A program made the position numbers and the translations under genes. Positions 1-64,000 of a stretch of 64,000 bases of DNA are shown one piece after another. The stretch is from the IMG/VR virus record IMGVR_UViG_3300026518_000007, positions 35,326 through 99,325 of that record; one strand, given 5' to 3'. Origin of the DNA: a virus. The notes below the pieces were generated by a model. It saw only the letters and a list, made by a program, of their open reading frames with translations, did no database searches and was not told the DNA's origin. The first letter of the stretch is position 1. The number at the start of each line of letters is the position of its first letter.

Positions 1-420
1 ATACCTCTAGTGACTGATATAGAAACTAAGTATTGGAAAGATAGAGAGATTAATATAAATAGTGTTGTCTATGGTTATAGTAAATATACACAGGATAGCT
101 TTAATCTAACCTTTATGAATGACGATACCAACTATAGTTTACCTAAACCTACAGCATCCCTTAATAGTGTTAAGATTATAGATTTATCAATCAGAGGCAT
201 TAAAACAAATAATCCAGTTCATAGGGTTAAAACATCGCAAAATGTACAAGAGTACATAGATATGGATATTGTTACAGTCATAGAGATAAATACTGCTGAT
301 ATTGGATGGGATAATGCTTTACTTCCATTATTTACAATTTTACAAGATACTGAAGTAACACACACGTTAAAATATATTGGTTCTGCTAAAGTAGATAAAG
401 TTTATATACCGCTACCTTAG
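1..420 (+). CDS. hypothetical protein, 5' end cut by the window edge
   Basis: The reading frame is open from the first base (Ile-Pro-Leu before the GTG at position 10), so the gene very probably starts upstream of the window and only its last ~139 residues are seen. No motif is recognised. The visible part is a mixed alpha/beta-looking, Asn/Thr-rich chain of the type common in tail and baseplate proteins. Its stop codon lies inside the hairpin at 403-433. It is followed 35 bases later by another unrecognised gene on the same strand. A virion role is inference from style and neighbours only. Confidence 0.6.
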   Translation: MPLVTDIETKYWKDREININSVVYGYSKYTQDSFNLTFMNDDTNYSLPKPTASLNSVKIIDLSIRGIKTNNPVHRVKTSQNVQEYIDMDIVTVIEINTADIGWDNALLPLFTILQDTEVTHTLKYIGSAKVDKVYIPLP

Positions 421-433
421 TAGTCGGTATATA
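403..433 (+). terminator. hairpin at the end of the first gene
   Basis: Arms TATATACCG (403-411) and CGGTATATA (425-433), with a second small CTA/TAG pairing inside. It overlaps the stop codon of the gene before it. The T-run is poor (the next six-T run starts near 446), so termination may be weak. Confidence 0.4.
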
Positions 434-455
434 TTATAAAAAAGGTTTTTTGGTT

Positions 456-1118
456 ATGAAAAATAGAAAAAAAGTAGAAGACTTTATTTTAAAATGGATA
501 GAGAAAATAACTAAGAGTAAAGAAAATGTAGAACTATATAAAAATACATTTAAAAAAATGAATGATAAAGAATTCGATATCTTTATGAATAAATTAAGAG
601 GCGGTGATATACTTAATGTTATCATTAATCATGACTTATCTAAAAACATAACTGTAGAAAATAATTTAAAATTGGCTAAAGAGCTAGGATTTGCTTTCTT
701 TCAAAAAGTATCTTTTAAAACTAATGATGATTTACCTAGAGTTTTAAGTAATGAAAAAATGTTTATTTCATTAATGCCTTTTCGTAGAACTAAACAAACT
801 TCTGATAAAGGTATATCTGTTTCTGAAAATAGTAAAAAAGTGGATTTACTAACAGGTCAGGTTACTGGTGATAGCAGGAGCTCTAAGATATCATTCCCTG
901 AATTACAGTTACTTAACGGTATGGGTATGAAAGATAGTATTAAAGAACTAACTATATATAGAAGTGGTGATACTGGAGCTATGAGAGCTATGAGACAATC
1001 TATGCTTAAATTTGGTAGAGTTAATAGCGACGTTATAGAAAACTACAGCACTGGTACTGTTGGCTCTAAAACACTTAAGTCATATTTTACAGCTATGCAT
1101 TTAAAAATAAACTTATAA
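456..1118 (+). CDS. hypothetical protein, 220 residues
   Basis: Not recognised. The ATG at 456 is chosen over the TTG at 450 because an AAAAAGG-type ribosome binding site lies about 9 bases before it. The N-terminal third is Lys/Asn-rich and probably helical. The last ~80 residues are Gly/Ser/Arg-rich with a short Met-Arg-Ala-Met-Arg motif, suggesting a compact globular or nucleic-acid-contacting end. It is the last gene of a plus-strand unit that meets the 973-residue minus-strand gene head-on, with a strong hairpin between them. Confidence 0.75.
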   Translation: MKNRKKVEDFILKWIEKITKSKENVELYKNTFKKMNDKEFDIFMNKLRGGDILNVIINHDLSKNITVENNLKLAKELGFAFFQKVSFKTNDDLPRVLSNEKMFISLMPFRRTKQTSDKGISVSENSKKVDLLTGQVTGDSRSSKISFPELQLLNGMGMKDSIKELTIYRSGDTGAMRAMRQSMLKFGRVNSDVIENYSTGTVGSKTLKSYFTAMHLKINL

Positions 1119-1147
1119 CATATATGAGTCTAATGACTCATATATGT
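1118..1147. terminator. bidirectional terminator between convergent genes
   Basis: Perfect 13-bp stem (1118-1130 with 1135-1147) and loop TAAT, followed on the plus strand by a T-run near 1154-1160. It sits exactly between the convergent genes ending at 1118 and 1163. Confidence 0.85.
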
Positions 1148-1162
1148 ATTATATTTTTTTAA

Positions 1163-4084
1163 CTATTTAATAGTATATAGTAAATCTACTTCTATATCTT
1201 CTACATTACCTATAAAACCATCATTCTTTAATGTTTTGTTGCTTATATTATCGCTTACTAGTTCTATACTAACATCATCACTATTTAATGCTTCTGTAGT
1301 ATTGCTATCTGTGGTATAAGTAGGTAATAAATGTTTATTATAACTATCAGGTGCATATGTTTCAATATCATCTTTATTAATGTATGTTCTAGTATTATAA
1401 TTAGGAGTAGTAGTCATTAAATTTTTATCTCTTTCATTAGCATATAATGCGTTTTGTCCAGCAGATGTTGACCTAAACGATTTTGTTCTAACATTTTCAC
1501 CATAAGCTATTTGCGGCATAATGACAGCTAAAGGAGTATTATTTATAGATTCTACGTCTGTTATAAATGTTTTAAGGTATTCTATATTAGAATTAACTAA
1601 ATGTTTTTCATTACTATTACTAGTTAATATATCATTCTTCATATATTCAGATTTCACATTAGTTTTATACATATTTCTATAAGCTGGTAGATTAGCCAAT
1701 AGCGTAAAATATGAAATATCTCCGTTATCTATCATCACACTATCGTCATTTATTCGTGAGCTATTAGTAACCTTATCGTTATAATTAGTTATCATTAAAT
1801 CATCAGCTACTTCAACGCCATCGTCATAACTGATTCCTCTAGTACCATAATTATAACCATATGCTTTATACGGTAAAACAGCACCTAATGACTCAGTATT
1901 AATACTATCTGCGAATGGTATATATGTTTTAATTTCTTCTATTTTATTATTTAATAATTTATTATCAAATTTACCAACATAAACATCATCATTAGTGTAG
2001 TCGGTAGATATTAAATTAGGCCTATATAAAGGTTGGTACTGTAGGTTATTGCCTAATATAGGTATACCTGTTATAATGTCATTATACTCTACATAGATAG
2101 GTGATTTGTCTACTTTAATAGTATCTACTATAAAATCTTCTTTATTAACATCTAAATACTCATCTTTAAAACCTGCTGATGTTATATAATAATCAGCTTC
2201 TTCTAAAAGAGTATAATACGCTTGTTTAACTTCTAGATATGATTTATAACTTAAAGATACATTATTTAAAGTATGGTTATTAATAAACGTATCTTTAAAG
2301 TTTATATCCATAAGAAGATTAACAGTATAAGATGTAGTATCATTAAAGAAATTTATTACCTTAGTAAATCTAGCTATAACTTCTTCTAAATAGTTAGTGA
2401 TTAAACCAGTGGTATTAAGAAGTAACCGTTCTAAAGTATGTTGTAGTAATCTATCTATAGTAAAACTACCTAAATCATTATCTTTAATATTATTCTCTAA
2501 ATCAGTTTTAGTATACGTATACTCTTTTTGTATTAACAGATAATTTACTATTTTACGTATATCGTTTTTAGCAGTCAAATCGGTTATATTAGATAAAAGA
2601 TACCATGCCTTAATCTCAATACCTCTAATAGCTTCCATATATTTTTTAAGAGTATCATCATCGGTTATATTTATACTTAAATTAACATCACTTATTAGAT
2701 AATCATAAATATTACTTAATTTCTCTTTATACCAAGTATTAGCTAATATAGTATCTTTATCAGGGTTACCTATATAAATACCTGATGTACCTATGGTAAA
2801 GTTTTCAGTAGTTATATTTTTTAATTTATAAATAATGTATACTAATAGTTTTTCTAAAGCTTCAGGATTAACTTTATATATTTTTAAACTAGTCATACTG
2901 TATAGTGTCACTACGTAATTGATTCTTTTACTACGTATTAGATATATTAGATTACTTATACCTCTAACAATATTATTAGTTTCCGCTACTCTGATTTTTT
3001 CAGGTTGGTCTAATAGTAACATCTTAGTTTTACTATTATTTATAATAGAATCAGAAAGAACTCTATTATATTTCTTATTATCTACATATTTATCATTAAT
3101 AGTTAAATCATTTTTAAAAAATAAATTCTGTATAGTTTCTAAATCATACTTAACATTTAATATATTAAATACCGTGTTATTGGCTCTTTTAACTACGAAG
3201 TCTACATCTTTTTCATAGAAGCCTTTACTTATATTACTATAAGCGCCGTCTATTAAATACGGCTTATTACTATTCATCTCCATAGCACCTACACCATATA
3301 TATTAGTATCTAAAACAGAAACTAAAATTTCATTCAATGTTTTATTCTTACCTATATTATGTTTAAGTCTATCTATATTACCATATAGCCAAATGTTAGT
3401 AGGATAGTCAAAAACAGTTGTGTTATTATAAATGTGTTTATAAGACAATAGTTTATTACCTAAATGAAACTCATCTACTTTATTAGTTAAAACATTATTA
3501 AATTTTAAAGATATAGTATATAGAACTAACCCGCTATAAAGATTACTTAAAAGAGCTGGTAGGTATAATTCGTCTACCATGTATTTAGGATTATGATAAG
3601 CAGCCATAAAGTTACTTATATACTCTTCTAATTTAGATATAATAGATAACTCATTGTCTTGCAAATACCCACTCTTATAAGATAATATACTATAATTCTC
3701 ACTAGCTAAAATTGATTCTAAAGAAAAATCATTTAAAACCCCTCTTATATAATCAGACATACCAGGGTTATCATTTATTAATTTATTAAATGTTTTATCG
3801 AATTTTAATAATTCTTTTTTCATATATGGTTTATCTAGTAACAATTGTTTATTAAATAATACCGGATTGATTTCATTAGGTACACTAATATAGACATCGT
3901 TATCTAAATTTATTTTATTACCAATCATATTCTGATAATACTTACTAAGATGTATCTCAGGAGGACGTTGGTTATTACTTACATATGTGTAATAATCATA
4001 TTGTTTTCTAATTTCATCTATTTTAATAGTTAAACTATTTATAAATATTATAGTTGCTTTGAAATAATCTTCTATGTTTAACAT
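1163..4084 (-). CDS. large virion-type structural protein, 973 residues
   Basis: A long single-gene minus-strand unit. No enzymatic motif is visible. The chain is rich in Asn, Tyr, Asp, Leu and Ile, as in many baseplate and tail proteins of giant phages. The C-terminal ~200 residues are low in hydrophobic runs and contain repeated short blocks (a YLKTFI/IKTYIPFADSI-like segment, then Asn-Thr-rich stretches), suggesting two diverged copies of a ~100-residue unit around residues 690-900. The start is supported by AAAGGG 8 bases upstream. It is divergent from the portal gene with only ~40 bases between them, so both may share a control region. A structural role is inference; membership of the tail or baseplate cannot be proven here. 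Confidence 0.6.
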   Translation of the reverse strand: MLNIEDYFKATIIFINSLTIKIDEIRKQYDYYTYVSNNQRPPEIHLSKYYQNMIGNKINLDNDVYISVPNEINPVLFNKQLLLDKPYMKKELLKFDKTFNKLINDNPGMSDYIRGVLNDFSLESILASENYSILSYKSGYLQDNELSIISKLEEYISNFMAAYHNPKYMVDELYLPALLSNLYSGLVLYTISLKFNNVLTNKVDEFHLGNKLLSYKHIYNNTTVFDYPTNIWLYGNIDRLKHNIGKNKTLNEILVSVLDTNIYGVGAMEMNSNKPYLIDGAYSNISKGFYEKDVDFVVKRANNTVFNILNVKYDLETIQNLFFKNDLTINDKYVDNKKYNRVLSDSIINNSKTKMLLLDQPEKIRVAETNNIVRGISNLIYLIRSKRINYVVTLYSMTSLKIYKVNPEALEKLLVYIIYKLKNITTENFTIGTSGIYIGNPDKDTILANTWYKEKLSNIYDYLISDVNLSINITDDDTLKKYMEAIRGIEIKAWYLLSNITDLTAKNDIRKIVNYLLIQKEYTYTKTDLENNIKDNDLGSFTIDRLLQHTLERLLLNTTGLITNYLEEVIARFTKVINFFNDTTSYTVNLLMDINFKDTFINNHTLNNVSLSYKSYLEVKQAYYTLLEEADYYITSAGFKDEYLDVNKEDFIVDTIKVDKSPIYVEYNDIITGIPILGNNLQYQPLYRPNLISTDYTNDDVYVGKFDNKLLNNKIEEIKTYIPFADSINTESLGAVLPYKAYGYNYGTRGISYDDGVEVADDLMITNYNDKVTNSSRINDDSVMIDNGDISYFTLLANLPAYRNMYKTNVKSEYMKNDILTSNSNEKHLVNSNIEYLKTFITDVESINNTPLAVIMPQIAYGENVRTKSFRSTSAGQNALYANERDKNLMTTTPNYNTRTYINKDDIETYAPDSYNKHLLPTYTTDSNTTEALNSDDVSIELVSDNISNKTLKNDGFIGNVEDIEVDLLYTIK

Positions 4085-4127
4085 TATTTAACCCTTTATA
4101 CTTAATTTCAAATCAAAAAGGACACTT

Positions 4128-6491
4128 ATGAGAAAAATGAAAAAACCGTCTAAAAATATAGATGCTAGGAATAGTTTATTAAAATCAGCACATGGTTTTA
4201 TTAATACTGACCAAAATAGTTCTGTAAAGGCTAAAGACTTAGCTTCTATACAGCAACATAGTAGAAATATATCAGGCATAGTATCCGATATAACGGAGAT
4301 ATTCCCAGATATAGAATTAGTAATAGAGATAATGACATCTTTAATTATATCACCCAACGATATGCAGAATAATGGGGTTTATTGTAAACTAAATAATTTT
4401 AAACTTCCTGTAAATGTGCAAAATATAATAATGGATGTAAGTAGGACGTATATTAACGGGGAATATGATTATCTAGATAAATTAGATACCATCATTTCTG
4501 AAACCCTATATACACAAGGTTCATATGTGGAATTAAATATACCACCTAGTAATATAAAGAAACTTCTAGATACTATTAAGAAAACGCCTACTTCCGGGTT
4601 AGAAGATATTATGTCATCCAGTAAACCTATTTTTAGCGAATCTATATCTACATATAAAGAACCTAAAGATAGTCCTATAGAATTTTCAGATAATCCTTTA
4701 AATATATGCAGTGATATTTTAAACGATACTATGATTAAAGTAGGAAATGAAGCTTCGTTATTTAACACAGCATATAATGAAACTACTATAGCTTTAGAGA
4801 GTATGTTTATAGATAGTAATGGTTATGGTGTTATGGACGATACTGACATAGACTATAATAAACCTATCATTAAGAAAATGGATAGCTTTAACGTAATACC
4901 TGTTTGCGCTAAAAATGACCCTAATAAACATTATGGTTATTTTATTTTTCTAGACGATAATGGACTACCTATTAAAGAAACTACATTAACGGTAGATGAG
5001 TCTGTTAACATATTTAAAAAAGTAAAACATAATATAAAAGGTATAGCTAAAGATACACCTAATATTTCTAACATAGATGATGTTAGGAAAATATTCTTAG
5101 GTAATAAACTTAATAGTTATTTAAAAGAGAGCAAATATAAAAATTTGATAGATAGTAATATAGAAATAGATAATGGACTTCTCTTATCTATAGCTGATAC
5201 TATTTTAAGCGAAAGTAAGCTTAAGATTATTTTTATGCCGGAAGAGCTTGTTAGTTACTATGCCATTAATTATAGGAGTAACGGAACTGGTGAAAGTCTT
5301 TTAGAAAGAACAACTGTCCTAGCTAGTATAAGAGGTATTATACTATTTACGAACCTTTTATCATATATTAAAAGTAGTACAACTACTACTGAAGTTAATG
5401 TAGATTTAGACCCAGAAGACCCTAATTTTAGAAAAACATCAGAGATGATAATGGGTAACATTATTTCTAATAGACAGGTTAGTCTACCTATAGGTATGCT
5501 AAAAGCAGATGACTTCGTAGACTGGACACATAAATTAGGTTATAGTTTCAATTTTAAGCATCCTAGTGCTCCTGATGTTAGCATAGATATAGATGAAAAA
5601 AGTGTAGATATAAGTCCTGTAGATAGTGACTTAAAAGAAAACATAGATAAACTACTTATAACTAGTTTATATTTAACTCCTGAAATATTAGATAATAGCT
5701 ATAGTCCTGATTTTGCTACAACTGTTATAGCTAATAATCTATTACTTAGTAAGAGAGTATCTAAACTGCAGAGAAAGTTTAATATACTTATAACAAAAGA
5801 TATTAGAAAGAAATTATTATTAGATGGTAAATTTAAAAATAAAATAAAAGATATATTAGAAACTGAAATTAAAAGTATTAGAAAGTATATATTAAAATCT
5901 AATAATCCTAATGTAGATACTGAAATTATTAAGAAAGTATCTGATGATGTTCTAATAGAATGGTTAGCTAGTACGACTATTAAACATTTAGTAATAGAAT
6001 TACCTAAACCTGAAGTTACTGATGATAGTAATAGTAAGGATTTATTAGATGATTTTATAGATGAAATAGATAAAATAACAGATATATTAATGAGTACTGA
6101 TGCTATACCTGATGATTTAATAGGTGATTTTGGCGATAAGATGGATGATGCTAAAGCAGCTATTAAAGTAATGCTAACTAAGCGTTATATAAGCGAAAAT
6201 AATATACTACCTGAATTAACTAATATATTAACATTAGACGAAGATGGTAATCCTAATAATAATATATTAGAAGAGTTTACATCACATATAGATGTTTTAA
6301 CAAAACTGATATTACCATTTGTAAAAGATACTAATAAGACTAAGAAAATCTTAGATGAAAAAATAGATAAATTAGATAACGCTGAAGATGAGGCTGATGA
6401 AGATAACGATAATGATAATGTAGAAGATAATGTAGAAGATAATAATGATAACGATACTGAAAATAGTGGAGATGAAACTGATGAGTTATAG
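4128..6491 (+). CDS. portal vertex protein
   Basis: Predicted dodecameric portal through which DNA is packaged and ejected. Residues ~45-80 (ISGIVSDITEIFPDIELVIE, then SLIISPNDM) match the conserved N-terminal signature I know from portals of giant myoviruses and T4-like phages. Later segments are also portal-like, for example the DSFNVIPV-type strand near 250 followed by HYGYFIFLDDNG, and the SLYLTPEIL region near 510. Length (787 residues) fits giant-phage portals. The last ~45 residues are a very acidic Asp/Glu/Asn tail. An Ala-Leu-Glu-Ser at 222-225 resembles the maturation sites discussed in the findings but may be chance. It starts behind AAAAAGG, divergent from the 973-residue gene, and ends at a strong hairpin. 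Confidence 0.85.
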   Translation: MRKMKKPSKNIDARNSLLKSAHGFINTDQNSSVKAKDLASIQQHSRNISGIVSDITEIFPDIELVIEIMTSLIISPNDMQNNGVYCKLNNFKLPVNVQNIIMDVSRTYINGEYDYLDKLDTIISETLYTQGSYVELNIPPSNIKKLLDTIKKTPTSGLEDIMSSSKPIFSESISTYKEPKDSPIEFSDNPLNICSDILNDTMIKVGNEASLFNTAYNETTIALESMFIDSNGYGVMDDTDIDYNKPIIKKMDSFNVIPVCAKNDPNKHYGYFIFLDDNGLPIKETTLTVDESVNIFKKVKHNIKGIAKDTPNISNIDDVRKIFLGNKLNSYLKESKYKNLIDSNIEIDNGLLLSIADTILSESKLKIIFMPEELVSYYAINYRSNGTGESLLERTTVLASIRGIILFTNLLSYIKSSTTTTEVNVDLDPEDPNFRKTSEMIMGNIISNRQVSLPIGMLKADDFVDWTHKLGYSFNFKHPSAPDVSIDIDEKSVDISPVDSDLKENIDKLLITSLYLTPEILDNSYSPDFATTVIANNLLLSKRVSKLQRKFNILITKDIRKKLLLDGKFKNKIKDILETEIKSIRKYILKSNNPNVDTEIIKKVSDDVLIEWLASTTIKHLVIELPKPEVTDDSNSKDLLDDFIDEIDKITDILMSTDAIPDDLIGDFGDKMDDAKAAIKVMLTKRYISENNILPELTNILTLDEDGNPNNNILEEFTSHIDVLTKLILPFVKDTNKTKKILDEKIDKLDNAEDEADEDNDNDNVEDNVEDNNDNDTENSGDETDEL

Positions 6492-6508
6492 TAAATTATA
6501 GTTAAATG

Positions 6509-6534
6509 GATACATGGTCTTATGACCATGTATC
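6509..6534 (+). terminator. terminator after the portal gene
   Basis: Perfect 11-bp stem (6509-6519 with 6524-6534), loop TTAT, followed by a T-run at 6541-6547. Confidence 0.85.
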
Positions 6535-6550
6535 TCTAACTTTTTTTAGT

Positions 6551-6567
6551 TATATATTATTAATATG
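6551..6567 (+). promoter_or_regulatory. class 1 promoter-like motif
   Basis: TATATATTATTAATATG lies directly after the portal terminator and 73 bases before the next start codon. The same motif recurs ahead of several other units in the window. Confidence 0.6.
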
Positions 6568-6640
6568 CAGAAATGCTATATATATAACATTTTTAAGTTT
6601 TTTTCATTAAAAAAACTAATTAGAAACAAAGGAGTTCTTT

Positions 6641-7375
6641 ATGAACACTAACAGACAACCGCAGCTCACGCCCGTTGGAATAGACAACGCTACAGGACAA
6701 CCCTGGCTATGGCGTAATGTTGATGGGCGTTTTTATAGGCTTGACGCTAATCAAAATCTTATAGAAACAGATAACACAGGAAGACCGCTACAAGCAAATA
6801 TGATGGGAGGACAGATGCCACAACAGCAGCCTAATCTAACTCCTATTAAAAATGACGCATATGGTAATCCAGTAGCATGGACAGATAACGCTGGTAAATT
6901 TTATAAGAATGACGGTAATGGATACTATGAAGTTGACCAATATGGAAGACCTTTACAGCATCAGCAACCTAATAATCAGTATACCGCTTTTAACCAAAAT
7001 ACTGCAACAGTAGGATTTAATAGTCCTAGAAATTATAATAATGATACTGCTGTGAATGACTTAGGCTTTGGTAGCAGCGGTAATGCTAATAGAGGGTCAC
7101 ATGGAGTTAAAGTGCCTCGTACTTATATCGATGAGTTAGAAGCTTTTAATAATAATGCAGAATCCGTCGATAGACCTATGAGTGAACAGTATGAGCGAGT
7201 TATGACTAAACCTGAATTAAAAGCCGAATCATCATTATTGGTGTTAAGTGAAGATGAAGGTTGGGTACCAGAGGAAACTGATAGCCCGTACTTATACGAT
7301 GAAGAAAAAGAAAGATTAGAGCTTATCTTAAATAGAGATGCTAAAACTTTCAAATATATAATAGTTAATAAATAA
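6641..7375 (+). CDS. protein with two ~45-residue tandem repeats
   Basis: Residues 7-51 and 64-106 are two diverged copies of one unit. Each begins Pro-x-Leu-Thr-Pro, has a Gly-x-Pro-x-x-Trp core and a Gly-[RK]-Phe-Tyr strand, and ends Gly-Arg-Pro-Leu-Gln. They are separated by a Gln/Met/Pro linker. A disordered Asn/Gln-rich middle (107-160) leads to an acidic C-terminal domain of about 85 residues. The repeats look like small beta hairpins, as in carbohydrate- or surface-binding modules, but no family is recognised. AAAGGAG precedes the ATG. The gene follows a class 1 promoter motif and is 11 bases from the next gene, so the two form one unit. Function unknown; codon choice at the 5' end is less AT-rich than in its neighbours. 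Confidence 0.8.
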   Translation: MNTNRQPQLTPVGIDNATGQPWLWRNVDGRFYRLDANQNLIETDNTGRPLQANMMGGQMPQQQPNLTPIKNDAYGNPVAWTDNAGKFYKNDGNGYYEVDQYGRPLQHQQPNNQYTAFNQNTATVGFNSPRNYNNDTAVNDLGFGSSGNANRGSHGVKVPRTYIDELEAFNNNAESVDRPMSEQYERVMTKPELKAESSLLVLSEDEGWVPEETDSPYLYDEEKERLELILNRDAKTFKYIIVNK

Positions 7376-7386
7376 AAGGAAAAAAT

Positions 7387-8142
7387 ATGTTAATAGTAAA
7401 ATCTATACAAGAGTTAAGAGAAGTGAGTGAAAAACATAACATTACTGATAGTGAAAGTAAGTTACTAGATGTAGTTATTTTAAATACTAAATATGTAACT
7501 GGTTCTGGAAATATCGTAACGTTGAAGGATGCTATCGAATTTGTAGATGATGAAAAGCTACCTATAGTTAAGGAGAGCCTACGTAAAGATGTTTATGATT
7601 ATTATAATGCGCAGCTTACTAATTATATTAACTTTAAGTTAATTAATGCTGTTTGTGATATTGCGACTAATGAAAATCATGAAATCTTCCAATATCCTAT
7701 CTTTACAGAAAGTTATATGCTAGACAGAGAAGAACTCTTAGAGATGGGCGAATCAGAAACGCGTATAGCTGTGATTCTAAAAGAGATTGATTGGAAAGAG
7801 CTATATGAGCTAGCTGATAAATTAGCTAACGCAGAGGAAGCTATGGTCGAAGCACCTGGTGATAATATGGATGTTTTAACATTTGCATATCCGGTATCAG
7901 TCACAAAAACAGATAGACTTAAATTACCTACTAATGAAAGATTAGTACAAGGTCATTTACTAACTACTAATAAACCAGAAGAGCATTTGTCTGGAACTGG
8001 TATAAAAGTAGGTAATCTAAAAGATGTTATAATGTTTATAGGTGACGATACTTATATCATCAGACATAACTTCTTAAAAATGGCTACTATCCGTAAGAGT
8101 AATCTTATAGAGTGTTTTGCGCAAAATATTCATAAATACTAA
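7387..8142 (+). CDS. hypothetical protein, 251 residues
   Basis: Not recognised. It is a soluble, mixed chain with an acidic helical middle (residues ~115-160, including the LREELLEMGESE-like and YELADKLANAEEAM-like stretches) and a C-terminal part that looks beta-rich. AAAGGAAAAA precedes the ATG. It follows the tandem-repeat protein by 11 bases and is probably co-transcribed from the motif at 6551. It ends at a bidirectional hairpin facing the RNase H gene. Membership in this two-gene unit is the only clue to its job. Confidence 0.75.
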   Translation: MLIVKSIQELREVSEKHNITDSESKLLDVVILNTKYVTGSGNIVTLKDAIEFVDDEKLPIVKESLRKDVYDYYNAQLTNYINFKLINAVCDIATNENHEIFQYPIFTESYMLDREELLEMGESETRIAVILKEIDWKELYELADKLANAEEAMVEAPGDNMDVLTFAYPVSVTKTDRLKLPTNERLVQGHLLTTNKPEEHLSGTGIKVGNLKDVIMFIGDDTYIIRHNFLKMATIRKSNLIECFAQNIHKY

Positions 8143-8150
8143 AATACATA

Positions 8151-8176
8151 CATATGTGTCTATTAAGACACATATG
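8151..8176. terminator. bidirectional terminator between convergent genes
   Basis: Perfect 11-bp stem (8151-8161 with 8166-8176) and loop ATTA between the 251-residue gene and the RNase H gene. T-rich sequence follows on the plus strand. Confidence 0.8.
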
Positions 8177-8186
8177 ATGTTTAGTT

Positions 8187-9635
8187 TTATTTTTTCTTTT
8201 TAGGCATTTTTTTAACTATTTTATTAGCATATAAAGATGCTGAAAAGATATAGTCATCATCATTAGTATTAACTATAGTAAAATACTCTATAAGTGGTCC
8301 TCTATCTTTTATTACAAGAATTACTTTAGGAGTTTTACTCTCAAATCTTTTTAATGTATTTCTAGGAGGTAAATCACTATTCATATGTATCTTAAGTTTA
8401 AACGTATCTGCTTTATATTCTATTTTAACTTTATCGTTTATTAACTCAGGCTGTATTATACATTTACCTTTAGCATTACTAGTATAAATCATATCTGTTA
8501 TATCTATATACTCTATCTTTTCTTTTTCTGTACCATTTACGTAATCAGCTAACTCTTCCTCGAACCCTAGCATATTCTCCATAAGCATGGCTGATAAACC
8601 AGGTGGATTTAACTCTCTAGCTACTTCTATATTATTAATAGTCATGAGACTTAAAAAAGGTCTTTTAATAATGCGTAAGAAATCTTTACCATATTTAAAA
8701 TAATCTCTTAATATATCTTTACTTAAAAGATTACGCAAGTTAATGACATATGGTACATGATGTGTGCCTAAAGTATCTCTAATAATTTTAAGTATATCAT
8801 TAATTAACTCATCGCCTTCGCGTAGGTTAACTAAAGTATATGTTATATAATTTATATGTTTACCAAAATCAGATAACTCTTTATAGTTAACCCCATAATA
8901 AACTTTATTTTTACTTTGGTTTTCTGGAAAGAAATTAAATAATTGTTTAAAATAAAATGTATCTACATCTATCTTAACGTCACTCCAATATTTATCATCG
9001 AAGTGCATAACTTTCTCTTGTTTAATATCTGTTACGGTAACATCTTTATTTCTAAAAATACCCATAGTAGCTAATGCATCAGCTTTATTATTACCTACAT
9101 TAACATCATGCGCTAGAACTTTATCTATTTTAATATTAAAAGCATGTTTAAAAGCATTTACTATTTCAGCTAGTCTTATAACTAAATCTTTATTAATAGT
9201 CACTTCATTAATACTTAAAGTATCATTAAGTATCTTGTTAACATAATTGATACTATATGTACTATCTGATAATATAAGAATATCTTCTATTTCAGCATCA
9301 TGTTTATCAGCTACCTCAGTAGCTTTTTCTAATGCAGTTATAATAGCTTGTAGCTCAGCCATGTTGTTAGTATTTAATCTTTTATCAAACCCTATGATAT
9401 CAGTATAGCCTTTAGCTACCATCAACTTTAAATCCTGATTAGCTTTATATTCAGTCTTAGTTTTATAACCCATATCTGTTATATGATTATTACCTAAAAC
9501 TAATTTAGGTTTACCTTTATTAGTAAGTATACAAAAATGTATACCATAGCCACTGCTACCTGGATTTGGTCTAGCTCCGCCGTCTGTATATATTACTAAT
9601 TTATTATACTCTTTTTCTTCTATCTCTTTACTCAT
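8187..9635 (-). CDS. ribonuclease H-like protein with a long C-terminal extension
   Basis: Residues ~12-192 form an RNase HI fold: TDGGARPNPG with Asp18, Glu94 in NNMAELQA, Asp124 in LSDSTY and Asp186 in NKADALA give the four-carboxylate, two-metal active site. Such enzymes cut the RNA strand of RNA-DNA hybrids, for example replication primers. A ~50-residue insertion sits between the first strand and the Glu helix. The ~290 residues after the fold are unlike anything I recognise and make the protein about three times the usual length; they end in a Lys-rich tail. The start has AAAGG 8 bases upstream. It is a single-gene minus-strand unit between a convergent hairpin and a divergent gap of 64 bases. 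All four catalytic residues are present, so I expect an active nuclease. Confidence 0.85.
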   Translation of the reverse strand: MSKEIEEKEYNKLVIYTDGGARPNPGSSGYGIHFCILTNKGKPKLVLGNNHITDMGYKTKTEYKANQDLKLMVAKGYTDIIGFDKRLNTNNMAELQAIITALEKATEVADKHDAEIEDILILSDSTYSINYVNKILNDTLSINEVTINKDLVIRLAEIVNAFKHAFNIKIDKVLAHDVNVGNNKADALATMGIFRNKDVTVTDIKQEKVMHFDDKYWSDVKIDVDTFYFKQLFNFFPENQSKNKVYYGVNYKELSDFGKHINYITYTLVNLREGDELINDILKIIRDTLGTHHVPYVINLRNLLSKDILRDYFKYGKDFLRIIKRPFLSLMTINNIEVARELNPPGLSAMLMENMLGFEEELADYVNGTEKEKIEYIDITDMIYTSNAKGKCIIQPELINDKVKIEYKADTFKLKIHMNSDLPPRNTLKRFESKTPKVILVIKDRGPLIEYFTIVNTNDDDYIFSASLYANKIVKKMPKKKK

Positions 9636-9699
9636 AATTTAAGCCTTTATATTTCATCTTTTTCATTAGATGAGTATAACACCAAAAAGGATATAACGT

Positions 9700-10308
9700 A
9701 TGGATTACATAATACCACCTATAAATTTAGTAGGACAATTTAAATTAAAGCAACCATTAACACCTATACTAAATGATAACGTAACATATACCGTAACTAA
9801 TATACAAACAATACCTAATCTATTAAACGATGATATAGATGTAGAGCAGTTAATATATTTAGACCAAGGATTAACTAGTGACGATTATAATAACGCATTA
9901 ATTAATAATATACCTATTATAACCTTAACTACTGAAGGTGATAGTGTTTTTAACATACCTAGTGATTATATAGAAAATATACCACAAGTAGTAGGTAAAG
10001 TATTTATAAATAAAGCTTTACTTGTTAACTTAGATTATTTACCAGATGATATAAATGTAGATTTTATTAAAGATGAAGTAAATGATTTAATAGCCACACT
10101 AATAGGTATAACTCCTACTTCTGAAATAGAAGAGATATCTGGTAAATATATAGCTAGTTATGAGGAAGCAGATGTATTCGAAGCTAAACGCTTAGCTAAT
10201 ATTAGAAATAATAAAACATGTAGGAGTATGCTAAAAGAAATTACTAAAACACTACAGGAATATAAAGATAAGAATAAATTACTTATACGTAAAATTGAGA
10301 ATATCTAG
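9700..10308 (+). CDS. hypothetical protein, 202 residues, virion-like
   Basis: Not recognised. The first ~100 residues are Asn/Thr/Pro-rich and probably beta-structured. The last ~60 are helical and basic (LKEITKTLQEYKDKNK region), resembling an assembly or coiled-coil end. AAAAAGGA precedes the ATG. It stands alone between the divergent RNase H gene and a strong terminator. A small tail or head accessory role is possible but only by style. Confidence 0.65.
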   Translation: MDYIIPPINLVGQFKLKQPLTPILNDNVTYTVTNIQTIPNLLNDDIDVEQLIYLDQGLTSDDYNNALINNIPIITLTTEGDSVFNIPSDYIENIPQVVGKVFINKALLVNLDYLPDDINVDFIKDEVNDLIATLIGITPTSEIEEISGKYIASYEEADVFEAKRLANIRNNKTCRSMLKEITKTLQEYKDKNKLLIRKIENI

Positions 10309-10332
10309 TAGTTGGTTTAAACCAACTACTAG
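10305..10332 (+). terminator. terminator after the 202-residue gene
   Basis: Perfect 12-bp stem (10305-10316 with 10321-10332) around TTAA, so the whole element is one palindrome. It overlaps the stop codon and is followed by a T-run near 10338-10344. Confidence 0.85.
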
Positions 10333-10384
10333 TATGCTTTTTTTCTAACTAATATATTATATTAACTCTATTTCTTTTTGTGCG

Positions 10385-10399
10385 TATATTACTAATATG
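10385..10399 (+). promoter_or_regulatory. class 1 promoter-like motif
   Basis: TATATTACTAATATG lies 40 bases before the AAA+ ATPase start and behind a terminator, so it should drive the ATPase and RNA polymerase beta' genes. Confidence 0.65.
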
Positions 10400-10439
10400 A
10401 TATCGAGTTACGTAACATATAATATTAAAAGGAGCATGT

Positions 10440-11516
10440 ATGATGATGAACCCCATGATGTCTTTTCCAGGCATATATGAACTTAAACAAATACACGGAG
10501 AATATACATTAAATTATGTATCGTTTAAATTTAAAGAGCCAGAAAAGCTATATGGCAAATTACCTAAGTATATTAATTTCTACTGGAATGCATTCGTAAG
10601 AAGAAAATTTAATAGCGGGGTAATATTAACGGGCCAAGCAGGAGCTGGTAAATCTGAGATGGCTAAAATTTTATCTAACTTATGTGTAGAGAAAAATGCC
10701 ATGAAAGTTATTTTACTATCTAATATACAATTCAATCAGAAACTTATAACATATCTAGACTTAATGGATAATGTAGTATTTTTCTTCGATGAGTTCGGTA
10801 AATCATTTAATACTAGTCAACAGGATAAAATGCTGACTATGCTTTCTAATACTTTAGGAATGAATAGGATAGTTATAATAACAGAGAACCATAAAAATAG
10901 GATATCTCCGTTTATACTTAATAGACCAGGTAGGATAACTTATGCTTTACATTTTGGTAAGTTAGACGTAGAGACTATTACCGAGTACTGTGAGGAATTT
11001 AAAGTACTTAGTGATTTCTACGATGATTTACTAGACGCTTATAGGGGGTTAGTAACTTTTACAATAGACCACCTTAAAGCTATAGTAGAAGAACATATAT
11101 CGAATAGGGATATGAAATTAAAAGAGTTATTAGAATTGCTTAATTTAGATTTTATATCTGGTAATGATATACTTAAATTATATAAGTTAGAAGAGATAGG
11201 CGATGAGGATGAAGTTAAAATAGAGTTCGATTTCACTAAACTTAGAATATACCCTAATGAGATACTTATGAGTCATTTAGAACTACCTAGATTTACCATA
11301 AATTTAGATGGTTTTGTTATAGACCCTACTATAGAAATGAAGGAAGAAGATAATGAAGCTAAACCAAGTACGCCTTTTGGTAATAGTCAAATACGAAAAA
11401 ATGAACGTAGGATTGATATTGGTTTAAATAATAAAAATATCTTAGACTTAAATAGTGAATTCGTTGTATTTAAGAAAGATAATTATAAAATAACATTTAA
11501 AATACTTAAAGGATAA
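10440..11516 (+). CDS. AAA+ family ATPase
   Basis: P-loop ATPase of the AAA+ type. Walker A is GQAGAGKS (65-72), Walker B is VVFFFDE (112-118), a sensor-1-like Asn is in ITEN (147-150), and NRPGRI (161-166) resembles the sensor or arginine-finger region of BCS1/clamp-loader-like proteins. The remaining ~190 residues form a helical lid and an acidic C-terminal domain of unknown type. GGAG ends 5 bases before the ATG triplet run. It is joined to the beta' N-terminal gene with only 2 bases between stop and start, which suggests coupled expression and perhaps a shared complex. Possible jobs are replisome loading or transcription remodelling; the sequence does not decide. Confidence 0.8.
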   Translation: MMMNPMMSFPGIYELKQIHGEYTLNYVSFKFKEPEKLYGKLPKYINFYWNAFVRRKFNSGVILTGQAGAGKSEMAKILSNLCVEKNAMKVILLSNIQFNQKLITYLDLMDNVVFFFDEFGKSFNTSQQDKMLTMLSNTLGMNRIVIITENHKNRISPFILNRPGRITYALHFGKLDVETITEYCEEFKVLSDFYDDLLDAYRGLVTFTIDHLKAIVEEHISNRDMKLKELLELLNLDFISGNDILKLYKLEEIGDEDEVKIEFDFTKLRIYPNEILMSHLELPRFTINLDGFVIDPTIEMKEEDNEAKPSTPFGNSQIRKNERRIDIGLNNKNILDLNSEFVVFKKDNYKITFKILKG

Positions 11517-11518
11517 AT

Positions 11519-12952
11519 ATGCCAGTTATACAGAATATAATAAGTCTAGATGATTTACACTCTAGAGTAGAGAAGAAGATAATGCTAAATGATTTAAAGT
11601 TAGAGGAGAGCGGCATCAAGGATTTAATATACTCTACCTATGATGACGAGATATCATTGATACCCCAGTGCTCATGCGGTCATTATGCTAAAGGTTACTT
11701 ATTAGACCGGATATGTCCTGTATGCGGTACGCCTGTTGTAGATATGTCATCTTCTATAGACCCTATCTTATGGGTTAGAAAGTTTGATGATGAGTTACCT
11801 TTTGTTAATCCTAAATTCTGGGTTGATTTAACTAAACTTATTAATACTAAAGTAGACAGTCTACGTTGGCTATCAGATAGTAGTTATAATCCTCCTAAAG
11901 TACCTCCTGTTTTACATAATATAAAAGAACTTATAGGAGGTAGGGAATATATCAATGTTATTAATAATTTAGAGAAAATCATCATCTATCTTAAACATAA
12001 CAGTCAGTTCAAAGCTTTTAATAAGCAGATGAAACTTGAGAAATTACATAAGTATTTCATTAAGAAGAAAGATGATATATTTTCTACTAATCTACCTCTT
12101 ATTAATAAGAAACTGTTCGTAGTTGAAAATACTAATAAAGGTAATTATACTAACCTACTATTAGCAGATATCATAGATTTAGCACTACTAGCTATAACTA
12201 CTAACACTGATGTCAATGCTACTAAGAAAAAGTTAGGTAGGAATACAGCTAAACTTATATCATTATCTGCTAATCTTTATGTGGATTATGTTAAGAACTT
12301 TGTTAGTAAGAAAGGAGGATTATCTAGAAAGAATATATTCGGTACTAGAGCACACTTCACATTTAGAACAGTTATCTCAACATTACGTTCTGAATTTGAA
12401 TATGATACTATACATGTACCATGGGATATAGGACTAACTACTTTTAGACCACATGTGCTAAATAAACTTTATGCATTAGGTTATAATCATAAAGATGCTA
12501 GTGCGTTAGTGTATGAATCTACATTTAACTATAACGAAGTTATAGATAAAATTTTACAGGAACTCATAGATGAATCTCCGTATAAAGGAATACCTGTTCT
12601 AGCTAATAGAAATCCTAGTTTGGGTGTAGGTAGTATAGTTAAAGTTTTTATAACTAGATTTAAGACTAATGTACATGACCATACTACAGGTTTTCCATTA
12701 CCGCTGATGCCATCGTTAAACGCAGATGTGGATGGAGATGAATTAAACTTTACAGTATTAACGGACAATATGCTAGCAGAGTTGGCTGAGGCATTTAACC
12801 CATTTAGAAATGTACCAGAGTTGGATATATACAAAATAAGTGGTAACCTTAATATAGCTAAAACTTCTATATTAACACTTATGTCTTACTTGGATACTAA
12901 TGAAGAAGCTGAGGATGAAGAAGACTTAGTTTATGACATGTTAACTATGTGA
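11519..12952 (+). CDS. RNA polymerase beta' subunit, N-terminal part (split)
   Basis: It carries the catalytic centre of a DNA-dependent RNA polymerase. Cys51, Cys53, Cys66 and Cys69 form the N-terminal zinc-binding domain. RKNIFGTRAHFTFRT matches the region of bacterial beta' around RVDYSGRS. VLANRNPSLG corresponds to LLNRAPTLHR. NADVDGD (401-407) is the Mg-binding NADFDGD loop, with all three Asp kept but Phe changed to Val. The protein stops ~70 residues after this loop, where bacterial beta' continues for hundreds of residues; the missing part is the gene at 57088. A beta' broken here is the layout known from phiKZ- and AR9-type phages. It is the second gene of the unit starting at 10440 and ends at a strong hairpin. 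Confidence 0.9.
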   Translation: MPVIQNIISLDDLHSRVEKKIMLNDLKLEESGIKDLIYSTYDDEISLIPQCSCGHYAKGYLLDRICPVCGTPVVDMSSSIDPILWVRKFDDELPFVNPKFWVDLTKLINTKVDSLRWLSDSSYNPPKVPPVLHNIKELIGGREYINVINNLEKIIIYLKHNSQFKAFNKQMKLEKLHKYFIKKKDDIFSTNLPLINKKLFVVENTNKGNYTNLLLADIIDLALLAITTNTDVNATKKKLGRNTAKLISLSANLYVDYVKNFVSKKGGLSRKNIFGTRAHFTFRTVISTLRSEFEYDTIHVPWDIGLTTFRPHVLNKLYALGYNHKDASALVYESTFNYNEVIDKILQELIDESPYKGIPVLANRNPSLGVGSIVKVFITRFKTNVHDHTTGFPLPLMPSLNADVDGDELNFTVLTDNMLAELAEAFNPFRNVPELDIYKISGNLNIAKTSILTLMSYLDTNEEAEDEEDLVYDMLTM

Positions 12953-12954
12953 CG

Positions 12955-12980
12955 TATAGTACAGCCTAAGCTGTACTATA
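12955..12980 (+). terminator. terminator after the beta' N-terminal gene
   Basis: Perfect 11-bp stem (12955-12965 with 12970-12980), loop CTAA, followed by a T-run at 12991-12997. Confidence 0.85.
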
Positions 12981-12998
12981 TGGACATCTCTTTTTTTC

Positions 12999-13014
12999 TT
13001 TGAATAAATATAAG
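12999..13014 (+). promoter_or_regulatory. class 2 promoter-like motif
   Basis: TTTGAATAAATATAAG begins two bases after the T-run of the terminator and ends just before the AAAAGGA of the next gene, where transcription must restart. Confidence 0.45.
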
Positions 13015-13030
13015 AAAAGGATTTTAAATC

Positions 13031-14143
13031 ATGCTAGATAGAAAAATAGATTTGAAGATAGAGCCTGTTATTAAACAGAAAACTATGTTGCAAGAAGGTA
13101 ATGAGATTATAGATGATTCTATAGAGAATTACTATAAAGCCGTTAGTGAAAGTAATGATAAAAGTATAAGCGTTACTAGTGACACTGATACCGGTAGCGT
13201 ATCCGATGATACTGAAGAGTATACTAGTTATAACGATGACTATACTACCTATACTAATGGTCAAGAAGCATTTGAGTTTATAGATAAGGCTTTTTATAAA
13301 GTAGATAAAGCTTTTGAAAAAGGTGTATCTGGTATCATGGATTACTTTAACACTATGAATATAGCGATAGATGGACTCATAGATTATAAAACTAAAACTC
13401 CTAATATAAAAGACTTATATGTAGCTAGAACTACATTAGTGACACATATGAAGAACGGTTTTAAATTCTATAAAATAGCAGATAAGAAATCACCTGTTAT
13501 GTTAGGATTAAATGTAACGTTACCAGAACTATATAATATCGTTAATGATAACAGTTATTTTGTTAAAAGTACATTAACAGTTTTAGATAACTTTAATAGT
13601 CTACTAGATGATATCTTAGATAGTAAAGCTGATAGTATATCCGTTAATATAGATAAGAATGAATTACACTCTCTTAATAAAGCAGTTGTAGCTATGAATA
13701 AAAATTTAGATAAGGTAACTTCTAATAAAGTTTTAGTAGATAGAAAACCCGTTAAAGAGTTAGTTAAAAATCTTAATGAATTAAATACATTAACTAAAAA
13801 TAACTTACACTTAGGTAGTAATTATAGAATGGAAGATTTAGAAGATATATACAGCATGAATGAAACTATCTTAGTTAAATTAAAAGCTATATATGATAGT
13901 ATTAATAAAAACAAAGGAGCTATGGATAGAGCTACTCTTAATATGTTTTCTGATTATATAAGTAATGTAGCTAAATACATAACTGCAGTCGCTTATAGTA
14001 ACTATGTATATTACCAGTTAATAAATATGAACATAGCCGTTATTAAAATAATGGATATAACTAAAGAAGACCATACTGTTATAGATACTTTAGCATATGG
14101 TATACGTGATGGCTATAATGTAATCAAAGATATTTTTAAATAA
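13031..14143 (+). CDS. hypothetical protein, 370 residues, possible inner-head protein
   Basis: Not recognised. The first ~75 residues are acidic and Ser/Thr/Tyr-rich, likely disordered, and end at Gly-Gln-Glu-Ala (77-80). An amphipathic stretch follows (KAFYKVDKAF, then KGVSGIMDYF, residues 86-106), and then an all-helical body. The order of acidic propeptide-like region, small-x-Glu site, amphipathic helix and helical body parallels the proteins at 35521 and 37333, so I suspect a related internal head or ejected protein; the sequences themselves are not obviously alike. It is a single-gene unit between two strong hairpins, preceded by AAAAGGA and the class 2 motif. Confidence 0.65.
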   Translation: MLDRKIDLKIEPVIKQKTMLQEGNEIIDDSIENYYKAVSESNDKSISVTSDTDTGSVSDDTEEYTSYNDDYTTYTNGQEAFEFIDKAFYKVDKAFEKGVSGIMDYFNTMNIAIDGLIDYKTKTPNIKDLYVARTTLVTHMKNGFKFYKIADKKSPVMLGLNVTLPELYNIVNDNSYFVKSTLTVLDNFNSLLDDILDSKADSISVNIDKNELHSLNKAVVAMNKNLDKVTSNKVLVDRKPVKELVKNLNELNTLTKNNLHLGSNYRMEDLEDIYSMNETILVKLKAIYDSINKNKGAMDRATLNMFSDYISNVAKYITAVAYSNYVYYQLINMNIAVIKIMDITKEDHTVIDTLAYGIRDGYNVIKDIFK

Positions 14144-14144
14144 T

Positions 14145-14172
14145 CTCTATAAGGTCATAAGACCTTATAGAG
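14145..14172. terminator. bidirectional terminator between convergent genes
   Basis: Perfect 12-bp stem (14145-14156 with 14161-14172), loop ATAA, between the 370-residue gene and the helicase gene. T-rich sequence follows in both directions. Confidence 0.85.
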
Positions 14173-14178
14173 TTATCT

Positions 14179-16344
14179 TTATTTTTTAAATATTATTTTC
14201 TTCATAAGTGTTTTAATAAGGTTCTCTTTACTATCATCATTTAGATTAACATTTAACTCTTTAACCATATCTATATTTATAAATGATGTTAATCCTTCTT
14301 CTATCTCTTCCTCTATCTCCTCTATGATTTCATCTTCTACATTCTCCTCTAACTCTAACGGTATAACTTGTTCAGGTATATCTATAGATTTTTCATTACC
14401 TGTTATATCGACTACGTTCATCTGGCTAGTATTTACTATGTATAAATCTCTCTCTGTTATATTAAACTTATTACCTGTATCTAATTTAACCATGAAAACA
14501 ACAACATCCTCATCATTACCTATACGCCATGCTCTAGCTATAGCTTGTTCTAAAAGATAACTTCTTAATGCAGTATCTATTAAAATAACTACATTAGCAC
14601 TAGTTAAAGGGACACCGGTACTTAAAGATTTATAAGTAGCTACTATAGGGTTAGAGGGGCTATCTAAATTATTAAAGTCTTTAACGGTATTAGTTAAATC
14701 TTTAGTATTATCACCATAAACTCCAACTGGTTGATAACCTTCTTTAATAGTGCGTTCTATAACTGTTTTACAGACTGATACATAGTTACTAAATATAAGA
14801 CCTTTCTTATTAGTTAAACTTAATAAGTTTTTATAGGATAGCTCTTTAGCTAATGCGTTATAACATTCTATCCTAGAGCCTAATAGTATTTTACCTAATG
14901 CTTCTCCTAAAACTTTAAGCTCTGGATATTTTATAATAGATTTAACATTATTAAAAGCTTTAGTATCACCACTACTTAAATATTTAGTTATGATGTTTTT
15001 TTCCATTAACGTAGTCTCTGTTAATATATCCTGTATCATATATAGTTTTTTAGATTTACTATGTTGTTGTATTACTTTTATATTAGATTTATAATCTCTT
15101 ATAATATTATTAATATCCCTATGTTTATATCCTTTATTAAGCATATTCATTTTCATATTCTGTAACAATGTTTCGAATTGACTTTCATATAGGTCATAAG
15201 AGTCCCATATCTCCATCATACGCTTATTTTTATAATCTTCCATACGTTTACGTATATTAGCTATAGTGAACCTCTCAGCGTCCTCTATGCGTAATTTATA
15301 TTCACTTATAGTAATATTAGGCATATTAGATTTATCTTTAACTATTCTCTCTTTATATAAACCAAATCTATAATGTAACATATCTTTTTTAATAGGAGTT
15401 AATCTTCTATAAAAATCATCAAATCTATCTACCACTGGAGGGAACTTATCATCTAGTATATATAACATAGGTTTAAGTTCTGTTAAACTCATTTTTATAG
15501 GCGTACCTGTTAATAAAACTATATCCTCTAATCTCATGTATGTGACTAACTCTAAAAGCTTTTGTGTCCTCATAGACGTTATCTCGTTAAAGTTATGGAA
15601 CTCATCTATGATTAACATAGGTTTCAGTTTTTTCAATCTCCTCATAAGCTTCTTATCTTCTAATATTTTACTTATATACTCATAATGCGTCACAATGAAT
15701 TTTTCACCATGATATACATCATTCTTAGCATCCAGCTTGATAACGCTCTGAGGGCTCTTAAATAGACTCTCAGTAACACTTTTAACCCATACCTCATCTA
15801 ACGTAGCTTTAGGAGCTAATATAATAAAATAGTTATACTCTAAAGCTTCCCCTAAACTTAAACTCATATAGGTCTTACCAACGCCAGCTTCAGCATCTAA
15901 TAAATATCCTCTTAAATTACCCATACGTTTAACTTCTTCATATTTCTTATAACTCAACATCTGATGTTCTAATGGACTATATTTCATATATCTTATTATA
16001 TTACCCTTATTAAGAACTTCCATACTAGTATTACTATATCTATCACTAACCCAACTTCTCTTTCTTATAAAACCTAATAAATCATTTATAAAAGGACCAC
16101 CTAACAACATCCCTAAGTCAGGTCTACTATCTTTTAATTCTCTTAATAAAAATTCTAACTCTAATAAGAAGAATTCGTATATATCAAAACTACTCTTATT
16201 TACTTTAACCATTATAACATTACAACTACTCTTACCTATTAGTTTACTTATAACGTTAAACAGTTCTAAGCTTTTATTAGTTAGTATAGTATATCTTTTA
16301 GTTCTACTGCCATAACTGTATTTAATACTTCTATATTTATCCAT
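14179..16344 (-). CDS. SNF2/SF2-type helicase or translocase
   Basis: Superfamily 2 ATPase with both RecA-like lobes. A Q-like PLEHQ lies near 124, Walker A is EAGVGKT (152-158), motif II is DEFH (247-250) and motif III is LTGTP (278-282). In lobe 2 come LIFSNY (motif IV), then YKSLSTGVPLTSA and QAIARAWRIG (motif VI with the arginine fingers), which is the SNF2-like signature. About 120 residues precede the ATPase core, a ~170-residue helical insertion separates the lobes, and the C-terminal ~100 residues are acidic. It likely moves on DNA to remodel protein-DNA or branched structures during replication or transcription. The start is supported by AAAGGA upstream. A second SF2 helicase lies at 60105. 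Confidence 0.9.
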   Translation of the reverse strand: MDKYRSIKYSYGSRTKRYTILTNKSLELFNVISKLIGKSSCNVIMVKVNKSSFDIYEFFLLELEFLLRELKDSRPDLGMLLGGPFINDLLGFIRKRSWVSDRYSNTSMEVLNKGNIIRYMKYSPLEHQMLSYKKYEEVKRMGNLRGYLLDAEAGVGKTYMSLSLGEALEYNYFIILAPKATLDEVWVKSVTESLFKSPQSVIKLDAKNDVYHGEKFIVTHYEYISKILEDKKLMRRLKKLKPMLIIDEFHNFNEITSMRTQKLLELVTYMRLEDIVLLTGTPIKMSLTELKPMLYILDDKFPPVVDRFDDFYRRLTPIKKDMLHYRFGLYKERIVKDKSNMPNITISEYKLRIEDAERFTIANIRKRMEDYKNKRMMEIWDSYDLYESQFETLLQNMKMNMLNKGYKHRDINNIIRDYKSNIKVIQQHSKSKKLYMIQDILTETTLMEKNIITKYLSSGDTKAFNNVKSIIKYPELKVLGEALGKILLGSRIECYNALAKELSYKNLLSLTNKKGLIFSNYVSVCKTVIERTIKEGYQPVGVYGDNTKDLTNTVKDFNNLDSPSNPIVATYKSLSTGVPLTSANVVILIDTALRSYLLEQAIARAWRIGNDEDVVVFMVKLDTGNKFNITERDLYIVNTSQMNVVDITGNEKSIDIPEQVIPLELEENVEDEIIEEIEEEIEEGLTSFINIDMVKELNVNLNDDSKENLIKTLMKKIIFKK

Positions 16345-16998
16345 AAGTTCATATCCTTTAATATTATATTCAGTATATCATCTTTCTCTTATAAGATATG
16401 TATATACTAGAAAGAAAGAGAAGCAGATAGCCAAGCAGCTTCCGCCGCCTGACCATCGCTGAAAAAAAAATTTCCTTTAAAACACTATTCTTCTATTAGA
16501 CTACCGTCAATCTTCTTAACGTTTTTGTAAAATTAAAATTTAAAATTAAAAAATAAATCTATAAAAATAAATCTTAAAAAATTAAAAAAAAAATAGTTGA
16601 CTTAAAAATTTTAATTTTTAAAGTCATCCTCAATATATATATAATATAAAGAGGAGGCTTCGCCTCCTATACAGGTTTCTAATATTCCTTCACTTACGCT
16701 CGTTCCGTTGGCTCGCTTCAGTTCATCCATATATAGGGTGCCCCAATGAAAAGGTCATTGGTCCTGTATACCCGAAATATATATTAACTGTTAATAAACT
16801 ATTTATATACTATTTCATATAATAGGTTAATATAATAATAATAACAATAATAAGATAGTAATAGATAATAAGTAGATGTTAATAGATTAAGGTTAAATGT
16901 TTTTTTTTAATTTAAAAAATAATAAGAAGAAAGTTAGAATAACAATCAGCTATAGTACAGATGATGTATTGAATAATATATTAAAGGAGATAACAATA
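16345..16998. other. long non-coding control region
   Basis: About 550-650 bases hold no credible gene. The stretch lies between the divergently transcribed helicase and the 354-residue gene. It has A/T homopolymer patches (16531-16620) and unusual GC-rich islands (16430-16461 and 16652-16730). There is a near-perfect inverted repeat GACTTAAAAATT / AATTTTTAAAGTC (16599-16625), the folded element at 16652-16770, and a run of AT-rich repeats (16780-16890). It could be a replication origin, a packaging or control site, or the home of a small RNA; the sequence does not decide. Confidence 0.5.
16652..16770 (+). ncRNA. candidate structured RNA
   Basis: A stem AGGAGGC/GCCTCCT with a TTC loop (16652-16668) is followed by TATACAGG (16668-16675) pairing with CCTGTATA (16763-16770). 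These outer arms enclose an internal hairpin CCAATGA/TCATTGG with loop AAAGG (16743-16761). The enclosed sequence is far richer in GC than the genome around it, and no reading frame crosses it. The strand is assigned only from the plus-strand gene downstream. It is not a recognisable tRNA or known riboswitch. Confidence 0.4.
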
Positions 16999-18063
16999 AT
17001 GTTACAGTTATTCCATTTAACAGATACTGAAGATATTAGAGTTAAATATAAGTATCCACATTATGATAGAATAGAACATTATCTAAATACATATCTATAC
17101 GCTATAAGAGATTATTATAGTAGTAATGGTTTATATGTTAAAAGACCTAATGTTTTAGTTACACTTATAGAGAGTTTAGATGTCGATATGAATATAGATA
17201 TATTAGAACTATATAACATATTAGATAGTGATGGATATTACATATGTAACCAGTTAGGAATAACTACTAACAATAATAATAGTAAACCATTTGAAAATAC
17301 TATACTAGATGATGTTAATGAATATCTATATTATACTAGAGAGAGTTTTGATATATATGAAACAGATTATAGAAAGATAGTAGGTTGTTATATGTTACAT
17401 ACTTCTATAAGTGATATATTAATAACACATCCTAAAAGATATGACCATGGTAACTTCATGGATATAGGTATATATGCTATAGACCCAGTTAAGTTAGGTA
17501 TACAGTTCAGGCTTTGGTATAAGGAGCAGTTAGAAGAGGATAAGGATGTTGATGCTGCTAGATTCGTATATGAGGTAGTATTGGTTAATATCATACCTAG
17601 TATAATAGAGAAAACGTCTATAAGTAGATATATGAATATAAGAGATGATGTATATGTTAGTAAATATTATAATTACAATCCTTTTACATTACCAGATATA
17701 GGTAAGCATATAGATGAGATGTTGAAGTGGTTTATGGATAATTTTAAAAAGCATAATAGGATAACTTATAAAGAGTATCTTAAAACTATCATAGCTCCTA
17801 CTGGAGAGGATTTCTTAAGTATAGAACAATTACCTAACGATAGGGTTAATAGAAAGAATGCTTGGCTTATATGGCTATCTAGAATAGATATAATCATACA
17901 CCTATTAAAATATATAGATGAGAAGATGAATAAGGATGTTATAAATGAAATAAGATATGCGCTTAAGTTGGCCAACCGAAACAAATATTTTGAAGTAGAC
18001 TATTTTTTAACTAAAGAAATACTAGATGAGAAAATAGATAAACTAAATGAAATATTAAAATAG
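16999..18063 (+). CDS. hypothetical protein, 354 residues, virion-like
   Basis: Not recognised. The frame is open from an ATG at 16897, but the ATG at 16999 has a perfect AAAGGAG 9 bases before it and a class 2 motif (TATTGAATAATATATT) in front. The upstream start has only a weak AAGG at 4 bases and begins in a poly-T run, so I prefer 16999; the longer form would have 388 residues. The protein is rich in Tyr, Ile, Asp and Asn and looks largely helical. It is followed at 10 bases by an 82-residue and then a 266-residue gene in one unit, just before the major virion gene. A head or neck role is inferred from position. Confidence 0.65.
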   Translation: MLQLFHLTDTEDIRVKYKYPHYDRIEHYLNTYLYAIRDYYSSNGLYVKRPNVLVTLIESLDVDMNIDILELYNILDSDGYYICNQLGITTNNNNSKPFENTILDDVNEYLYYTRESFDIYETDYRKIVGCYMLHTSISDILITHPKRYDHGNFMDIGIYAIDPVKLGIQFRLWYKEQLEEDKDVDAARFVYEVVLVNIIPSIIEKTSISRYMNIRDDVYVSKYYNYNPFTLPDIGKHIDEMLKWFMDNFKKHNRITYKEYLKTIIAPTGEDFLSIEQLPNDRVNRKNAWLIWLSRIDIIIHLLKYIDEKMNKDVINEIRYALKLANRNKYFEVDYFLTKEILDEKIDKLNEILK

Positions 18064-18073
18064 GAGTTAGAAA

Positions 18074-18322
18074 ATGAGAGATGCTAAAGGTTTTTTTAAT
18101 GGGTCATTAGTTAACCCAAGTGCCTTATATAAAACAGGTGATGTTGTTAAGTTGTTGAAAGTATTAAGACATGATTATTCTATAACTAGTAATACTAATG
18201 ATATTAGTAATTTACCAGTTAAATATGTTATGGAGAATTCACGAGGTGAGTGTGAGTTGTTAAATGTTCTTAATGCAATTATACCTAACTGTTATTTCCA
18301 ACATTGTAATAAGGTAGCATAA
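18074..18322 (+). CDS. small hypothetical protein, 82 residues
   Basis: Not recognised. A basic, partly beta-looking chain with three Cys near the C terminus (GECELLNVLN region and NCYFQHCNK); no clear metal site can be set. GGAG precedes the ATG, and it lies 10 bases after the 354-residue gene. Its TAA stop overlaps the ATG of the next gene by one base (TAATG), so translation of the two is probably coupled. Confidence 0.65.
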   Translation: MRDAKGFFNGSLVNPSALYKTGDVVKLLKVLRHDYSITSNTNDISNLPVKYVMENSRGECELLNVLNAIIPNCYFQHCNKVA

Positions 18323-19122
18323 TGTCTGCCGTTAAGTATGCCTTAGATAGATTATCTTTAGAGATACCATCTGAGATATTGAATTTAGCTTTTATGCGTA
18401 AAGCTACAGTTTATAGCATACCTACGACTTTAGAGAAACAGATAACTGATTTAGTTATAGAACCTATCGTTTTAAAAGACTGTAATCTTATAGGAGGTAT
18501 AGAATTAACTATACCTGTTAATGGATGTAATGTAACATATTACGAACACGCTATGAATCAGAGAAACTTAGTCATAAGCGTTCCTTATGAACTTACTAAT
18601 AATAAGAAGGTATTAAATGCATTATCATTAACAGCTAATGTTACATATACTAATATGACTAATACATCTGGTAACCCACTTATTAATAGTGCTAATAATG
18701 TAATGTACCATATGGGTAGTGTCGGCTCGTCTACAGTTATAACTAACTTGGAGCTTATAGCGCCTAACGTTATATTAGTACATGATAACGTAATGGCTAT
18801 AGCGAACGGGTTCCTAAGAATCATAGTTGAGAATAATAGTAACCTTAGTAATTTACAACCATCTTCTTATATAGCATTTTCTGAATTAGTAACATATGCT
18901 GTTAAAGCTTTTATTTATAATAAGTTAGTTATAGCTTTAGATAAAGGTGAGTTATATAACGGTCATGAACTAAGTAAAGTTAGTGATATAGTTGATGATT
19001 ACTCCTCTGCATTAGAGGATTATAAAACATTCTTAAAAGAGAAAATGGCTAAGATACTATTTATGAATAATTCGGTATCTATGTCTAGATATATACAAGG
19101 TATGGTTAGCCCATTTATTTAA
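18322..19122 (+). CDS. putative head-neck or virion protein, 266 residues
   Basis: No family is recognised with certainty. The N terminus (LSLEIPSEILNLAF) is the kind of motif seen in connector and neck proteins of large myoviruses. The middle ~120 residues are beta-rich with many Asn, Val, Thr and Ser, and the last ~60 are helical (DYSSALEDYKTFLKEKM region). Translation is coupled to the 82-residue gene by the TAATG overlap. It is last in a three-gene unit closed by a strong palindromic hairpin, directly upstream of the major virion gene. A connector role is inference. Confidence 0.6.
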   Translation: MSAVKYALDRLSLEIPSEILNLAFMRKATVYSIPTTLEKQITDLVIEPIVLKDCNLIGGIELTIPVNGCNVTYYEHAMNQRNLVISVPYELTNNKKVLNALSLTANVTYTNMTNTSGNPLINSANNVMYHMGSVGSSTVITNLELIAPNVILVHDNVMAIANGFLRIIVENNSNLSNLQPSSYIAFSELVTYAVKAFIYNKLVIALDKGELYNGHELSKVSDIVDDYSSALEDYKTFLKEKMAKILFMNNSVSMSRYIQGMVSPFI

Positions 19123-19123
19123 C

Positions 19124-19151
19124 AGTGTATGTCCCATATGGGACATACACT
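19124..19151 (+). terminator. terminator before the major virion gene
   Basis: A perfect 28-base palindrome: 12-bp stem (19124-19135 with 19140-19151) and loop ATAT, followed by a T-run at 19159-19165. Confidence 0.9.
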
Positions 19152-19185
19152 ATGTGTATTTTTTTAATCTCTATAGTTATATAGC

Positions 19186-19202
19186 TATATATTATTAATA
19201 TG
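19186..19202 (+). promoter_or_regulatory. class 1 promoter-like motif, distal
   Basis: TATATATTATTAATATG lies after the terminator at 19124-19151. A degenerate copy (TATATATTACTATTG) is at 19244-19258 and a third motif at 19429, so the unit may start from several points. Confidence 0.6.
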
Positions 19203-19259
19203 TGCACATGTTCTTTTTAATATATAAATATATTTTTTATACATATATATTACTATTGA

Positions 19260-19406
19260 ACAAATAAATAAAAAACATCTTTTAGCGAAGATGTTAGGTT
19301 ATAGTATACAGACAAAGATATACTATTATTTGAATAAACTATTAAAGTTAATAACTAACCCTAATAAGGTTAGTTAGTATATACTCTAGTATAGTAGTAA
19401 CTTTTT
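19260..19406 (+). ncRNA. candidate hairpin-chain RNA or leader of the major virion gene
   Basis: Between the distal and proximal promoter-like motifs lie three consecutive hairpins: AACATCTT/AAGATGTT (19274-19295), ATAGTATA/TATACTAT (19301-19326) and ACTAACC/GGTTAGT (19354-19374). A smaller TATAC/GTATA hairpin (19380-19393) and a five-T run near 19402 follow. The order of promoter, folded segment and terminator-like end fits a small RNA of ~140 bases; the alternative is a structured leader or attenuator. No reading frame is present. Nothing else is seen in this gene-free stretch of ~370 bases apart from the flanking motifs. Confidence 0.4.
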
Positions 19407-19428
19407 AATTCGAAAATAATTTAAAGAG

Positions 19429-19442
19429 ATATTACTAATATG
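19429..19442 (+). promoter_or_regulatory. class 1 promoter-like motif, proximal to the major virion gene
   Basis: GATATTACTAATATG-type core ending at 19442, 47 bases before the start codon. This spacing matches other class 1 sites. Confidence 0.6.
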
Positions 19443-19489
19443 AGAGTTAGGAACTCTAATAGAAAACATAACATTAAAAGGAAGTCCAA

Positions 19490-21301
19490 ATGGCAATTCA
19501 AAGAGGAATTAAAACAGGCGTAGAAACAGAAGTAAATGTAGAACAAGCAACTGCAGCACAAAACAATTTAGAAGATATGTTCGTAGATGACCAACGTACA
19601 GATAACGGTGAGCAGTTTCAAGATTTGATTAGTCTTGATAGTATCCTTATCTCTGATAAAGCGGATGGTGAAGTTTTAGAAGATGCGGGTAAAGCATTTT
19701 TGAAAGGTATCGAGTCTAAAAAGATTGATGTTAAAATAGCAACTATTAATAAAGATGCATATGACTTAGGTTATTCATTCGTACTTATGTATTATAAAGG
19801 AAGTAATGGTAAGGTTTACTACTTCATGTCACTACTTGAAGCTACAGGTCGTGCGCCAGTTACAGTTAAACAAATCATTGCAGAAATGAACATTAAAAAC
19901 AGTATTGCTATCCTTGTAACATCTGATGCATTTAATGATTATCTATATGAGCAAATTGAAAAGACTCTTAGAAAAGAGTTCAATGATGCACCACTTGTAT
20001 CTTTAGAGGGCGTAGTTATCCCTACTGATGCTAACATTGAGACAACATGCGAAATCATTGCTAAATATGGCCATGACCTTATCGCTCTTAAAGAGCTAGT
20101 TGAAACTGGTAAGGCTAGAGATATCACTGCTGCTGATATTCGTAAAGTAACTTCAAACTCAAATCTTACACTTGATGTAATCATGAACACTGGTCTTACT
20201 ATCAATAAGTTAGGTAGAACGGTTCGTACAGATTTCAATGTTGAAACTAACGTAGTCCGTAATGGTAATGTTCGTGATTTTCACGGAACTAACTCTAGAA
20301 AAATGCTTGCTACAACTGCTGGTTATTTAGAGTATATCATTTCTGAAGATGTTATTCCATATACACAACAAATCAAACGTACAGCAAAACCAATGATTAT
20401 ACTTAATGAGTTCTTAGGTAAAGCTCCAACTATGGGTTATACTTTACTATCTCTTATCAATGCTGCAACATTCACTAACAGACAACAACTAAGTGCTCTT
20501 ATCATTGAGAAAGATGCTGGCCCACTTAACTACTTGTTTAACTATAAAGGTGATGGTGCTGGTTTTGGAGATAAGCTATCTTTTAAAGACCCTAAAGCTA
20601 AACCTGAAATCATCAATGATATCATTCGTACGCATATCAGCTCTTCTCCTATCTTCGCAGTTGAAGTTGAATTATATGGTGCAAGTTATTCATATATGAC
20701 TCCGTTCGTAGGTTTAAGTATTCCAAGTGCTACACAACGTGCTACTAATGATATCTTATCTGCTGCAGAACGTTTAGTCGGAAGTAAGTTTGAAACTAAC
20801 GCAGTTGCAGCTAATGAAGGTTTCTTAGTACCTATTGGTAACTATGTAGATGCTGATGGTAATACAAGAGATATTCGTGAAATCGATACAACATTTATCG
20901 CTAAGTATACTAATGAACCAGCGTTGATTTTTGAATGGATTTTCTCTAACTTACCATCTCACATTTGTGAAAGTCATACTGGTAAACAACCTTATATTCT
21001 TAAATTAGAAGTGATTGATAAAATTGCTACTATTCTTAACTTACAGGTTACTATTACTGGTAAAGCGGTACGTGTTCCACTACATGGTAGATTTGTAGAA
21101 GAGTTAGTACAAAAAGCTATGGCTGCTGGTTATGCTCCAAGTACTGAAGGTAATCCAATCGGTTATAACGATTTCAATAACTTACAATTTGTAGCGCAAG
21201 CATACAACGGTGCTTCTGTATCTAATACAGGTTTCGCAGCACAGCAAATGGGTAGCGCAGGTTTCATGGGTAATTTCAATAACATGAAATATCGCGGTTA
21301 A
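19490..21301 (+). CDS. major virion protein, candidate major capsid protein
   Basis: 603 residues. Codon use (CTT, CGT, ATC, GCA) is clearly different from most genes of the window and marks very high expression, as do two or three promoter-like motifs, a private terminator and a strong AAAAGGA site. No signature proves the fold. The chain is a soluble alpha/beta protein with a Gly/Gln/Ala/Met-rich C-terminal tail (last ~40 residues). Gly-Ile-Glu-Ser at 73-76 follows an acidic N-terminal region and would fit removal of a ~75-residue propeptide by a head maturation protease, as in phiKZ-type heads. This favours capsid, but sheath or another abundant structural protein remains possible. Confidence 0.6.
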   Translation: MAIQRGIKTGVETEVNVEQATAAQNNLEDMFVDDQRTDNGEQFQDLISLDSILISDKADGEVLEDAGKAFLKGIESKKIDVKIATINKDAYDLGYSFVLMYYKGSNGKVYYFMSLLEATGRAPVTVKQIIAEMNIKNSIAILVTSDAFNDYLYEQIEKTLRKEFNDAPLVSLEGVVIPTDANIETTCEIIAKYGHDLIALKELVETGKARDITAADIRKVTSNSNLTLDVIMNTGLTINKLGRTVRTDFNVETNVVRNGNVRDFHGTNSRKMLATTAGYLEYIISEDVIPYTQQIKRTAKPMIILNEFLGKAPTMGYTLLSLINAATFTNRQQLSALIIEKDAGPLNYLFNYKGDGAGFGDKLSFKDPKAKPEIINDIIRTHISSSPIFAVEVELYGASYSYMTPFVGLSIPSATQRATNDILSAAERLVGSKFETNAVAANEGFLVPIGNYVDADGNTRDIREIDTTFIAKYTNEPALIFEWIFSNLPSHICESHTGKQPYILKLEVIDKIATILNLQVTITGKAVRVPLHGRFVEELVQKAMAAGYAPSTEGNPIGYNDFNNLQFVAQAYNGASVSNTGFAAQQMGSAGFMGNFNNMKYRG

Positions 21302-21310
21302 TTATTATAA

Positions 21311-21340
21311 ATATGCATAGACTTAATTGTCTATGTGTAT
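21311..21340 (+). terminator. terminator after the major virion gene
   Basis: Stem CATAGAC/GTCTATG (21316-21322 with 21329-21335), extended by weaker pairs on both sides, followed by T-rich ttattttttc. Confidence 0.75.
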
Positions 21341-21392
21341 TTATTTTTTCATCGTAATAAGTAATATGAATTAAATAAATAAGGATAGAAAG

Positions 21393-21941
21393 ATGGATAT
21401 ATATACATACGTAGAAGAGGCTAAGAAAACTGAGTCTATTAAACAACCACTTAAAGAATTAGTTGTAGAAGATACTGGATTAACGAATCGTATGTTGCAT
21501 TCGATTATGGGAATTGTTACAGAGTCTACTGAAATAATGGCAGCAGCACGCGCTAATGATAGAGTTAATTTTTTAGAAGAGTGCGGTGATACATTTTGGT
21601 ATCTAGCTATTTTAGCAGATGAGTTAGATATTGTAAGTGAGCTAGAAAATATAGATGATTTTGAACCAGCTGTTAAAGAGAGAACTGATTTATTAGATGT
21701 TTGTAAAAAAGCTCTATTTTATGGCTCTAAAGTAAATTTAGATGTTTTTAAACTAGAAACTATTAAAATGTATAAAGGCATTTGCTCATCTGTAGAGATA
21801 AATGGCGGAGATGTTGAAACTGTACAACTTACCAACATCAAAAAATTAAAAGCTAGATACCCTGATAAGTTCACTGATAGAGATGCTGAAAATAGAGATT
21901 TAACTAAAGAGCGTGAGATACTTGAAGACGGTCTTAACTAA
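21393..21941 (+). CDS. MazG-like nucleoside triphosphate pyrophosphohydrolase
   Basis: All-alpha NTP pyrophosphohydrolase. The Mg-binding pattern E-x-x-E (Glu44, Glu47 in IVTESTEI) followed by E-E-x-x-D (Glu62, Glu63, Asp66 in LEECGDTFWY) is the family's catalytic signature. Such enzymes hydrolyse dNTPs or related nucleotides, and in phages they tune nucleotide pools, remove dUTP-like or modified nucleotides, or blunt host stress signals. The C-terminal ~100 residues are a less familiar extension. AAGGA precedes the ATG. It lies 12 bases upstream of the ThyX-like gene, which supports a nucleotide-metabolism unit. The substrate cannot be read from sequence. Confidence 0.8.
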   Translation: MDIYTYVEEAKKTESIKQPLKELVVEDTGLTNRMLHSIMGIVTESTEIMAAARANDRVNFLEECGDTFWYLAILADELDIVSELENIDDFEPAVKERTDLLDVCKKALFYGSKVNLDVFKLETIKMYKGICSSVEINGGDVETVQLTNIKKLKARYPDKFTDRDAENRDLTKEREILEDGLN

Positions 21942-21953
21942 AGGACATATGTA

Positions 21954-22994
21954 ATGTATATAATATATAAGCAGATATTTGAAGAAGGTTATGTTAGAGA
22001 GATTTCTAATAAATTAGGTTTGGAATATGCAGAATTTAATTCTTCCGAAGATAACCGTATACGTATAGCTACGAGTATAGCGGCCGTTAGTAGAGGTAAA
22101 GATAATGCTAATAGCCCTAAAAAAAGATATAGTAGCTTATTAGCAGAAGCAGCGCCTAATATATCTATTAATGATATAGAAAAAAGTAATAAGACTATTA
22201 GTAATAAAGCAGGTAGACCTATAGAATATATTCCCGTTATCCTAGATGCTAGGTTAAGTAAAAAAGTAATAGGTGATGAAAATGAAGTATTCTATTTATT
22301 ATCATCTACCGATATAGAAAATTTTGATGAGCCTATACAAGTTTCTTTAGATGTATTCCTAAATGAGATAATGCCGTATAGTTATTTAGAAGGCAACATC
22401 CTATATACTAATCTAAGAGCTTTAGTAAACGCGGGTATAGACTATGAACTTATACCATATGGTGAAGTATATAATTATAGAGCCGTAGAAGTAAAAGCTC
22501 CATATTTTGTATTCGCACAAATAAGAACGCATTCTAGAATATCACAGATAGCTCTTTCTGAAAGAGTAGTAACTGAAGATGAGTATTGGTTACCTGATGA
22601 TATTTTAGTTAGGATTAAAGATAGATTAGATATTTCATTTATAGAAAACAATAATCTAAACTGTATAGGTTGTGAAAATTGTAAATATGGTAAACGTTTA
22701 TTAGATGCTAGAATTATTGAAGATGTGGTTGATATATTCTTAGAATTATCCCCTAAATTAGTACAGAAAATAATGAAGCATTTAGGTTATCATAAAGAGA
22801 TATATAATAGGTGGCCTAACCATCTTAAGTATAAAACATGGATAATGGGCGGTTATACTAATGACCCTAAAGCATGGGGACATTTCCTATTAGAGAGAGA
22901 AGTATTTCCAGATATCTGTAAATCATGGGTTCAAGCTGAAACAAAAATAACAGCTGAAGCCATAGGTGACATTATAATGGGCGATATAGATTAG
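21954..22994 (+). CDS. thyX: ThyX-like flavin-dependent thymidylate synthase, divergent
   Basis: ThyX makes dTMP from dUMP using FAD and methylene-tetrahydrofolate. Around residues 186-205, VFAQIRTHSRIS followed by SERV aligns with the ThyX core (RHRxxSxNExSxRY). His193, Ser197, Ser202 and Arg204 are kept, but both Arg of RHR and the Asn-Glu are replaced. The WIMGGYTNDPKAWGHFLLER region near 300 matches the conserved C-terminal helix. A Cys-rich insert (NCIGCENCKYG, ~235-245) is unusual. The length (346) exceeds typical ThyX (~220-250) because of the N-terminal half. It is co-transcribed with the MazG-like gene, and its stop codon sits in a strong hairpin. The lost signature residues leave the exact reaction open. 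Confidence 0.7.
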   Translation: MYIIYKQIFEEGYVREISNKLGLEYAEFNSSEDNRIRIATSIAAVSRGKDNANSPKKRYSSLLAEAAPNISINDIEKSNKTISNKAGRPIEYIPVILDARLSKKVIGDENEVFYLLSSTDIENFDEPIQVSLDVFLNEIMPYSYLEGNILYTNLRALVNAGIDYELIPYGEVYNYRAVEVKAPYFVFAQIRTHSRISQIALSERVVTEDEYWLPDDILVRIKDRLDISFIENNNLNCIGCENCKYGKRLLDARIIEDVVDIFLELSPKLVQKIMKHLGYHKEIYNRWPNHLKYKTWIMGGYTNDPKAWGHFLLEREVFPDICKSWVQAETKITAEAIGDIIMGDID

Positions 22995-23013
22995 GTTTTC
23001 CTAATCTATATCG
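22982..23013 (+). terminator. terminator overlapping the ThyX stop codon
   Basis: Perfect 14-bp stem (22982-22995 with 23000-23013), loop TTTT, followed by a T-run at 23022-23028. Confidence 0.85.
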
Positions 23014-23028
23014 TATAACTCTTTTTTT

Positions 23029-23051
23029 CTTTTGAATAAACAAATAATAAG
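23029..23051 (+). promoter_or_regulatory. class 2 promoter-like motif
   Basis: TTTGAATAAACAAATAATAA follows the terminator T-run directly and runs into the AAGGA site of the next gene. Confidence 0.4.
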
Positions 23052-23059
23052 GATTTATA

Positions 23060-24013
23060 ATGTTAAATATATACGACGGCACATTAGGTATGCTGGCCAA
23101 TATGGATAAAGTAGAGCACGAACTAAATAAATATATATCATCTACTACTGATGATTTATCTTACGAGATTAAAGAAGATAAATCTAAAGTAGTTATCATC
23201 ACTGGTAAGAATGAAGAAGAGAAAGAATTACCTATATGGGGTAATCCATTAATCTTTAAAGATGTTAGAGGTAATGATGTCGTAGCTGTCGACCTTAGAC
23301 CATATATGAAAGCTAAGCTGGACGATATGATTGTAGTAACCGATATGCTACAAGATAAATATAATGGCATGATGCAGTTATATAGGTTAGTATTCACTAA
23401 GCTTATGTTAGATGATGATATAGCATGGTTATCATCTGTTAATCTTTTTATAGAAGAGTCATTCGCATCTATAATAACAACAACTACGACTATGATGACA
23501 TTTGATAATTCTATAGCTGATAAAGTTAATATAATAGCTAAGCTTCATTATTTAACTATGGATGAAGAGGAGCTATCTAAGATAGAGGACTACATATATA
23601 GATTACCTAAGAGTGACATAAATGCTTTAGTTAAAGGAGACCTTAAAGATTTAGGTAATGCTTTAATAACTAAATTCAGAGCAGGTGAACTTATGTTTCC
23701 TAGTAGAACTATTGGTTCTTTAGTAGAGAATATTAAAGTACTGTTAGATACTCCTAGAACAGATGGATTAGAACCCGATTTATATTTACAGACATTAAGT
23801 AGAAGTTTCTATAGTATGGATAGTAAAAGTTTAAGTATAGGGTTTATAGAAAATAAGCCTACACTATTAGCTGTTCTGATTATGGTTACTACAGAAGGTA
23901 TTAATAGTAAATCTAGTTTACGTAAAATACTTAATAGTAATAAGCGCGCATGTAAGCCGAATGAAACAGCCAAAACATTAATGGAAGTATATAAAGACCA
24001 GATACTGAGTTAG
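23060..24013 (+). CDS. hypothetical protein, 317 residues
   Basis: Not recognised. After ~90 mixed residues the chain is mostly helical. It includes a Thr-run (SIITTTTTMMTF, ~140) and a conserved-looking LKDLGNALITKFRAGELMFP segment. There is no catalytic motif, signal peptide or membrane segment. AAGGA precedes the ATG. It forms a single-gene unit between two strong hairpins, placed between the nucleotide-metabolism genes and the DNA polymerase fragment, so a replication-related or structural role is equally possible. Confidence 0.7.
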   Translation: MLNIYDGTLGMLANMDKVEHELNKYISSTTDDLSYEIKEDKSKVVIITGKNEEEKELPIWGNPLIFKDVRGNDVVAVDLRPYMKAKLDDMIVVTDMLQDKYNGMMQLYRLVFTKLMLDDDIAWLSSVNLFIEESFASIITTTTTMMTFDNSIADKVNIIAKLHYLTMDEEELSKIEDYIYRLPKSDINALVKGDLKDLGNALITKFRAGELMFPSRTIGSLVENIKVLLDTPRTDGLEPDLYLQTLSRSFYSMDSKSLSIGFIENKPTLLAVLIMVTTEGINSKSSLRKILNSNKRACKPNETAKTLMEVYKDQILS

Positions 24014-24034
24014 TAAGACTATGTCTTACTAACT
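24008..24034 (+). terminator. terminator before the DNA polymerase gene
   Basis: Perfect 12-bp stem (24008-24019 with 24023-24034), loop TAT, followed by a T-run at 24042-24047; it overlaps the stop codon before it. Confidence 0.85.
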
Positions 24035-24092
24035 AGTATTCTTTTTTACCCGATTATTCTTAAATGAATATAGATTTTTAAAGGCGAGATGA

Positions 24093-26219
24093 ATGAAAAA
24101 AATAAGCAAGTATTTTAAAAATAAGCCAGAATTTTATGTGAATGATGTTGACCCAATAAGACATTATTTAGAAATAGGTAATTACTTTTTAAAAACTATG
24201 AAAGATAGTACATTAGATTATAAAGATAAAATAAAAACTTTTATTAAAGAAATAAAAAGCTTTAAAGACCCTACTGTCTATTTTTACGAACGGGATATTA
24301 ATGGTAAAAAGAATAAAAGTAAAACATCTTTATCTTCATATATTAAATATGTTAAAGATACTGGTGATATCATAGTACCGTCATTTACGGTATATTTTAG
24401 TAAGGATAAGAAAGCTTCACTACACGCTGACTTTATTGGGAACAATATTAAAGAGCGCTCTAAACATAAAAAGCTTGCGTTTAAATACAAGATGAATAAG
24501 CAATTCGAACAATTCGAGTATCATAATACCATACAGAAAGTTAAGAAGATTTTTAATAACTCATTATCAGGAGCATATGCATCAGCGGGTACTGTTTTAA
24601 ATAACCCATCTGCACATTATACATTAACATCTATAACAAGATGTGTTTCAGGAATAGGTAATGCATTAAGTGAATCTATCATATCTGGTAATAAACATTA
24701 TAAGGACCCTGATGTTACATTAGAACATTTAGTAACCATAGCTTATTCAACTCCTACTGAAGAAGTTGAACGAGTCATACATAAATATAATATTCATATA
24801 CCTACGGCAGATGAGGTCATGGCTTCAGTTATTAAATCATCTAGTAAGTATTGGAGGAATTTAGAAAAAGAGAGAATAATATTTGATTTTTTAAATAGAA
24901 TAGACGGATTTAAAAGAGCATTTATTTTATATAGTAATGACATGTATCATTTTAGAACATATAACCCTGACTTAATGAGAGGAGTTATAGCAGAAGCTAC
25001 TACAAAAGTCCTTATAACCAAAACAGAAGAAGAGTATGATGATATTTTAAACTTAACGGATGAATGGATTTATAATACTGCTGCTCTAATGTGTATTAGT
25101 GATTTAAGAGGTAAGAAAAGGGATGATTTTACTTTAGTAGATAAACGTAATATGGCTTCAGCTATAATTGGTTTTACTAATACTATAGATAAGTATGGTG
25201 ATATATTTAAATTATTTTTAGTAACTAATATATTTCCAGTTTCTATAACCGATATTAAAGATATGGTTAGGGAAGCTATAGTATTATCAGATACAGATAG
25301 TACTTGTTCCAGTTATGGTAGCTGGGTAGATTGGTATTTTAATAAACCTACATTTAGTGATAATGGGTTAGCCGTTAGTTCAGTTATCATTGCGTTAGTT
25401 ACACAATCTATGGACCATTACATTAAACTATTTGCAGGTAACATGAACGTTAAGTATGAAGATGCTCAATCTTTAGAAATGAAGAATGAGTTCGTATGGG
25501 ATGTTTTTGTTAATACTAATGTCTCTAAACATTATTTTGCTAATGTAGTATCTCAAGAGGGTAACATTTATGCTATAGATTTAAAGAAATCATTAGAGCG
25601 TAAAGGCGTTAACTTAATAGCGCCTAATGCATACCAGCCTATACGTGATATGGCTGAAGAGATGATGATAGATATCATGAACACTACATTTAAAAAAGAG
25701 ACGGTTCCATTAACTAAATATCTTAATAAAGTATTAGAAGCAGAAGAGATTATTAAAGACCTAGTATATAAAGGTTCGCCTGATGTTTTAAAACTTGAAA
25801 AGATAAAGGATGCTAAAGGTTATAAGAAAGGGGAATTAGAATCTCCTTATACACACTATATTTTATGGAATAAAGTTTTTAAGCCATTATACGGAGATGC
25901 ACCTAAACCTACATTTATGGCTGTTAAATTTCCTACTACCATAAATAGTAAAAATGATATGAATATATTCTTAGATAGCTGCGATGAAGAGTTCCGTAAT
26001 AACTTTAAAGATTACTTAACATTAAGTGGTAAAAGTGAGATTAAGGTTTTTAGACTACCGTTAATAGTAACGCACACTAAAGGTATACCTAAAGAGTTAC
26101 TACCTATTATATCTACAGATAGGGTTATCATAGATAATTGTAGAGTTCTTTATATGGTATTAGAGACATTAGGATTTTTTATAAAACCTGATGAAACTTT
26201 AACTAATATGTTAAAATGA
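24093..26219 (+). CDS. family B DNA polymerase, C-terminal palm/thumb part (split)
   Basis: It carries motif B as KKIFNNSLSGAY (151-162) and motif C as SDTDS (399-403), the second catalytic Asp pair of family B polymerases. Between them, SAHYTLTSITRCVSG and then SGNKHY (~173-203) is very like wording I recall from phiKZ-type polymerases. No 3'-5' exonuclease motifs and no motif A (SLYPS-like) are found in the 150 residues before motif B, so half of the active site must come from another gene, not identified in this window. The C-terminal ~250 residues would be the thumb. A class 2 motif and AAAGG precede the start. It is followed at 21 bases by the kinase-like gene in one unit. Confidence 0.85.
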   Translation: MKKISKYFKNKPEFYVNDVDPIRHYLEIGNYFLKTMKDSTLDYKDKIKTFIKEIKSFKDPTVYFYERDINGKKNKSKTSLSSYIKYVKDTGDIIVPSFTVYFSKDKKASLHADFIGNNIKERSKHKKLAFKYKMNKQFEQFEYHNTIQKVKKIFNNSLSGAYASAGTVLNNPSAHYTLTSITRCVSGIGNALSESIISGNKHYKDPDVTLEHLVTIAYSTPTEEVERVIHKYNIHIPTADEVMASVIKSSSKYWRNLEKERIIFDFLNRIDGFKRAFILYSNDMYHFRTYNPDLMRGVIAEATTKVLITKTEEEYDDILNLTDEWIYNTAALMCISDLRGKKRDDFTLVDKRNMASAIIGFTNTIDKYGDIFKLFLVTNIFPVSITDIKDMVREAIVLSDTDSTCSSYGSWVDWYFNKPTFSDNGLAVSSVIIALVTQSMDHYIKLFAGNMNVKYEDAQSLEMKNEFVWDVFVNTNVSKHYFANVVSQEGNIYAIDLKKSLERKGVNLIAPNAYQPIRDMAEEMMIDIMNTTFKKETVPLTKYLNKVLEAEEIIKDLVYKGSPDVLKLEKIKDAKGYKKGELESPYTHYILWNKVFKPLYGDAPKPTFMAVKFPTTINSKNDMNIFLDSCDEEFRNNFKDYLTLSGKSEIKVFRLPLIVTHTKGIPKELLPIISTDRVIIDNCRVLYMVLETLGFFIKPDETLTNMLK

Positions 26220-26240
26220 AATTAATTAAGGAGTTATAAA

Positions 26241-26810
26241 ATGGATATTAAAATCATTTATGTCGTAATGGGCTGGTCTAGATTAGCTAATACTAAAGTT
26301 ACTAAATATTTACAAGGTAGATTAACTTCGTTAGGATATAAAGTAAAATATCCTGACCCTGACAAAGTAGTGTTTTACTCATTATCTAAATTATTAGGTA
26401 TAGATGTCGGAGAAGTAGAGTCTGCCTTAAAAAGAGATGATTATTTTACCTTCTATAGTAAATTCACTAATATGGAAGATATTTTTAAAATACATAAAGA
26501 AGTATTATATACTTTACATTCTGATATATTCATTAATGCTATAATAGATTCTATTAAAAAATCTACTCTAGATAATGCAGTTATCATAGATAAACTTAAC
26601 ACATATTCGGAATATGAAAAACTAAAAGCTTTTTGCATTAATAACGATATAACTATTAAGCTACTTAACCCGCATTCAGAGCACGGTAATGAAAGAAATA
26701 TTATTAATCATACATTATCACTAGTTAAGCCGGATTATAGGTTCAACGTTGCTGAGAATGACGATTACATGCTTAAGATAGATGATATAGTAGATGAGAA
26801 TAAAATATGA
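26241..26810 (+). CDS. deoxynucleotide kinase-like protein without a normal P-loop
   Basis: The overall pattern recalls phage dNMP kinases of the T4 gp1 type: an N-terminal beta strand (IKIIYVVMGW) leads into a loop where the P-loop should be, and later NAVIIDKLNTYSEYEKLKAF resembles the strand-helix with conserved Asp of that family. The loop reads GWSRLANTKVTKYL, with no Gly-Lys-Ser/Thr, so ATP binding as in normal kinases is doubtful. It could be a decayed kinase, a binding protein, or an unrelated Rossmann-like protein. It is encoded 21 bases behind the DNA polymerase fragment, with AAGGAG before its ATG, and ends at a convergent hairpin. Confidence 0.5.
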   Translation: MDIKIIYVVMGWSRLANTKVTKYLQGRLTSLGYKVKYPDPDKVVFYSLSKLLGIDVGEVESALKRDDYFTFYSKFTNMEDIFKIHKEVLYTLHSDIFINAIIDSIKKSTLDNAVIIDKLNTYSEYEKLKAFCINNDITIKLLNPHSEHGNERNIINHTLSLVKPDYRFNVAENDDYMLKIDDIVDENKI

Positions 26811-26840
26811 TGATACATACGACTTATGCCGTATGTATCA
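26811..26840. terminator. bidirectional terminator between convergent genes
   Basis: Perfect 11-bp stem (26811-26821 with 26830-26840) with an 8-base loop, followed by a T-run near 26849. It overlaps the stop of the minus-strand gene. Confidence 0.75.
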
Positions 26841-27209
26841 CCAGACTCTTTTTAACCCATTTTCAGTTATATTATATTCCCCTATAACCTCTCCTTTAGG
26901 ATTAGTTAATTTTATATTATTTATTCTATCTTTATTAAGTTCAGCTATAAACCAATCGCTTTCGCTTATAACATTATTATTATTAGAATATATTTTAACT
27001 CTAACAAATAGAGGGTCGTTTTCAGTATAGAAATCCCAGTTATCTAATCTATGTAATGGAGTATGCCACATAGCGATATCGTCAGTATTATATATAGTTT
27101 CATCTACTATAAACTTAAATTCACTATCTAAAGATATTTGCCAACTAACTGCTATTATATCATTAAAACTATTGAACGATGCATAATCTTTTAAATAAAA
27201 TTTAGCCAT
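26838..27209 (-). CDS. small beta-rich protein, 123 residues
   Basis: Not recognised. Start 27209 (MAKFYLKDY) is chosen over an earlier in-frame ATG because AAAGG lies 8 bases before it. The chain is rich in Trp, Phe, Asp and Asn and looks like a single beta-sandwich: strands around AVSWQIS, FKFIVDET, FVRVKIYS and SDWFIAE, in the manner of fibronectin-III or similar small decoration domains. A capsid- or tail-decorating role is possible. It is a single-gene minus-strand unit, convergent with the kinase-like gene and divergent from the membrane-segment protein at 27294. Confidence 0.65.
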   Translation of the reverse strand: MAKFYLKDYASFNSFNDIIAVSWQISLDSEFKFIVDETIYNTDDIAMWHTPLHRLDNWDFYTENDPLFVRVKIYSNNNNVISESDWFIAELNKDRINNIKLTNPKGEVIGEYNITENGLKRVW

Positions 27210-27293
27210 ATTATTAACCTTTGTATATATTTTCAAAATAACAGCTGTTGAATTAATGTTAATAGCTTGAATTTAACATCTAAAGGAGCCGAC

Positions 27294-28763
27294 ATGTTAA
27301 CACAAGGCATCGAAAGCATTAATACACAAACAAATACTAAATTTATATTAAGACTAAATAAAGAAGCTACAGAACTTTTTGATGAGATTAGATTAACGCT
27401 ACCTGATATAGTAGGAACTAATTTCGATAGTAAGAAAACATATAAAGAGTATGAGCATTATAAAGCAACTATGAAGGTAGATATGATATCTAAGAGATTA
27501 ACTAAGATAAGTGAAATACTTAAAGATAGATTTGGTCTTAACGTAAATATAGAAAATTCTAAAAGAAATCTTAATAGTATAACATATTTAGTAACACCTC
27601 CAATGAACTATAAAGTAATTAATATGGCTATGGATAACTTAGATAGTCTTTTTCCTAAAAAAAGAGCTAATAATATAATATGGGAGACTCTAGCTACTAA
27701 AGCAGAACAAAATAGTTATAATACTTTAAATAATTTAAAAACAGCTATATCAGAAGGTAAGTTTAAATTAGATTTTAAAAGAGCATATGTTACTGGTTTA
27801 GAAAGTTCTATTTTTACTATAAGAACAGATGTATTAGCCGCTACTGTTGTTAATCTTAATCCTGATGAATTTATTTCATTATTATTAAAAGAGATAGGTT
27901 ATCTATTTTCTTATTTAGAATATATGTATACTAGTACTAGAAATACATTAAGTCTATTAGATAATTTTATAACAGAGAAATTCTCTAAGAATAAGAATCC
28001 AATAGAGAGCTTATCTATAGCTTTAAAGAAATCAGGAACAGATACTGAGAGCGATACGGCTATAGGAGTATTAGAAGAGTTAGATGTATTTATATTAAAA
28101 ACATATAGGATAGATAAGAATAAGAACTCTGTTAAATTAGATTTACAACAAGAGTCAGATAAGTTTGTAGTTAAATTAGGATTAGCGGATACATTATCAT
28201 CAGCGCTAGTTAAGATTTCTACACTAGGTACTATACGACCTAATGATACTAATTATAAAGAGATAGATAATCCTATATTAACTTTCTTATATACAGTAGT
28301 AGGATTAATAGTATTTGCTATATCGGTAGCTATATTTTCTATATTCGGTATTCTAATTTTACTATTAGTAGCTGGTGTTAAAATAGTTAGTTTCTTTTTT
28401 AGTTATTTAGCTAAGATGGTATTAACTATCTTTAATAGAATATTTAATAATGACATAGACCAAAATATAACCTATAGAGATATAGGTAAGAGGCTTAAGA
28501 AAATAAAATTACAACTTATAAAAGAGTTACGTAGTGATGATTTAGAGAACGAAGATAAGAAATATATAATGGAACAAATAGATAACGTAAATAAGTCTAT
28601 ATCATTAATAGATGAACGTTTTTCTATATTAGGAAGATATGGTGATTCAACATTATCACTTAACTCTACACATTATGAAGAGGTCATTAATGATAGACTT
28701 GAAAACTTAGAAGATAATGAACTTTATCTTTTAACTGAAAAATTTAAAAATATAAGGAATTAA
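27294..28763 (+). CDS. virion-type protein with membrane segments and protease-like sites
   Basis: 489 residues. ATG 27294 follows AAAGGAG; an in-frame start 27 bases upstream lacks one. Gly-Ile-Glu-Ser at 5-8 and Gly-Leu-Glu-Ser at 168-171 match the small-x-Glu sites cut by phiKZ-type head proteases, which would release a mature protein from residue 171. A long hydrophobic stretch (329-376) forms two likely membrane helices; charged, coiled-coil-like helices follow to the end. This design (propeptide, sites, membrane-active helix) suits an internal head protein ejected into the host envelope, but that is inference. It is two bases from the next gene. Confidence 0.65.
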   Translation: MLTQGIESINTQTNTKFILRLNKEATELFDEIRLTLPDIVGTNFDSKKTYKEYEHYKATMKVDMISKRLTKISEILKDRFGLNVNIENSKRNLNSITYLVTPPMNYKVINMAMDNLDSLFPKKRANNIIWETLATKAEQNSYNTLNNLKTAISEGKFKLDFKRAYVTGLESSIFTIRTDVLAATVVNLNPDEFISLLLKEIGYLFSYLEYMYTSTRNTLSLLDNFITEKFSKNKNPIESLSIALKKSGTDTESDTAIGVLEELDVFILKTYRIDKNKNSVKLDLQQESDKFVVKLGLADTLSSALVKISTLGTIRPNDTNYKEIDNPILTFLYTVVGLIVFAISVAIFSIFGILILLLVAGVKIVSFFFSYLAKMVLTIFNRIFNNDIDQNITYRDIGKRLKKIKLQLIKELRSDDLENEDKKYIMEQIDNVNKSISLIDERFSILGRYGDSTLSLNSTHYEEVINDRLENLEDNELYLLTEKFKNIRN

Positions 28764-28764
28764 T

Positions 28765-29223
28765 ATGTTAATATATAATAGCATTGATGTAGGTACAGGG
28801 TTGAGTCCTGATGAGATGGTTGATATTCTTTTTAATACACTGGTTCTTCCAGTTAAACGAGAGTATCCTAATTTTGATACTTTAAGACAAGAAGAGAAAG
28901 ACACTATCATTATAGCTACTGTTGTTAACTTCGTAGGTAACAGTGTAGTAAATGTTGAAGATGTTGTAGGTGTTGATAATGGAAGAATAAGAGATTATGT
29001 AGCATATGTAGCTAATAATATTCTTATCGCATTAAGCGAGTCATTTATTATTAACCATAGTAGATATAAAACTATTGTTAATAACATAGTTGAATCTAAG
29101 TTTAATTTTGTTTTAAACACTACTAATCCAGTAAATGTACAATTAGGTTTTTATAAAATATTACCTGATGAAATGGCTACTGCGATTAAAGATAATGTCT
29201 ATATCTATTCAAGTATCATATAG
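28765..29223 (+). CDS. hypothetical protein, 152 residues
   Basis: Not recognised. A short helical, soluble chain; the region GYVSPDEMVDILFN-like to YPNFDTLRQEEKDTI near the N terminus suggests a helical bundle. AAGGA precedes the ATG, which lies one base after the stop of the membrane-segment protein, so the two are co-translated and may be partners. It ends at a very strong palindrome facing the 940-residue gene. Confidence 0.7.
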   Translation: MLIYNSIDVGTGLSPDEMVDILFNTLVLPVKREYPNFDTLRQEEKDTIIIATVVNFVGNSVVNVEDVVGVDNGRIRDYVAYVANNILIALSESFIINHSRYKTIVNNIVESKFNFVLNTTNPVNVQLGFYKILPDEMATAIKDNVYIYSSII

Positions 29224-29256
29224 TATAAGGATGACTTAAGTCATCCTTATACTATA
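29219..29256. terminator. bidirectional terminator, longest perfect stem in the window
   Basis: A 17-bp perfect stem (29219-29235 with 29240-29256) around TTAA, between the convergent genes ending at 29223 and 29263. The stop codon of the plus gene lies inside the arm. Confidence 0.9.
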
Positions 29257-29262
29257 CTTATT

Positions 29263-32085
29263 TTATATTTTAATTATATTTATAGTTAAGTCAGGTTTAA
29301 CTACTAAACTACCGTCTGTATATGTTACTAATTTTTTATCTATAACGAATTTACTACTATTAACTTCATAATTTATAATATTGATATTATCATCTCTCGT
29401 TATATTCTCTATATTAACAGATAGGATTTCGTCCCCTATATTTTCAGCTATAGTTTTCTCTATTTCGCTTATAACAGGTTCCCCTAATAAAGATGTTTGT
29501 ACTATGTTAAATATAGTCTTCTCTATATCATCTGTTAATAAGAATGATGTTTCATTATTGATGTATAAATTAACTATAGGTTTAACAAAGTTATCATATG
29601 CTATTTTATTATAGTTAATATTTAGCGTAATAGTATCTAGGTCGTTACTAGGTAAGAATTTAAATATACTATTATCTAGTAAGTTATCATTTATACTAGT
29701 TATTTCAGTATCTATGACTTTAGTTAGTTCTTTAAAGAAATCTACTCTATATGATTTATAAATATCATTATTAGTTCTTAAGAAAGAATCCTCCATTAAT
29801 AATAAATCTAGATTATGTATAATTCCTAATGTGTTATCTATTATAGGTTGGTTATCTTCGTCTAATATAATATCGCCTTCTTTATGTAATACTATCTTAT
29901 TTCCATTATCATCTAGTACAAATTCGCCTATATTATGTTTTATATCTAAGATTATGTCATCATCTGTACCATCTCCATCAGTATCTATATATGTTATATT
30001 AGGTAAACCATTCTCATCTAGGTTATAAACATTTTCTTTATATGTTAAATAAACATCTTCCGTATATTTCTTAAACTTACGCTCCGTGTATTCTATATAA
30101 TAATTTTTATAAAGATGTGTTAGATGTATACCAAGTGTTCCATCAAACTCTTCCTCATATAGTAATACATTAAAATCATCATCTATGATATTTATGCTAT
30201 TATAAAGCACAGTATCATTTATAGCTTGGTCATTACTATATACGTCTAAAAATAATTTACTTTCTAAATCAACAGTAGCTACTTTAACCTCTCCTATATC
30301 TGTTCTAAATATTATTTCATCTTTTTCAGTTATGTAATTATCAGTTTCTAAATCTATTACTAAAGTATAGGTATTATTATTTAATACTAAATCACCTTTA
30401 AAATATATAAAGTTATTAGCATTTAACGGTATCGATATTTGACATTTTATTTTAGTAGCATCCATACTTAATAACTCATTAGTAGGTAGAAGATTATAAA
30501 CTATCCTATAGCCAGTTAAAGTTTTTATAATGTGTCTACTATTAATAGCTATAGGTGAATTTAATTCATCATTACTAAATCTTCTCTTATAATTACTTAT
30601 AGTAGGTTGGTTAACGTCATATATTCTAACATTAAGTGTATCTTTGTAATCTACTATATATTTATATAATGTAAAGAAGTATTTATTTTTATTATATTCT
30701 AAAATATCTAGATTTGTTTTAAGGATAGTAGCTTCATATGTGGTTAAAGGAGTTAGACTACTATCTTCGTTATATTTAAATATTTGAAAAGGTTCTATGA
30801 CTATGATATTATCATCTATGCTTTTTATTTTATCACTATTAATATTAGGTAAATATAGTTTTGTGTTATTATGGAAAACATCAATACTACTATATACATT
30901 GTAATCTAGATTACCAATCTCTTTATTAACTAAGAGTTCGCGTTCTAAAATAGTATTAGAAGCTTTTTTAAATGTGAAACCGCTTTCAGCTACTTTATCT
31001 TTAATGTCATAAATGGTAATAGGTACTTCATTATCGCCTGTACTATAATTTATTATCTTAGTCTTAAGTTCTTCAAAACTTAATTCATCTATACCGCCGA
31101 ATGTTTTAGTGCTAGCGTTTATTACATAGTTTATATTTTTTGTACCTATCATCCGTTCATCAGTAGTACTAGGTAACTCTATAGAGAATACGAAATCTTT
31201 ACTAACGTATTTATTAATAAAAAGTTCTATATTACCTTTAGTAGTATATAGCTCTATGTTAATATAGCTATTAACCATCTTATTTAATAGATAGACGCTA
31301 GGTATTTCTATATTTAGAATATTATCCATAGGTCTAATGATTACCGTAGGTACATTAGGGTTATACATGAAATTACTATAGGTACTATTTAAAGTAAATA
31401 TGCTATTATTATTATTAACAGATTTAGTAGTTAGAAAAGTATAGCGCTCATCAGCATCTAATGTCATTGTATTTTCATATGGTTTAGATTGTATAATAGT
31501 GTCTTTATAATTGTAGTACTTAATTTGTTTAACACTTATGTTAAGCATAATCCACTCTAAACCATCGTTATCTGTAACCGTATTACTTTCTATAATGGTA
31601 TCTTTATTTTCAGCAATAGGTATATCATTAGCTATTAGCTTACTGAATATACTATTATTTTTATAAACTCTTACATAAATATCGTTAAGTATCGTAAATA
31701 CAGTATCAGCTACAGTTATATTAGAAAACTTAGGAATAATGATTTCGCTATAAGTTCCTGTATTTTTACCATACAATTCTAAATCTTTTTTATTTATATG
31801 TAGATTAAAGAAAGCCTTACTAGGAACACTAAAGATATCTAATATTTCACTAGAGTTTATATGTGGGTATAAATCTTCTTTATTTTTAGCTAAATAAGGA
31901 TACATTTTTCGCATAGTTATTTTAGTATCCTGTAGAGCTGCGCTTGTTACTAAAGCATTATTCTCTAATAAAAATGTAAATGGGTTAGTAGGGTCTGGTA
32001 GGTCTATTTCATTATTTAAACCTTTAGATAAAAGTTCTAAAGATTTAACCTGTATCATATTTGGGTCATAGATATATTTATTCAT
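29263..32085 (-). CDS. large virion protein, probable baseplate component
   Basis: 940 residues with no enzymatic motif. The N-terminal ~110 residues (LENNALVTSAALQD, then MRKMYPYLAKNKEDLYPH) resemble a conserved N-terminal region that I associate with baseplate or tail proteins of large myoviruses. The rest is a long series of beta-rich Asn/Asp/Thr segments, including an acidic calcium-binding-like stretch DTDGDGTDDD (~690). AAAAGGA precedes the ATG. It lies 16 bases behind the 393-residue gene in a two-gene minus-strand unit. The baseplate assignment is by style and neighbours. Confidence 0.6.
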   Translation of the reverse strand: MNKYIYDPNMIQVKSLELLSKGLNNEIDLPDPTNPFTFLLENNALVTSAALQDTKITMRKMYPYLAKNKEDLYPHINSSEILDIFSVPSKAFFNLHINKKDLELYGKNTGTYSEIIIPKFSNITVADTVFTILNDIYVRVYKNNSIFSKLIANDIPIAENKDTIIESNTVTDNDGLEWIMLNISVKQIKYYNYKDTIIQSKPYENTMTLDADERYTFLTTKSVNNNNSIFTLNSTYSNFMYNPNVPTVIIRPMDNILNIEIPSVYLLNKMVNSYINIELYTTKGNIELFINKYVSKDFVFSIELPSTTDERMIGTKNINYVINASTKTFGGIDELSFEELKTKIINYSTGDNEVPITIYDIKDKVAESGFTFKKASNTILERELLVNKEIGNLDYNVYSSIDVFHNNTKLYLPNINSDKIKSIDDNIIVIEPFQIFKYNEDSSLTPLTTYEATILKTNLDILEYNKNKYFFTLYKYIVDYKDTLNVRIYDVNQPTISNYKRRFSNDELNSPIAINSRHIIKTLTGYRIVYNLLPTNELLSMDATKIKCQISIPLNANNFIYFKGDLVLNNNTYTLVIDLETDNYITEKDEIIFRTDIGEVKVATVDLESKLFLDVYSNDQAINDTVLYNSINIIDDDFNVLLYEEEFDGTLGIHLTHLYKNYYIEYTERKFKKYTEDVYLTYKENVYNLDENGLPNITYIDTDGDGTDDDIILDIKHNIGEFVLDDNGNKIVLHKEGDIILDEDNQPIIDNTLGIIHNLDLLLMEDSFLRTNNDIYKSYRVDFFKELTKVIDTEITSINDNLLDNSIFKFLPSNDLDTITLNINYNKIAYDNFVKPIVNLYINNETSFLLTDDIEKTIFNIVQTSLLGEPVISEIEKTIAENIGDEILSVNIENITRDDNINIINYEVNSSKFVIDKKLVTYTDGSLVVKPDLTINIIKI

Positions 32086-32101
32086 ATTTTTCCTTTTAAT
32101 T

Positions 32102-33283
32102 TCATAATGTTAGAAGAGGGTCTTCGGTAGACATTTGACTATCACCATCTATAGTTATACCGTTAGCCTCTAGCTCATCTTGTTGCGTACTCATACCTAC
32201 TGATTCGTTTAAATCATTATTAGGTATACCATTATCTTCCGTATCTGCATTTATTAATCTTTTATAAGTAGGACTATCTTTACTAAGTAACCATTTTAAC
32301 TCATATGTTTTTAAATCAACTATAGGATATCCTCTATTACTTAATACAGGTAAAAGGTCGTATGGTATCTCAATCATGTTACTAGTATTACCTTGTAGAT
32401 ATGCTCTAACTTCTGGATTAAATGCAGCTACAGTATCGTTAAAGTCTAATAACGTTAAATCATCATTTATTCTAGCTCCCATACATTTAAACGTTATGTT
32501 AATCTCTTCAGTTTGTGAAGAGTATGGTTTATCTACAGATAAGTCGAAGAATTTTCCAACTGGAACAGATGTAGGAAAAGCCGCTCCAGTACATGCCGAT
32601 TTTTTAATATATCTACCGCTAGTATCCATGACAAATCTATAGATTCTAGTATTATAATCAAATTCATTTTCAGTAACCATATCTATATATGGATATAACA
32701 TACCTTCGAATACTAACGCACTATATTGCGTCCATGTTTGAAATAATGTAGTTAGTGGTTCATTAATGAAACTTTTAAATGTGGCAGATAAATCAAAGAC
32801 ATCAAATATCTCAAATGTTCCATCTACCATAGCTAATTGTTCTTTTCGTAATCCTGAGTTAGAAGTAAATGTAGGTAGAGCTATATCAGGCCATCCTGAT
32901 AAATTAGTTAATGTATTACTTAATATAGGTATAAATGGGTTAAACATATCTACTATGGGGCACTCTAGTTTATCTTGGTTATATAACGGATGGTTTAAAC
33001 CCCATTGTAATCTAGGGTCTAATGTAGTTCTTATTATTCTATTAGCACTTAATTCATTCTTATCGAATAAACCATACATTTGTCTAATGTTTCTTATATT
33101 AACATCTGTTAGATTAAGTTGTGGTTTTACAAAGAATGTATAACCTTGTTTATCTTTATTAGATTGTAGAACTGGTAGTATCCCACTATGGTTAAAACCA
33201 TATATAGAATTACTTACTGCTTTATCTAAAGGAGCCATCTCTGATGACTCTAATGTTTCGTTTATATTAACTCTATTACTCAT
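32102..33283 (-). CDS. virion structural protein, 393 residues, tail-associated type
   Basis: Start 33283 (MSNRVNINETL) is chosen because AAGGAT lies ~8 bases upstream; a longer frame adds 35 residues without a ribosome site. The core (GYTFFVKPQLNL near 50, then PRLQWGLNHPLYN) matches a sequence style I know from structural proteins of giant phages, often found with tail or baseplate proteins. The chain looks beta-rich and aromatic. It is the first gene of the minus-strand unit with the 940-residue protein. The exact position in the virion is unknown. Confidence 0.65.
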   Translation of the reverse strand: MSNRVNINETLESSEMAPLDKAVSNSIYGFNHSGILPVLQSNKDKQGYTFFVKPQLNLTDVNIRNIRQMYGLFDKNELSANRIIRTTLDPRLQWGLNHPLYNQDKLECPIVDMFNPFIPILSNTLTNLSGWPDIALPTFTSNSGLRKEQLAMVDGTFEIFDVFDLSATFKSFINEPLTTLFQTWTQYSALVFEGMLYPYIDMVTENEFDYNTRIYRFVMDTSGRYIKKSACTGAAFPTSVPVGKFFDLSVDKPYSSQTEEINITFKCMGARINDDLTLLDFNDTVAAFNPEVRAYLQGNTSNMIEIPYDLLPVLSNRGYPIVDLKTYELKWLLSKDSPTYKRLINADTEDNGIPNNDLNESVGMSTQQDELEANGITIDGDSQMSTEDPLLTL

Positions 33284-33406
33284 TAAAAAATCCTTCTTTA
33301 ACCTATATTTCAAAACAATTTTAAGTTTAATCTTTTTAACATATTTGACATAGTTAAACAAACCTATAATATTAAGCTGAATAATCAAAGATTATAAGGA
33401 GAAATT

Positions 33407-34546
33407 ATGACAGGTGATATGCTTACAAAAGGTATACTTACTATAGGTAATATAATTAAAAATGTAGCTAATGATGATAAAGAGGCATTAGCATTAGAAC
33501 CAGATGTTGAGAGTAGTGGTAAGATAACTAGACTTATGTCTAAGTTTATAATTACTCCTAATGTAGTAGTAGATGAAAATCTTAAATATATGGATGACAA
33601 ATATTTTAAAGATTTAGTTAAAACAGAACTAGTCACATTCACAGGTATTGTAACACAAGCGTTTAGTGTCATGGCTGAAATTTATGGTGTATCACCAAAA
33701 GCTATAGTTAATAAGATGGGTAGAGGTAGTAAAAGTTATATAGGAGATATTAGACGAGTTATAGAATTAGCGGATGGTATGGAACATTTTGATTACTATT
33801 CTGATTTAATGGATACTAAAGGTTTATTACCAGCTAGTGAATCTATCGTAGATGAGAAGATTAAGAACATGTCACATAACAGTAAGATGACTAATAATAA
33901 CTATATCCAAAAAGACGTAGCTGCTTTCATTAACGTATATGAGTTACAGTTACAGTTTAATGATATTAATGGCGAATCTAAAGCTGTTACTATACCTATT
34001 ATTATTTATCCTAATATAACATATACTAACGCTAATACATTAATAGCTAATATGTTAGACAGTGATGATGATAAACGTTTCTTAACGAGAGTAGATGAAT
34101 ATAGAAGTGGTGCTATTTCTTTATCAGATTTAATATTCGCTACTGATTTAGTTAAAAAATATAAACATAGAAAAATTAAGAATGAGAATGATATAGCTTC
34201 TTATCTAAATGCTAAAGATAAAACAACAGCTATCTCTGATTTACTACATAACAAAAATAGCTTCTCTAAAAACTATAATATTTATATTTTCGATATGAAT
34301 AAAAAAGCTACTATTGAAAAACAGATAAAAGGTAGCATTTATAAAGAGAAATATAAAGATAAATTAACAACAGCGTTATTCGCATTCTCTGTATCTTTTG
34401 TAGATACTGAAAAAGAAGAAGTAATTATAGCAATAGATGATATTCCAGGTTTCTCAGTATTAAGTTTTAATATGCTTAAAAAAGAGAAAGATAATGATAT
34501 TAAAGATGTTATGAAAGAAATGATGAATAACAGACAACCATTTTAA
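33407..34546 (+). CDS. virion-type protein, 379 residues, possible processed internal protein
   Basis: Not recognised. The first ~40 residues carry two candidate maturation sites, Ala-Leu-Glu-Pro (29-32) and Asp-Val-Glu-Ser (33-36). Only the first fits the small-x-Glu rule. A mixed alpha/beta body follows with several Lys-rich surface helices. AAGGAG precedes the ATG. It opens a four-gene plus-strand run (33407-38823) with short gaps that contains the clearest processed-protein candidates, so a head-internal role is plausible. Confidence 0.6.
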   Translation: MTGDMLTKGILTIGNIIKNVANDDKEALALEPDVESSGKITRLMSKFIITPNVVVDENLKYMDDKYFKDLVKTELVTFTGIVTQAFSVMAEIYGVSPKAIVNKMGRGSKSYIGDIRRVIELADGMEHFDYYSDLMDTKGLLPASESIVDEKIKNMSHNSKMTNNNYIQKDVAAFINVYELQLQFNDINGESKAVTIPIIIYPNITYTNANTLIANMLDSDDDKRFLTRVDEYRSGAISLSDLIFATDLVKKYKHRKIKNENDIASYLNAKDKTTAISDLLHNKNSFSKNYNIYIFDMNKKATIEKQIKGSIYKEKYKDKLTTALFAFSVSFVDTEKEEVIIAIDDIPGFSVLSFNMLKKEKDNDIKDVMKEMMNNRQPF

Positions 34547-34568
34547 AATAATGTAAGGATACGTAAAA

Positions 34569-35507
34569 ATGAAAAATAAACACCAACTACAGACTCTTAT
34601 TATGGATAAGAGTGAATTCTTAGAAATGGTAGATGCCATTGATAAAAATATTAATGCTACAGTTTTACCTAGTATTAATGAGCTTATTAAAACAACATCT
34701 GATTCAGACGTTTTAGTAAGCACGATAGCGTTTAGTTCTTTAAAAGAGAAAAAAGATTCAAGTTTCTTTAAACGTCTTTATAATGTCATTAGTAAATATA
34801 GAGATACACTACCGTCTTTAAAAAGTAAGATAGAGGAGTATATGCCTGACACTATTACTACTACTAGTAATGATGTTAATGTTAGATTAGTGCTATCGTT
34901 AGTTAGCGAAGGCGTTTTCTTTTCAGAGACTACTCCGGTTATGCTAAGTTATCTTATAAGTAAGTACTATACTAAATCATCGACTGAGTTAGACCCATCT
35001 ACAGTTAGACAAATGGGACAACGTTTAAGTATAACAGTTAAGATTATTCCTGAATTAGAGAAAGCTGATTTAAAACCTATTATAGAAGCTATAGGTAATG
35101 TTCCGACTATTAAATCTCTTAAATTCGAATCTACTTCCACTATACCTTCTGAAGTAGTTTTAGGTTTCTTTAAAGATACTTTTAGTATTAAAAACTTTTA
35201 TACTCTAACTACTATAAAACGTTTGTTAGGTTATTTTAATATTAAAGATTATAAAAATAAACAAGATATAGCTAAAGGTTTTATAGGTAATCCTATCATG
35301 CACCTTAGATTACTATTCGTAGACTTAACAGCTCTTAGATTAGAAGCTATGAAAGATAAGCGTAAGTTACTAGAACTTCGTCTTTTAGAACTACGCTCTT
35401 TTAATAATGATGGTAGTACTAATCCTAAACTTAGTAAACAGATAGCATTCTACGAAGATAAATTAAATAAGTTAGATATGAAGATAGATAAATTATCAAG
35501 AATTTAA
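34569..35507 (+). CDS. hypothetical helical protein, 312 residues
   Basis: Not recognised. Mostly helical, with a Lys-rich C-terminal coiled-coil region (KDKRKLLELRLLELRS, then FYEDKLNKLDMKIDKL, ~265-310). No catalytic motif or membrane segment is seen. AAGGA precedes the ATG. It lies 22 bases after the 379-residue gene and 13 bases before the 591-residue protein, within the internal-head-like run. Confidence 0.65.
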   Translation: MKNKHQLQTLIMDKSEFLEMVDAIDKNINATVLPSINELIKTTSDSDVLVSTIAFSSLKEKKDSSFFKRLYNVISKYRDTLPSLKSKIEEYMPDTITTTSNDVNVRLVLSLVSEGVFFSETTPVMLSYLISKYYTKSSTELDPSTVRQMGQRLSITVKIIPELEKADLKPIIEAIGNVPTIKSLKFESTSTIPSEVVLGFFKDTFSIKNFYTLTTIKRLLGYFNIKDYKNKQDIAKGFIGNPIMHLRLLFVDLTALRLEAMKDKRKLLELRLLELRSFNNDGSTNPKLSKQIAFYEDKLNKLDMKIDKLSRI

Positions 35508-35520
35508 GTAAGGATATATT

Positions 35521-37296
35521 ATGCAAATTCTAAATACTAAAGAGGCTGATGAGTTTAAAATAGCTCTAGAGTCTCTTTATGAGAATATCCCTAATAAGGA
35601 TACTGATAATTATGAAACAGATTATAGTTCATATACTCCTGAGGAGTTAGCGTCATCTATAGAGGACGAATCACTCTCTATGAGGAATACAGAGATGGAG
35701 ATTAAAAGATGTTCTATAGCCTTAGATAATATTAATAGTACTTATGAGTATATACTTAATGCTACTAATAATAACCAGCCTATAGTTGTAGATTATATAA
35801 ATACATCTATTAAACACAACGCTGTACTTATAGGAGCTGAGGATTATGAATCTCTTTATGCAAATGTTACCGATGGTACTGAATCTATTATGGGTAGTAT
35901 ACTTAAGTTTATTAAAAAGATTTTCGAAGTAATATTTTCACTTATAGGTAAAGTTATATCATTCGTAGCTTCGCTTATTAGTAAGGTAGTTGGTTTCTTT
36001 TTCTCATCTACTAAATCAAGTAGCGGAGGAGGCTCAGTCTCTTCTAGATTAGAAACTGCTATAGATAATGTAAAAGCTGATATTAAAAAAGACTATGCAG
36101 ATGGCGATACGGCCGGTATGAGTTTTATAGAAAACAATGAAGCCAGAATTAAAACGCATGAAGAACGTATATTAGACTCTCTTAAAAGTTTAGACAGCTT
36201 TTTTATTAATAGTAGAATCTTAGAGACTGATGTTTTAGATTTTAAATTAGTTAGAGAATATATAGAAGATATGCTAACGTCATTATCGGATATGTATACT
36301 GCGTTAAGTGTAGGTGAATTAGGTAAAACTATTAATCATTATACGGATATACAGTTTACTGGAACAAGAGGCGCTTCATCTCCTAGAACTTTATCTCATC
36401 TTGTTAATCTACTTATTAAGAAAGCACGATATTTAGCAGAGGGTACTAAGTCTGGTAATATTAGAGCACAGGGTATACAAAATTATATAACTGAGTCTGA
36501 AGAGGGAGAATTTGTTTTAGCCACTAAGTTCTTATTAGAGAATATGGATTCTATATATAATCTAATACAATCATCTGTTCCTAATGCTGGGAATATTATG
36601 GATGAGAAAATAGAATTAGTTAAGAAACAATATCCTAATGCATTCGTTATGGGATATTCCGTAACCGATTTATATTTTATAAATACATTCGATAGAGATT
36701 ATGTTAATAAAATGTATGATGAACTTAATAAAGTCATAGACGCCATAGACGACCCTGATACTGAACATGATTTAGATACTATGGTAGATACATTAGTACA
36801 ATTCGTATATAGTATGGTTAAAATGGGCGATATCCGTATAAGTAAAATAGCTATAAATGAGTTAGTAACAGGTGCTGAAAAAGATGCTTATATTAAAAAT
36901 ATTACTGCTATAGGTAGTAGTGATTATGAGCAAGAGTTAATTGAGTTCGGTAAGATATATTTATTATGGGACGATTTTGAAAAAAGAGTTACTAATAATC
37001 TTAACCCTTTTAAGAAGCAATTAAAGAAAAATAATGACTTATTAAAAACTATGAAAAAAGAATTAGATAAGGATTATAATGAGATAGTTAATTTAACTAA
37101 AAAAAATGAGCATATTGGTAGCATAGTAACGACACTAAGTAAAGTGTTACAACAGGTAGTTGAAAATACTACTAACAATTATAAACTTACTTCGGAGATT
37201 TTCACTAGAACACTCTTAGAAGTAACCCGTTCTAAAACGGAATCACTTGTTATTAGTATGTCTGAAATATTGACAGCTAGAAACATAGTAGATTAA
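35521..37296 (+). CDS. candidate ejected/inner-head protein with amphipathic membrane segment
   Basis: 591 residues. Ala-Leu-Glu-Ser (15-18) and Gly-Thr-Glu-Ser (119-122) look like head-protease sites. Immediately after the second comes a long hydrophobic and amphipathic stretch (123-162, IMGSILKFIKKIFEVIF onward), then a Ser/Gly linker and a long helical, coiled-coil-rich body. The neighbouring 496-residue protein has the same order, so they are probably functional or ancient sequence relatives. If cut, the mature protein would start with a membrane-active helix, as expected for proteins injected with the DNA. AAGGA precedes the ATG, 13 bases after the gene before it. Confidence 0.65.
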   Translation: MQILNTKEADEFKIALESLYENIPNKDTDNYETDYSSYTPEELASSIEDESLSMRNTEMEIKRCSIALDNINSTYEYILNATNNNQPIVVDYINTSIKHNAVLIGAEDYESLYANVTDGTESIMGSILKFIKKIFEVIFSLIGKVISFVASLISKVVGFFFSSTKSSSGGGSVSSRLETAIDNVKADIKKDYADGDTAGMSFIENNEARIKTHEERILDSLKSLDSFFINSRILETDVLDFKLVREYIEDMLTSLSDMYTALSVGELGKTINHYTDIQFTGTRGASSPRTLSHLVNLLIKKARYLAEGTKSGNIRAQGIQNYITESEEGEFVLATKFLLENMDSIYNLIQSSVPNAGNIMDEKIELVKKQYPNAFVMGYSVTDLYFINTFDRDYVNKMYDELNKVIDAIDDPDTEHDLDTMVDTLVQFVYSMVKMGDIRISKIAINELVTGAEKDAYIKNITAIGSSDYEQELIEFGKIYLLWDDFEKRVTNNLNPFKKQLKKNNDLLKTMKKELDKDYNEIVNLTKKNEHIGSIVTTLSKVLQQVVENTTNNYKLTSEIFTRTLLEVTRSKTESLVISMSEILTARNIVD

Positions 37297-37332
37297 AAAA
37301 ACAAATAAATAAAAAATATTAAGGATTCGATT

Positions 37333-38823
37333 ATGAAAATTAGTCTTGGTTTAGAAAGCGCTACTAGAACAGTAGCTGATAAAGATTTTGATGCACTTGG
37401 TGCTTATGCTGACATTGTAGCTGCACAAGAGGCACTTACTACTAACGATATGCAAATCCAACTTCTTACTACAGGTACTGAAAATTTAGAGTCTGGTATC
37501 GCACTTGCTGATGCAATCGCTGCTAAAACTGGTGATGCTGCTACTGCTGTTGTTGTCGGTAAAGAAGCACTTACATCAAGTCTTCGTGTTATCGGTCAAG
37601 CTGATTTAGCTGATACTATCATTACTGCTGGTACTGAAGATATTACTGCTGCTACTGAAAGCATGGGTGACGTACTTAAGAAAATGGTAGAGAAAGGTAA
37701 AGAACTTGCTAAAAAAGTATGGGAGTTCATTCGTAACCTTATCGCTAAAGTAGTTAAATTTGTTAAAGGTATTTTCGGTAAAGGTGATGATACTGCTGAG
37801 CAACTTGTAGCTCTTCTTAAAAAAGCTAAAACAGATGGTAAAACAAAACTAGATGTAGATGAATTTGATGAAGCTACACGTATGCGTCTTGCTAAAAATG
37901 TTAAAGCTCTTATTTATACAGTTAAAGGTGATATCGATGGTGATGCACTTAACGTAGCTGCAATGAAACTTGAGTCTATCCTTGATGGTGCTAAAGCTTC
38001 TGCTAATAAAGATGCTGCTGTTGCTGAAATTCTTAAAGGTAAAGATGTTCCTACGTTCGAATCTGAACTTAAAGGTCTTGCTAGTGCTGCTAAAGGCGTT
38101 GACCCTAAAACTGAAGATGGTCTTGCGGTACTTAAAGATTGGTCTGCTAAACTTCTTAAACTAAGTGTAGGTGAAGTTGAGGCTAACGGTAGTTCATCTG
38201 TACAAGATATTATCAAAGATGACCTTGGTGGACTTACTGACCAAGTTGAAGATGCAATCGGTGAAGATTACGCTAAAGTACTTGTAACTGTTACAGGTTC
38301 TGACTATAACAAATTTGTAGTTACTGTTACATACGTTACTGAAGAAGCAGTAGAAGCTGCTAAAGCTATCGGAGATTCTAAAGATTTCGCTGAGCTTAAA
38401 TCTAACGTTAGAAAAGCATACGCTGGTCTTAAAGTTAAAACTGTTACTGTTGCTCCAGACGAATCTGAGCTTAAAGATTTATCTGATAAAATCAAACCTG
38501 TTGATTTTAATGCTGCTGATAAAGTTGCAAAAACACTTAAATCAGTTGCTAAAAAAGCTGATGACACTGCTAAGAAAATGGAGAAATCTATTGAGAAAGC
38601 AGAAAAAGAAATCCAAAAAACACTTGATGCTGTAGCTAAAGAAAGCTATACAACTCCAGATGTTGGCGGATTCTGTATTCAAGTTGTTGAAAAACATACT
38701 GGCCATATTACTGACGTTACTAAATCTGTAACTGCTGGTGCTGCTGTTACTCTAACTTCTGCAGTTAGACCAAAAATTGGTGACCAGATTAAAGAGTCTG
38801 TTCGTCTTTACGTTAAAAAATAA
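37333..38823 (+). CDS. abundant candidate inner-head protein, Ala/Lys-rich
   Basis: 496 residues with the same high-expression codon style (CTT, CGT, GCT, ATC) as the major virion gene at 19490. Gly-Leu-Glu-Ser at 6-9 and Ala-Thr-Glu-Ser at 107-110 are candidate maturation sites. Directly after the second lies an amphipathic helix (111-150, MGDVLKKMVEKGKELAKKVW onward, then VKFVKGIFGKG). The remainder is an Ala/Lys/Asp-rich helical protein. The order matches the 591-residue neighbour and suggests cleavage of ~109 residues during head maturation. AAGGA precedes the ATG and a strong hairpin follows, so it closes the run 33407-38823. The protein should be easy to see in virion mass spectra. Confidence 0.7.
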   Translation: MKISLGLESATRTVADKDFDALGAYADIVAAQEALTTNDMQIQLLTTGTENLESGIALADAIAAKTGDAATAVVVGKEALTSSLRVIGQADLADTIITAGTEDITAATESMGDVLKKMVEKGKELAKKVWEFIRNLIAKVVKFVKGIFGKGDDTAEQLVALLKKAKTDGKTKLDVDEFDEATRMRLAKNVKALIYTVKGDIDGDALNVAAMKLESILDGAKASANKDAAVAEILKGKDVPTFESELKGLASAAKGVDPKTEDGLAVLKDWSAKLLKLSVGEVEANGSSSVQDIIKDDLGGLTDQVEDAIGEDYAKVLVTVTGSDYNKFVVTVTYVTEEAVEAAKAIGDSKDFAELKSNVRKAYAGLKVKTVTVAPDESELKDLSDKIKPVDFNAADKVAKTLKSVAKKADDTAKKMEKSIEKAEKEIQKTLDAVAKESYTTPDVGGFCIQVVEKHTGHITDVTKSVTAGAAVTLTSAVRPKIGDQIKESVRLYVKK

Positions 38824-38835
38824 TTTAACATTTAC

Positions 38836-38867
38836 ATAACATACGTGATTAAGTTCACGTATGTTAT
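38836..38867 (+). terminator. terminator after the abundant inner-head gene
   Basis: Perfect 13-bp stem (38836-38848 with 38855-38867), 6-base loop, followed by T-rich sequence to 38879. Confidence 0.85.
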
Positions 38868-38899
38868 ATTTATTTTTTCATTTCCATTTAATTTCATCG

Positions 38900-38914
38900 A
38901 TATATTATTAATGT
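38900..38914 (+). promoter_or_regulatory. class 1 promoter-like motif
   Basis: ATATATTATTAATGT lies just after the terminator and ~50 bases before the 44-residue gene; the end (ATGTAG) differs slightly from the usual ATATG. Confidence 0.55.
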
Positions 38915-38964
38915 AGTTAGATAGTAATATCTAAGATTTATAATAACATAATAAGGAGTCTATC

Positions 38965-39099
38965 ATGGCTATTAATCAAGGTCCTAAAATGGAGAATTTA
39001 AATATAGATGGTGCAACTACACATGAAGAGTTGCCGATGGTAAGTGTATCAACTTTAGAAGAAATTCTAACTAAAGTAAAACTTCCGTTAGAGTTATAG
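38965..39099 (+). CDS. 44-residue protein with private promoter and terminator
   Basis: ATG 38965 follows AAGGAG, and the frame runs to TAG at 39097-39099. The protein starts MAINQGPKMENLNIDG and ends in a predicted amphipathic helix (STLEEILTKVKLPLEL). A class 1 motif lies before it and a hairpin with a 10-T run after it, so it is a complete, separately transcribed gene and not a chance frame. The codons are also less extreme than in the AT-rich genes around it. The MAI...G start faintly recalls the major virion protein (MAIQRG). It could be a small head decoration or scaffold piece, or a regulator; function unknown. Confidence 0.75.
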   Translation: MAINQGPKMENLNIDGATTHEELPMVSVSTLEEILTKVKLPLEL

Positions 39100-39129
39100 T
39101 AAGAGTTCATTCTCTTACTTTTTTTTTTC
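39098..39129 (+). terminator. terminator after the 44-residue gene
   Basis: Stem AGTAAGAG/CTCTTACT (39098-39105 with 39112-39119), 6-base loop, followed immediately by a T-run to 39128. Confidence 0.9.
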
Positions 39130-39147
39130 CTTAAAAAAGTCTATTTT

Positions 39148-39169
39148 TTTGAATTAATATATTAAAGGA
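39148..39169 (+). promoter_or_regulatory. class 2 promoter-like motif
   Basis: TTTGAATTAATATATTAAAG lies behind the terminator of the 44-residue gene and ends in the AAAGGA of the next gene. Confidence 0.45.
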
Positions 39170-39174
39170 AACAT

Positions 39175-39789
39175 ATGTTTAAAATAAAAATAAATAATTT
39201 AGATTTAGAAAATAAAACTAAATCTAGAAATGCATTAGATAGTAAGGCGATACTTAATAGAATAAGCGCCGGTAATAATGATATGCGTCCTTCTGAAGAG
39301 TTGGATATTATATCAGATGCTCTTAGAGGTTTTAATGATATTCCTAATTACGCAGTAGCCCGTAATGTACCTGTTAAAGAAACAGCTGAAGTCATTATTA
39401 AAAAGAGTGTAGCTGAACTAACAGTAGAAGATTTATTATTAATGGTTAAAGATGTGGATAGTGCGTGGCGATGGGATATTTTCTATGTTAATGTATTAAA
39501 AACTATAGTAACTATGTTGCAGAATGATATAGATGATATACAGACACCTAATTCTTATAAACAGTTATTTATGAGTTATATAGTTTCTATGCGTGATAGT
39601 AGTCCGTATTATGACGATACTGACTCTATGCTAAAACCTACTATTACATTACTACTTGATGTTGATAAAGATGTATTAAAAATTAAGTTAGTAGATTTAA
39701 TAGTATTACTTTATACATATTTAGGCTATAGTAGTACTCTAATAGTTTTATTAGCATTTAAATCAATCTTAGAGGATGCTGAGTATTAA
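39175..39789 (+). CDS. hypothetical protein, 204 residues, virion block
   Basis: Not recognised. Basic N-terminal ~30 residues, then a helical chain ending in a hydrophobic helix (IKLVDLIVLLYTYLGYSSTL, ~170-190) that may be buried or membrane-associated. AAAGGA precedes the ATG and a class 2 motif lies in front. It opens a six-gene plus-strand run (39175-44845) of probable tail and baseplate proteins. A small hairpin (39779-39794) overlaps its stop but lacks a good T-run, so transcription probably continues. Confidence 0.65.
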   Translation: MFKIKINNLDLENKTKSRNALDSKAILNRISAGNNDMRPSEELDIISDALRGFNDIPNYAVARNVPVKETAEVIIKKSVAELTVEDLLLMVKDVDSAWRWDIFYVNVLKTIVTMLQNDIDDIQTPNSYKQLFMSYIVSMRDSSPYYDDTDSMLKPTITLLLDVDKDVLKIKLVDLIVLLYTYLGYSSTLIVLLAFKSILEDAEY

Positions 39790-39812
39790 CTCAGTGTCTA
39801 AAAGGTTTTTTT

Positions 39813-41201
39813 ATGATTACTAAAATAGCTATGTTAAACGGTGTAGAACATACCGTATTAACTCCTATGATAAATAAAGTAACAGAAGATATTAATAAGA
39901 AAATTATTAAAGACGATAATGTTTTTATTAATAATATAACACAATATGATAATGATGAATCAGAGATGACAAATAATCTATATAAGCCAGAGTTAGGTAA
40001 GAGTATGTTAGAGGTTAGTTATGACATAGAAGATAACGAAGAGTTAACTTTAACAACATCTACTTATAAACCTATTAATAAAATTATATTATTAGATAAG
40101 GATAACGGTACTTCATTAAGACCTAGATATATTAGTTCTGATATTACTATAAAATTTAAATACTATGATAAATCTAAGATAGCTATTAAGAATATAAAAT
40201 CTAGATTAAGAACATATTATTTAAATAGCGGTTATACAATCATACACGACTTACCGTATAGTTTTCTATATCCTCCATCTATAATTAGTCTATTAAGTAA
40301 TATAGCTGAACTTAAAGGTATGAATGTATTTAACTATATAGAAACTAATGCTACATATGCTATAGACTATGCTATTAAAAGAGGTAGCGAGTATAAAGTT
40401 CCTTCTTTTAGAGGAATAGAATCAGGTATTATGGGTTCTATAAGTACAGAGCCTAAAGATGTAGCTATTAGTAAAGATGATAAAACCTATTATACTTTAG
40501 AATTTGAATATATAATTAATGTACAGAGACCTATGGCATTAGCTATACAGTATCCTATATTAGTTAATAATAAAAAGTTAGATGATATTTGGTTACCTAA
40601 AGAAGAAGTAGTTATTACTAGAGAACCTTCTAATAATAAATTTGATATACGTAATATCATAGGTAAGTTCTATAGAGAAGGTAAGAATACTACTGACGTA
40701 TTATATAGGGTTCCTACTTATGATAACTTTGTACCAGGCTTTACTAGATTTGATGAAGATATGATAAAGCTTATTAGTTTACTCATAGAGGTTAATCCTA
40801 GTGATGATAAACTTCTTTTTAATATAGATGATTTAAGATTCGTAGGTTTACCTGATTTTATTTTAGAGTATATGAAACTTAATAGAGGCGATACATTATT
40901 TAGATTAGGATATTCTTTATTTTACATTAATCTATATGAAGGCAACTATATAAGGGAAAAGAAGTTATACTTAACTGATACTAATGATATTAAAACATTA
41001 GAGAGTTTAGATAGTTCTAAAACTTATCATCTGCTTATACATGTAGTTACTGATTTAGGTTTATTAAAATTTAGTAATAATTCAGATAACCCTGAGTTAT
41101 TAGCTGCTAAAGATATGTGTGATAAAATGAATATAAAATATACTATAAATAATAAAGCTATAGTGTCATTACCAGATAACGCTTTAGTAGATGAAAAATA
41201 A
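39813..41201 (+). CDS. virion protein, 462 residues, baseplate-like
   Basis: No family recognised with certainty. Beta-rich, with Tyr/Asn/Lys-rich segments and conserved-looking DITIKFKYYDKSKIA and QRPMALAIQYPIL stretches. The style is typical of baseplate wedge or tail proteins of giant phages. AAAAGG followed by a T-run precedes the ATG. The genes behind it follow at short distances, and the run is closed by a terminator only at 44831, so they are likely built into one structure. Confidence 0.55.
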   Translation: MITKIAMLNGVEHTVLTPMINKVTEDINKKIIKDDNVFINNITQYDNDESEMTNNLYKPELGKSMLEVSYDIEDNEELTLTTSTYKPINKIILLDKDNGTSLRPRYISSDITIKFKYYDKSKIAIKNIKSRLRTYYLNSGYTIIHDLPYSFLYPPSIISLLSNIAELKGMNVFNYIETNATYAIDYAIKRGSEYKVPSFRGIESGIMGSISTEPKDVAISKDDKTYYTLEFEYIINVQRPMALAIQYPILVNNKKLDDIWLPKEEVVITREPSNNKFDIRNIIGKFYREGKNTTDVLYRVPTYDNFVPGFTRFDEDMIKLISLLIEVNPSDDKLLFNIDDLRFVGLPDFILEYMKLNRGDTLFRLGYSLFYINLYEGNYIREKKLYLTDTNDIKTLESLDSSKTYHLLIHVVTDLGLLKFSNNSDNPELLAAKDMCDKMNIKYTINNKAIVSLPDNALVDEK

Positions 41202-41215
41202 TATAAGGAGTACTG

Positions 41216-42469
41216 ATGGCTATTTTTGGTCTTAATGATGAAATTGCAGAAACAGTAATAGCTAAAGAGGATAAATCTTTAGTACCGGCTTATGAAAGTG
41301 AGCGTATAGATGAACGTTTAGTATCTACTATATCTGGTTATAGTTGGATAGTAACATATTTCCATAGGAACGTTATAGATATAAATCTAGTAACACAGTT
41401 CGACCCTAATCTAGACCCTACTATACAAGATTATATTAGGATAGATGATTTAGAAATAAAGGTAGACACGCCTATAAGTTCAGGAACTAATGAATTAGAA
41501 GGTAGTGGTGTTATAGATATTGATTTTGTTCCTAATCCTAATGATTTATTTATAACCAAATTACCAGATGGTAGAAGCATAGCTTATGTAATAAGAACAG
41601 TAGAGAGATTTAACTATAATAAAGATAATCTTTTTAATATAACATATTCTGTTTATAAAGAGATAACTGATATTAAAGATGAGTTTATGACTAGTCTTAT
41701 TAAATCTACTACTGAAGAGTTGATATATAATAAAGACTATAGGATAAATAATACTAAACCTTTATTTACTAAAAAAGAGGTAAAGGATAGAGAAGATTTA
41801 TATAATAAGATTAATATTCTATTAACAGATTGGACTAATGAGTTTATTAAACCTGAAACTAAATTCTATATGGGGTATAGGGATAAGGATAACCAACTTA
41901 TATTCGACCCGCATATGGAAGATTTCATACGTGATACTATAGGACTTAATAATATACCTAATAAAATTGAAGTAGCAGGAGTTGATACTAATGCTATAAA
42001 TTTATTAACATGTTTAGTAGATAATAATATGCCTAAGAATAGGATACTTAAATATGTAACTTATGTTAAAAGTAGTAAATTTGGTACTAACCCATACCTA
42101 TTCTCGTTATATTATACGGGTATAAATATGATAACTACTGTAACCCAAATAGAAGACGATACTAAACAATCTATAGATGATGTAATAAGTGATATATATC
42201 CTAAGATAGATAATGTTAATTATATATTTAGAAATAGAGTATATGATTTTATTTATAATTTACAAACAGATGATGAGTTTAATACGTTAACGGAGTTTGA
42301 GAAATTATTTATATCTACTATTAATGGTAGTACTATAAGTAAAGAAGATATTGATAATGTATATGAAGATATATTTAACTTACCTACAGTAGAGAAATTC
42401 TACTTCGAGCCTATTTTAATATATATTATAAAATATTATATAACAACATTCACAGTCGCATTCATATAG
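41216..42469 (+). CDS. virion protein, 417 residues, baseplate-like
   Basis: Not recognised. The first ~150 residues look beta-rich (YSWIVTYFHRNVIDINLV, then SGVIDIDFVPNP). The C-terminal half is helical with many Tyr and Asp. AAGGAG precedes the ATG, 14 bases behind the 462-residue gene. Its stop lies in the left arm of a hairpin (42463-42488) that may reduce downstream transcription. The role is inferred from position within the tail-like run. Confidence 0.55.
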   Translation: MAIFGLNDEIAETVIAKEDKSLVPAYESERIDERLVSTISGYSWIVTYFHRNVIDINLVTQFDPNLDPTIQDYIRIDDLEIKVDTPISSGTNELEGSGVIDIDFVPNPNDLFITKLPDGRSIAYVIRTVERFNYNKDNLFNITYSVYKEITDIKDEFMTSLIKSTTEELIYNKDYRINNTKPLFTKKEVKDREDLYNKINILLTDWTNEFIKPETKFYMGYRDKDNQLIFDPHMEDFIRDTIGLNNIPNKIEVAGVDTNAINLLTCLVDNNMPKNRILKYVTYVKSSKFGTNPYLFSLYYTGINMITTVTQIEDDTKQSIDDVISDIYPKIDNVNYIFRNRVYDFIYNLQTDDEFNTLTEFEKLFISTINGSTISKEDIDNVYEDIFNLPTVEKFYFEPILIYIIKYYITTFTVAFI

Positions 42470-42488
42470 AGATTAGATTCTCTATATG
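42463..42488 (+). terminator. hairpin overlapping a stop codon
   Basis: Perfect 10-bp stem CATATAGAGA/TCTCTATATG (42463-42472 with 42479-42488), 6-base loop, followed by T-rich but interrupted sequence. Confidence 0.6.
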
Positions 42489-42539
42489 GATTTTGTATTT
42501 CATTCATTTTTAATGATTAAACTATTAATAGGAGATTTT

Positions 42540-43139
42540 ATGTATAAAGAGATGTTACCTAGCTTCCATGCTAATACTTATAAGAGTATATTATCAGATA
42601 TAAATAAAAAAAGAGTTATGGTTTCAGTACCTATGTTAGCTATCACTGGTGAAAAAGAGATAGGTGGTGTAGAGGAATGTACAGAGTTTATAAATGGTGC
42701 TCCTGTTATAAATAGAAGAACTATGAAAACTACGCATTACGATACTGCTCCTGTATCATATATTAATGGAGAACCTGTTAAAACATCTGTTAACAATAGA
42801 ACAACTGTTATGCTTCCGTTAACGGCCATTATAGACATTTATCATAATGGGTTCAGTATTTACCTAGTTAGAAGAGAAGACACGCTTAAGCTAGCTGAAA
42901 TGCTCTCTGAGCTACTAGATAGATTAGAAGTTAGTCCAGATAAGAATAAACAGGATATTTTTAACTATATTAATGATTTTTATATTAATGTACTTAAAGG
43001 TAAGAATAAAACATTAGATAAGTTAATTAATAAAGAAGATAGTTCTTTACAAGAAGTAGTAGGTTTTACAGAAGACTTACTAAGCACTAAGGTAACTAAA
43101 GCTGATTTTATTAACCTTAAAGATATCTCTATAAATTAA
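42540..43139 (+). CDS. hypothetical protein, 199 residues, virion block
   Basis: Not recognised. ATG 42540 follows AGGAG; an in-frame start 54 bases upstream has none and would add a hydrophobic stretch lying over the hairpin region. The N-terminal half looks beta-rich (MVSVPMLAITGEKEIGG, then TTVMLPLTAIIDIYHNG), the rest helical. It stands between two baseplate-like genes, 14 bases before the next. Confidence 0.65.
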   Translation: MYKEMLPSFHANTYKSILSDINKKRVMVSVPMLAITGEKEIGGVEECTEFINGAPVINRRTMKTTHYDTAPVSYINGEPVKTSVNNRTTVMLPLTAIIDIYHNGFSIYLVRREDTLKLAEMLSELLDRLEVSPDKNKQDIFNYINDFYINVLKGKNKTLDKLINKEDSSLQEVVGFTEDLLSTKVTKADFINLKDISIN

Positions 43140-43153
43140 AAGGATTTTAAAAC

Positions 43154-44524
43154 ATGAGTGAAAGAAGACTAAGTCTTTTAGATAAGGAAGCCATGGATAT
43201 AATGAAAGATGCTAAACCTTTCATATTACCATCCATAACTGCTATCTTACATACAGTAGATAAAGATATAAATATAACGCATTTTATTAATCTTAGAGTA
43301 GAGTCTAATTTTAATAATAATATAACAGATTTAATATATGTAGAATTTGTTATAGGTTTAGGTATGTTTAAAGAGCTTATTTTTAATAATAAAGATAAGT
43401 TAGAGATGACTATACTATTGGAAAATGATTATATCAAAAATGCTAATACTGTAAGCAGTGGTTATAAATCTAAATTTAATAAAAATAATAGATATAAGTT
43501 TATTTTAATAAACAGTTTTAAGGATAGTAATAAGTCATCACAAGATGCATTTGACCCTGCTGAATTAGATAAGCAAGAGATAGTTACTATTAAAGGTCAG
43601 TTAGTGGACCCTTTATTATTAGCTCTTAAGAATATTTTTATAAGCGGATGTTACCATGATGTTAGTTTAAATAGTTTAGTAAAAGCTATCTTTAATAGGG
43701 AGTTAACTAAAGTTAAAGTTTTAGGAAGACCACTATCATATAGATTAAATGTAGTTGATTTTGATAATACTGAAGTATATAGAAATATTAAGATAGACCC
43801 ATTTACTAAATTAATTAAGTTACCCTATACATTACAAAATGATTCATATGGTATTTATAATAACGGCATAGGACTATACTTTACTAATATGCGTGAAACT
43901 GATAAGTTTAAATATGATATAAATATATATCCATTATTCGATTTTAATTTATTTAATACTATTGAAAAACGGGCTAAACTTATATTCTATAATCCTAAGA
44001 TAGATTCACTAGGAGTTAATGAATACAACTTCTTATATAGACATGGTATTTATAAAACTATAGTTACTGATATAGAGTTTAAAGAGGAGTTAGAAAAAGA
44101 TAGATTTAAGAATGGTACAGGACTTATAGAGAGTTTCTCTACTAATACTACTAATACGGATATGTTTGATATAACTGATGATACTATTAGTTATTTCGAT
44201 AGTGCAGCATATTCTATTATTAACTACAATAATGAAATAGCTGATTATAGTTCTTTTAATAATACTAACTTAGACGCTAATACATATAGACATCAGTCTT
44301 CTATTAATAAAAACAAAGGTCGTATAGGTGTAATGAAGTTTCCTAAACTAAATCCTGAAAATATATATCCATATATGCCTTTTAAATATGTATTTTTAAA
44401 GAATGGTAAAGTCATGGAGACCACAGGTACTATACAACAAGTTAGTTATTTCTACGATTATATAAATAAAACATCAGTAGTTGTAGTTATAGGACTATTT
44501 AATATGCTAAATGAAGAGGAGTAA
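43154..44524 (+). CDS. virion protein, 456 residues, possible baseplate hub
   Basis: Not recognised with certainty. Beta-rich segments (VLGRPLSYRLNVV, then DPFTKLIKLPYTLQN, YGIYNNGIGLYFTNM) and a C-terminal beta-barrel-like end (MPFKYVFLKNGKVMETTG, then VVVVIGLFN) recall hub proteins that cap the tail tube. A low-complexity Asn/Thr/Ser linker lies at ~340-380. AAAAGGA precedes the ATG. It is followed at 3 bases by a 105-residue gene, so the two are probably co-translated. The hub call is a guess from style. Confidence 0.5.
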   Translation: MSERRLSLLDKEAMDIMKDAKPFILPSITAILHTVDKDINITHFINLRVESNFNNNITDLIYVEFVIGLGMFKELIFNNKDKLEMTILLENDYIKNANTVSSGYKSKFNKNNRYKFILINSFKDSNKSSQDAFDPAELDKQEIVTIKGQLVDPLLLALKNIFISGCYHDVSLNSLVKAIFNRELTKVKVLGRPLSYRLNVVDFDNTEVYRNIKIDPFTKLIKLPYTLQNDSYGIYNNGIGLYFTNMRETDKFKYDINIYPLFDFNLFNTIEKRAKLIFYNPKIDSLGVNEYNFLYRHGIYKTIVTDIEFKEELEKDRFKNGTGLIESFSTNTTNTDMFDITDDTISYFDSAAYSIINYNNEIADYSSFNNTNLDANTYRHQSSINKNKGRIGVMKFPKLNPENIYPYMPFKYVFLKNGKVMETTGTIQQVSYFYDYINKTSVVVVIGLFNMLNEEE

Positions 44525-44527
44525 TAT

Positions 44528-44845
44528 ATGCAGGTTATTAAAAATAAAGAGCAGTTAAGTATTATTATATCGGATAATAATAAGTTTATTACTGATATAA
44601 CTAACACGATGACTGATATAGGAGTTATAGATAATATGGCTCCTAATTTTAAACAAAAAGTATTCGATAATTTATTAGAATTAAAGCTTTTAAAACTAAT
44701 AGGTGAAAGGTATGAATTAGAGTATAATACACCGCACTATTTAAAATTAAAATTAAATAATGAAGTATATAAGTATCTAATCGTTAATATTAAGAATGAT
44801 GATATCGGTAACGGATTAATGATAAGCAAAACACTACAAGGATAA
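44528..44845 (+). CDS. small hypothetical protein, 105 residues
   Basis: Not recognised. It looks like a small alpha/beta domain: a helix at the N terminus, then two helices around TNTMTDIGVIDNM and FKQKVFDNLLELKLL, with strands at the end. GAGGAG precedes the ATG, three bases after the possible hub gene. It is the last gene of the run and ends at a bidirectional hairpin; it may be a chaperone or small tail part. Confidence 0.65.
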   Translation: MQVIKNKEQLSIIISDNNKFITDITNTMTDIGVIDNMAPNFKQKVFDNLLELKLLKLIGERYELEYNTPHYLKLKLNNEVYKYLIVNIKNDDIGNGLMISKTLQG

Positions 44846-44858
44846 AACCTTGTAGTGT
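44831..44858. terminator. bidirectional terminator between convergent genes
   Basis: Perfect 11-bp stem (44831-44841 with 44848-44858), loop ATAAAA, extended by AAGCA/TGCTT beyond a mismatch. It sits between the genes ending at 44845 and 44868. Confidence 0.8.
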
Positions 44859-44867
44859 ATGCTTATT

Positions 44868-45419
44868 TTAATAATCTAAAAAATCATCTTCTATCTCATC
44901 TTTAGTTTCAGTAACCGTTTTATTGCTTTTTACTCTATGTGAATAATCATTATATATTTTACTTAAAGTATCTCTGAAGTCATTTATATATGATTTATCT
45001 TCTTTAAGAGTTTTTTCTACTATATTTAAGTTTTTATTAAGTTGGCTATTGGCCATTCTAGGATTAGACTCTACTGTATTATTAAACGTATTAACTATCT
45101 TCCTAAAGTTAATCTTATTCTCATCCGTTTTAAGACTACTTATTAAAGGAGGTAATTTATATAATAGTTTATCCCCGTCCATTACTTTTAAACCTACTCT
45201 ATATTTTTTAGATAAGTTTAAAAAATTACTATTAAAGATAGCAGTATTTTCATCAGTATGTTCTATCTCTTTTATTATATAAGGTAATAAGTATGTTTCA
45301 AACTCTTGTAGCGTTATAACTTCATAAGGTTCCGCTATTTCTTTTAAATTAAGAGAAAGTTCTCTTAAAACCTCCATCTCTTCATCGCGTTCCTGCTGTA
45401 ATACATCATTTAAGCTCAT
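44868..45419 (-). CDS. hypothetical helical protein, 183 residues, virion-like
   Basis: Not recognised. Almost all helical and charged, with long coiled-coil-prone segments at both ends (the first ~35 residues, then 130-165). No catalytic motif is seen. Its ATG overlaps the TGA stop of the 140-residue gene (ATGA), so the pair is translationally coupled. It lies in a short minus-strand island next to the baseplate-like run. Confidence 0.65.
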   Translation of the reverse strand: MSLNDVLQQERDEEMEVLRELSLNLKEIAEPYEVITLQEFETYLLPYIIKEIEHTDENTAIFNSNFLNLSKKYRVGLKVMDGDKLLYKLPPLISSLKTDENKINFRKIVNTFNNTVESNPRMANSQLNKNLNIVEKTLKEDKSYINDFRDTLSKIYNDYSHRVKSNKTVTETKDEIEDDFLDY

Positions 45420-45838
45420 GTGTTTTCTCCTTGTAGAAAGTATTCTATTTTTTCATCAAAAGTTTTAACTTTATAATCAGTGACATTAACGCTTTTACTT
45501 AGCGTATGTGTTTTACCATTTTCTATAATAGTTATGTCTATATTTATATTATTACTATGTTTATTAGGACTTATTTTTTTAGTAGTAAAACTAACTTCTA
45601 CATTAGTATTAGTCCAGTATCTAGAACACATTTTATTTAATGTATCTTTTACTAATATTTTAAGCTCTTCAAAATCTGAACCAGCTTCTCGTATTAAGTA
45701 AGGTAGGCTAGCGATATTTCCATAAAAACTTACAGATTGTGAATAGTCTGATGATAAGAAATACTCATAAATTTTTATAAGCATGATGGAAGGGTCTGTT
45801 ACAAAACCATCGGTAGTTAACGTTGGTACAGCTTTCAT
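45416..45838 (-). CDS. small virion-like protein, 140 residues
   Basis: Not firmly recognised. The pattern TDGFVTDPSIMLIKIYEYFL, then a Ser-Val-rich strand and SRYWTNTNVEVSF, resembles a small protein that I have seen among structural genes of giant phages, perhaps a head-completion or tail-terminator type. AGGAGA precedes the ATG. It is first in the two-gene minus-strand unit, divergent from the phosphoesterase gene by 44 bases. The role is inference. Confidence 0.6.
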   Translation of the reverse strand: MKAVPTLTTDGFVTDPSIMLIKIYEYFLSSDYSQSVSFYGNIASLPYLIREAGSDFEELKILVKDTLNKMCSRYWTNTNVEVSFTTKKISPNKHSNNINIDITIIENGKTHTLSKSVNVTDYKVKTFDEKIEYFLQGENT

Positions 45839-45882
45839 ATTGGTATTCTCCTATTATTATTTTAATCAAAAAAAGGCAAGGT

Positions 45883-46977
45883 ATGTTTAAATCTTTAATA
45901 TTATCAGATATACATTTAGGACACGATACTAATAAAACAGAGGATATTATTTTTAATTTAAGAAGATTCTTTAAAAAATATAAAAGCATTATTATTAAAC
46001 AGGACGCTATTATTATATCTGGTGATATTTATGATAAGTTACTATCAAGCGTATCGTACGATAATATTATAATTAATAAATGGCTAACTGAGTTAGTATT
46101 ATTCTGTAAGGATTATGGTATTAAATTAAGAATATTAGAAGGTACGCCCGGACATGACTGGAAACAGGTTAAGAATATATTTAATATCATTAATGATTTA
46201 AATATAGATATAGATATTAAGTATTTCGAAGAGTTAGATATAGAATATATGGAAGATAAAGGTATCTATATTCTCTATGTACCTGATGAATGGAAACCTA
46301 CTTCTAAAGAGATATTAACAGATGTACATAGAAAACTTTTAGAGTATAAAATTGATAAGGTAGATATAGCTATCATGCATGGGGCTTTTAGTTATCAGTT
46401 ACCTGTTAAATTAGAAGATACATTAGAGCCTGAAGATTATTTAAAAATAGTTAAAGGACCTATCGTTATAGGACACGTTCATAATAGGTCTTATTATAAA
46501 CGTATCGTAGTACCGGGTAGTTTCGATGCTCTTACACATAGCGATGATGATTTAGTCAAAGGCGGATTACTTATAACGTATGATAAAAATAAATTTACAT
46601 TTAAATATTTAGATAATGATAATGCTTTAACATTTAAAACATTTATATTAAAAGATAATGACATTAGAGAGGTAGATGATATATTAAAAAAACTTCCTAA
46701 AGATAAAAAACTTAATATAAGATTTAAAATAACTTCAGATATTAATTTAAATAGTAATTTATTAGAGTTAAAATCTAAATATCCTAATATAAAAATAAAA
46801 TTTGAGAAGAATAAAAAAGATAAAGAGAAAGTAGATGAGCCTAAAACATTTATTAAAAAAAGAATTAATTTAGATAAAAAAGAGATATTGAATTATGTTA
46901 ATGATAGAATAAGTAATGATACCGATATAGATGCTGAAATAGTATTAAAAGAGTTATATAAAGTACTAAATGATTAA
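45883..46977 (+). CDS. SbcD/Mre11-like metallophosphoesterase (nuclease)
   Basis: Calcineurin-like phosphoesterase of the DNA repair nuclease group (SbcD, Mre11, T4 gp47). Metal-binding motifs appear in order: SDIHLG (8-13, Asp9 and His11), GDIYD (47-51, Asp48), GTPGHD (87-92) where GNHD is usual, MHG (~166) and GHVH (~205). Such enzymes act as exo- and endonuclease on DNA ends together with an SbcC/Rad50-type ATPase. No SbcC-like gene is adjacent, so the partner must be elsewhere. ATG 45883 (MFKSLILSD) fits the family start; a frame extending 60 bases upstream does not. The last ~90 residues are a Lys-rich extension. Confidence 0.85.
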   Translation: MFKSLILSDIHLGHDTNKTEDIIFNLRRFFKKYKSIIIKQDAIIISGDIYDKLLSSVSYDNIIINKWLTELVLFCKDYGIKLRILEGTPGHDWKQVKNIFNIINDLNIDIDIKYFEELDIEYMEDKGIYILYVPDEWKPTSKEILTDVHRKLLEYKIDKVDIAIMHGAFSYQLPVKLEDTLEPEDYLKIVKGPIVIGHVHNRSYYKRIVVPGSFDALTHSDDDLVKGGLLITYDKNKFTFKYLDNDNALTFKTFILKDNDIREVDDILKKLPKDKKLNIRFKITSDINLNSNLLELKSKYPNIKIKFEKNKKDKEKVDEPKTFIKKRINLDKKEILNYVNDRISNDTDIDAEIVLKELYKVLND

Positions 46978-46994
46978 TTCCAATATTAGATATA

Positions 46995-47011
46995 CATATA
47001 TTACTAATATA
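46995..47011 (+). promoter_or_regulatory. class 1 promoter-like motif
   Basis: CATATATTACTAATATAG lies 47 bases before the 80-residue gene. The ATATG end is changed to ATATAG. No terminator is seen between it and the phosphoesterase gene. Confidence 0.55.
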
Positions 47012-47058
47012 GATACTAAGGTAGTATCAATAATTTAAAATAAATAAAGGATGTTATA

Positions 47059-47301
47059 ATGGAAAATGAGTATGAAATAAAACCAGTAGTAGAAACTGAA
47101 TACGAGTTTGTCAGTAGAGAATTAACTAAAGATAAGTTACATCTTATGGATTTAATATCGTTAGCAGTTATAGGCGAACGTTTTAAGCATAGTTATAAGA
47201 AGCAATATAGAAAGAATGTACTTAAATGGGATAAAGTTATAGATGATGATAAAATATTAGATTTCATATCTGAGATTAGTCCTATCATACGAGCAATGTG
47301 A
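47059..47301 (+). CDS. small hypothetical protein, 80 residues
   Basis: Not recognised. The first 20 residues are acidic, followed by two basic helices (LMDLISLAVIGERF, then HSYKKQYRKNVLKW) that could bind nucleic acid or protein. AAAGGA lies ~8 bases before the ATG and a class 1 motif drives the unit. One base separates its stop from the next start. Confidence 0.7.
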   Translation: MENEYEIKPVVETEYEFVSRELTKDKLHLMDLISLAVIGERFKHSYKKQYRKNVLKWDKVIDDDKILDFISEISPIIRAM

Positions 47302-47302
47302 T

Positions 47303-47539
47303 ATGGTTAAAGTACGTAACATAGATGAACTTGGTAATATGCTTCATGAGGGATTCTGTTCTGAATTTGTACATATGGAATATATGATTAAACAAGATAT
47401 TTTAATATGTAAAGATATGGATGGTAAGATAACCGCATCACCTCTAGTTGATGAGACTTATACTACTTTAATCCCATTAAAAAATATTAAAGAGTTAGTA
47501 GAGAATGGTTCTATCTATAAAAAACCATATATGTTTTAA
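47303..47539 (+). CDS. small hypothetical protein, 78 residues
   Basis: Not recognised. A small alpha/beta chain. There is no good ribosome binding site before the ATG, which lies one base after the upstream stop (ATGTGATATG), so translation probably depends on coupling to the 80-residue gene. It is followed by AAGGAAAGA and the 277-residue gene at 9 bases, in one unit. Confidence 0.7.
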   Translation: MVKVRNIDELGNMLHEGFCSEFVHMEYMIKQDILICKDMDGKITASPLVDETYTTLIPLKNIKELVENGSIYKKPYMF

Positions 47540-47548
47540 GGAAAGAAG

Positions 47549-48382
47549 ATGAGTACATTATTAGACACTGATGCTATATCTACTTTAGGTTGTAATATAG
47601 CCACAGGTATCATTTTAGAAAATATAGCCGATAAAGACATTAAAGGTAAAATCTATTATCTTAATATTAAAACACTATATCGTAATTATATTAATTGTTT
47701 ATCTGGTAAGACAGATGATAAAGTTAGACTGCTTAAAAATAAATCTTTACTTAATAAAGTATATGATGGATTTATAGAGGATACTAAAATAGTAGTAGAT
47801 GCTATTATTAATATGGGGATGGAGCCTGTTTTATATAATCCCGATTATAAAGAAGTAACTAAATTTTATAATAAGAGATATAATAACTTTAAGAGTTATG
47901 ATGATTTTACAGGAGTTAAGTATTTTATACTAATAACTGAAGAGAGAGCTATTTTTAAAGTCATGGAATTATTTAAAGGCGTTGTTAAAAAGACAACTCA
48001 TAAATTACCATATTTTAAAGATATGTTCATAACTTCACACATAGGTTTAGACTTACTTAATTACGTGAATAAGAGAGATGTGATTCTTTTAGAGAGTCAT
48101 ACCGGTGTGATGAAAAAATATGATATGTGGTATACTAAATATCACAAGATAGGTAAGTTACCTATGAATGTGTTTCCATTTACAGAGTTACTGTATGTTA
48201 TATTAGGGGATGATAATTTTATAAGGCCTCTAAATATCAAAATTAGAAAAGAGATACATAAAGTAGCTATAAATAATGGTTGGTATACTAGTATGGATGG
48301 TAAGAATATTATAAATCTTATTAGGAAGTATGATATTACATTAGGTAATGAGATTAAGAGTTTATTCAAAAGTTTTTACTAG
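47549..48382 (+). CDS. hypothetical protein, 277 residues
   Basis: Not recognised. An alpha/beta chain with a strand-helix pattern (AIINMGMEPVLYNPDYKEV, then YFILITEERAI) and a well-ordered C-terminal half (ITSHIGLDLLNYVN, then VILLESHTGVMKKY, then GWYTSMDGKNI). The general look is of a Rossmann-like or nuclease-like protein, but no catalytic residues can be assigned. AAGGAAAG precedes the ATG. It is the last of three genes behind the motif at 46995; a hairpin follows. Confidence 0.65.
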   Translation: MSTLLDTDAISTLGCNIATGIILENIADKDIKGKIYYLNIKTLYRNYINCLSGKTDDKVRLLKNKSLLNKVYDGFIEDTKIVVDAIINMGMEPVLYNPDYKEVTKFYNKRYNNFKSYDDFTGVKYFILITEERAIFKVMELFKGVVKKTTHKLPYFKDMFITSHIGLDLLNYVNKRDVILLESHTGVMKKYDMWYTKYHKIGKLPMNVFPFTELLYVILGDDNFIRPLNIKIRKEIHKVAINNGWYTSMDGKNIINLIRKYDITLGNEIKSLFKSFY

Positions 48383-48402
48383 GATGCTTAACGGCGTTCT
48401 AG
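48379..48402 (+). terminator. terminator-like hairpin
   Basis: CTAGGATGC pairs with the GCGTTCTAG side (9 bp, two wobble pairs), loop TTAAC, overlapping the stop codon. A T-run follows at 48415-48421. A second small hairpin (GTATCA/TGATAC) lies at 48425-48444. Confidence 0.55.
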
Positions 48403-48468
48403 TAATAATGAATAGTTTTTTACAGTATCAGTTTTTAGTGATACAGACATTAATAAAAGGAAAAAGTT

Positions 48469-49110
48469 ATGAATATAGATGTAGCATTAGCACAATTGGA
48501 TTTATTTAAAGAGGCTGGAGAAAGTGATTTCTTTAAATTTAAAATAGGTATATGGAATAGACATATGCGTATTTATATTAGCAAAGGTAACCAGAAGAAA
48601 GAAGTTAAAGATAAACTTTTATTTAATATGGTACTTATGCATAAGAATGCCAGAATGTTTGAGGAAGATTTTGAAACAGTTCTTAAGTCTAAAGAACCGA
48701 TAAGTCTCTCTTATGAGTTACTATCACCTACATGGGAAAATGATAAAATGGTTAAAGATGCTAAACAGTTAACCGGTAAGTTAGGTATAGCTAAAGCAAA
48801 AAATAAAGAAGGCGAGTTATTAAACATCTTATTCGTTATAACTCCTCAAAATGTTAAATATCTATTTCCGTTATTACCAACGCCGTATGTTAAGGTATTT
48901 AAAAATAATGTGGAAGTTACGGATAAAACACCGTTATCCAATAAATGGACATCTATGTATCATAAGACATTTAAAGCTGTTTTAGATTTAATACCTGAGG
49001 CATATAGTGAAGAAGTACCTATGGTGTATGAAAAGAAAACGTTACCTAAAGAAACCGTAGATAAGGGAGCAGTAACTAGAAGTAATACTAACGCACTAGA
49101 TAACGCATAA
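48469..49110 (+). CDS. hypothetical protein, 213 residues
   Basis: Not recognised. The first ~110 residues look beta-rich with aromatic and basic residues (FFKFKIGIWNRHMRIYISKG). A KYLFPLLPTPYVKVFKNN strand and a helix follow, and the last ~35 residues are a disordered Lys/Thr/Asn tail. The shape (beta core with a disordered tail) would suit a single-strand DNA binding protein, but no diagnostic motif is visible and the tail is not acidic. AAAAGGA precedes the ATG, 22 bases before the next gene. Confidence 0.6.
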   Translation: MNIDVALAQLDLFKEAGESDFFKFKIGIWNRHMRIYISKGNQKKEVKDKLLFNMVLMHKNARMFEEDFETVLKSKEPISLSYELLSPTWENDKMVKDAKQLTGKLGIAKAKNKEGELLNILFVITPQNVKYLFPLLPTPYVKVFKNNVEVTDKTPLSNKWTSMYHKTFKAVLDLIPEAYSEEVPMVYEKKTLPKETVDKGAVTRSNTNALDNA

Positions 49111-49131
49111 AAAATAAATAAAGGAAGATTT

Positions 49132-50679
49132 ATGAATGAGACCAAAGTAGGAATGCTTTCAGTTACTAACGTATATTCAGATACAACAGTATTAGCCACT
49201 TATAATAAAGAGGTTTTAGATTTTACTATAGAATCTATTATAAACAGAAGACTTAGAGATGAAGTATCACCACAAAAGATGTTTACTATACTTAATGCAT
49301 TTTTAAATTTTAAAGGCGAAGAGTTTAAAAGTAAATATTTTAACTTACTTAAAGTAGGTAAGAATACTATCCTACTAGAAGCTACGAAACGTGATGTATA
49401 TCCGCTACCGTTAAAAATAGTACATGATGTATTAGATATGTTTGATTTTGAAGAGATTAAAACATTCTTACGTAATACTAACTATATTAAGATACCCTCT
49501 AAATTATTAGACGTATATGATGCGTCTATAGAGATAGATGAGAGGGGTTCTAGGGAACAGACGTATCTTAAAGATGAGTATGTAGAACTTATAGCGCTTA
49601 TAACTATGCTTAAAAGTACTACAGGACTCATAGGCGAATATGCCGCTATTAAAGATACTGTTCTTAGTAAGAACCCATATAAGGAGTATATGTTACTTAC
49701 ATTCTATACTACCCATCCGATATGGAAAAATCCTGCATTTGTTAAGATGGTAGATTCTGTTAAGAAACTTATAAATAGATTATTTAACGATGCAGAAAAT
49801 ACAGCTATCCGTATCATAGAGAAAACTATTTCTAGAGATAGTTTACCATTATATATTACATCATTAGTAGTTATACAAAAACTATTAGTTAATAATGAAC
49901 TAGATGATAATGACCTTAAGCATACTATAACTAAGATATATAGTTTTTCTACTAATAATCTTAAGTTTAAAGATAGTTCTAGTAAGTATAAGATTAAACA
50001 TCTATCTAGCGCAGATGACGGGGGAGCTGAACAAGAATCAGCTATGGAAAGTTATAGAGTAGGTACTAAATTAACTCCTGGTATTTTAGAAGAGTATCGT
50101 AATGTTTTTAGAGACCCGTATAGGGTAGCTAAACAGTTAGGCATCAAAGCTAATAGAAAACAAATATCATTAGTTTTAGATAACTTTAATAGACTTAAAG
50201 AACCATTACCTATAGAAGAAGCTATTTATGTAGTAAGTTGGCTCTATAAAGATATAACTGACCCTAGAAGTTTTGATTATCTATTAATAGATGAACTCAT
50301 CAATGCTATGGCTATAGGATATTTATATCTTAATGAAAATGGTTATGAAGATATAGCTGCGATTATTAGTAGCTTTAGTAGTACTGAGAGTACATTTAAG
50401 TTAAACTTCTCACTTAGAAATAAGTTAGATAATGAACTTAGGAATGGACTTATAGATATCTTCAAATATGAAAGAGCTATTAAATCGGCAGGTGAAGTAA
50501 AAGTAACTAGTTATATAGAAGATATAGTTAGTGTATTTAGTAAAAGTTTAATGAAGTATAACTTAATCAGTGTTCTGGACGATGAGCTTCTTTTAGATAA
50601 TAATAGAAGCGTTAAGGTTACTGAGAATATTAAAAATAGATTATCATCTCTTATAATATTCATCAATACTGATATCTAA
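49132..50679 (+). CDS. hypothetical protein, 515 residues
   Basis: Not recognised. Mostly helical; there is a charged, flexible segment around 283-310 (SSADDGGAEQESAME region) between two helical halves. No catalytic motif is seen. AAAGGA precedes the ATG, 22 bases behind the 213-residue gene. The next gene is preceded by a class 1 promoter motif within 60 bases. The neighbouring genes do not reveal its job: it could be a virion protein or an accessory subunit of a phage machine. Confidence 0.65.
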   Translation: MNETKVGMLSVTNVYSDTTVLATYNKEVLDFTIESIINRRLRDEVSPQKMFTILNAFLNFKGEEFKSKYFNLLKVGKNTILLEATKRDVYPLPLKIVHDVLDMFDFEEIKTFLRNTNYIKIPSKLLDVYDASIEIDERGSREQTYLKDEYVELIALITMLKSTTGLIGEYAAIKDTVLSKNPYKEYMLLTFYTTHPIWKNPAFVKMVDSVKKLINRLFNDAENTAIRIIEKTISRDSLPLYITSLVVIQKLLVNNELDDNDLKHTITKIYSFSTNNLKFKDSSSKYKIKHLSSADDGGAEQESAMESYRVGTKLTPGILEEYRNVFRDPYRVAKQLGIKANRKQISLVLDNFNRLKEPLPIEEAIYVVSWLYKDITDPRSFDYLLIDELINAMAIGYLYLNENGYEDIAAIISSFSSTESTFKLNFSLRNKLDNELRNGLIDIFKYERAIKSAGEVKVTSYIEDIVSVFSKSLMKYNLISVLDDELLLDNNRSVKVTENIKNRLSSLIIFINTDI

Positions 50680-50690
50680 TTAAAATTAGT

Positions 50691-50707
50691 TATATATCAT
50701 TAATATG
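50691..50707 (+). promoter_or_regulatory. class 1 promoter-like motif
   Basis: TATATATCATTAATATG (one change from the most common form) lies 29 bases before the 500-residue gene. No terminator is seen in front. Confidence 0.55.
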
Positions 50708-50736
50708 TTAAACATAATTTAAATAAAGGAAAAGAT

Positions 50737-52239
50737 ATGAATGGACGTTATAATACAAGTACTCCTGAGAAAAGAAGAGTTATCACTAAACTGGTGTTAG
50801 CTGAATCACAGGGGTATAAAGACCAATGGGTTAGACCATATGAAGTAAATGCTACTTTTGAGGATTTAAATAAAGTAGAGAACAGCATTATGAAAAGTAT
50901 GGAGTTAGGTAATACTAAAGTAGCAGGAAGTGTATTATCATCTCTTAACCCTAACATATTAACACCATCTGCTATGGTAGGTGGTAGAGCGGATATTGTT
51001 AACGGATGGGGCGAAAAGAGATTTAAGTTTACACTCATTATAGAGTTCGCATATGCAGGCTCTAATAGCAGCATCATTAATTATGTACAGGGTTATACTA
51101 ATTACCTAGGTATTAGTTTACAAGGTACTTTAGACCCAGAAATGGTATTTTATACTAATAGTGTAAATGTACTAAGAAGAACATTTGACGCTAATACAGG
51201 ACAAACAACAGTCGTACCTATAGAGACTCTTAACATCGCTAAAGATGATAATGCAGGGCAAAGCGTTTTAAATACAAATAAGTTAGCTAGACCGGATGAT
51301 TTATTAGCTGGTATAAGTAGACTTAAAGATACTGAAAATGATTATATGGTTATATCAGATATAGGTAGCTTAAAGGATGCTAATGTTGTTGATAAAACAA
51401 CGTTATTACCTACGACGCATATAGCTAAGACATTAGAGTCTGCTATTAATAATAGATTAACATCTAGCGCATTTTCAGAAGCTACTAACATTATGGATAG
51501 TATGACCGCTGATTTAATATCGCCTGCTATTGAGAATATAGATTTCTTTAAATTATTAACAGTATTAAAAGGTTTCTCTACAACTACTTTTACTACTAAC
51601 GATTTAAAATTTATAGACCCAACATTAGACGGTAGTAATCGCATAGCTACATTTACTGGTTTAGGTAATGGTAGGGTAGATTTACCACCTGTTTTACAAT
51701 CGTCAGAGAGTGCTGAAACTTTTAATGCTGATTGGGAAACTAGAATGGCAGTTATTATACATGAAGGCGTATCGGCTATTATGGGTGAGTCATTATTAAA
51801 CGATGTCTCTTTTACTATAACAAATGAATCAGGTGCTATTGCATATAGTCCTCTAAGTGAATTTAAATCATATATAGAAGGACTTAATCTCATAGCACAG
51901 TTTGAGAAATTTATGACATTATTTATAAGTAGGGTATGGCCTACTATCTCTAATAATAATATGTCATTAGTTAAATTATTAGTAGCGGTACAAACTGAAG
52001 CGGATACTGTTATAAATATATCATTAGATAATAGACCCGCTGTTAATTATGTATTACCTACATTCGCTAATAGCAAAACATTACCTATCATTATGGATAA
52101 TAGTAAATTAGATATCATGATAGAGGATTACGGTAGTATAGTAGATACTGCTTTAGAAGCGTCTACGCAGATGATGCAACGCTTTGGTAATAGTATATTT
52201 ACAGGCAATGAAACACAACACCCGCAATACATGGGTTAA
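50737..52239 (+). CDS. probable virion structural protein, 500 residues
   Basis: No family recognised with certainty. The segment around residues 95-150 (TLIIEFAYAG, then YVQGYTNYLGIS, then LDPEMVFYTNSVNVLRR) is a beta-rich pattern with a well-kept look, in the style of structural proteins of giant phages. It has its own class 1 promoter motif and AAAGGA, and is followed at 15 bases by the 469-residue gene. A major-structure role (tail tube, sheath or head shell) is possible but not shown. Confidence 0.55.
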   Translation: MNGRYNTSTPEKRRVITKLVLAESQGYKDQWVRPYEVNATFEDLNKVENSIMKSMELGNTKVAGSVLSSLNPNILTPSAMVGGRADIVNGWGEKRFKFTLIIEFAYAGSNSSIINYVQGYTNYLGISLQGTLDPEMVFYTNSVNVLRRTFDANTGQTTVVPIETLNIAKDDNAGQSVLNTNKLARPDDLLAGISRLKDTENDYMVISDIGSLKDANVVDKTTLLPTTHIAKTLESAINNRLTSSAFSEATNIMDSMTADLISPAIENIDFFKLLTVLKGFSTTTFTTNDLKFIDPTLDGSNRIATFTGLGNGRVDLPPVLQSSESAETFNADWETRMAVIIHEGVSAIMGESLLNDVSFTITNESGAIAYSPLSEFKSYIEGLNLIAQFEKFMTLFISRVWPTISNNNMSLVKLLVAVQTEADTVINISLDNRPAVNYVLPTFANSKTLPIIMDNSKLDIMIEDYGSIVDTALEASTQMMQRFGNSIFTGNETQHPQYMG

Positions 52240-52254
52240 ACAAAGGATGCAAGT

Positions 52255-53664
52255 ATGAGTGAATTGGTTAAGTTTTATAAATCTCTATTAGAGATGTTAG
52301 GATTGGTAGTTGATAAAAATGGACAAGTGTTCATTAAGATGTCTGAAAGTAATTATCCAGTTAGCGTAGATGGACTTAATCTCTATCTACCTACTGACGA
52401 TAACATTAAAACATCTATGGAAATAGTAGATGGAGAACCCAAGGTAGTTAAAGCTCTATTTAATCCATTCGATGAGTCTGGTATAAAAGGAGCTAATAAA
52501 ACATTCGCTAAGCTTAAGCAAATCATAGAGCTTAAATTAACTGGTGTATTCTATCAGTTAGGTGAAACATTATTATCACTTATCGTTAATGAAAATGATA
52601 GTTCTAGTAATATAGGTATTATCAAATTTGTATCTACAGTTAACAAGTATAAGAGTTCTTCTAAAACTATTAAGATAGATGAGAAGAGTATCAAAAACTG
52701 GGTTAGCTTATATGAACATATTACTAGTAACGGTATGAGACCTAAGTATATAGAGACCCTTATTAAAAGAGGGAATAAAGGTGGTACTATAGATAATATT
52801 AAGTATAATCGTATAGGCGTTATAACATTCCCATTCTTAGAACAACTTAAGCCTATTAAAGCTAATAAAGAGAAATTCTTAGATGTTAAATTACGTAGTG
52901 GCGATGTCACTGTATTTACAGCTCTCTTTGAGTTCATCTTTGGAGATAGTGATAAATTAATAGATGGTTTAAGTTTCGGTAGCCTTAATAAACTAGCGCC
53001 ATCTTCACATGTGTTATTAATAATGTATAATACTATTTATGAGAAGTTAAATACATTCTTAGAAGCTTTACGTGATAGTGAAATAGATGATGAGACTAAA
53101 GAGCATTTGGAGTTGAAAAAACTACCTATAGATATAAGTAACTTAGGTGACTTTATAGATAGTATGGAGCAAGAGATTAAACGTATTCCTAAAGAGAATG
53201 AATTAGTCTCTAATACAACTGTTAATAGTGCTCCTACTACTAATGTTGTAAGAGCTACTACTAATGCTACTAAAGGTGGTAGTTTCTGGGATAAAGTAAC
53301 TGAACAATCTAATCCAGCTGTAGCTGCCGCTATGACTGCACCTCAACCCACGGTTACCCCATATGGTAATACTGTTACAACTGGTACATATATGACTCCT
53401 CCTGAACAGATGAATAATGCTCCTATGGTAGGACAACCGGCCACTATAGTTGGTACGCAGATGGCTACCACTGTAGCTAACGCAATGCCTATGAACAGTG
53501 GTATGGCTATCATACCTAACAGCGGTTCTATAGCACAAATGGTACAAAGTGACCCATGGGAAACACCGCAACCGCAAGGTACTATGTTAGGAAATATTAA
53601 TCCATATGGACAACCTATGCAAATGCAACCGCAGGCGCAAATGTCTTCTTGGGATAAGTTTTAA
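52255..53664 (+). CDS. hypothetical protein with a disordered Pro/Gln/Met tail, 469 residues
   Basis: Residues 1-310 form an alpha/beta, Lys-rich body (unrecognised). Residues ~315-469 are low-complexity, rich in Pro, Gln, Thr, Met, Asn and Gly, and end SSWDKF. A similar GSFWDK lies at ~342 at the start of the tail, so the tail may begin and end with the same Trp-Asp-Lys motif, like a short linear binding peptide. AAAGGA precedes the ATG. It is second in the unit driven from 50691 and is closed by a good terminator. Function unknown. Confidence 0.65.
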   Translation: MSELVKFYKSLLEMLGLVVDKNGQVFIKMSESNYPVSVDGLNLYLPTDDNIKTSMEIVDGEPKVVKALFNPFDESGIKGANKTFAKLKQIIELKLTGVFYQLGETLLSLIVNENDSSSNIGIIKFVSTVNKYKSSSKTIKIDEKSIKNWVSLYEHITSNGMRPKYIETLIKRGNKGGTIDNIKYNRIGVITFPFLEQLKPIKANKEKFLDVKLRSGDVTVFTALFEFIFGDSDKLIDGLSFGSLNKLAPSSHVLLIMYNTIYEKLNTFLEALRDSEIDDETKEHLELKKLPIDISNLGDFIDSMEQEIKRIPKENELVSNTTVNSAPTTNVVRATTNATKGGSFWDKVTEQSNPAVAAAMTAPQPTVTPYGNTVTTGTYMTPPEQMNNAPMVGQPATIVGTQMATTVANAMPMNSGMAIIPNSGSIAQMVQSDPWETPQPQGTMLGNINPYGQPMQMQPQAQMSSWDKF

Positions 53665-53671
53665 TATAATT

Positions 53672-53694
53672 AGTATAGGCTTAACACCTATACT
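53672..53694 (+). terminator. terminator after the 469-residue gene
   Basis: Stem AGTATAGG/CCTATACT (53672-53679 with 53687-53694), 7-base loop, followed by a long T-run at 53700-53708. Confidence 0.85.
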
Positions 53695-53720
53695 GATTAT
53701 TTTTTTTTAAGGAGTTTAAA

Positions 53721-54035
53721 ATGGATATATTAAATTTAATGGATGAAGATGGTTTAGGAATAGATGCTGAAACCATACACTTTTGGGAGTCTACGGTAGG
53801 TTCGCCTATTGTTACTGATAATTTAAATATAATTGATATAGAACCATCAGTAGGTATCCAATATAAAAACAATTTATATGGATTATTACATAATATATAT
53901 AATATACCTAATGAGGCGTATTATATAAATATGAGAATTAACAATTTTAAAAGTAGTTTGGAATATAATGGAGAGCTTAAACTTAGAGTAGTTAATCCGG
54001 ATATAATAGAAGATATAATAGGATTTAAAAAATAA
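53721..54035 (+). CDS. small hypothetical protein, 104 residues
   Basis: Not recognised. Acidic N-terminal half, then beta-looking Tyr/Asn-rich segments. AAGGAG precedes the ATG directly behind the T-run of the previous terminator, with little room for a promoter, so read-through is likely. It ends at a bidirectional hairpin facing the coiled-coil membrane protein. Confidence 0.65.
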   Translation: MDILNLMDEDGLGIDAETIHFWESTVGSPIVTDNLNIIDIEPSVGIQYKNNLYGLLHNIYNIPNEAYYINMRINNFKSSLEYNGELKLRVVNPDIIEDIIGFKK

Positions 54036-54041
54036 TAGATG

Positions 54042-54071
54042 TAACTATATGACATAATAGTCATATAGTTA
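54042..54071. terminator. bidirectional terminator between convergent genes
   Basis: Perfect 12-bp stem (54042-54053 with 54060-54071), loop ATAATA, between the genes ending at 54035 and 54069. Confidence 0.8.
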
Positions 54072-54740
54072 TTTCTTATGTTTTAATTTCATTAATTTAT
54101 TCTCAGCATTTCTTATTAATCTATTTTGTATAACGTTATCTTCTTTTAGTCTATTTACTGTTTCTAATAGATTTTTCATTTCATATTTATTAAAGTTTTC
54201 TATATCAGTTATTAAGGTCATTAATTTAAGGTGTAAATCGTTATAAAGTTTATTAGTTTCATTTAAGTCAACTCTTAGTTCATCTATTTTCTTAAATATA
54301 GTACTAGTAACACTTTTAACTTCAATACTGGTATCGTGTATTTTCTTCTCTATAATGTTAGTTATATCTATATTTATTTTTTCTAATGTCATTTCCAGTT
54401 TATTAGTTTTAATATCTGTATTCTTTTTAAATTCTCCTATTTCGTCGTTAAATCTTCTTACTAAATCATTTATTATTTTTTCATTATTAGTTTTAATATC
54501 TTGTAACTCTTTATTAACGTCTTGCTTAATTTCTTTAATATCTGTTTCTCTTTTGGAAATAGCTCCTTCAATCATACTAGTGTTAGTTACTACGTTTAAT
54601 GCTATTTTATCTATCCTGTTCTTAAGTGCAAAATATGTACTAACTATACTTACTACTAATAATACTATATTTCCCACTGTTCCTAATTCTAATCCAGTTT
54701 TACTATTAATAGCGGCTTGATGTATCATAGTTGGGTCCAT
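54069..54740 (-). CDS. membrane-anchored coiled-coil protein, 223 residues
   Basis: One membrane helix (residues ~23-40, TVGNIVLLVVSIVSTYFA) near the N terminus is followed by an almost unbroken charged coiled coil (50-200) ending in a basic Lys/His tail. No signal cleavage site is visible. AAGGAG lies before the ATG. The form (short N-terminus, one TM, long coiled coil) fits a membrane-tethered rod such as a spanin-like, virion-anchoring or intracellular scaffold protein; nothing fixes which. It is a single-gene minus-strand unit, divergent from the RNA polymerase beta gene. Confidence 0.7.
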   Translation of the reverse strand: MDPTMIHQAAINSKTGLELGTVGNIVLLVVSIVSTYFALKNRIDKIALNVVTNTSMIEGAISKRETDIKEIKQDVNKELQDIKTNNEKIINDLVRRFNDEIGEFKKNTDIKTNKLEMTLEKINIDITNIIEKKIHDTSIEVKSVTSTIFKKIDELRVDLNETNKLYNDLHLKLMTLITDIENFNKYEMKNLLETVNRLKEDNVIQNRLIRNAENKLMKLKHKK

Positions 54741-54780
54741 ACTGTTCTCCTTTTTTTTCTTAATTGGAATAGTTTTTCTC

Positions 54781-54797
54781 TATATATTACTAATATG
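54781..54797 (+). promoter_or_regulatory. class 1 promoter-like motif before the RNA polymerase genes
   Basis: TATATATTACTAATATG, the most complete form, lies 75 bases before the beta start codon. The leader holds GTAGTACTAC (54818-54827) and a GC-rich hairpin AGGCAA/TTGCCT (54828-54845). Confidence 0.65.
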
Positions 54798-54872
54798 ATG
54801 TATGTTATGTATGTCCAGTAGTACTACAGGCAACGGCCATTGCCTAAACATAAAACAAATAAAGGAACAGAC

Positions 54873-57095
54873 ATGGTAAGTGAATATTTTAATAAAAATA
54901 GAGATGCTTTCATAGAAACTGATAAAGACCTTATGTTAAATCATAAATTCTTTTCAGCAGCAGCAATCAATCCCTGTATCGAACATAACTCAAGCCCCCG
55001 TGGTTTAATGATGTCTTCACATATAAGTCAAGCTCTAGTTTTAGACGACTCTAGGGAAAATATCTTACAAACAGGACTAGAGGTAGAATTTGGAAAATAT
55101 ACTATCTCTAAGAAATTAAAAACCGCATCTGAAATTATATCAGTTATAAAAAGATACCAGACAATGAATAGTAAACAAGATGTATCTGAATATATCGTCA
55201 TATATAGAGAGTTAGAAACTGGTACAGTTAATTCTATGTCTATACCATATTCTAATAGATATCATCCATACTTTGGATTCAAATTTAATGTAAACGAAAA
55301 TATAAATACTTTTGTAAGAGGTACTATATTAGATAAAGATACATATCTAGCTAAAACCCCTAGCATTAAAGAGAACGGAGGATATGCGTTAGGTAGAGAT
55401 GTTAATATTTGTAATATGACTATGCCTAATAATGACGAAGATGGTTTTATTGTATCTAAATCATTTTGCGAGAATTTTAAGTTTAAACTTTTTGAAACTA
55501 AAACTATTGATGTAGGAGAAGATAGTTTTCTATTAAACTTATATGGAGATGATGATAATTATAAACCTTTCCCAGATATAGGTGAGTATATTAATAGTAC
55601 TGGAGCAGTATTCGCAAGTAGAGCATATAGTGATAAATTTGGACCTATACTTTATGGTAAGGGTTCAGTTAAGAAATTTGACCCTAATTTCGATAGAGCA
55701 GTTTATACCAGGGGACCAGGCGGTAAAGTTATAGATGTTAAAGTTTATCGTAATAATAGAAAGAAAAAGATGCTTCCTACTAATACAGATGTACAGTGTG
55801 AGAAATATGCTACTGCATTAGTATCTTTTCATAAGCAAATTATAAACGTTTATGAATCTATTAATAAAGAGTATTATAAAACATTCGGTAGGGATTTAGA
55901 AGTAGGCCCTAATTTTAATACATTATTAGTAGAATCTTATGGTATTGTTGAATCAGATAAACCTAAGACTAAACTAAAGAAGATGTATAGAAAAGAGACT
56001 TTAGATATCTATAGAATAGAAATAACTATAGAGTACGAAGTTACACCTACTATAGGGTTTAAACCAACAGACCTTAGTGGTGGGAAAGGAACAATCGTAG
56101 ATATATGGGACGATAAAGATATGCCTATAGATGCTGATGGTAATCGGGCCGACCTTATAGTAGACCCTAAATCAACTATAGGTAGACTTAATGTAGGTAG
56201 ACTTTATGAACGTTATATAAAAGCAGGTAGTAGAAAAGCTAAAAAATTAGCTATAGAAGAATTACATAAATTTAACTTCGTAGAAATAAATAATGCTACA
56301 GATGATGCAGTTATAGATGTGTTTAGAATAGTAACAGAGTTCACTGATATAGTAGATAATGAGATGTCTAAAACCTATGCTTCATTATTAACGACACGGG
56401 ACATTGATAAGATGCGTATTATACTACATGAGGTTATTAATGAAGAGTTATATCTTTATTTAACGGTAGATAATGATAAACGTAAGTATGAGATAATCGA
56501 AGATATTAAGTTATCTAAATTCGCACCACCTTATGGGTTAGTTACATTTAATTATAATGGAGAAGTTAAACATACTAAAAATAATGTTTTAATAGCTCCT
56601 ATGTATATAATGTTACTTTCTAAAATAGCCGATACTACATTAGCTACATCTAGCGCTAAACTAAATCATTTCGGTATACCAGTAGTAGTTACTAAAGCTG
56701 ATAGAGATAGTATGCCACATAGGAATAGCCCAACTAGAACTATAGGTGAGACTGAAGGTCGTATCATGGCCGCTTATGGCGGTCGTAAATTCATAGCAGA
56801 ACTTAAAGATAGAAATACTTCTCTTAATACTCATATAGCAGTTTATAATAACATTTTAACTAATAGAACTCCTACTAATGTAGAGCAAAATGTAAATAGA
56901 CGTGTTATTAAATATGGAGGAGATAGAGCATTAGAGATTTTAGAATCTTTATGGAATAGTATAGGAATGGAATTGAAATATGTAAAAGATAAAAATAGAT
57001 TTATAGAGCATACGGATGAGGAATATGTAGTTACTATAGATGATATAGAGAATCTATCAGAAGTTGAAGATATAGGGAGTAGAGACGATGAATAA
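54873..57095 (+). CDS. RNA polymerase beta subunit, C-terminal part (split)
   Basis: 740 residues starting at the beta fork region. AAAINPCIEHNSSPRGLMMS (29-48) matches the bacterial SLIPFLEHDDANRALMGS. LGRDVNICNMTMPNNDEDGF (~173-192) matches the GYNFEDAI region. IGFKPTDLSGGKG (394-406) keeps the two active-site Lys (397 and 405, eight apart) of GDKMAGRHGNKG. DMP...DGNRADLIVDP then GRLNVGRLYE matches DMP...LNPLGVPSRMNVGQ. The N-terminal half of beta is missing and must be another gene outside the window. ATG 54873 follows AAAGGA; an in-frame TTG 33 bases upstream lies over a hairpin. The next gene starts 8 bases before its stop. Confidence 0.9.
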   Translation: MVSEYFNKNRDAFIETDKDLMLNHKFFSAAAINPCIEHNSSPRGLMMSSHISQALVLDDSRENILQTGLEVEFGKYTISKKLKTASEIISVIKRYQTMNSKQDVSEYIVIYRELETGTVNSMSIPYSNRYHPYFGFKFNVNENINTFVRGTILDKDTYLAKTPSIKENGGYALGRDVNICNMTMPNNDEDGFIVSKSFCENFKFKLFETKTIDVGEDSFLLNLYGDDDNYKPFPDIGEYINSTGAVFASRAYSDKFGPILYGKGSVKKFDPNFDRAVYTRGPGGKVIDVKVYRNNRKKKMLPTNTDVQCEKYATALVSFHKQIINVYESINKEYYKTFGRDLEVGPNFNTLLVESYGIVESDKPKTKLKKMYRKETLDIYRIEITIEYEVTPTIGFKPTDLSGGKGTIVDIWDDKDMPIDADGNRADLIVDPKSTIGRLNVGRLYERYIKAGSRKAKKLAIEELHKFNFVEINNATDDAVIDVFRIVTEFTDIVDNEMSKTYASLLTTRDIDKMRIILHEVINEELYLYLTVDNDKRKYEIIEDIKLSKFAPPYGLVTFNYNGEVKHTKNNVLIAPMYIMLLSKIADTTLATSSAKLNHFGIPVVVTKADRDSMPHRNSPTRTIGETEGRIMAAYGGRKFIAELKDRNTSLNTHIAVYNNILTNRTPTNVEQNVNRRVIKYGGDRALEILESLWNSIGMELKYVKDKNRFIEHTDEEYVVTIDDIENLSEVEDIGSRDDE

Positions 57096-59115
57096 AAAAG
57101 TTATACCTATAGATAAGATAATGTCTATGGATAGGCATATGATACTTAAATTACATACTAATTTAAATATCATGTTCGATGATGGCGTTCTGATTAAGGA
57201 CTGTAAATATAAGAGTGTTATCATGTTTAGATATTTCTTAGATTTTATTAAGGAGTTTAATACTCCTGTAACATCTGAGATGTGGTTAGATAACTTCTTA
57301 GTTAACGGTTGTTTCACTCAGCGTACTTACACAGGCATGTATGGTATAGTGTTTAGAGACGTCATAAGTAAACAAGTTAAAGAAGAAGAGTCTAATTCAT
57401 TAATGAAACCTTTATTCAAACGTATGTATGAAACTATAGATATAGTTAACAGAGAGTTAGTTAATCACGCTATAGAATATGCGGTTTGTGTAGAAGTTGT
57501 AGATATCTTAGATATACAGTTCGATGAAGACTTACTTAAGTCTATAGTAGCTGCGTTTAAAAATCCATCACAAAAAACTATAGAGGATACATATAGCGTA
57601 TTACATTCTACATTTATGAAAGAAAAATATGCAGGTAATCCTATGTTACTATTCTTTAAATCAGGTATAGTTTCTATAGACCAGATAAGACAGTTATTAG
57701 CAGCTAGAGGCTATTTAACGGAATTAGATAGTAAGATATTCGCTATGCCTATGACTAACTCTTTTATGCTCGGCTATAGAGGTATTTATGATGCGGCTAT
57801 AGAGTCTAGAGCTGGTACTAAAGCACTATATCTTTCTGGTAAGGCGATTCAAGATAGCGAGTATATGTCTAGAGAGCTTCAATTAGCTACTATGGTTCTA
57901 GAGCGTATTAAAATAGGTGATTGTGGTCATCCTACATATACCGATTTCTTTATAAGACCTAAAGAGTTTGATGAAGCCGGTAACATGACGTATAAGGGCG
58001 ATATACAAAATCTTCTTGGTAAAGAGTATTTAGACCCTGAGACTAATGAGCCTAAGACTATAACGATGGAATCTAAAGATATCGTTGGTAAGAATATTAA
58101 AATACGTTCTGGTATATATTGTGGTTGGAAAGATAAGAAAGCCATATGTACTAAATGTTTAGGCGAAACTGCGTTATCTATATTCGAAGACCAAAACTTA
58201 GGACATATAGGTACAGTTAAAGGTACTTCTAAAGTAACGCAATCTATTTTAAGTACTAAGCACTTATTGAAATCAGCAACATCAGCGCCTATACGTTTAT
58301 TAGCGAGCGTTAAGAAATATCTTATGCTTAAGAATAATGAAAACTTATTCTTTAAAACAGGTGTCTTAAATAAGAAACTTAAAACGGTGCATCTTAAAAT
58401 AAGACAAAGTGAAGCATGGGGACTATCGTCTATATCTGAAGTTAAAGATATGTTCTCTATAAATATTAATAAAGTAACTAGAATATCAGAAGCTATATTA
58501 GTTATAGAGGGTAAAAACGATAGACAAGAGATACCATTACTACTTAAGAGTGGACATAGATTTGCATACTTGTCTTTAGATGCCCTATCTTATGCACTTA
58601 AAAATGGATATGATGCTACTGATGAAGAGTATTATACTATAGATATAAATAACTTTAATAATAAGAAACCTATATTCGTTTATGAGAAAGTAGAATTTGA
58701 TTTTGCTGCACTTAGTAAAGAGTTTAAAACTTTACTTAAGACTCGTAAATATAAAACAGTTAATGGAATAATTAGGTCAGAATATCAACCACATGTTTTA
58801 GCTCAGAAATTATTCGAGCTTATTAATAACAAGTTAGATATAAACTTAACCATCGTAGAGATAATGACATATCCATTTACGACACAAGATATTAGTAAAG
58901 GTAATTTTGATTTAGGACGCAATAGTAAATATAAAGATGTAGTAGGTTTTAAAGAAGCTATTAACTATAGGTCTATTGGGGCTAGTTTTGACTGGGATAA
59001 TTTACAGAATAAAGTATTAGACCCTATGCTATATGAAGCTAATAATAAACCATCTACTCCTATGGATGTATTCTTTAAACCAGAAGAAGTTTTAAAATAT
59101 GAAGGTGACCATTAG
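57088..59115 (+). CDS. RNA polymerase beta' subunit, C-terminal part (split)
   Basis: 675 residues. MPMTNSFMLGYRGIYDAAIE (220-239) matches the bacterial region PI..NFREGL..LEY, and SRAGTKALYLSGKAIQDSEY (240-259) matches HGARKGLADTALKTADSGY, the bridge-helix end. Cys279, Cys345, Cys354 and Cys357 give the second beta' zinc site in the right order. SKVTQSILSTKH (381-392) matches the TQLTMRTFH end of the trigger-loop region. It lacks the N-terminal third, which is the gene at 11519. Its ATG lies inside the end of the beta gene (ATGAATAA overlap of 8 bases), so the two subunits are probably translated in step. A short hairpin follows. Confidence 0.9.
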   Translation: MNKKVIPIDKIMSMDRHMILKLHTNLNIMFDDGVLIKDCKYKSVIMFRYFLDFIKEFNTPVTSEMWLDNFLVNGCFTQRTYTGMYGIVFRDVISKQVKEEESNSLMKPLFKRMYETIDIVNRELVNHAIEYAVCVEVVDILDIQFDEDLLKSIVAAFKNPSQKTIEDTYSVLHSTFMKEKYAGNPMLLFFKSGIVSIDQIRQLLAARGYLTELDSKIFAMPMTNSFMLGYRGIYDAAIESRAGTKALYLSGKAIQDSEYMSRELQLATMVLERIKIGDCGHPTYTDFFIRPKEFDEAGNMTYKGDIQNLLGKEYLDPETNEPKTITMESKDIVGKNIKIRSGIYCGWKDKKAICTKCLGETALSIFEDQNLGHIGTVKGTSKVTQSILSTKHLLKSATSAPIRLLASVKKYLMLKNNENLFFKTGVLNKKLKTVHLKIRQSEAWGLSSISEVKDMFSININKVTRISEAILVIEGKNDRQEIPLLLKSGHRFAYLSLDALSYALKNGYDATDEEYYTIDINNFNNKKPIFVYEKVEFDFAALSKEFKTLLKTRKYKTVNGIIRSEYQPHVLAQKLFELINNKLDINLTIVEIMTYPFTTQDISKGNFDLGRNSKYKDVVGFKEAINYRSIGASFDWDNLQNKVLDPMLYEANNKPSTPMDVFFKPEEVLKYEGDH

Positions 59116-59118
59116 GTT

Positions 59119-59140
59119 TAAGAGACCTGACGGTCTCTTA
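59119..59140 (+). terminator. hairpin after the beta' C-terminal gene
   Basis: Perfect 9-bp stem TAAGAGACC/GGTCTCTTA (59119-59127 with 59132-59140), loop TGAC; the T-run is poor (TTTATG), so termination may be partial. Confidence 0.6.
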
Positions 59141-59181
59141 TTTATGTTAATAAATTGATTAATATAAATAAGGAACTCTTA

Positions 59182-59538
59182 ATGGATGAAAATAAAACTT
59201 TTCTAAAAATGGTAAAACTACATAAAAGTATATTACTATACGCTTTTTTAATAAATTTTATAATATTAGTTATATTCATATACTCTTTACTAGTGGTTAT
59301 AGATATGAGTAATATTATTTTATTTAAGCACGTAGTTAGTTTAAGTATCGCTATTAGCGTATTAGTAACTTTACATTTAACTTTTCTATTAACGAAACAT
59401 AGTAAGATAATAAAGTTAATAACAGCTATTGACGAATCTAGCGGGCAGGATAAAATATTAAATATGTTTAAATTAATATTTTATATAGATATAAATATGC
59501 CTATCTATAAAAAGTTTATAAAGGACGAAAATGAATAA
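59182..59538 (+). CDS. small membrane protein, 118 residues
   Basis: ATG 59182 follows AAGGAA; the frame is also open from a TTG at 59155. Two membrane helices are plain: residues ~18-42 and ~48-72, separated by a short loop. The C-terminal ~45 residues are soluble and basic. Such two-helix proteins include holins and superinfection-exclusion or envelope-stress proteins; no family feature decides. Its end overlaps the start of the second membrane gene by 8 bases, in the same ATGAATAA form as the RNA polymerase genes, so the two are a coupled pair. Confidence 0.7.
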   Translation: MDENKTFLKMVKLHKSILLYAFLINFIILVIFIYSLLVVIDMSNIILFKHVVSLSIAISVLVTLHLTFLLTKHSKIIKLITAIDESSGQDKILNMFKLIFYIDINMPIYKKFIKDENE

Positions 59539-60034
59539 TTTAATACGAGATGCTTTATTAAATTTAATATCTAGACAAGGGTGTAAGGGTTTAATTACTA
59601 TATTTGATTTTATTAAAGTAGATTTAAGAGAGTCTATTAATATTAAAATTATGGTAACATTAGTATATTTAATAACCATAATATTAATAAGTTACGCATT
59701 TTATTTCGAAGATATTCTTACGATTAATAATAAGATACTAGAAGTAATATACGAGAGCTACTATTTATTAATAGCTATGTTAGTAATATTAATTTTTATT
59801 AATATTTTTAAAATAATATCTATATTTAGTATACGGCGTATTATTTTAGATTATGAGAATATATTTCTCATTAAGGTAACTGGAGAAGATGTAAATGATG
59901 ATACGTGTAATAGTGTAATAAGTATTTTTGAGGAAATGGTTACTAAGTTATCTACTATAACAGGTGTTAACGTATATACAATTTTTACAATACTTAACAA
60001 ACAGATAAAACACACATTAATTAAATTAATTTAA
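59531..60034 (+). CDS. membrane protein, 167 residues
   Basis: Two membrane helices (~40-62 and ~78-98) with a short loop, an N-terminal basic soluble part and a C-terminal soluble helical part. No family is recognised. It is translated in step with the 118-residue membrane protein through the 8-base overlap; the two may form one complex, for example a two-part holin or an inner-membrane system. A hairpin with a T-run follows. Confidence 0.7.
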   Translation: MNNLIRDALLNLISRQGCKGLITIFDFIKVDLRESINIKIMVTLVYLITIILISYAFYFEDILTINNKILEVIYESYYLLIAMLVILIFINIFKIISIFSIRRIILDYENIFLIKVTGEDVNDDTCNSVISIFEEMVTKLSTITGVNVYTIFTILNKQIKHTLIKLI

Positions 60035-60062
60035 AGGTTGTAGGTTAATTCCTGCAACTTTT
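60033..60062 (+). terminator. terminator after the membrane pair
   Basis: Stem GTTGTAGG/CCTGCAAC (60037-60044 with 60051-60058, one wobble pair), extended by AAA/TTT, loop TTAATT, followed by a T-run at 60072-60078. Confidence 0.75.
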
Positions 60063-60080
60063 ACTACTATATTTTTTTAA

Positions 60081-60099
60081 TGATGAATATTAAAAAGGA
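60081..60099 (+). promoter_or_regulatory. class 2 promoter-like motif
   Basis: TGATGAATATTAAAAAGGA lies behind the T-run of the terminator and contains the ribosome site of the helicase gene. Confidence 0.4.
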
Positions 60100-60104
60100 A
60101 TGAG

Positions 60105-62366
60105 ATGATGATTAAAATAAATACATATTCACAGTATTTCACTGTGACTGCCATTAATTTCTCTAAACTTATTTTTAAACTACATGATTTTAATAATAAT
60201 TTAAAAACTAATAAGTTAGTTATGGAGAAACATGGTAAATGGGGTACTGGTAAATTAGTACCTAAAGTAGATAAACATTTTTATATAATAGAAACTGAGA
60301 ATAGTGAGAATCCTTATAGTAGAAATATTATAAGATATCCTATAAACATATTAGATAAATTATTAAAGTATTTAACTTTTAATGGAGTTAATCAGGATGA
60401 TATTGAAATAATTGAACATAAACCTTTTTCTGGTAGGAAGATAAAAATAGCTGCTAATAGTATATTAACACCTAGACCGTATCAAGCTGAGTATATTAAT
60501 AAGATTAAGTTATGGGATAAGCATAATACGTTAGTAGATTTACAAGCAGGTATGGGTAAGTTTTTAAATGTTGATACACCTATAAAAACTAAATATGGCT
60601 GGCGTAAGATAGGTAATGTAAAGGTAGGTGATTTAGTAATAGGTAATGATGGTTTAGAGACTAAAGTAATAGGAGTATACCCACAAGGTATTAAATCTTT
60701 ATATACTGTAACATTTGAAGATGGTAGAAACGTAGAAGCTGGATTAGAACATTTATGGACAGTATATATAAACGACATCAAACATACTATAGATACTGCT
60801 GAAATACTTAAAGGGTTAAAAGTAGGGATAGAGTATCATATTGATTTAATGACGCCTATAGTTAATGAAAATAGAGTAAGTGAAGAAGAGCTTAAGCTAT
60901 ATATTAACAGAATTAAAAAAGGCATTATTAATACTATACCTAAAAAAATATTAGACACTACTTACCATAATAAATTATATTTCTTTAATGAGCTTATTAA
61001 AACTAATAAGAAAATTATTAATGATAATAATAGTTTAATAGTAAGTGGTTCAGAATTAGCTAACGATATTCAATTATTGATACGTAGTTTAGGGGGTATT
61101 TGTAATAAGAAGTATTTCTCTCTTATGGATGAGTTTATTTTAGAATATGATTTTCCTATAACTAAGAAACTTAAAATAGTTAATGTACAGTATAGTAAAG
61201 ATGCAGAAGCAGTCTGTATAGCCGTAGATAATAAAGATAAGTTATATGTAGTTAAAGATTATATAGTAACGCATAATACATTTATATCTGTAAAATCTAT
61301 AGTACACTATAAAGAAGCATTTTCTATTATAGTACTGCCTAGATATATAGACAAATGGATTAATGATATTATATTCCTAACTAACTTAGATAGGGAAGAT
61401 ATCTGTGTTATACAAGGTATCACTAATCTTAATAAAATAGTTAATGATAAACATGAGGTTAAGAAGTATAAAGTATTTATTATTTCATTAACTACTATAA
61501 GTCTTTTTATAAAAGCATATCTTAATAATAAGTTAGAGTATGATGCCAAAGTAGTACCAGAGAATCTTTTTAATACGTTAGGAACGTCTATAGTACTTAA
61601 TGATGAATCTCATCAAGAGTTTCATAATGTATTTAAAATAATGTTATTTAGTAATGTTAGATTACTTATAGGATTAACTGCTACACTATTAACTAATGAT
61701 AAAGATATGGAACGTATGCATAATATATTATTTCCAGAATCTAATAGAATATCTAATGTAATACCTTATAATAAGTATATTAATGTATACTCTGTTCGAT
61801 ATAGATTATTTAATAAGAAGTTTATTAGATTTAAAAGTGGTTTTGGTTACAATCAGCCTACTTTTGAGGCATCTATCATGCGTAATAAGAGGACATTATT
61901 AAACTATTATGAGCTAGTTAAAACGCTAATGACTGGTATGTATATGAAGCGTAGAAAAGATGGCGATAAAATGCTTATATTCATGGGTACTGTAGAAATG
62001 TGTAAAGTATTCGTAGATTTAATTAAAAAAGATTTTAGTAATTTTAATGTAGGTAAGTATACAGAGGAAGATAGTTATGACGTATTTGAGGAATCAGATA
62101 TAATAGTTTCCACGATTCCATCTGCCGGTACTGCGATAGATATAGAAAATTTAATAGCTGTTATACAAACAGTTAATGTAGACTCGCCGTCTGCTAATAC
62201 ACAAACATCTGGTAGACTTAGAGAGATAAAAGGTAGAGAGGTTTTATTCGCATACATATGGTGTGCTGATATTTTGCCACATAAGAAATATAACTATAAC
62301 AGATTAAATCTATTTAATAAAATAGCTAAATCTGTTAAAACTATAAATTATAATAAATTAATTTAA
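60105..62366 (+). CDS. SF2 DNA helicase (UvsW-like) interrupted by an intein
   Basis: 753 residues encoded, 514 after removal of the intein (153-391). The joined protein is a superfamily 2 helicase: Q-like TPRPYQAEY (122-130), Walker A QAGMGK|T completed only by splicing, motif II NDESH, motif III GLTATL, a motif IV-like LIFMGT and motif VI QTSGRLRE. The order resembles T4 UvsW, which handles branched DNA and R-loops. Because the intein splits Lys152 from Thr392, the unspliced protein cannot bind ATP normally. AAAAAGGA lies before the ATG, behind a terminator and class 2 motif. It is followed by a 40-residue zinc protein in the same unit. Confidence 0.88.
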   Translation: MMIKINTYSQYFTVTAINFSKLIFKLHDFNNNLKTNKLVMEKHGKWGTGKLVPKVDKHFYIIETENSENPYSRNIIRYPINILDKLLKYLTFNGVNQDDIEIIEHKPFSGRKIKIAANSILTPRPYQAEYINKIKLWDKHNTLVDLQAGMGKFLNVDTPIKTKYGWRKIGNVKVGDLVIGNDGLETKVIGVYPQGIKSLYTVTFEDGRNVEAGLEHLWTVYINDIKHTIDTAEILKGLKVGIEYHIDLMTPIVNENRVSEEELKLYINRIKKGIINTIPKKILDTTYHNKLYFFNELIKTNKKIINDNNSLIVSGSELANDIQLLIRSLGGICNKKYFSLMDEFILEYDFPITKKLKIVNVQYSKDAEAVCIAVDNKDKLYVVKDYIVTHNTFISVKSIVHYKEAFSIIVLPRYIDKWINDIIFLTNLDREDICVIQGITNLNKIVNDKHEVKKYKVFIISLTTISLFIKAYLNNKLEYDAKVVPENLFNTLGTSIVLNDESHQEFHNVFKIMLFSNVRLLIGLTATLLTNDKDMERMHNILFPESNRISNVIPYNKYINVYSVRYRLFNKKFIRFKSGFGYNQPTFEASIMRNKRTLLNYYELVKTLMTGMYMKRRKDGDKMLIFMGTVEMCKVFVDLIKKDFSNFNVGKYTEEDSYDVFEESDIIVSTIPSAGTAIDIENLIAVIQTVNVDSPSANTQTSGRLREIKGREVLFAYIWCADILPHKKYNYNRLNLFNKIAKSVKTINYNKLI
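60561..61277 (+). other. class 3 intein, 239 residues, in Walker A of the helicase
   Basis: Inserted exactly between Gly-Lys and Thr of Walker A. Block A starts FLNVDTPIKT, so residue 1 is Phe, not Cys, Ser or Ala. VGDLVIGNDG and the following strands are the usual splicing fold. Block B reads EHLW with Trp at helicase residue 218 just after His216; block F has Cys371 in AVCIAVDN; block G ends Thr389-His390-Asn391, followed by Thr392. Trp, Cys and Thr at these places are the WCT hallmark of class 3 inteins, which start splicing from the block F Cys and do not need a nucleophile at residue 1. The middle (~250-340) has ANDIQLLIRSLGG, a trace of a LAGLIDADG-type homing domain, apparently truncated. 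Confidence 0.85.
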
Positions 62367-62377
62367 GGAGTACTAAG

Positions 62378-62500
62378 ATGCAAGTTGCTGATAGCGTATA
62401 TACTATATGTCCAGACTGTAATGGTAGCGGTAAGGTAGTAGTTAAATATGGCGTTATGAAATGTAAAACGTGTAATGGTAATGGTTTTATTAAAAAATAG
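62378..62500 (+). CDS. 40-residue zinc-ribbon protein, DnaJ-type CxxCxGxG pair
   Basis: ATG 62378 follows AAGGAG and the frame ends at TAG 62498-62500. The protein contains CPDCNGSG (11-18) and CKTCNGNG (29-36), two CxxCxGxG motifs of the DnaJ zinc-finger type spaced to bind one zinc ion. Nothing else of DnaJ is present, so this is a lone zinc ribbon. It lies 11 bases after the helicase and before a strong terminator, so it is co-expressed with the helicase and may act as a partner or small chaperone- or DNA-binding element. Very short, but the spacing of all four Cys and the ribosome site make a chance frame unlikely. Confidence 0.85.
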   Translation: MQVADSVYTICPDCNGSGKVVVKYGVMKCKTCNGNGFIKK

Positions 62501-62523
62501 CATATAGGATTTAATCCTATATG
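62501..62523 (+). terminator. terminator after the zinc-ribbon gene
   Basis: Perfect 10-bp stem (62501-62510 with 62514-62523), loop TTA, followed by a T-run at 62531-62541. Confidence 0.9.
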
Positions 62524-62560
62524 TATATTCTTTTTTTTTTTAATATAAAAGAAAATTCAT

Positions 62561-62581
62561 TGATGAATTAAATATTAAGGA
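62561..62581 (+). promoter_or_regulatory. class 2 promoter-like motif
   Basis: TGATGAATTAAATATTAAGG lies behind a terminator with an 11-T run and runs into the AAGGA of the next gene. Confidence 0.4.
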
Positions 62582-62588
62582 AACGCGA

Positions 62589-63077
62589 ATGATAGTTAAT
62601 AACACAATACCTAGAGTAGATTGTAGAAATAAGTTTAACCCTATAAAAGTAGATATGTTTTTTACTGCTACTGATATAATAGAGTTAATGCAATATTTCG
62701 ATGGAGGTAGTGGTAATTATAATATAGTAGGTTTAGTAGAGTATTTTAATAAGAAATTTAACTGTAATCGCATCACTGATTTACTTAATAGTGTAGTAGA
62801 TAGAGGATTAGAATATACGCCTAAAGTTATTTTTAGACCAGTTACTGAAAAATGTACTGTTGTTAATGGAGAGTTTAAAATATCTAATAAGCCTTATGTT
62901 ATGGATACATTTCCTTTTCTTAATAATCTAGTTGTCGTTAAAGATAATGATGGAGGATATATGTTTTTTGATGATGTAAATTTTTCTATAGATACATTGA
63001 TATGTTTTTTAAATGACATTGACATACAAGGTACTGCGACGGTTTCATATTTCGTTATAGAAGATAAACCGGAATAG
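62589..63077 (+). CDS. hypothetical protein, 162 residues
   Basis: Not recognised. The chain starts with polar, beta-looking segments; the middle (TATDIIELMQYFDGG, then NIVGLVEYFNKKFN) is helical, and the C-terminal ~60 residues look beta-rich with aromatic residues. AAGGAA precedes the ATG, with a class 2 motif in front. It lies 31 bases before the tail-fibre-like gene; a chaperone or tail accessory role is one option. Confidence 0.65.
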   Translation: MIVNNTIPRVDCRNKFNPIKVDMFFTATDIIELMQYFDGGSGNYNIVGLVEYFNKKFNCNRITDLLNSVVDRGLEYTPKVIFRPVTEKCTVVNGEFKISNKPYVMDTFPFLNNLVVVKDNDGGYMFFDDVNFSIDTLICFLNDIDIQGTATVSYFVIEDKPE

Positions 63078-63108
63078 TGCTAAAACAAAATAAAATAAAG
63101 GATTAACC

Positions 63109-63927
63109 ATGGGTTTAATTACATTTAGAAAGGACATTGTACAATCTGCTAATATTCAAGATTTGTATAATATTAAAGTAAACAAAGTTACATATGATGC
63201 TGCAATGAATGACATCGATACTCGTATTACTACATTACGTAATGATATGGTAACTGGTGATAATGATGCTAAAACATATACTGATAATGCTGTAGCTGAC
63301 TTACTTAATGGTCAAGTTACTGATAACAAAAATGCTATCGCATTACTTAATGCTGATTCGTCTACTACTGGTTCTGTAGATAACAAAATTCAAACTGCTA
63401 TTACTGGTATTATTAACGGTGCTCCAGAAGCATATGATACACTTAAAGAGCTTCTTGACCTCATTAACGCTGATGATACAGACCTTAACGGACTTATCAC
63501 ACAACTTAATGATAAAGTTGATGCTGTTGTTGGAGCTGCTTCTACTGACTGGGATACATTAGAGAAAATTGAAAATAGTACTAAAGCTCTTGATGCTGCT
63601 ACAAATACACGTATTGATGACCTTACTGCTACTACTGATACTGTTAGTAAATCAATCCCTACGTATAAATATGATAATGAGTTATCTATCTCTTCAGATA
63701 ACAAAGTTACTCTTTCACTTGTACCATACGGTGACATTATGTCAGCACGTGCAGTTGTATACTCTACTGATACTGACGGTAATATTACTATCGAAGGTAT
63801 CTATACATGTGCTCATGACACAAATGATACTACTGGTAAAGTTTACGTTATTGACGCTGGTACTGATGACATCACTGCTTATAAAGCTAGTGTTGAGTAT
63901 TTCTATCGCGCTATTGATAATCAATAA
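63109..63927 (+). CDS. tail-fibre-like virion protein, 272 residues
   Basis: GAPEAYDTLKELLDLINADD (~104-123) is the motif found in many phage tail fibre and spike proteins, where it forms a trimeric helical part. Before and after it lie heptad-like helices (QLNDKVDAVVGAA, then ATNTRIDDLTATTDTVSK), and a beta-structured end (LSISSDNKVTLSLVPYGD onward, ~175-272) may be the distal knob. Codon choice (CTT, CGT, ATC, ACA) is the high-expression style of the 603- and 496-residue virion proteins. It is short for a fibre, so it may be a connector, whisker or small fibre. AAAGGA precedes the ATG and a terminator follows. Confidence 0.75.
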   Translation: MGLITFRKDIVQSANIQDLYNIKVNKVTYDAAMNDIDTRITTLRNDMVTGDNDAKTYTDNAVADLLNGQVTDNKNAIALLNADSSTTGSVDNKIQTAITGIINGAPEAYDTLKELLDLINADDTDLNGLITQLNDKVDAVVGAASTDWDTLEKIENSTKALDAATNTRIDDLTATTDTVSKSIPTYKYDNELSISSDNKVTLSLVPYGDIMSARAVVYSTDTDGNITIEGIYTCAHDTNDTTGKVYVIDAGTDDITAYKASVEYFYRAIDNQ

Positions 63928-63942
63928 TCTTAGTTTGCTAAT

Positions 63943-63969
63943 GGACAAGCTCCTTATGGGAGTTTGTTC
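63943..63969 (+). terminator. terminator after the tail-fibre-like gene
   Basis: Stem ACAAGCTCC with GGAGTTTGT (63945-63953 with 63959-63967, one wobble pair), extended by two pairs, followed by a T-run at 63975-63984. Confidence 0.8.
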
Positions 63970-64000
63970 TATATGTTTTTTTTTAATTAAAACACAATAT

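Follow-up and report, generated by a model that had tools for sequence, protein, structure and literature searches.

The window, a stretch of 64,000 nucleotides covering positions 35,326 to 99,325 of the IMG/VR virus record IMGVR_UViG_3300026518_000007, contains an open reading frame of 753 aa that encodes a helicase precursor with an intein inside its Walker A motif. Two RNA polymerase subunit genes (phrog_3295, phrog_3015) lie upstream of the helicase at positions 54840-59115, and a nuclear-shell protein (chimallin-like) was matched at positions 19490-21301 (phrog_4795, E=1.6e-27). With this nuclear-shell gene and a multi-subunit RNA polymerase the source phage is, by its gene content, a nucleus-forming jumbo phage (Chimalliviridae), which agrees with the giant phage host proposed in the first-pass annotation. 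The phage is AT-rich (28% GC) and has only remote similarity to named phages. The features of the locus are the following, all on the + strand.

60105..62366, +: SF2 (UvsW-like) helicase precursor with intein, predicted orthologue of phiKZ gp75; 753 aa ORF with ResIII, phrog_16 and phiKZ gp75 matches
60105..60560, +: N-extein, with the C-terminal end AGMGK (first half of Walker A)
60561..61277, +: class 3 intein of 239 aa, predicted from sequence, alignment, survey and model
60561..60563, +: Phe1 codon TTT, a non-nucleophilic residue 1
60750..60752, +: His B:10, precursor residue H216, invariant in alignments A1 and A4
60756..60758, +: Trp B:12 of the WCT triplet, W218, invariant in alignment A1 and in 158/158 surveyed inteins
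60927..61106, +: LAGLIDADG homing endonuclease remnant, matching just the second half of the domain (endonuclease profile, i-E=2e-9)
61215..61217, +: Cys F:4, C371, predicted branch-point nucleophile (alignment and survey)
61269..61277, +: Thr G:5, His G:6 and Asn G:7 (T389-H390-N391), C-terminal splice junction
61278..62366, +: C-extein from Thr+1, with the remaining Walker A, the DESH Walker B near 61602, the LTATL motif III and motif VI

The spliced 514-aa protein matched ResIII with E=1.8e-10 and the DNA helicase family phrog_16 with E=7.5e-23, and the match to Helicase_C was weak. Over most of its length it was aligned with the intein-free helicases of Serratia phage Moabite, Erwinia phage Ea35-70 and phiKZ (gp75, found by tblastn), and the SF2 marks GMGKT, DESH, LTATL and GRLREI are all present. 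The similarity to UvsW comes from the annotation of the Moabite gene. In Moabite, Ea35-70 and phiKZ the helicase gene immediately follows the RNA polymerase beta-prime gene. Judged by motifs and orthology, the ORF in the window is a phiKZ gp75-type SF2 helicase.

In the translation the intein spans precursor residues 153-391, flanked by LVDLQAGMGK and TFIS, and thus enters between Gly-Lys and Thr of Walker A. The reading frame is open across the whole ORF at 60105-62366, and in silico removal of the intein gave a 514-aa protein in which Walker A (GMGKT) is continuous. W218, C371, T389, H390, N391 and T392 were each confirmed individually in the precursor. The first-pass annotation had placed the intein at 60561-61277, with Phe1, W218, C371, T389, His-Asn and Thr+1 as its marks, a split Walker A and a spliced length of 514 aa, and all of this was exact. 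The GC content of the intein (26.5%) is close to that of the extein (26.1%), so base composition gives no sign of a recent arrival. The only repeats found around the intein were weak, AT-rich and chance-like, and they leave no trace of DNA-level insertion marks.

The intein has the full class 3 set of residues (His B:10, Trp B:12, Cys F:4, Thr G:5, His-Asn and Thr+1), while residue 1 is Phe, where class 1 inteins have Ser, Thr or Cys. Class 2 inteins are published as having a KlbA host, Ala1, Ser G:6 and Cys+1 (PMC4031507), whereas here the host is a helicase and the corresponding residues are Phe1, His G:6 and Thr+1. Sequence searches of the PDB with phmmer matched gp41-1 (6riz, E=1.4e-12), M. 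smegmatis DnaB-1 (6bs8, E=4.9e-9) and M. chimaera DnaB1 (6rix, E=5e-7), and a profile of 17 related inteins, including that of the window, scored the site at E=4.5e-70; together these show that the resemblance to inteins is not due to chance. Elsewhere in the 99-kb record the same profile found no class 3 intein. The general Intein_splicing domain of Pfam had no match in the record either; this model misses even the helicase intein. In the alignment of the 17 inteins, some of which come from terminases and SNF2-like proteins, His B:10, Trp B:12, Cys F:4, Thr G:5, His and Asn were invariant. Block A and the P-loop aligned gap-free with the 16 other inteins, all of which start right after Gly-Lys, and this supports the register of residue 1. 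An AlphaFold2 model of the intein, made with an alignment of window and contig sequences, had a mean pLDDT of 93.3 and matched 6bs8, 6rix, 6riy and the WCT-engineered gp41-1 6riz (TM normalised by target 0.71-0.85), and also PI-SceI. Foldseek gave E values of 6e-8 to 1e-6 for 6bs8, 6rix and 6riy, with a HINT fold as in the solved class 3 inteins. The first-pass reading as class 3 is therefore supported by the WCT triplet, His B:10, the PDB matches and the predicted fold, and its remark that Phe1 is incapable of the normal first acyl shift is correct, Phe not being a nucleophile.

Next we surveyed IMG/VR contigs, GTDB contigs and named phages, where 158 distinct P-loop inteins that start after Gly-Lys and end in His-Asn were found among the matches listed. 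Because the loci were collected by a C-terminal VTHN-type pattern, with confirmation by class 3 profiles, the C-terminal marks are in part conserved by design; residue 1 was not a selection criterion. HxW in block B, Cys in block F and Thr G:5 were present in all 158, and the +1 residue was Thr in 147 and Ser in 11. At residue 1 we counted Ala 113 times, Glu 15, Met 11, Leu 4, Ser 3, Cys 3, Gly 2, Phe 2, Asp 2, Val 2 and Gln 1. Several of the relatives are shorter (143-214 aa) yet retain WCT. The three Ser1 inteins are L083, L093 and L216, and three inteins inserted after STGAGK (L139, L141 and L069) have Cys1 in addition to the full WCT, and so are equipped with nucleophiles for either route, class 1 or class 3. 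The other Phe1 intein (L132) is on the viral contig IMGVR_UViG_3300009702_000676. The two stand apart on a tree of splice domains, built from WCT inteins only and with many deep forks unresolved, which indicates two separate changes to Phe. Within this survey Phe1 is uncommon but not special, and position 1 is evidently unconstrained across the family. The first-pass annotation had expected a Phe1 member to be a useful new example; its rarity stands, but its novelty is lessened by the eleven different residues tolerated and by the independent case in L132. Its statement that class 3 is the rarest of the three classes was wrong, since class 2 is limited to KlbA orthologues (PMC4031507), a 2020 count in nr reached 1701 for class 3 (PMC7891396) and one scan of viral contigs gave at least 547 relatives.

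An exact DNA pattern for Gly-Lys-Phe-Leu-Asn-Val-Asp-Thr-Pro had no match in the viral contigs, so no near copy is known outside the record. With one gene copy on a 99-kb fragment and no near copy, a sequencing error at the Phe codon is possible; the independent Phe1 in L132 makes that of the window plausible. A literature search, with the main class 3 catalogue (Tori and Perler 2011) outside its scope, found no paper describing a Phe1 class 3 intein.

The first-pass annotation had overlooked a decayed endonuclease, inteins at the same site in phiKZ-like phages and natural empty sites. A LAGLIDADG profile made from full-length relatives matched intein residues 123-182 (60 aa, i-E=2e-9), corresponding to the second half of the domain only. 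The first motif is deleted, and the second LxGLxDTDG motif reads FFNELIKTNKK, with loss of the catalytic Asp; the window intein thus lacks the two LAGLIDADG motifs with catalytic Asp. From this match the central ~130 residues of the intein are identified as a worn-down LAGLIDADG homing endonuclease that is almost certainly dead, so the intein probably no longer homes and is presumably immobile. Endonuclease motifs were retained by 82.5% of class 3 inteins in a 2020 survey (PMC7891396). A Pfam match of the intein middle to Glucodextran_C was weak and under the cut-off, and was rejected as contradicted by the endonuclease remnant.

The GK|T site is filled by an intein in eight other aligned jumbo-phage helicases, namely those of Pseudomonas EL (gp40), Xanthomonas LucasX, Serratia BUCT660, Erwinia Rebecca, Vibrio VP4B, Proteus 10, Aeromonas AhC3_1 and Klebsiella KpLz. 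They share with the window the gene, the Walker A site and the invariant WCT, but their inteins begin with Ala, Glu, Leu or Met, and several have a full LAGLIDADG endonuclease (344-348 aa). The helicase genes of Moabite (empty) and BUCT660 (filled; L258/L003) are 99.4-99.8% identical on both flanks of an exact insertion of 1044 bp (348 codons), and those of Ea35-70 (empty) and Rebecca (filled; L259/L017) are 98.7-99.5% identical around an insertion of 1035 bp (345 codons). Such near-identical filled and empty genes are the pattern of a mobile intein. At +1 the empty Ea35-70 gene has Ser and the filled Rebecca gene has Thr, a difference that would fit co-conversion during homing. A further relative, L099 (IMGVR_UViG_3300026521_000161), has the same helicase (47% identity in the best segment) and the same GK|T site; its intein shares 64% identity with that of the window across the first 69 residues and is its sister on the splice-domain tree (support 99/87). 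Unlike the Phe1 intein of the window, with 239 aa and only a remnant, that of L099 has Met1 and 531 aa. It holds tandem LAGLIDADG domains, the first decayed (residues 88-222) and the second intact (299-492), joined by the usual linker; the arrangement looks like the result of re-invasion by a second endonuclease, or of a duplication. In public annotations (records H8, H14, H23 and similar) several intein-bearing phage helicases appear to be named 'terminase large subunit', 'DarB-like antirestriction' or 'Replicative DNA helicase (DnaB)', likely an annotation error caused by the intein matching other proteins that share one.

Taken together, the phiKZ gp75-type helicase of the window very probably has, at its conserved Walker A site, a class 3 intein that splices in cis by the published class 3 route. 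That route begins with an attack of Cys F:4 on the N-terminal splice bond; the acyl group is then passed to the +1 residue, Asn cyclises and the ester undergoes rearrangement (PMC4031507, PMC5222942). In crystal structures Cys, His and Thr form the catalytic arrangement, with the WCT Trp next to them (PMC7664689). Every residue of this arrangement is present in the window intein. We infer that the precursor splices, and in the following order. After translation C371 (Cys F:4), activated by H216 (His B:10) and held by Trp B:12 and Thr G:5, would attack the Lys-Phe1 peptide bond directly and form a block F thioester, after which the N-extein would be transferred to the side chain of Thr+1 (T392). 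Asn391 would then cyclise with the aid of His390, and an O-to-N shift would restore Gly-Lys-Thr and give the 514-aa helicase; Phe1 would have no chemical role. Since the intein physically breaks up Walker A, it is reasonable to suppose that the helicase has no ATPase activity before splicing. At F:13 (61239-61241, intein residue 227), where many inteins have His, the window intein and its nearest relatives have Lys, which could slow Asn cyclisation; Lys or Arg was found at this position in 49 of the 158 surveyed inteins.

Three other readings were weighed. The intein could be dead or dying, with the signature kept and splicing stopped by Phe1, Lys F:13 or the shrunken middle, and here the clear decay of the endonuclease part and the one class 3 pseudogene on record (PMC3196547) would fit. 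That pseudogene, Arthrobacter Arth_1007, is however without Cys F:4 and His B:10, whereas the catalytic residues are all intact in the window intein, the frame is open, both exteins are complete with their helicase motifs, the shorter relatives keep WCT and the splicing fold was predicted at high confidence; we consider this reading very unlikely. Still further from what we expect, and with hardly any probability, is a class 2-like route in which Thr+1 attacks the N-terminal splice bond directly and Cys F:4 is incidental. Class 2 inteins likewise have no nucleophile at residue 1, but they are KlbA orthologues with Cys+1 and Ser G:6 (PMC4031507), as opposed to Thr+1 and His G:6 here, and Cys F:4 and Trp B:12 are invariant family-wide.

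Compatible with the class 3 mechanism, but unlikely, is conditional splicing, in which the bulky Phe1 and Lys F:13 slow the reaction and the intein serves as a post-translational switch of the helicase in infection. The insertion lies exactly in Walker A, the intein seems immobile but has been retained, and oxidants or zinc are able to inhibit class 3 DnaB inteins (PMC6195587, PMC7360933). Against this, the P-loop, between Lys and Thr, is a usual, 'classic' intein site (PMC5050341), and immobile inteins may persist merely because precise loss is rare. We give a slimmer chance to the fuller proposal that Phe1, Lys F:13 and the shrunken endonuclease together mark an immobile intein kept for slow or conditional helicase activation during infection, a class 3 switch.

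As a class 3 intein, the window insert adds a natural Phe1 case to a kind already known, with hundreds of similar inserts, and is a fairly ordinary example of it. Phe1, together with the survey, in which WCT was intact in every member whatever stood at position 1, supports a chemically idle residue 1 in class 3, which is useful to protein engineers who want a free choice there. The Moabite/BUCT660 and Ea35-70/Rebecca genes are ready natural pairs for testing intein homing in nucleus-forming phages.

In comparison with individual inteins, L132 is similarly class 3, at a P-loop site and with Phe1, but has an intact second endonuclease motif, and its host is not a phiKZ gp75-type helicase, the intein region alone being matched. 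The best PDB sequence match of the window intein, across blocks A-B, is gp41-1 (6qaz; WCT-engineered 6riz), which differs in being class 1, with Cys1 and Asp F:4; its WCT-engineered form gave no productive splicing (PMC7664689). The M. smegmatis DnaB-1 and M. chimaera DnaB1 inteins (6bs8, 6rix, 6riy) share the class 3 WCT, the helicase P-loop site and the HINT fold. Unlike the window intein they are mini-inteins of 139-146 aa in a bacterial DnaB host, with Ser+1 and without Phe1, and for M. smegmatis DnaB-1 splicing has been demonstrated biochemically (PMC5222942).
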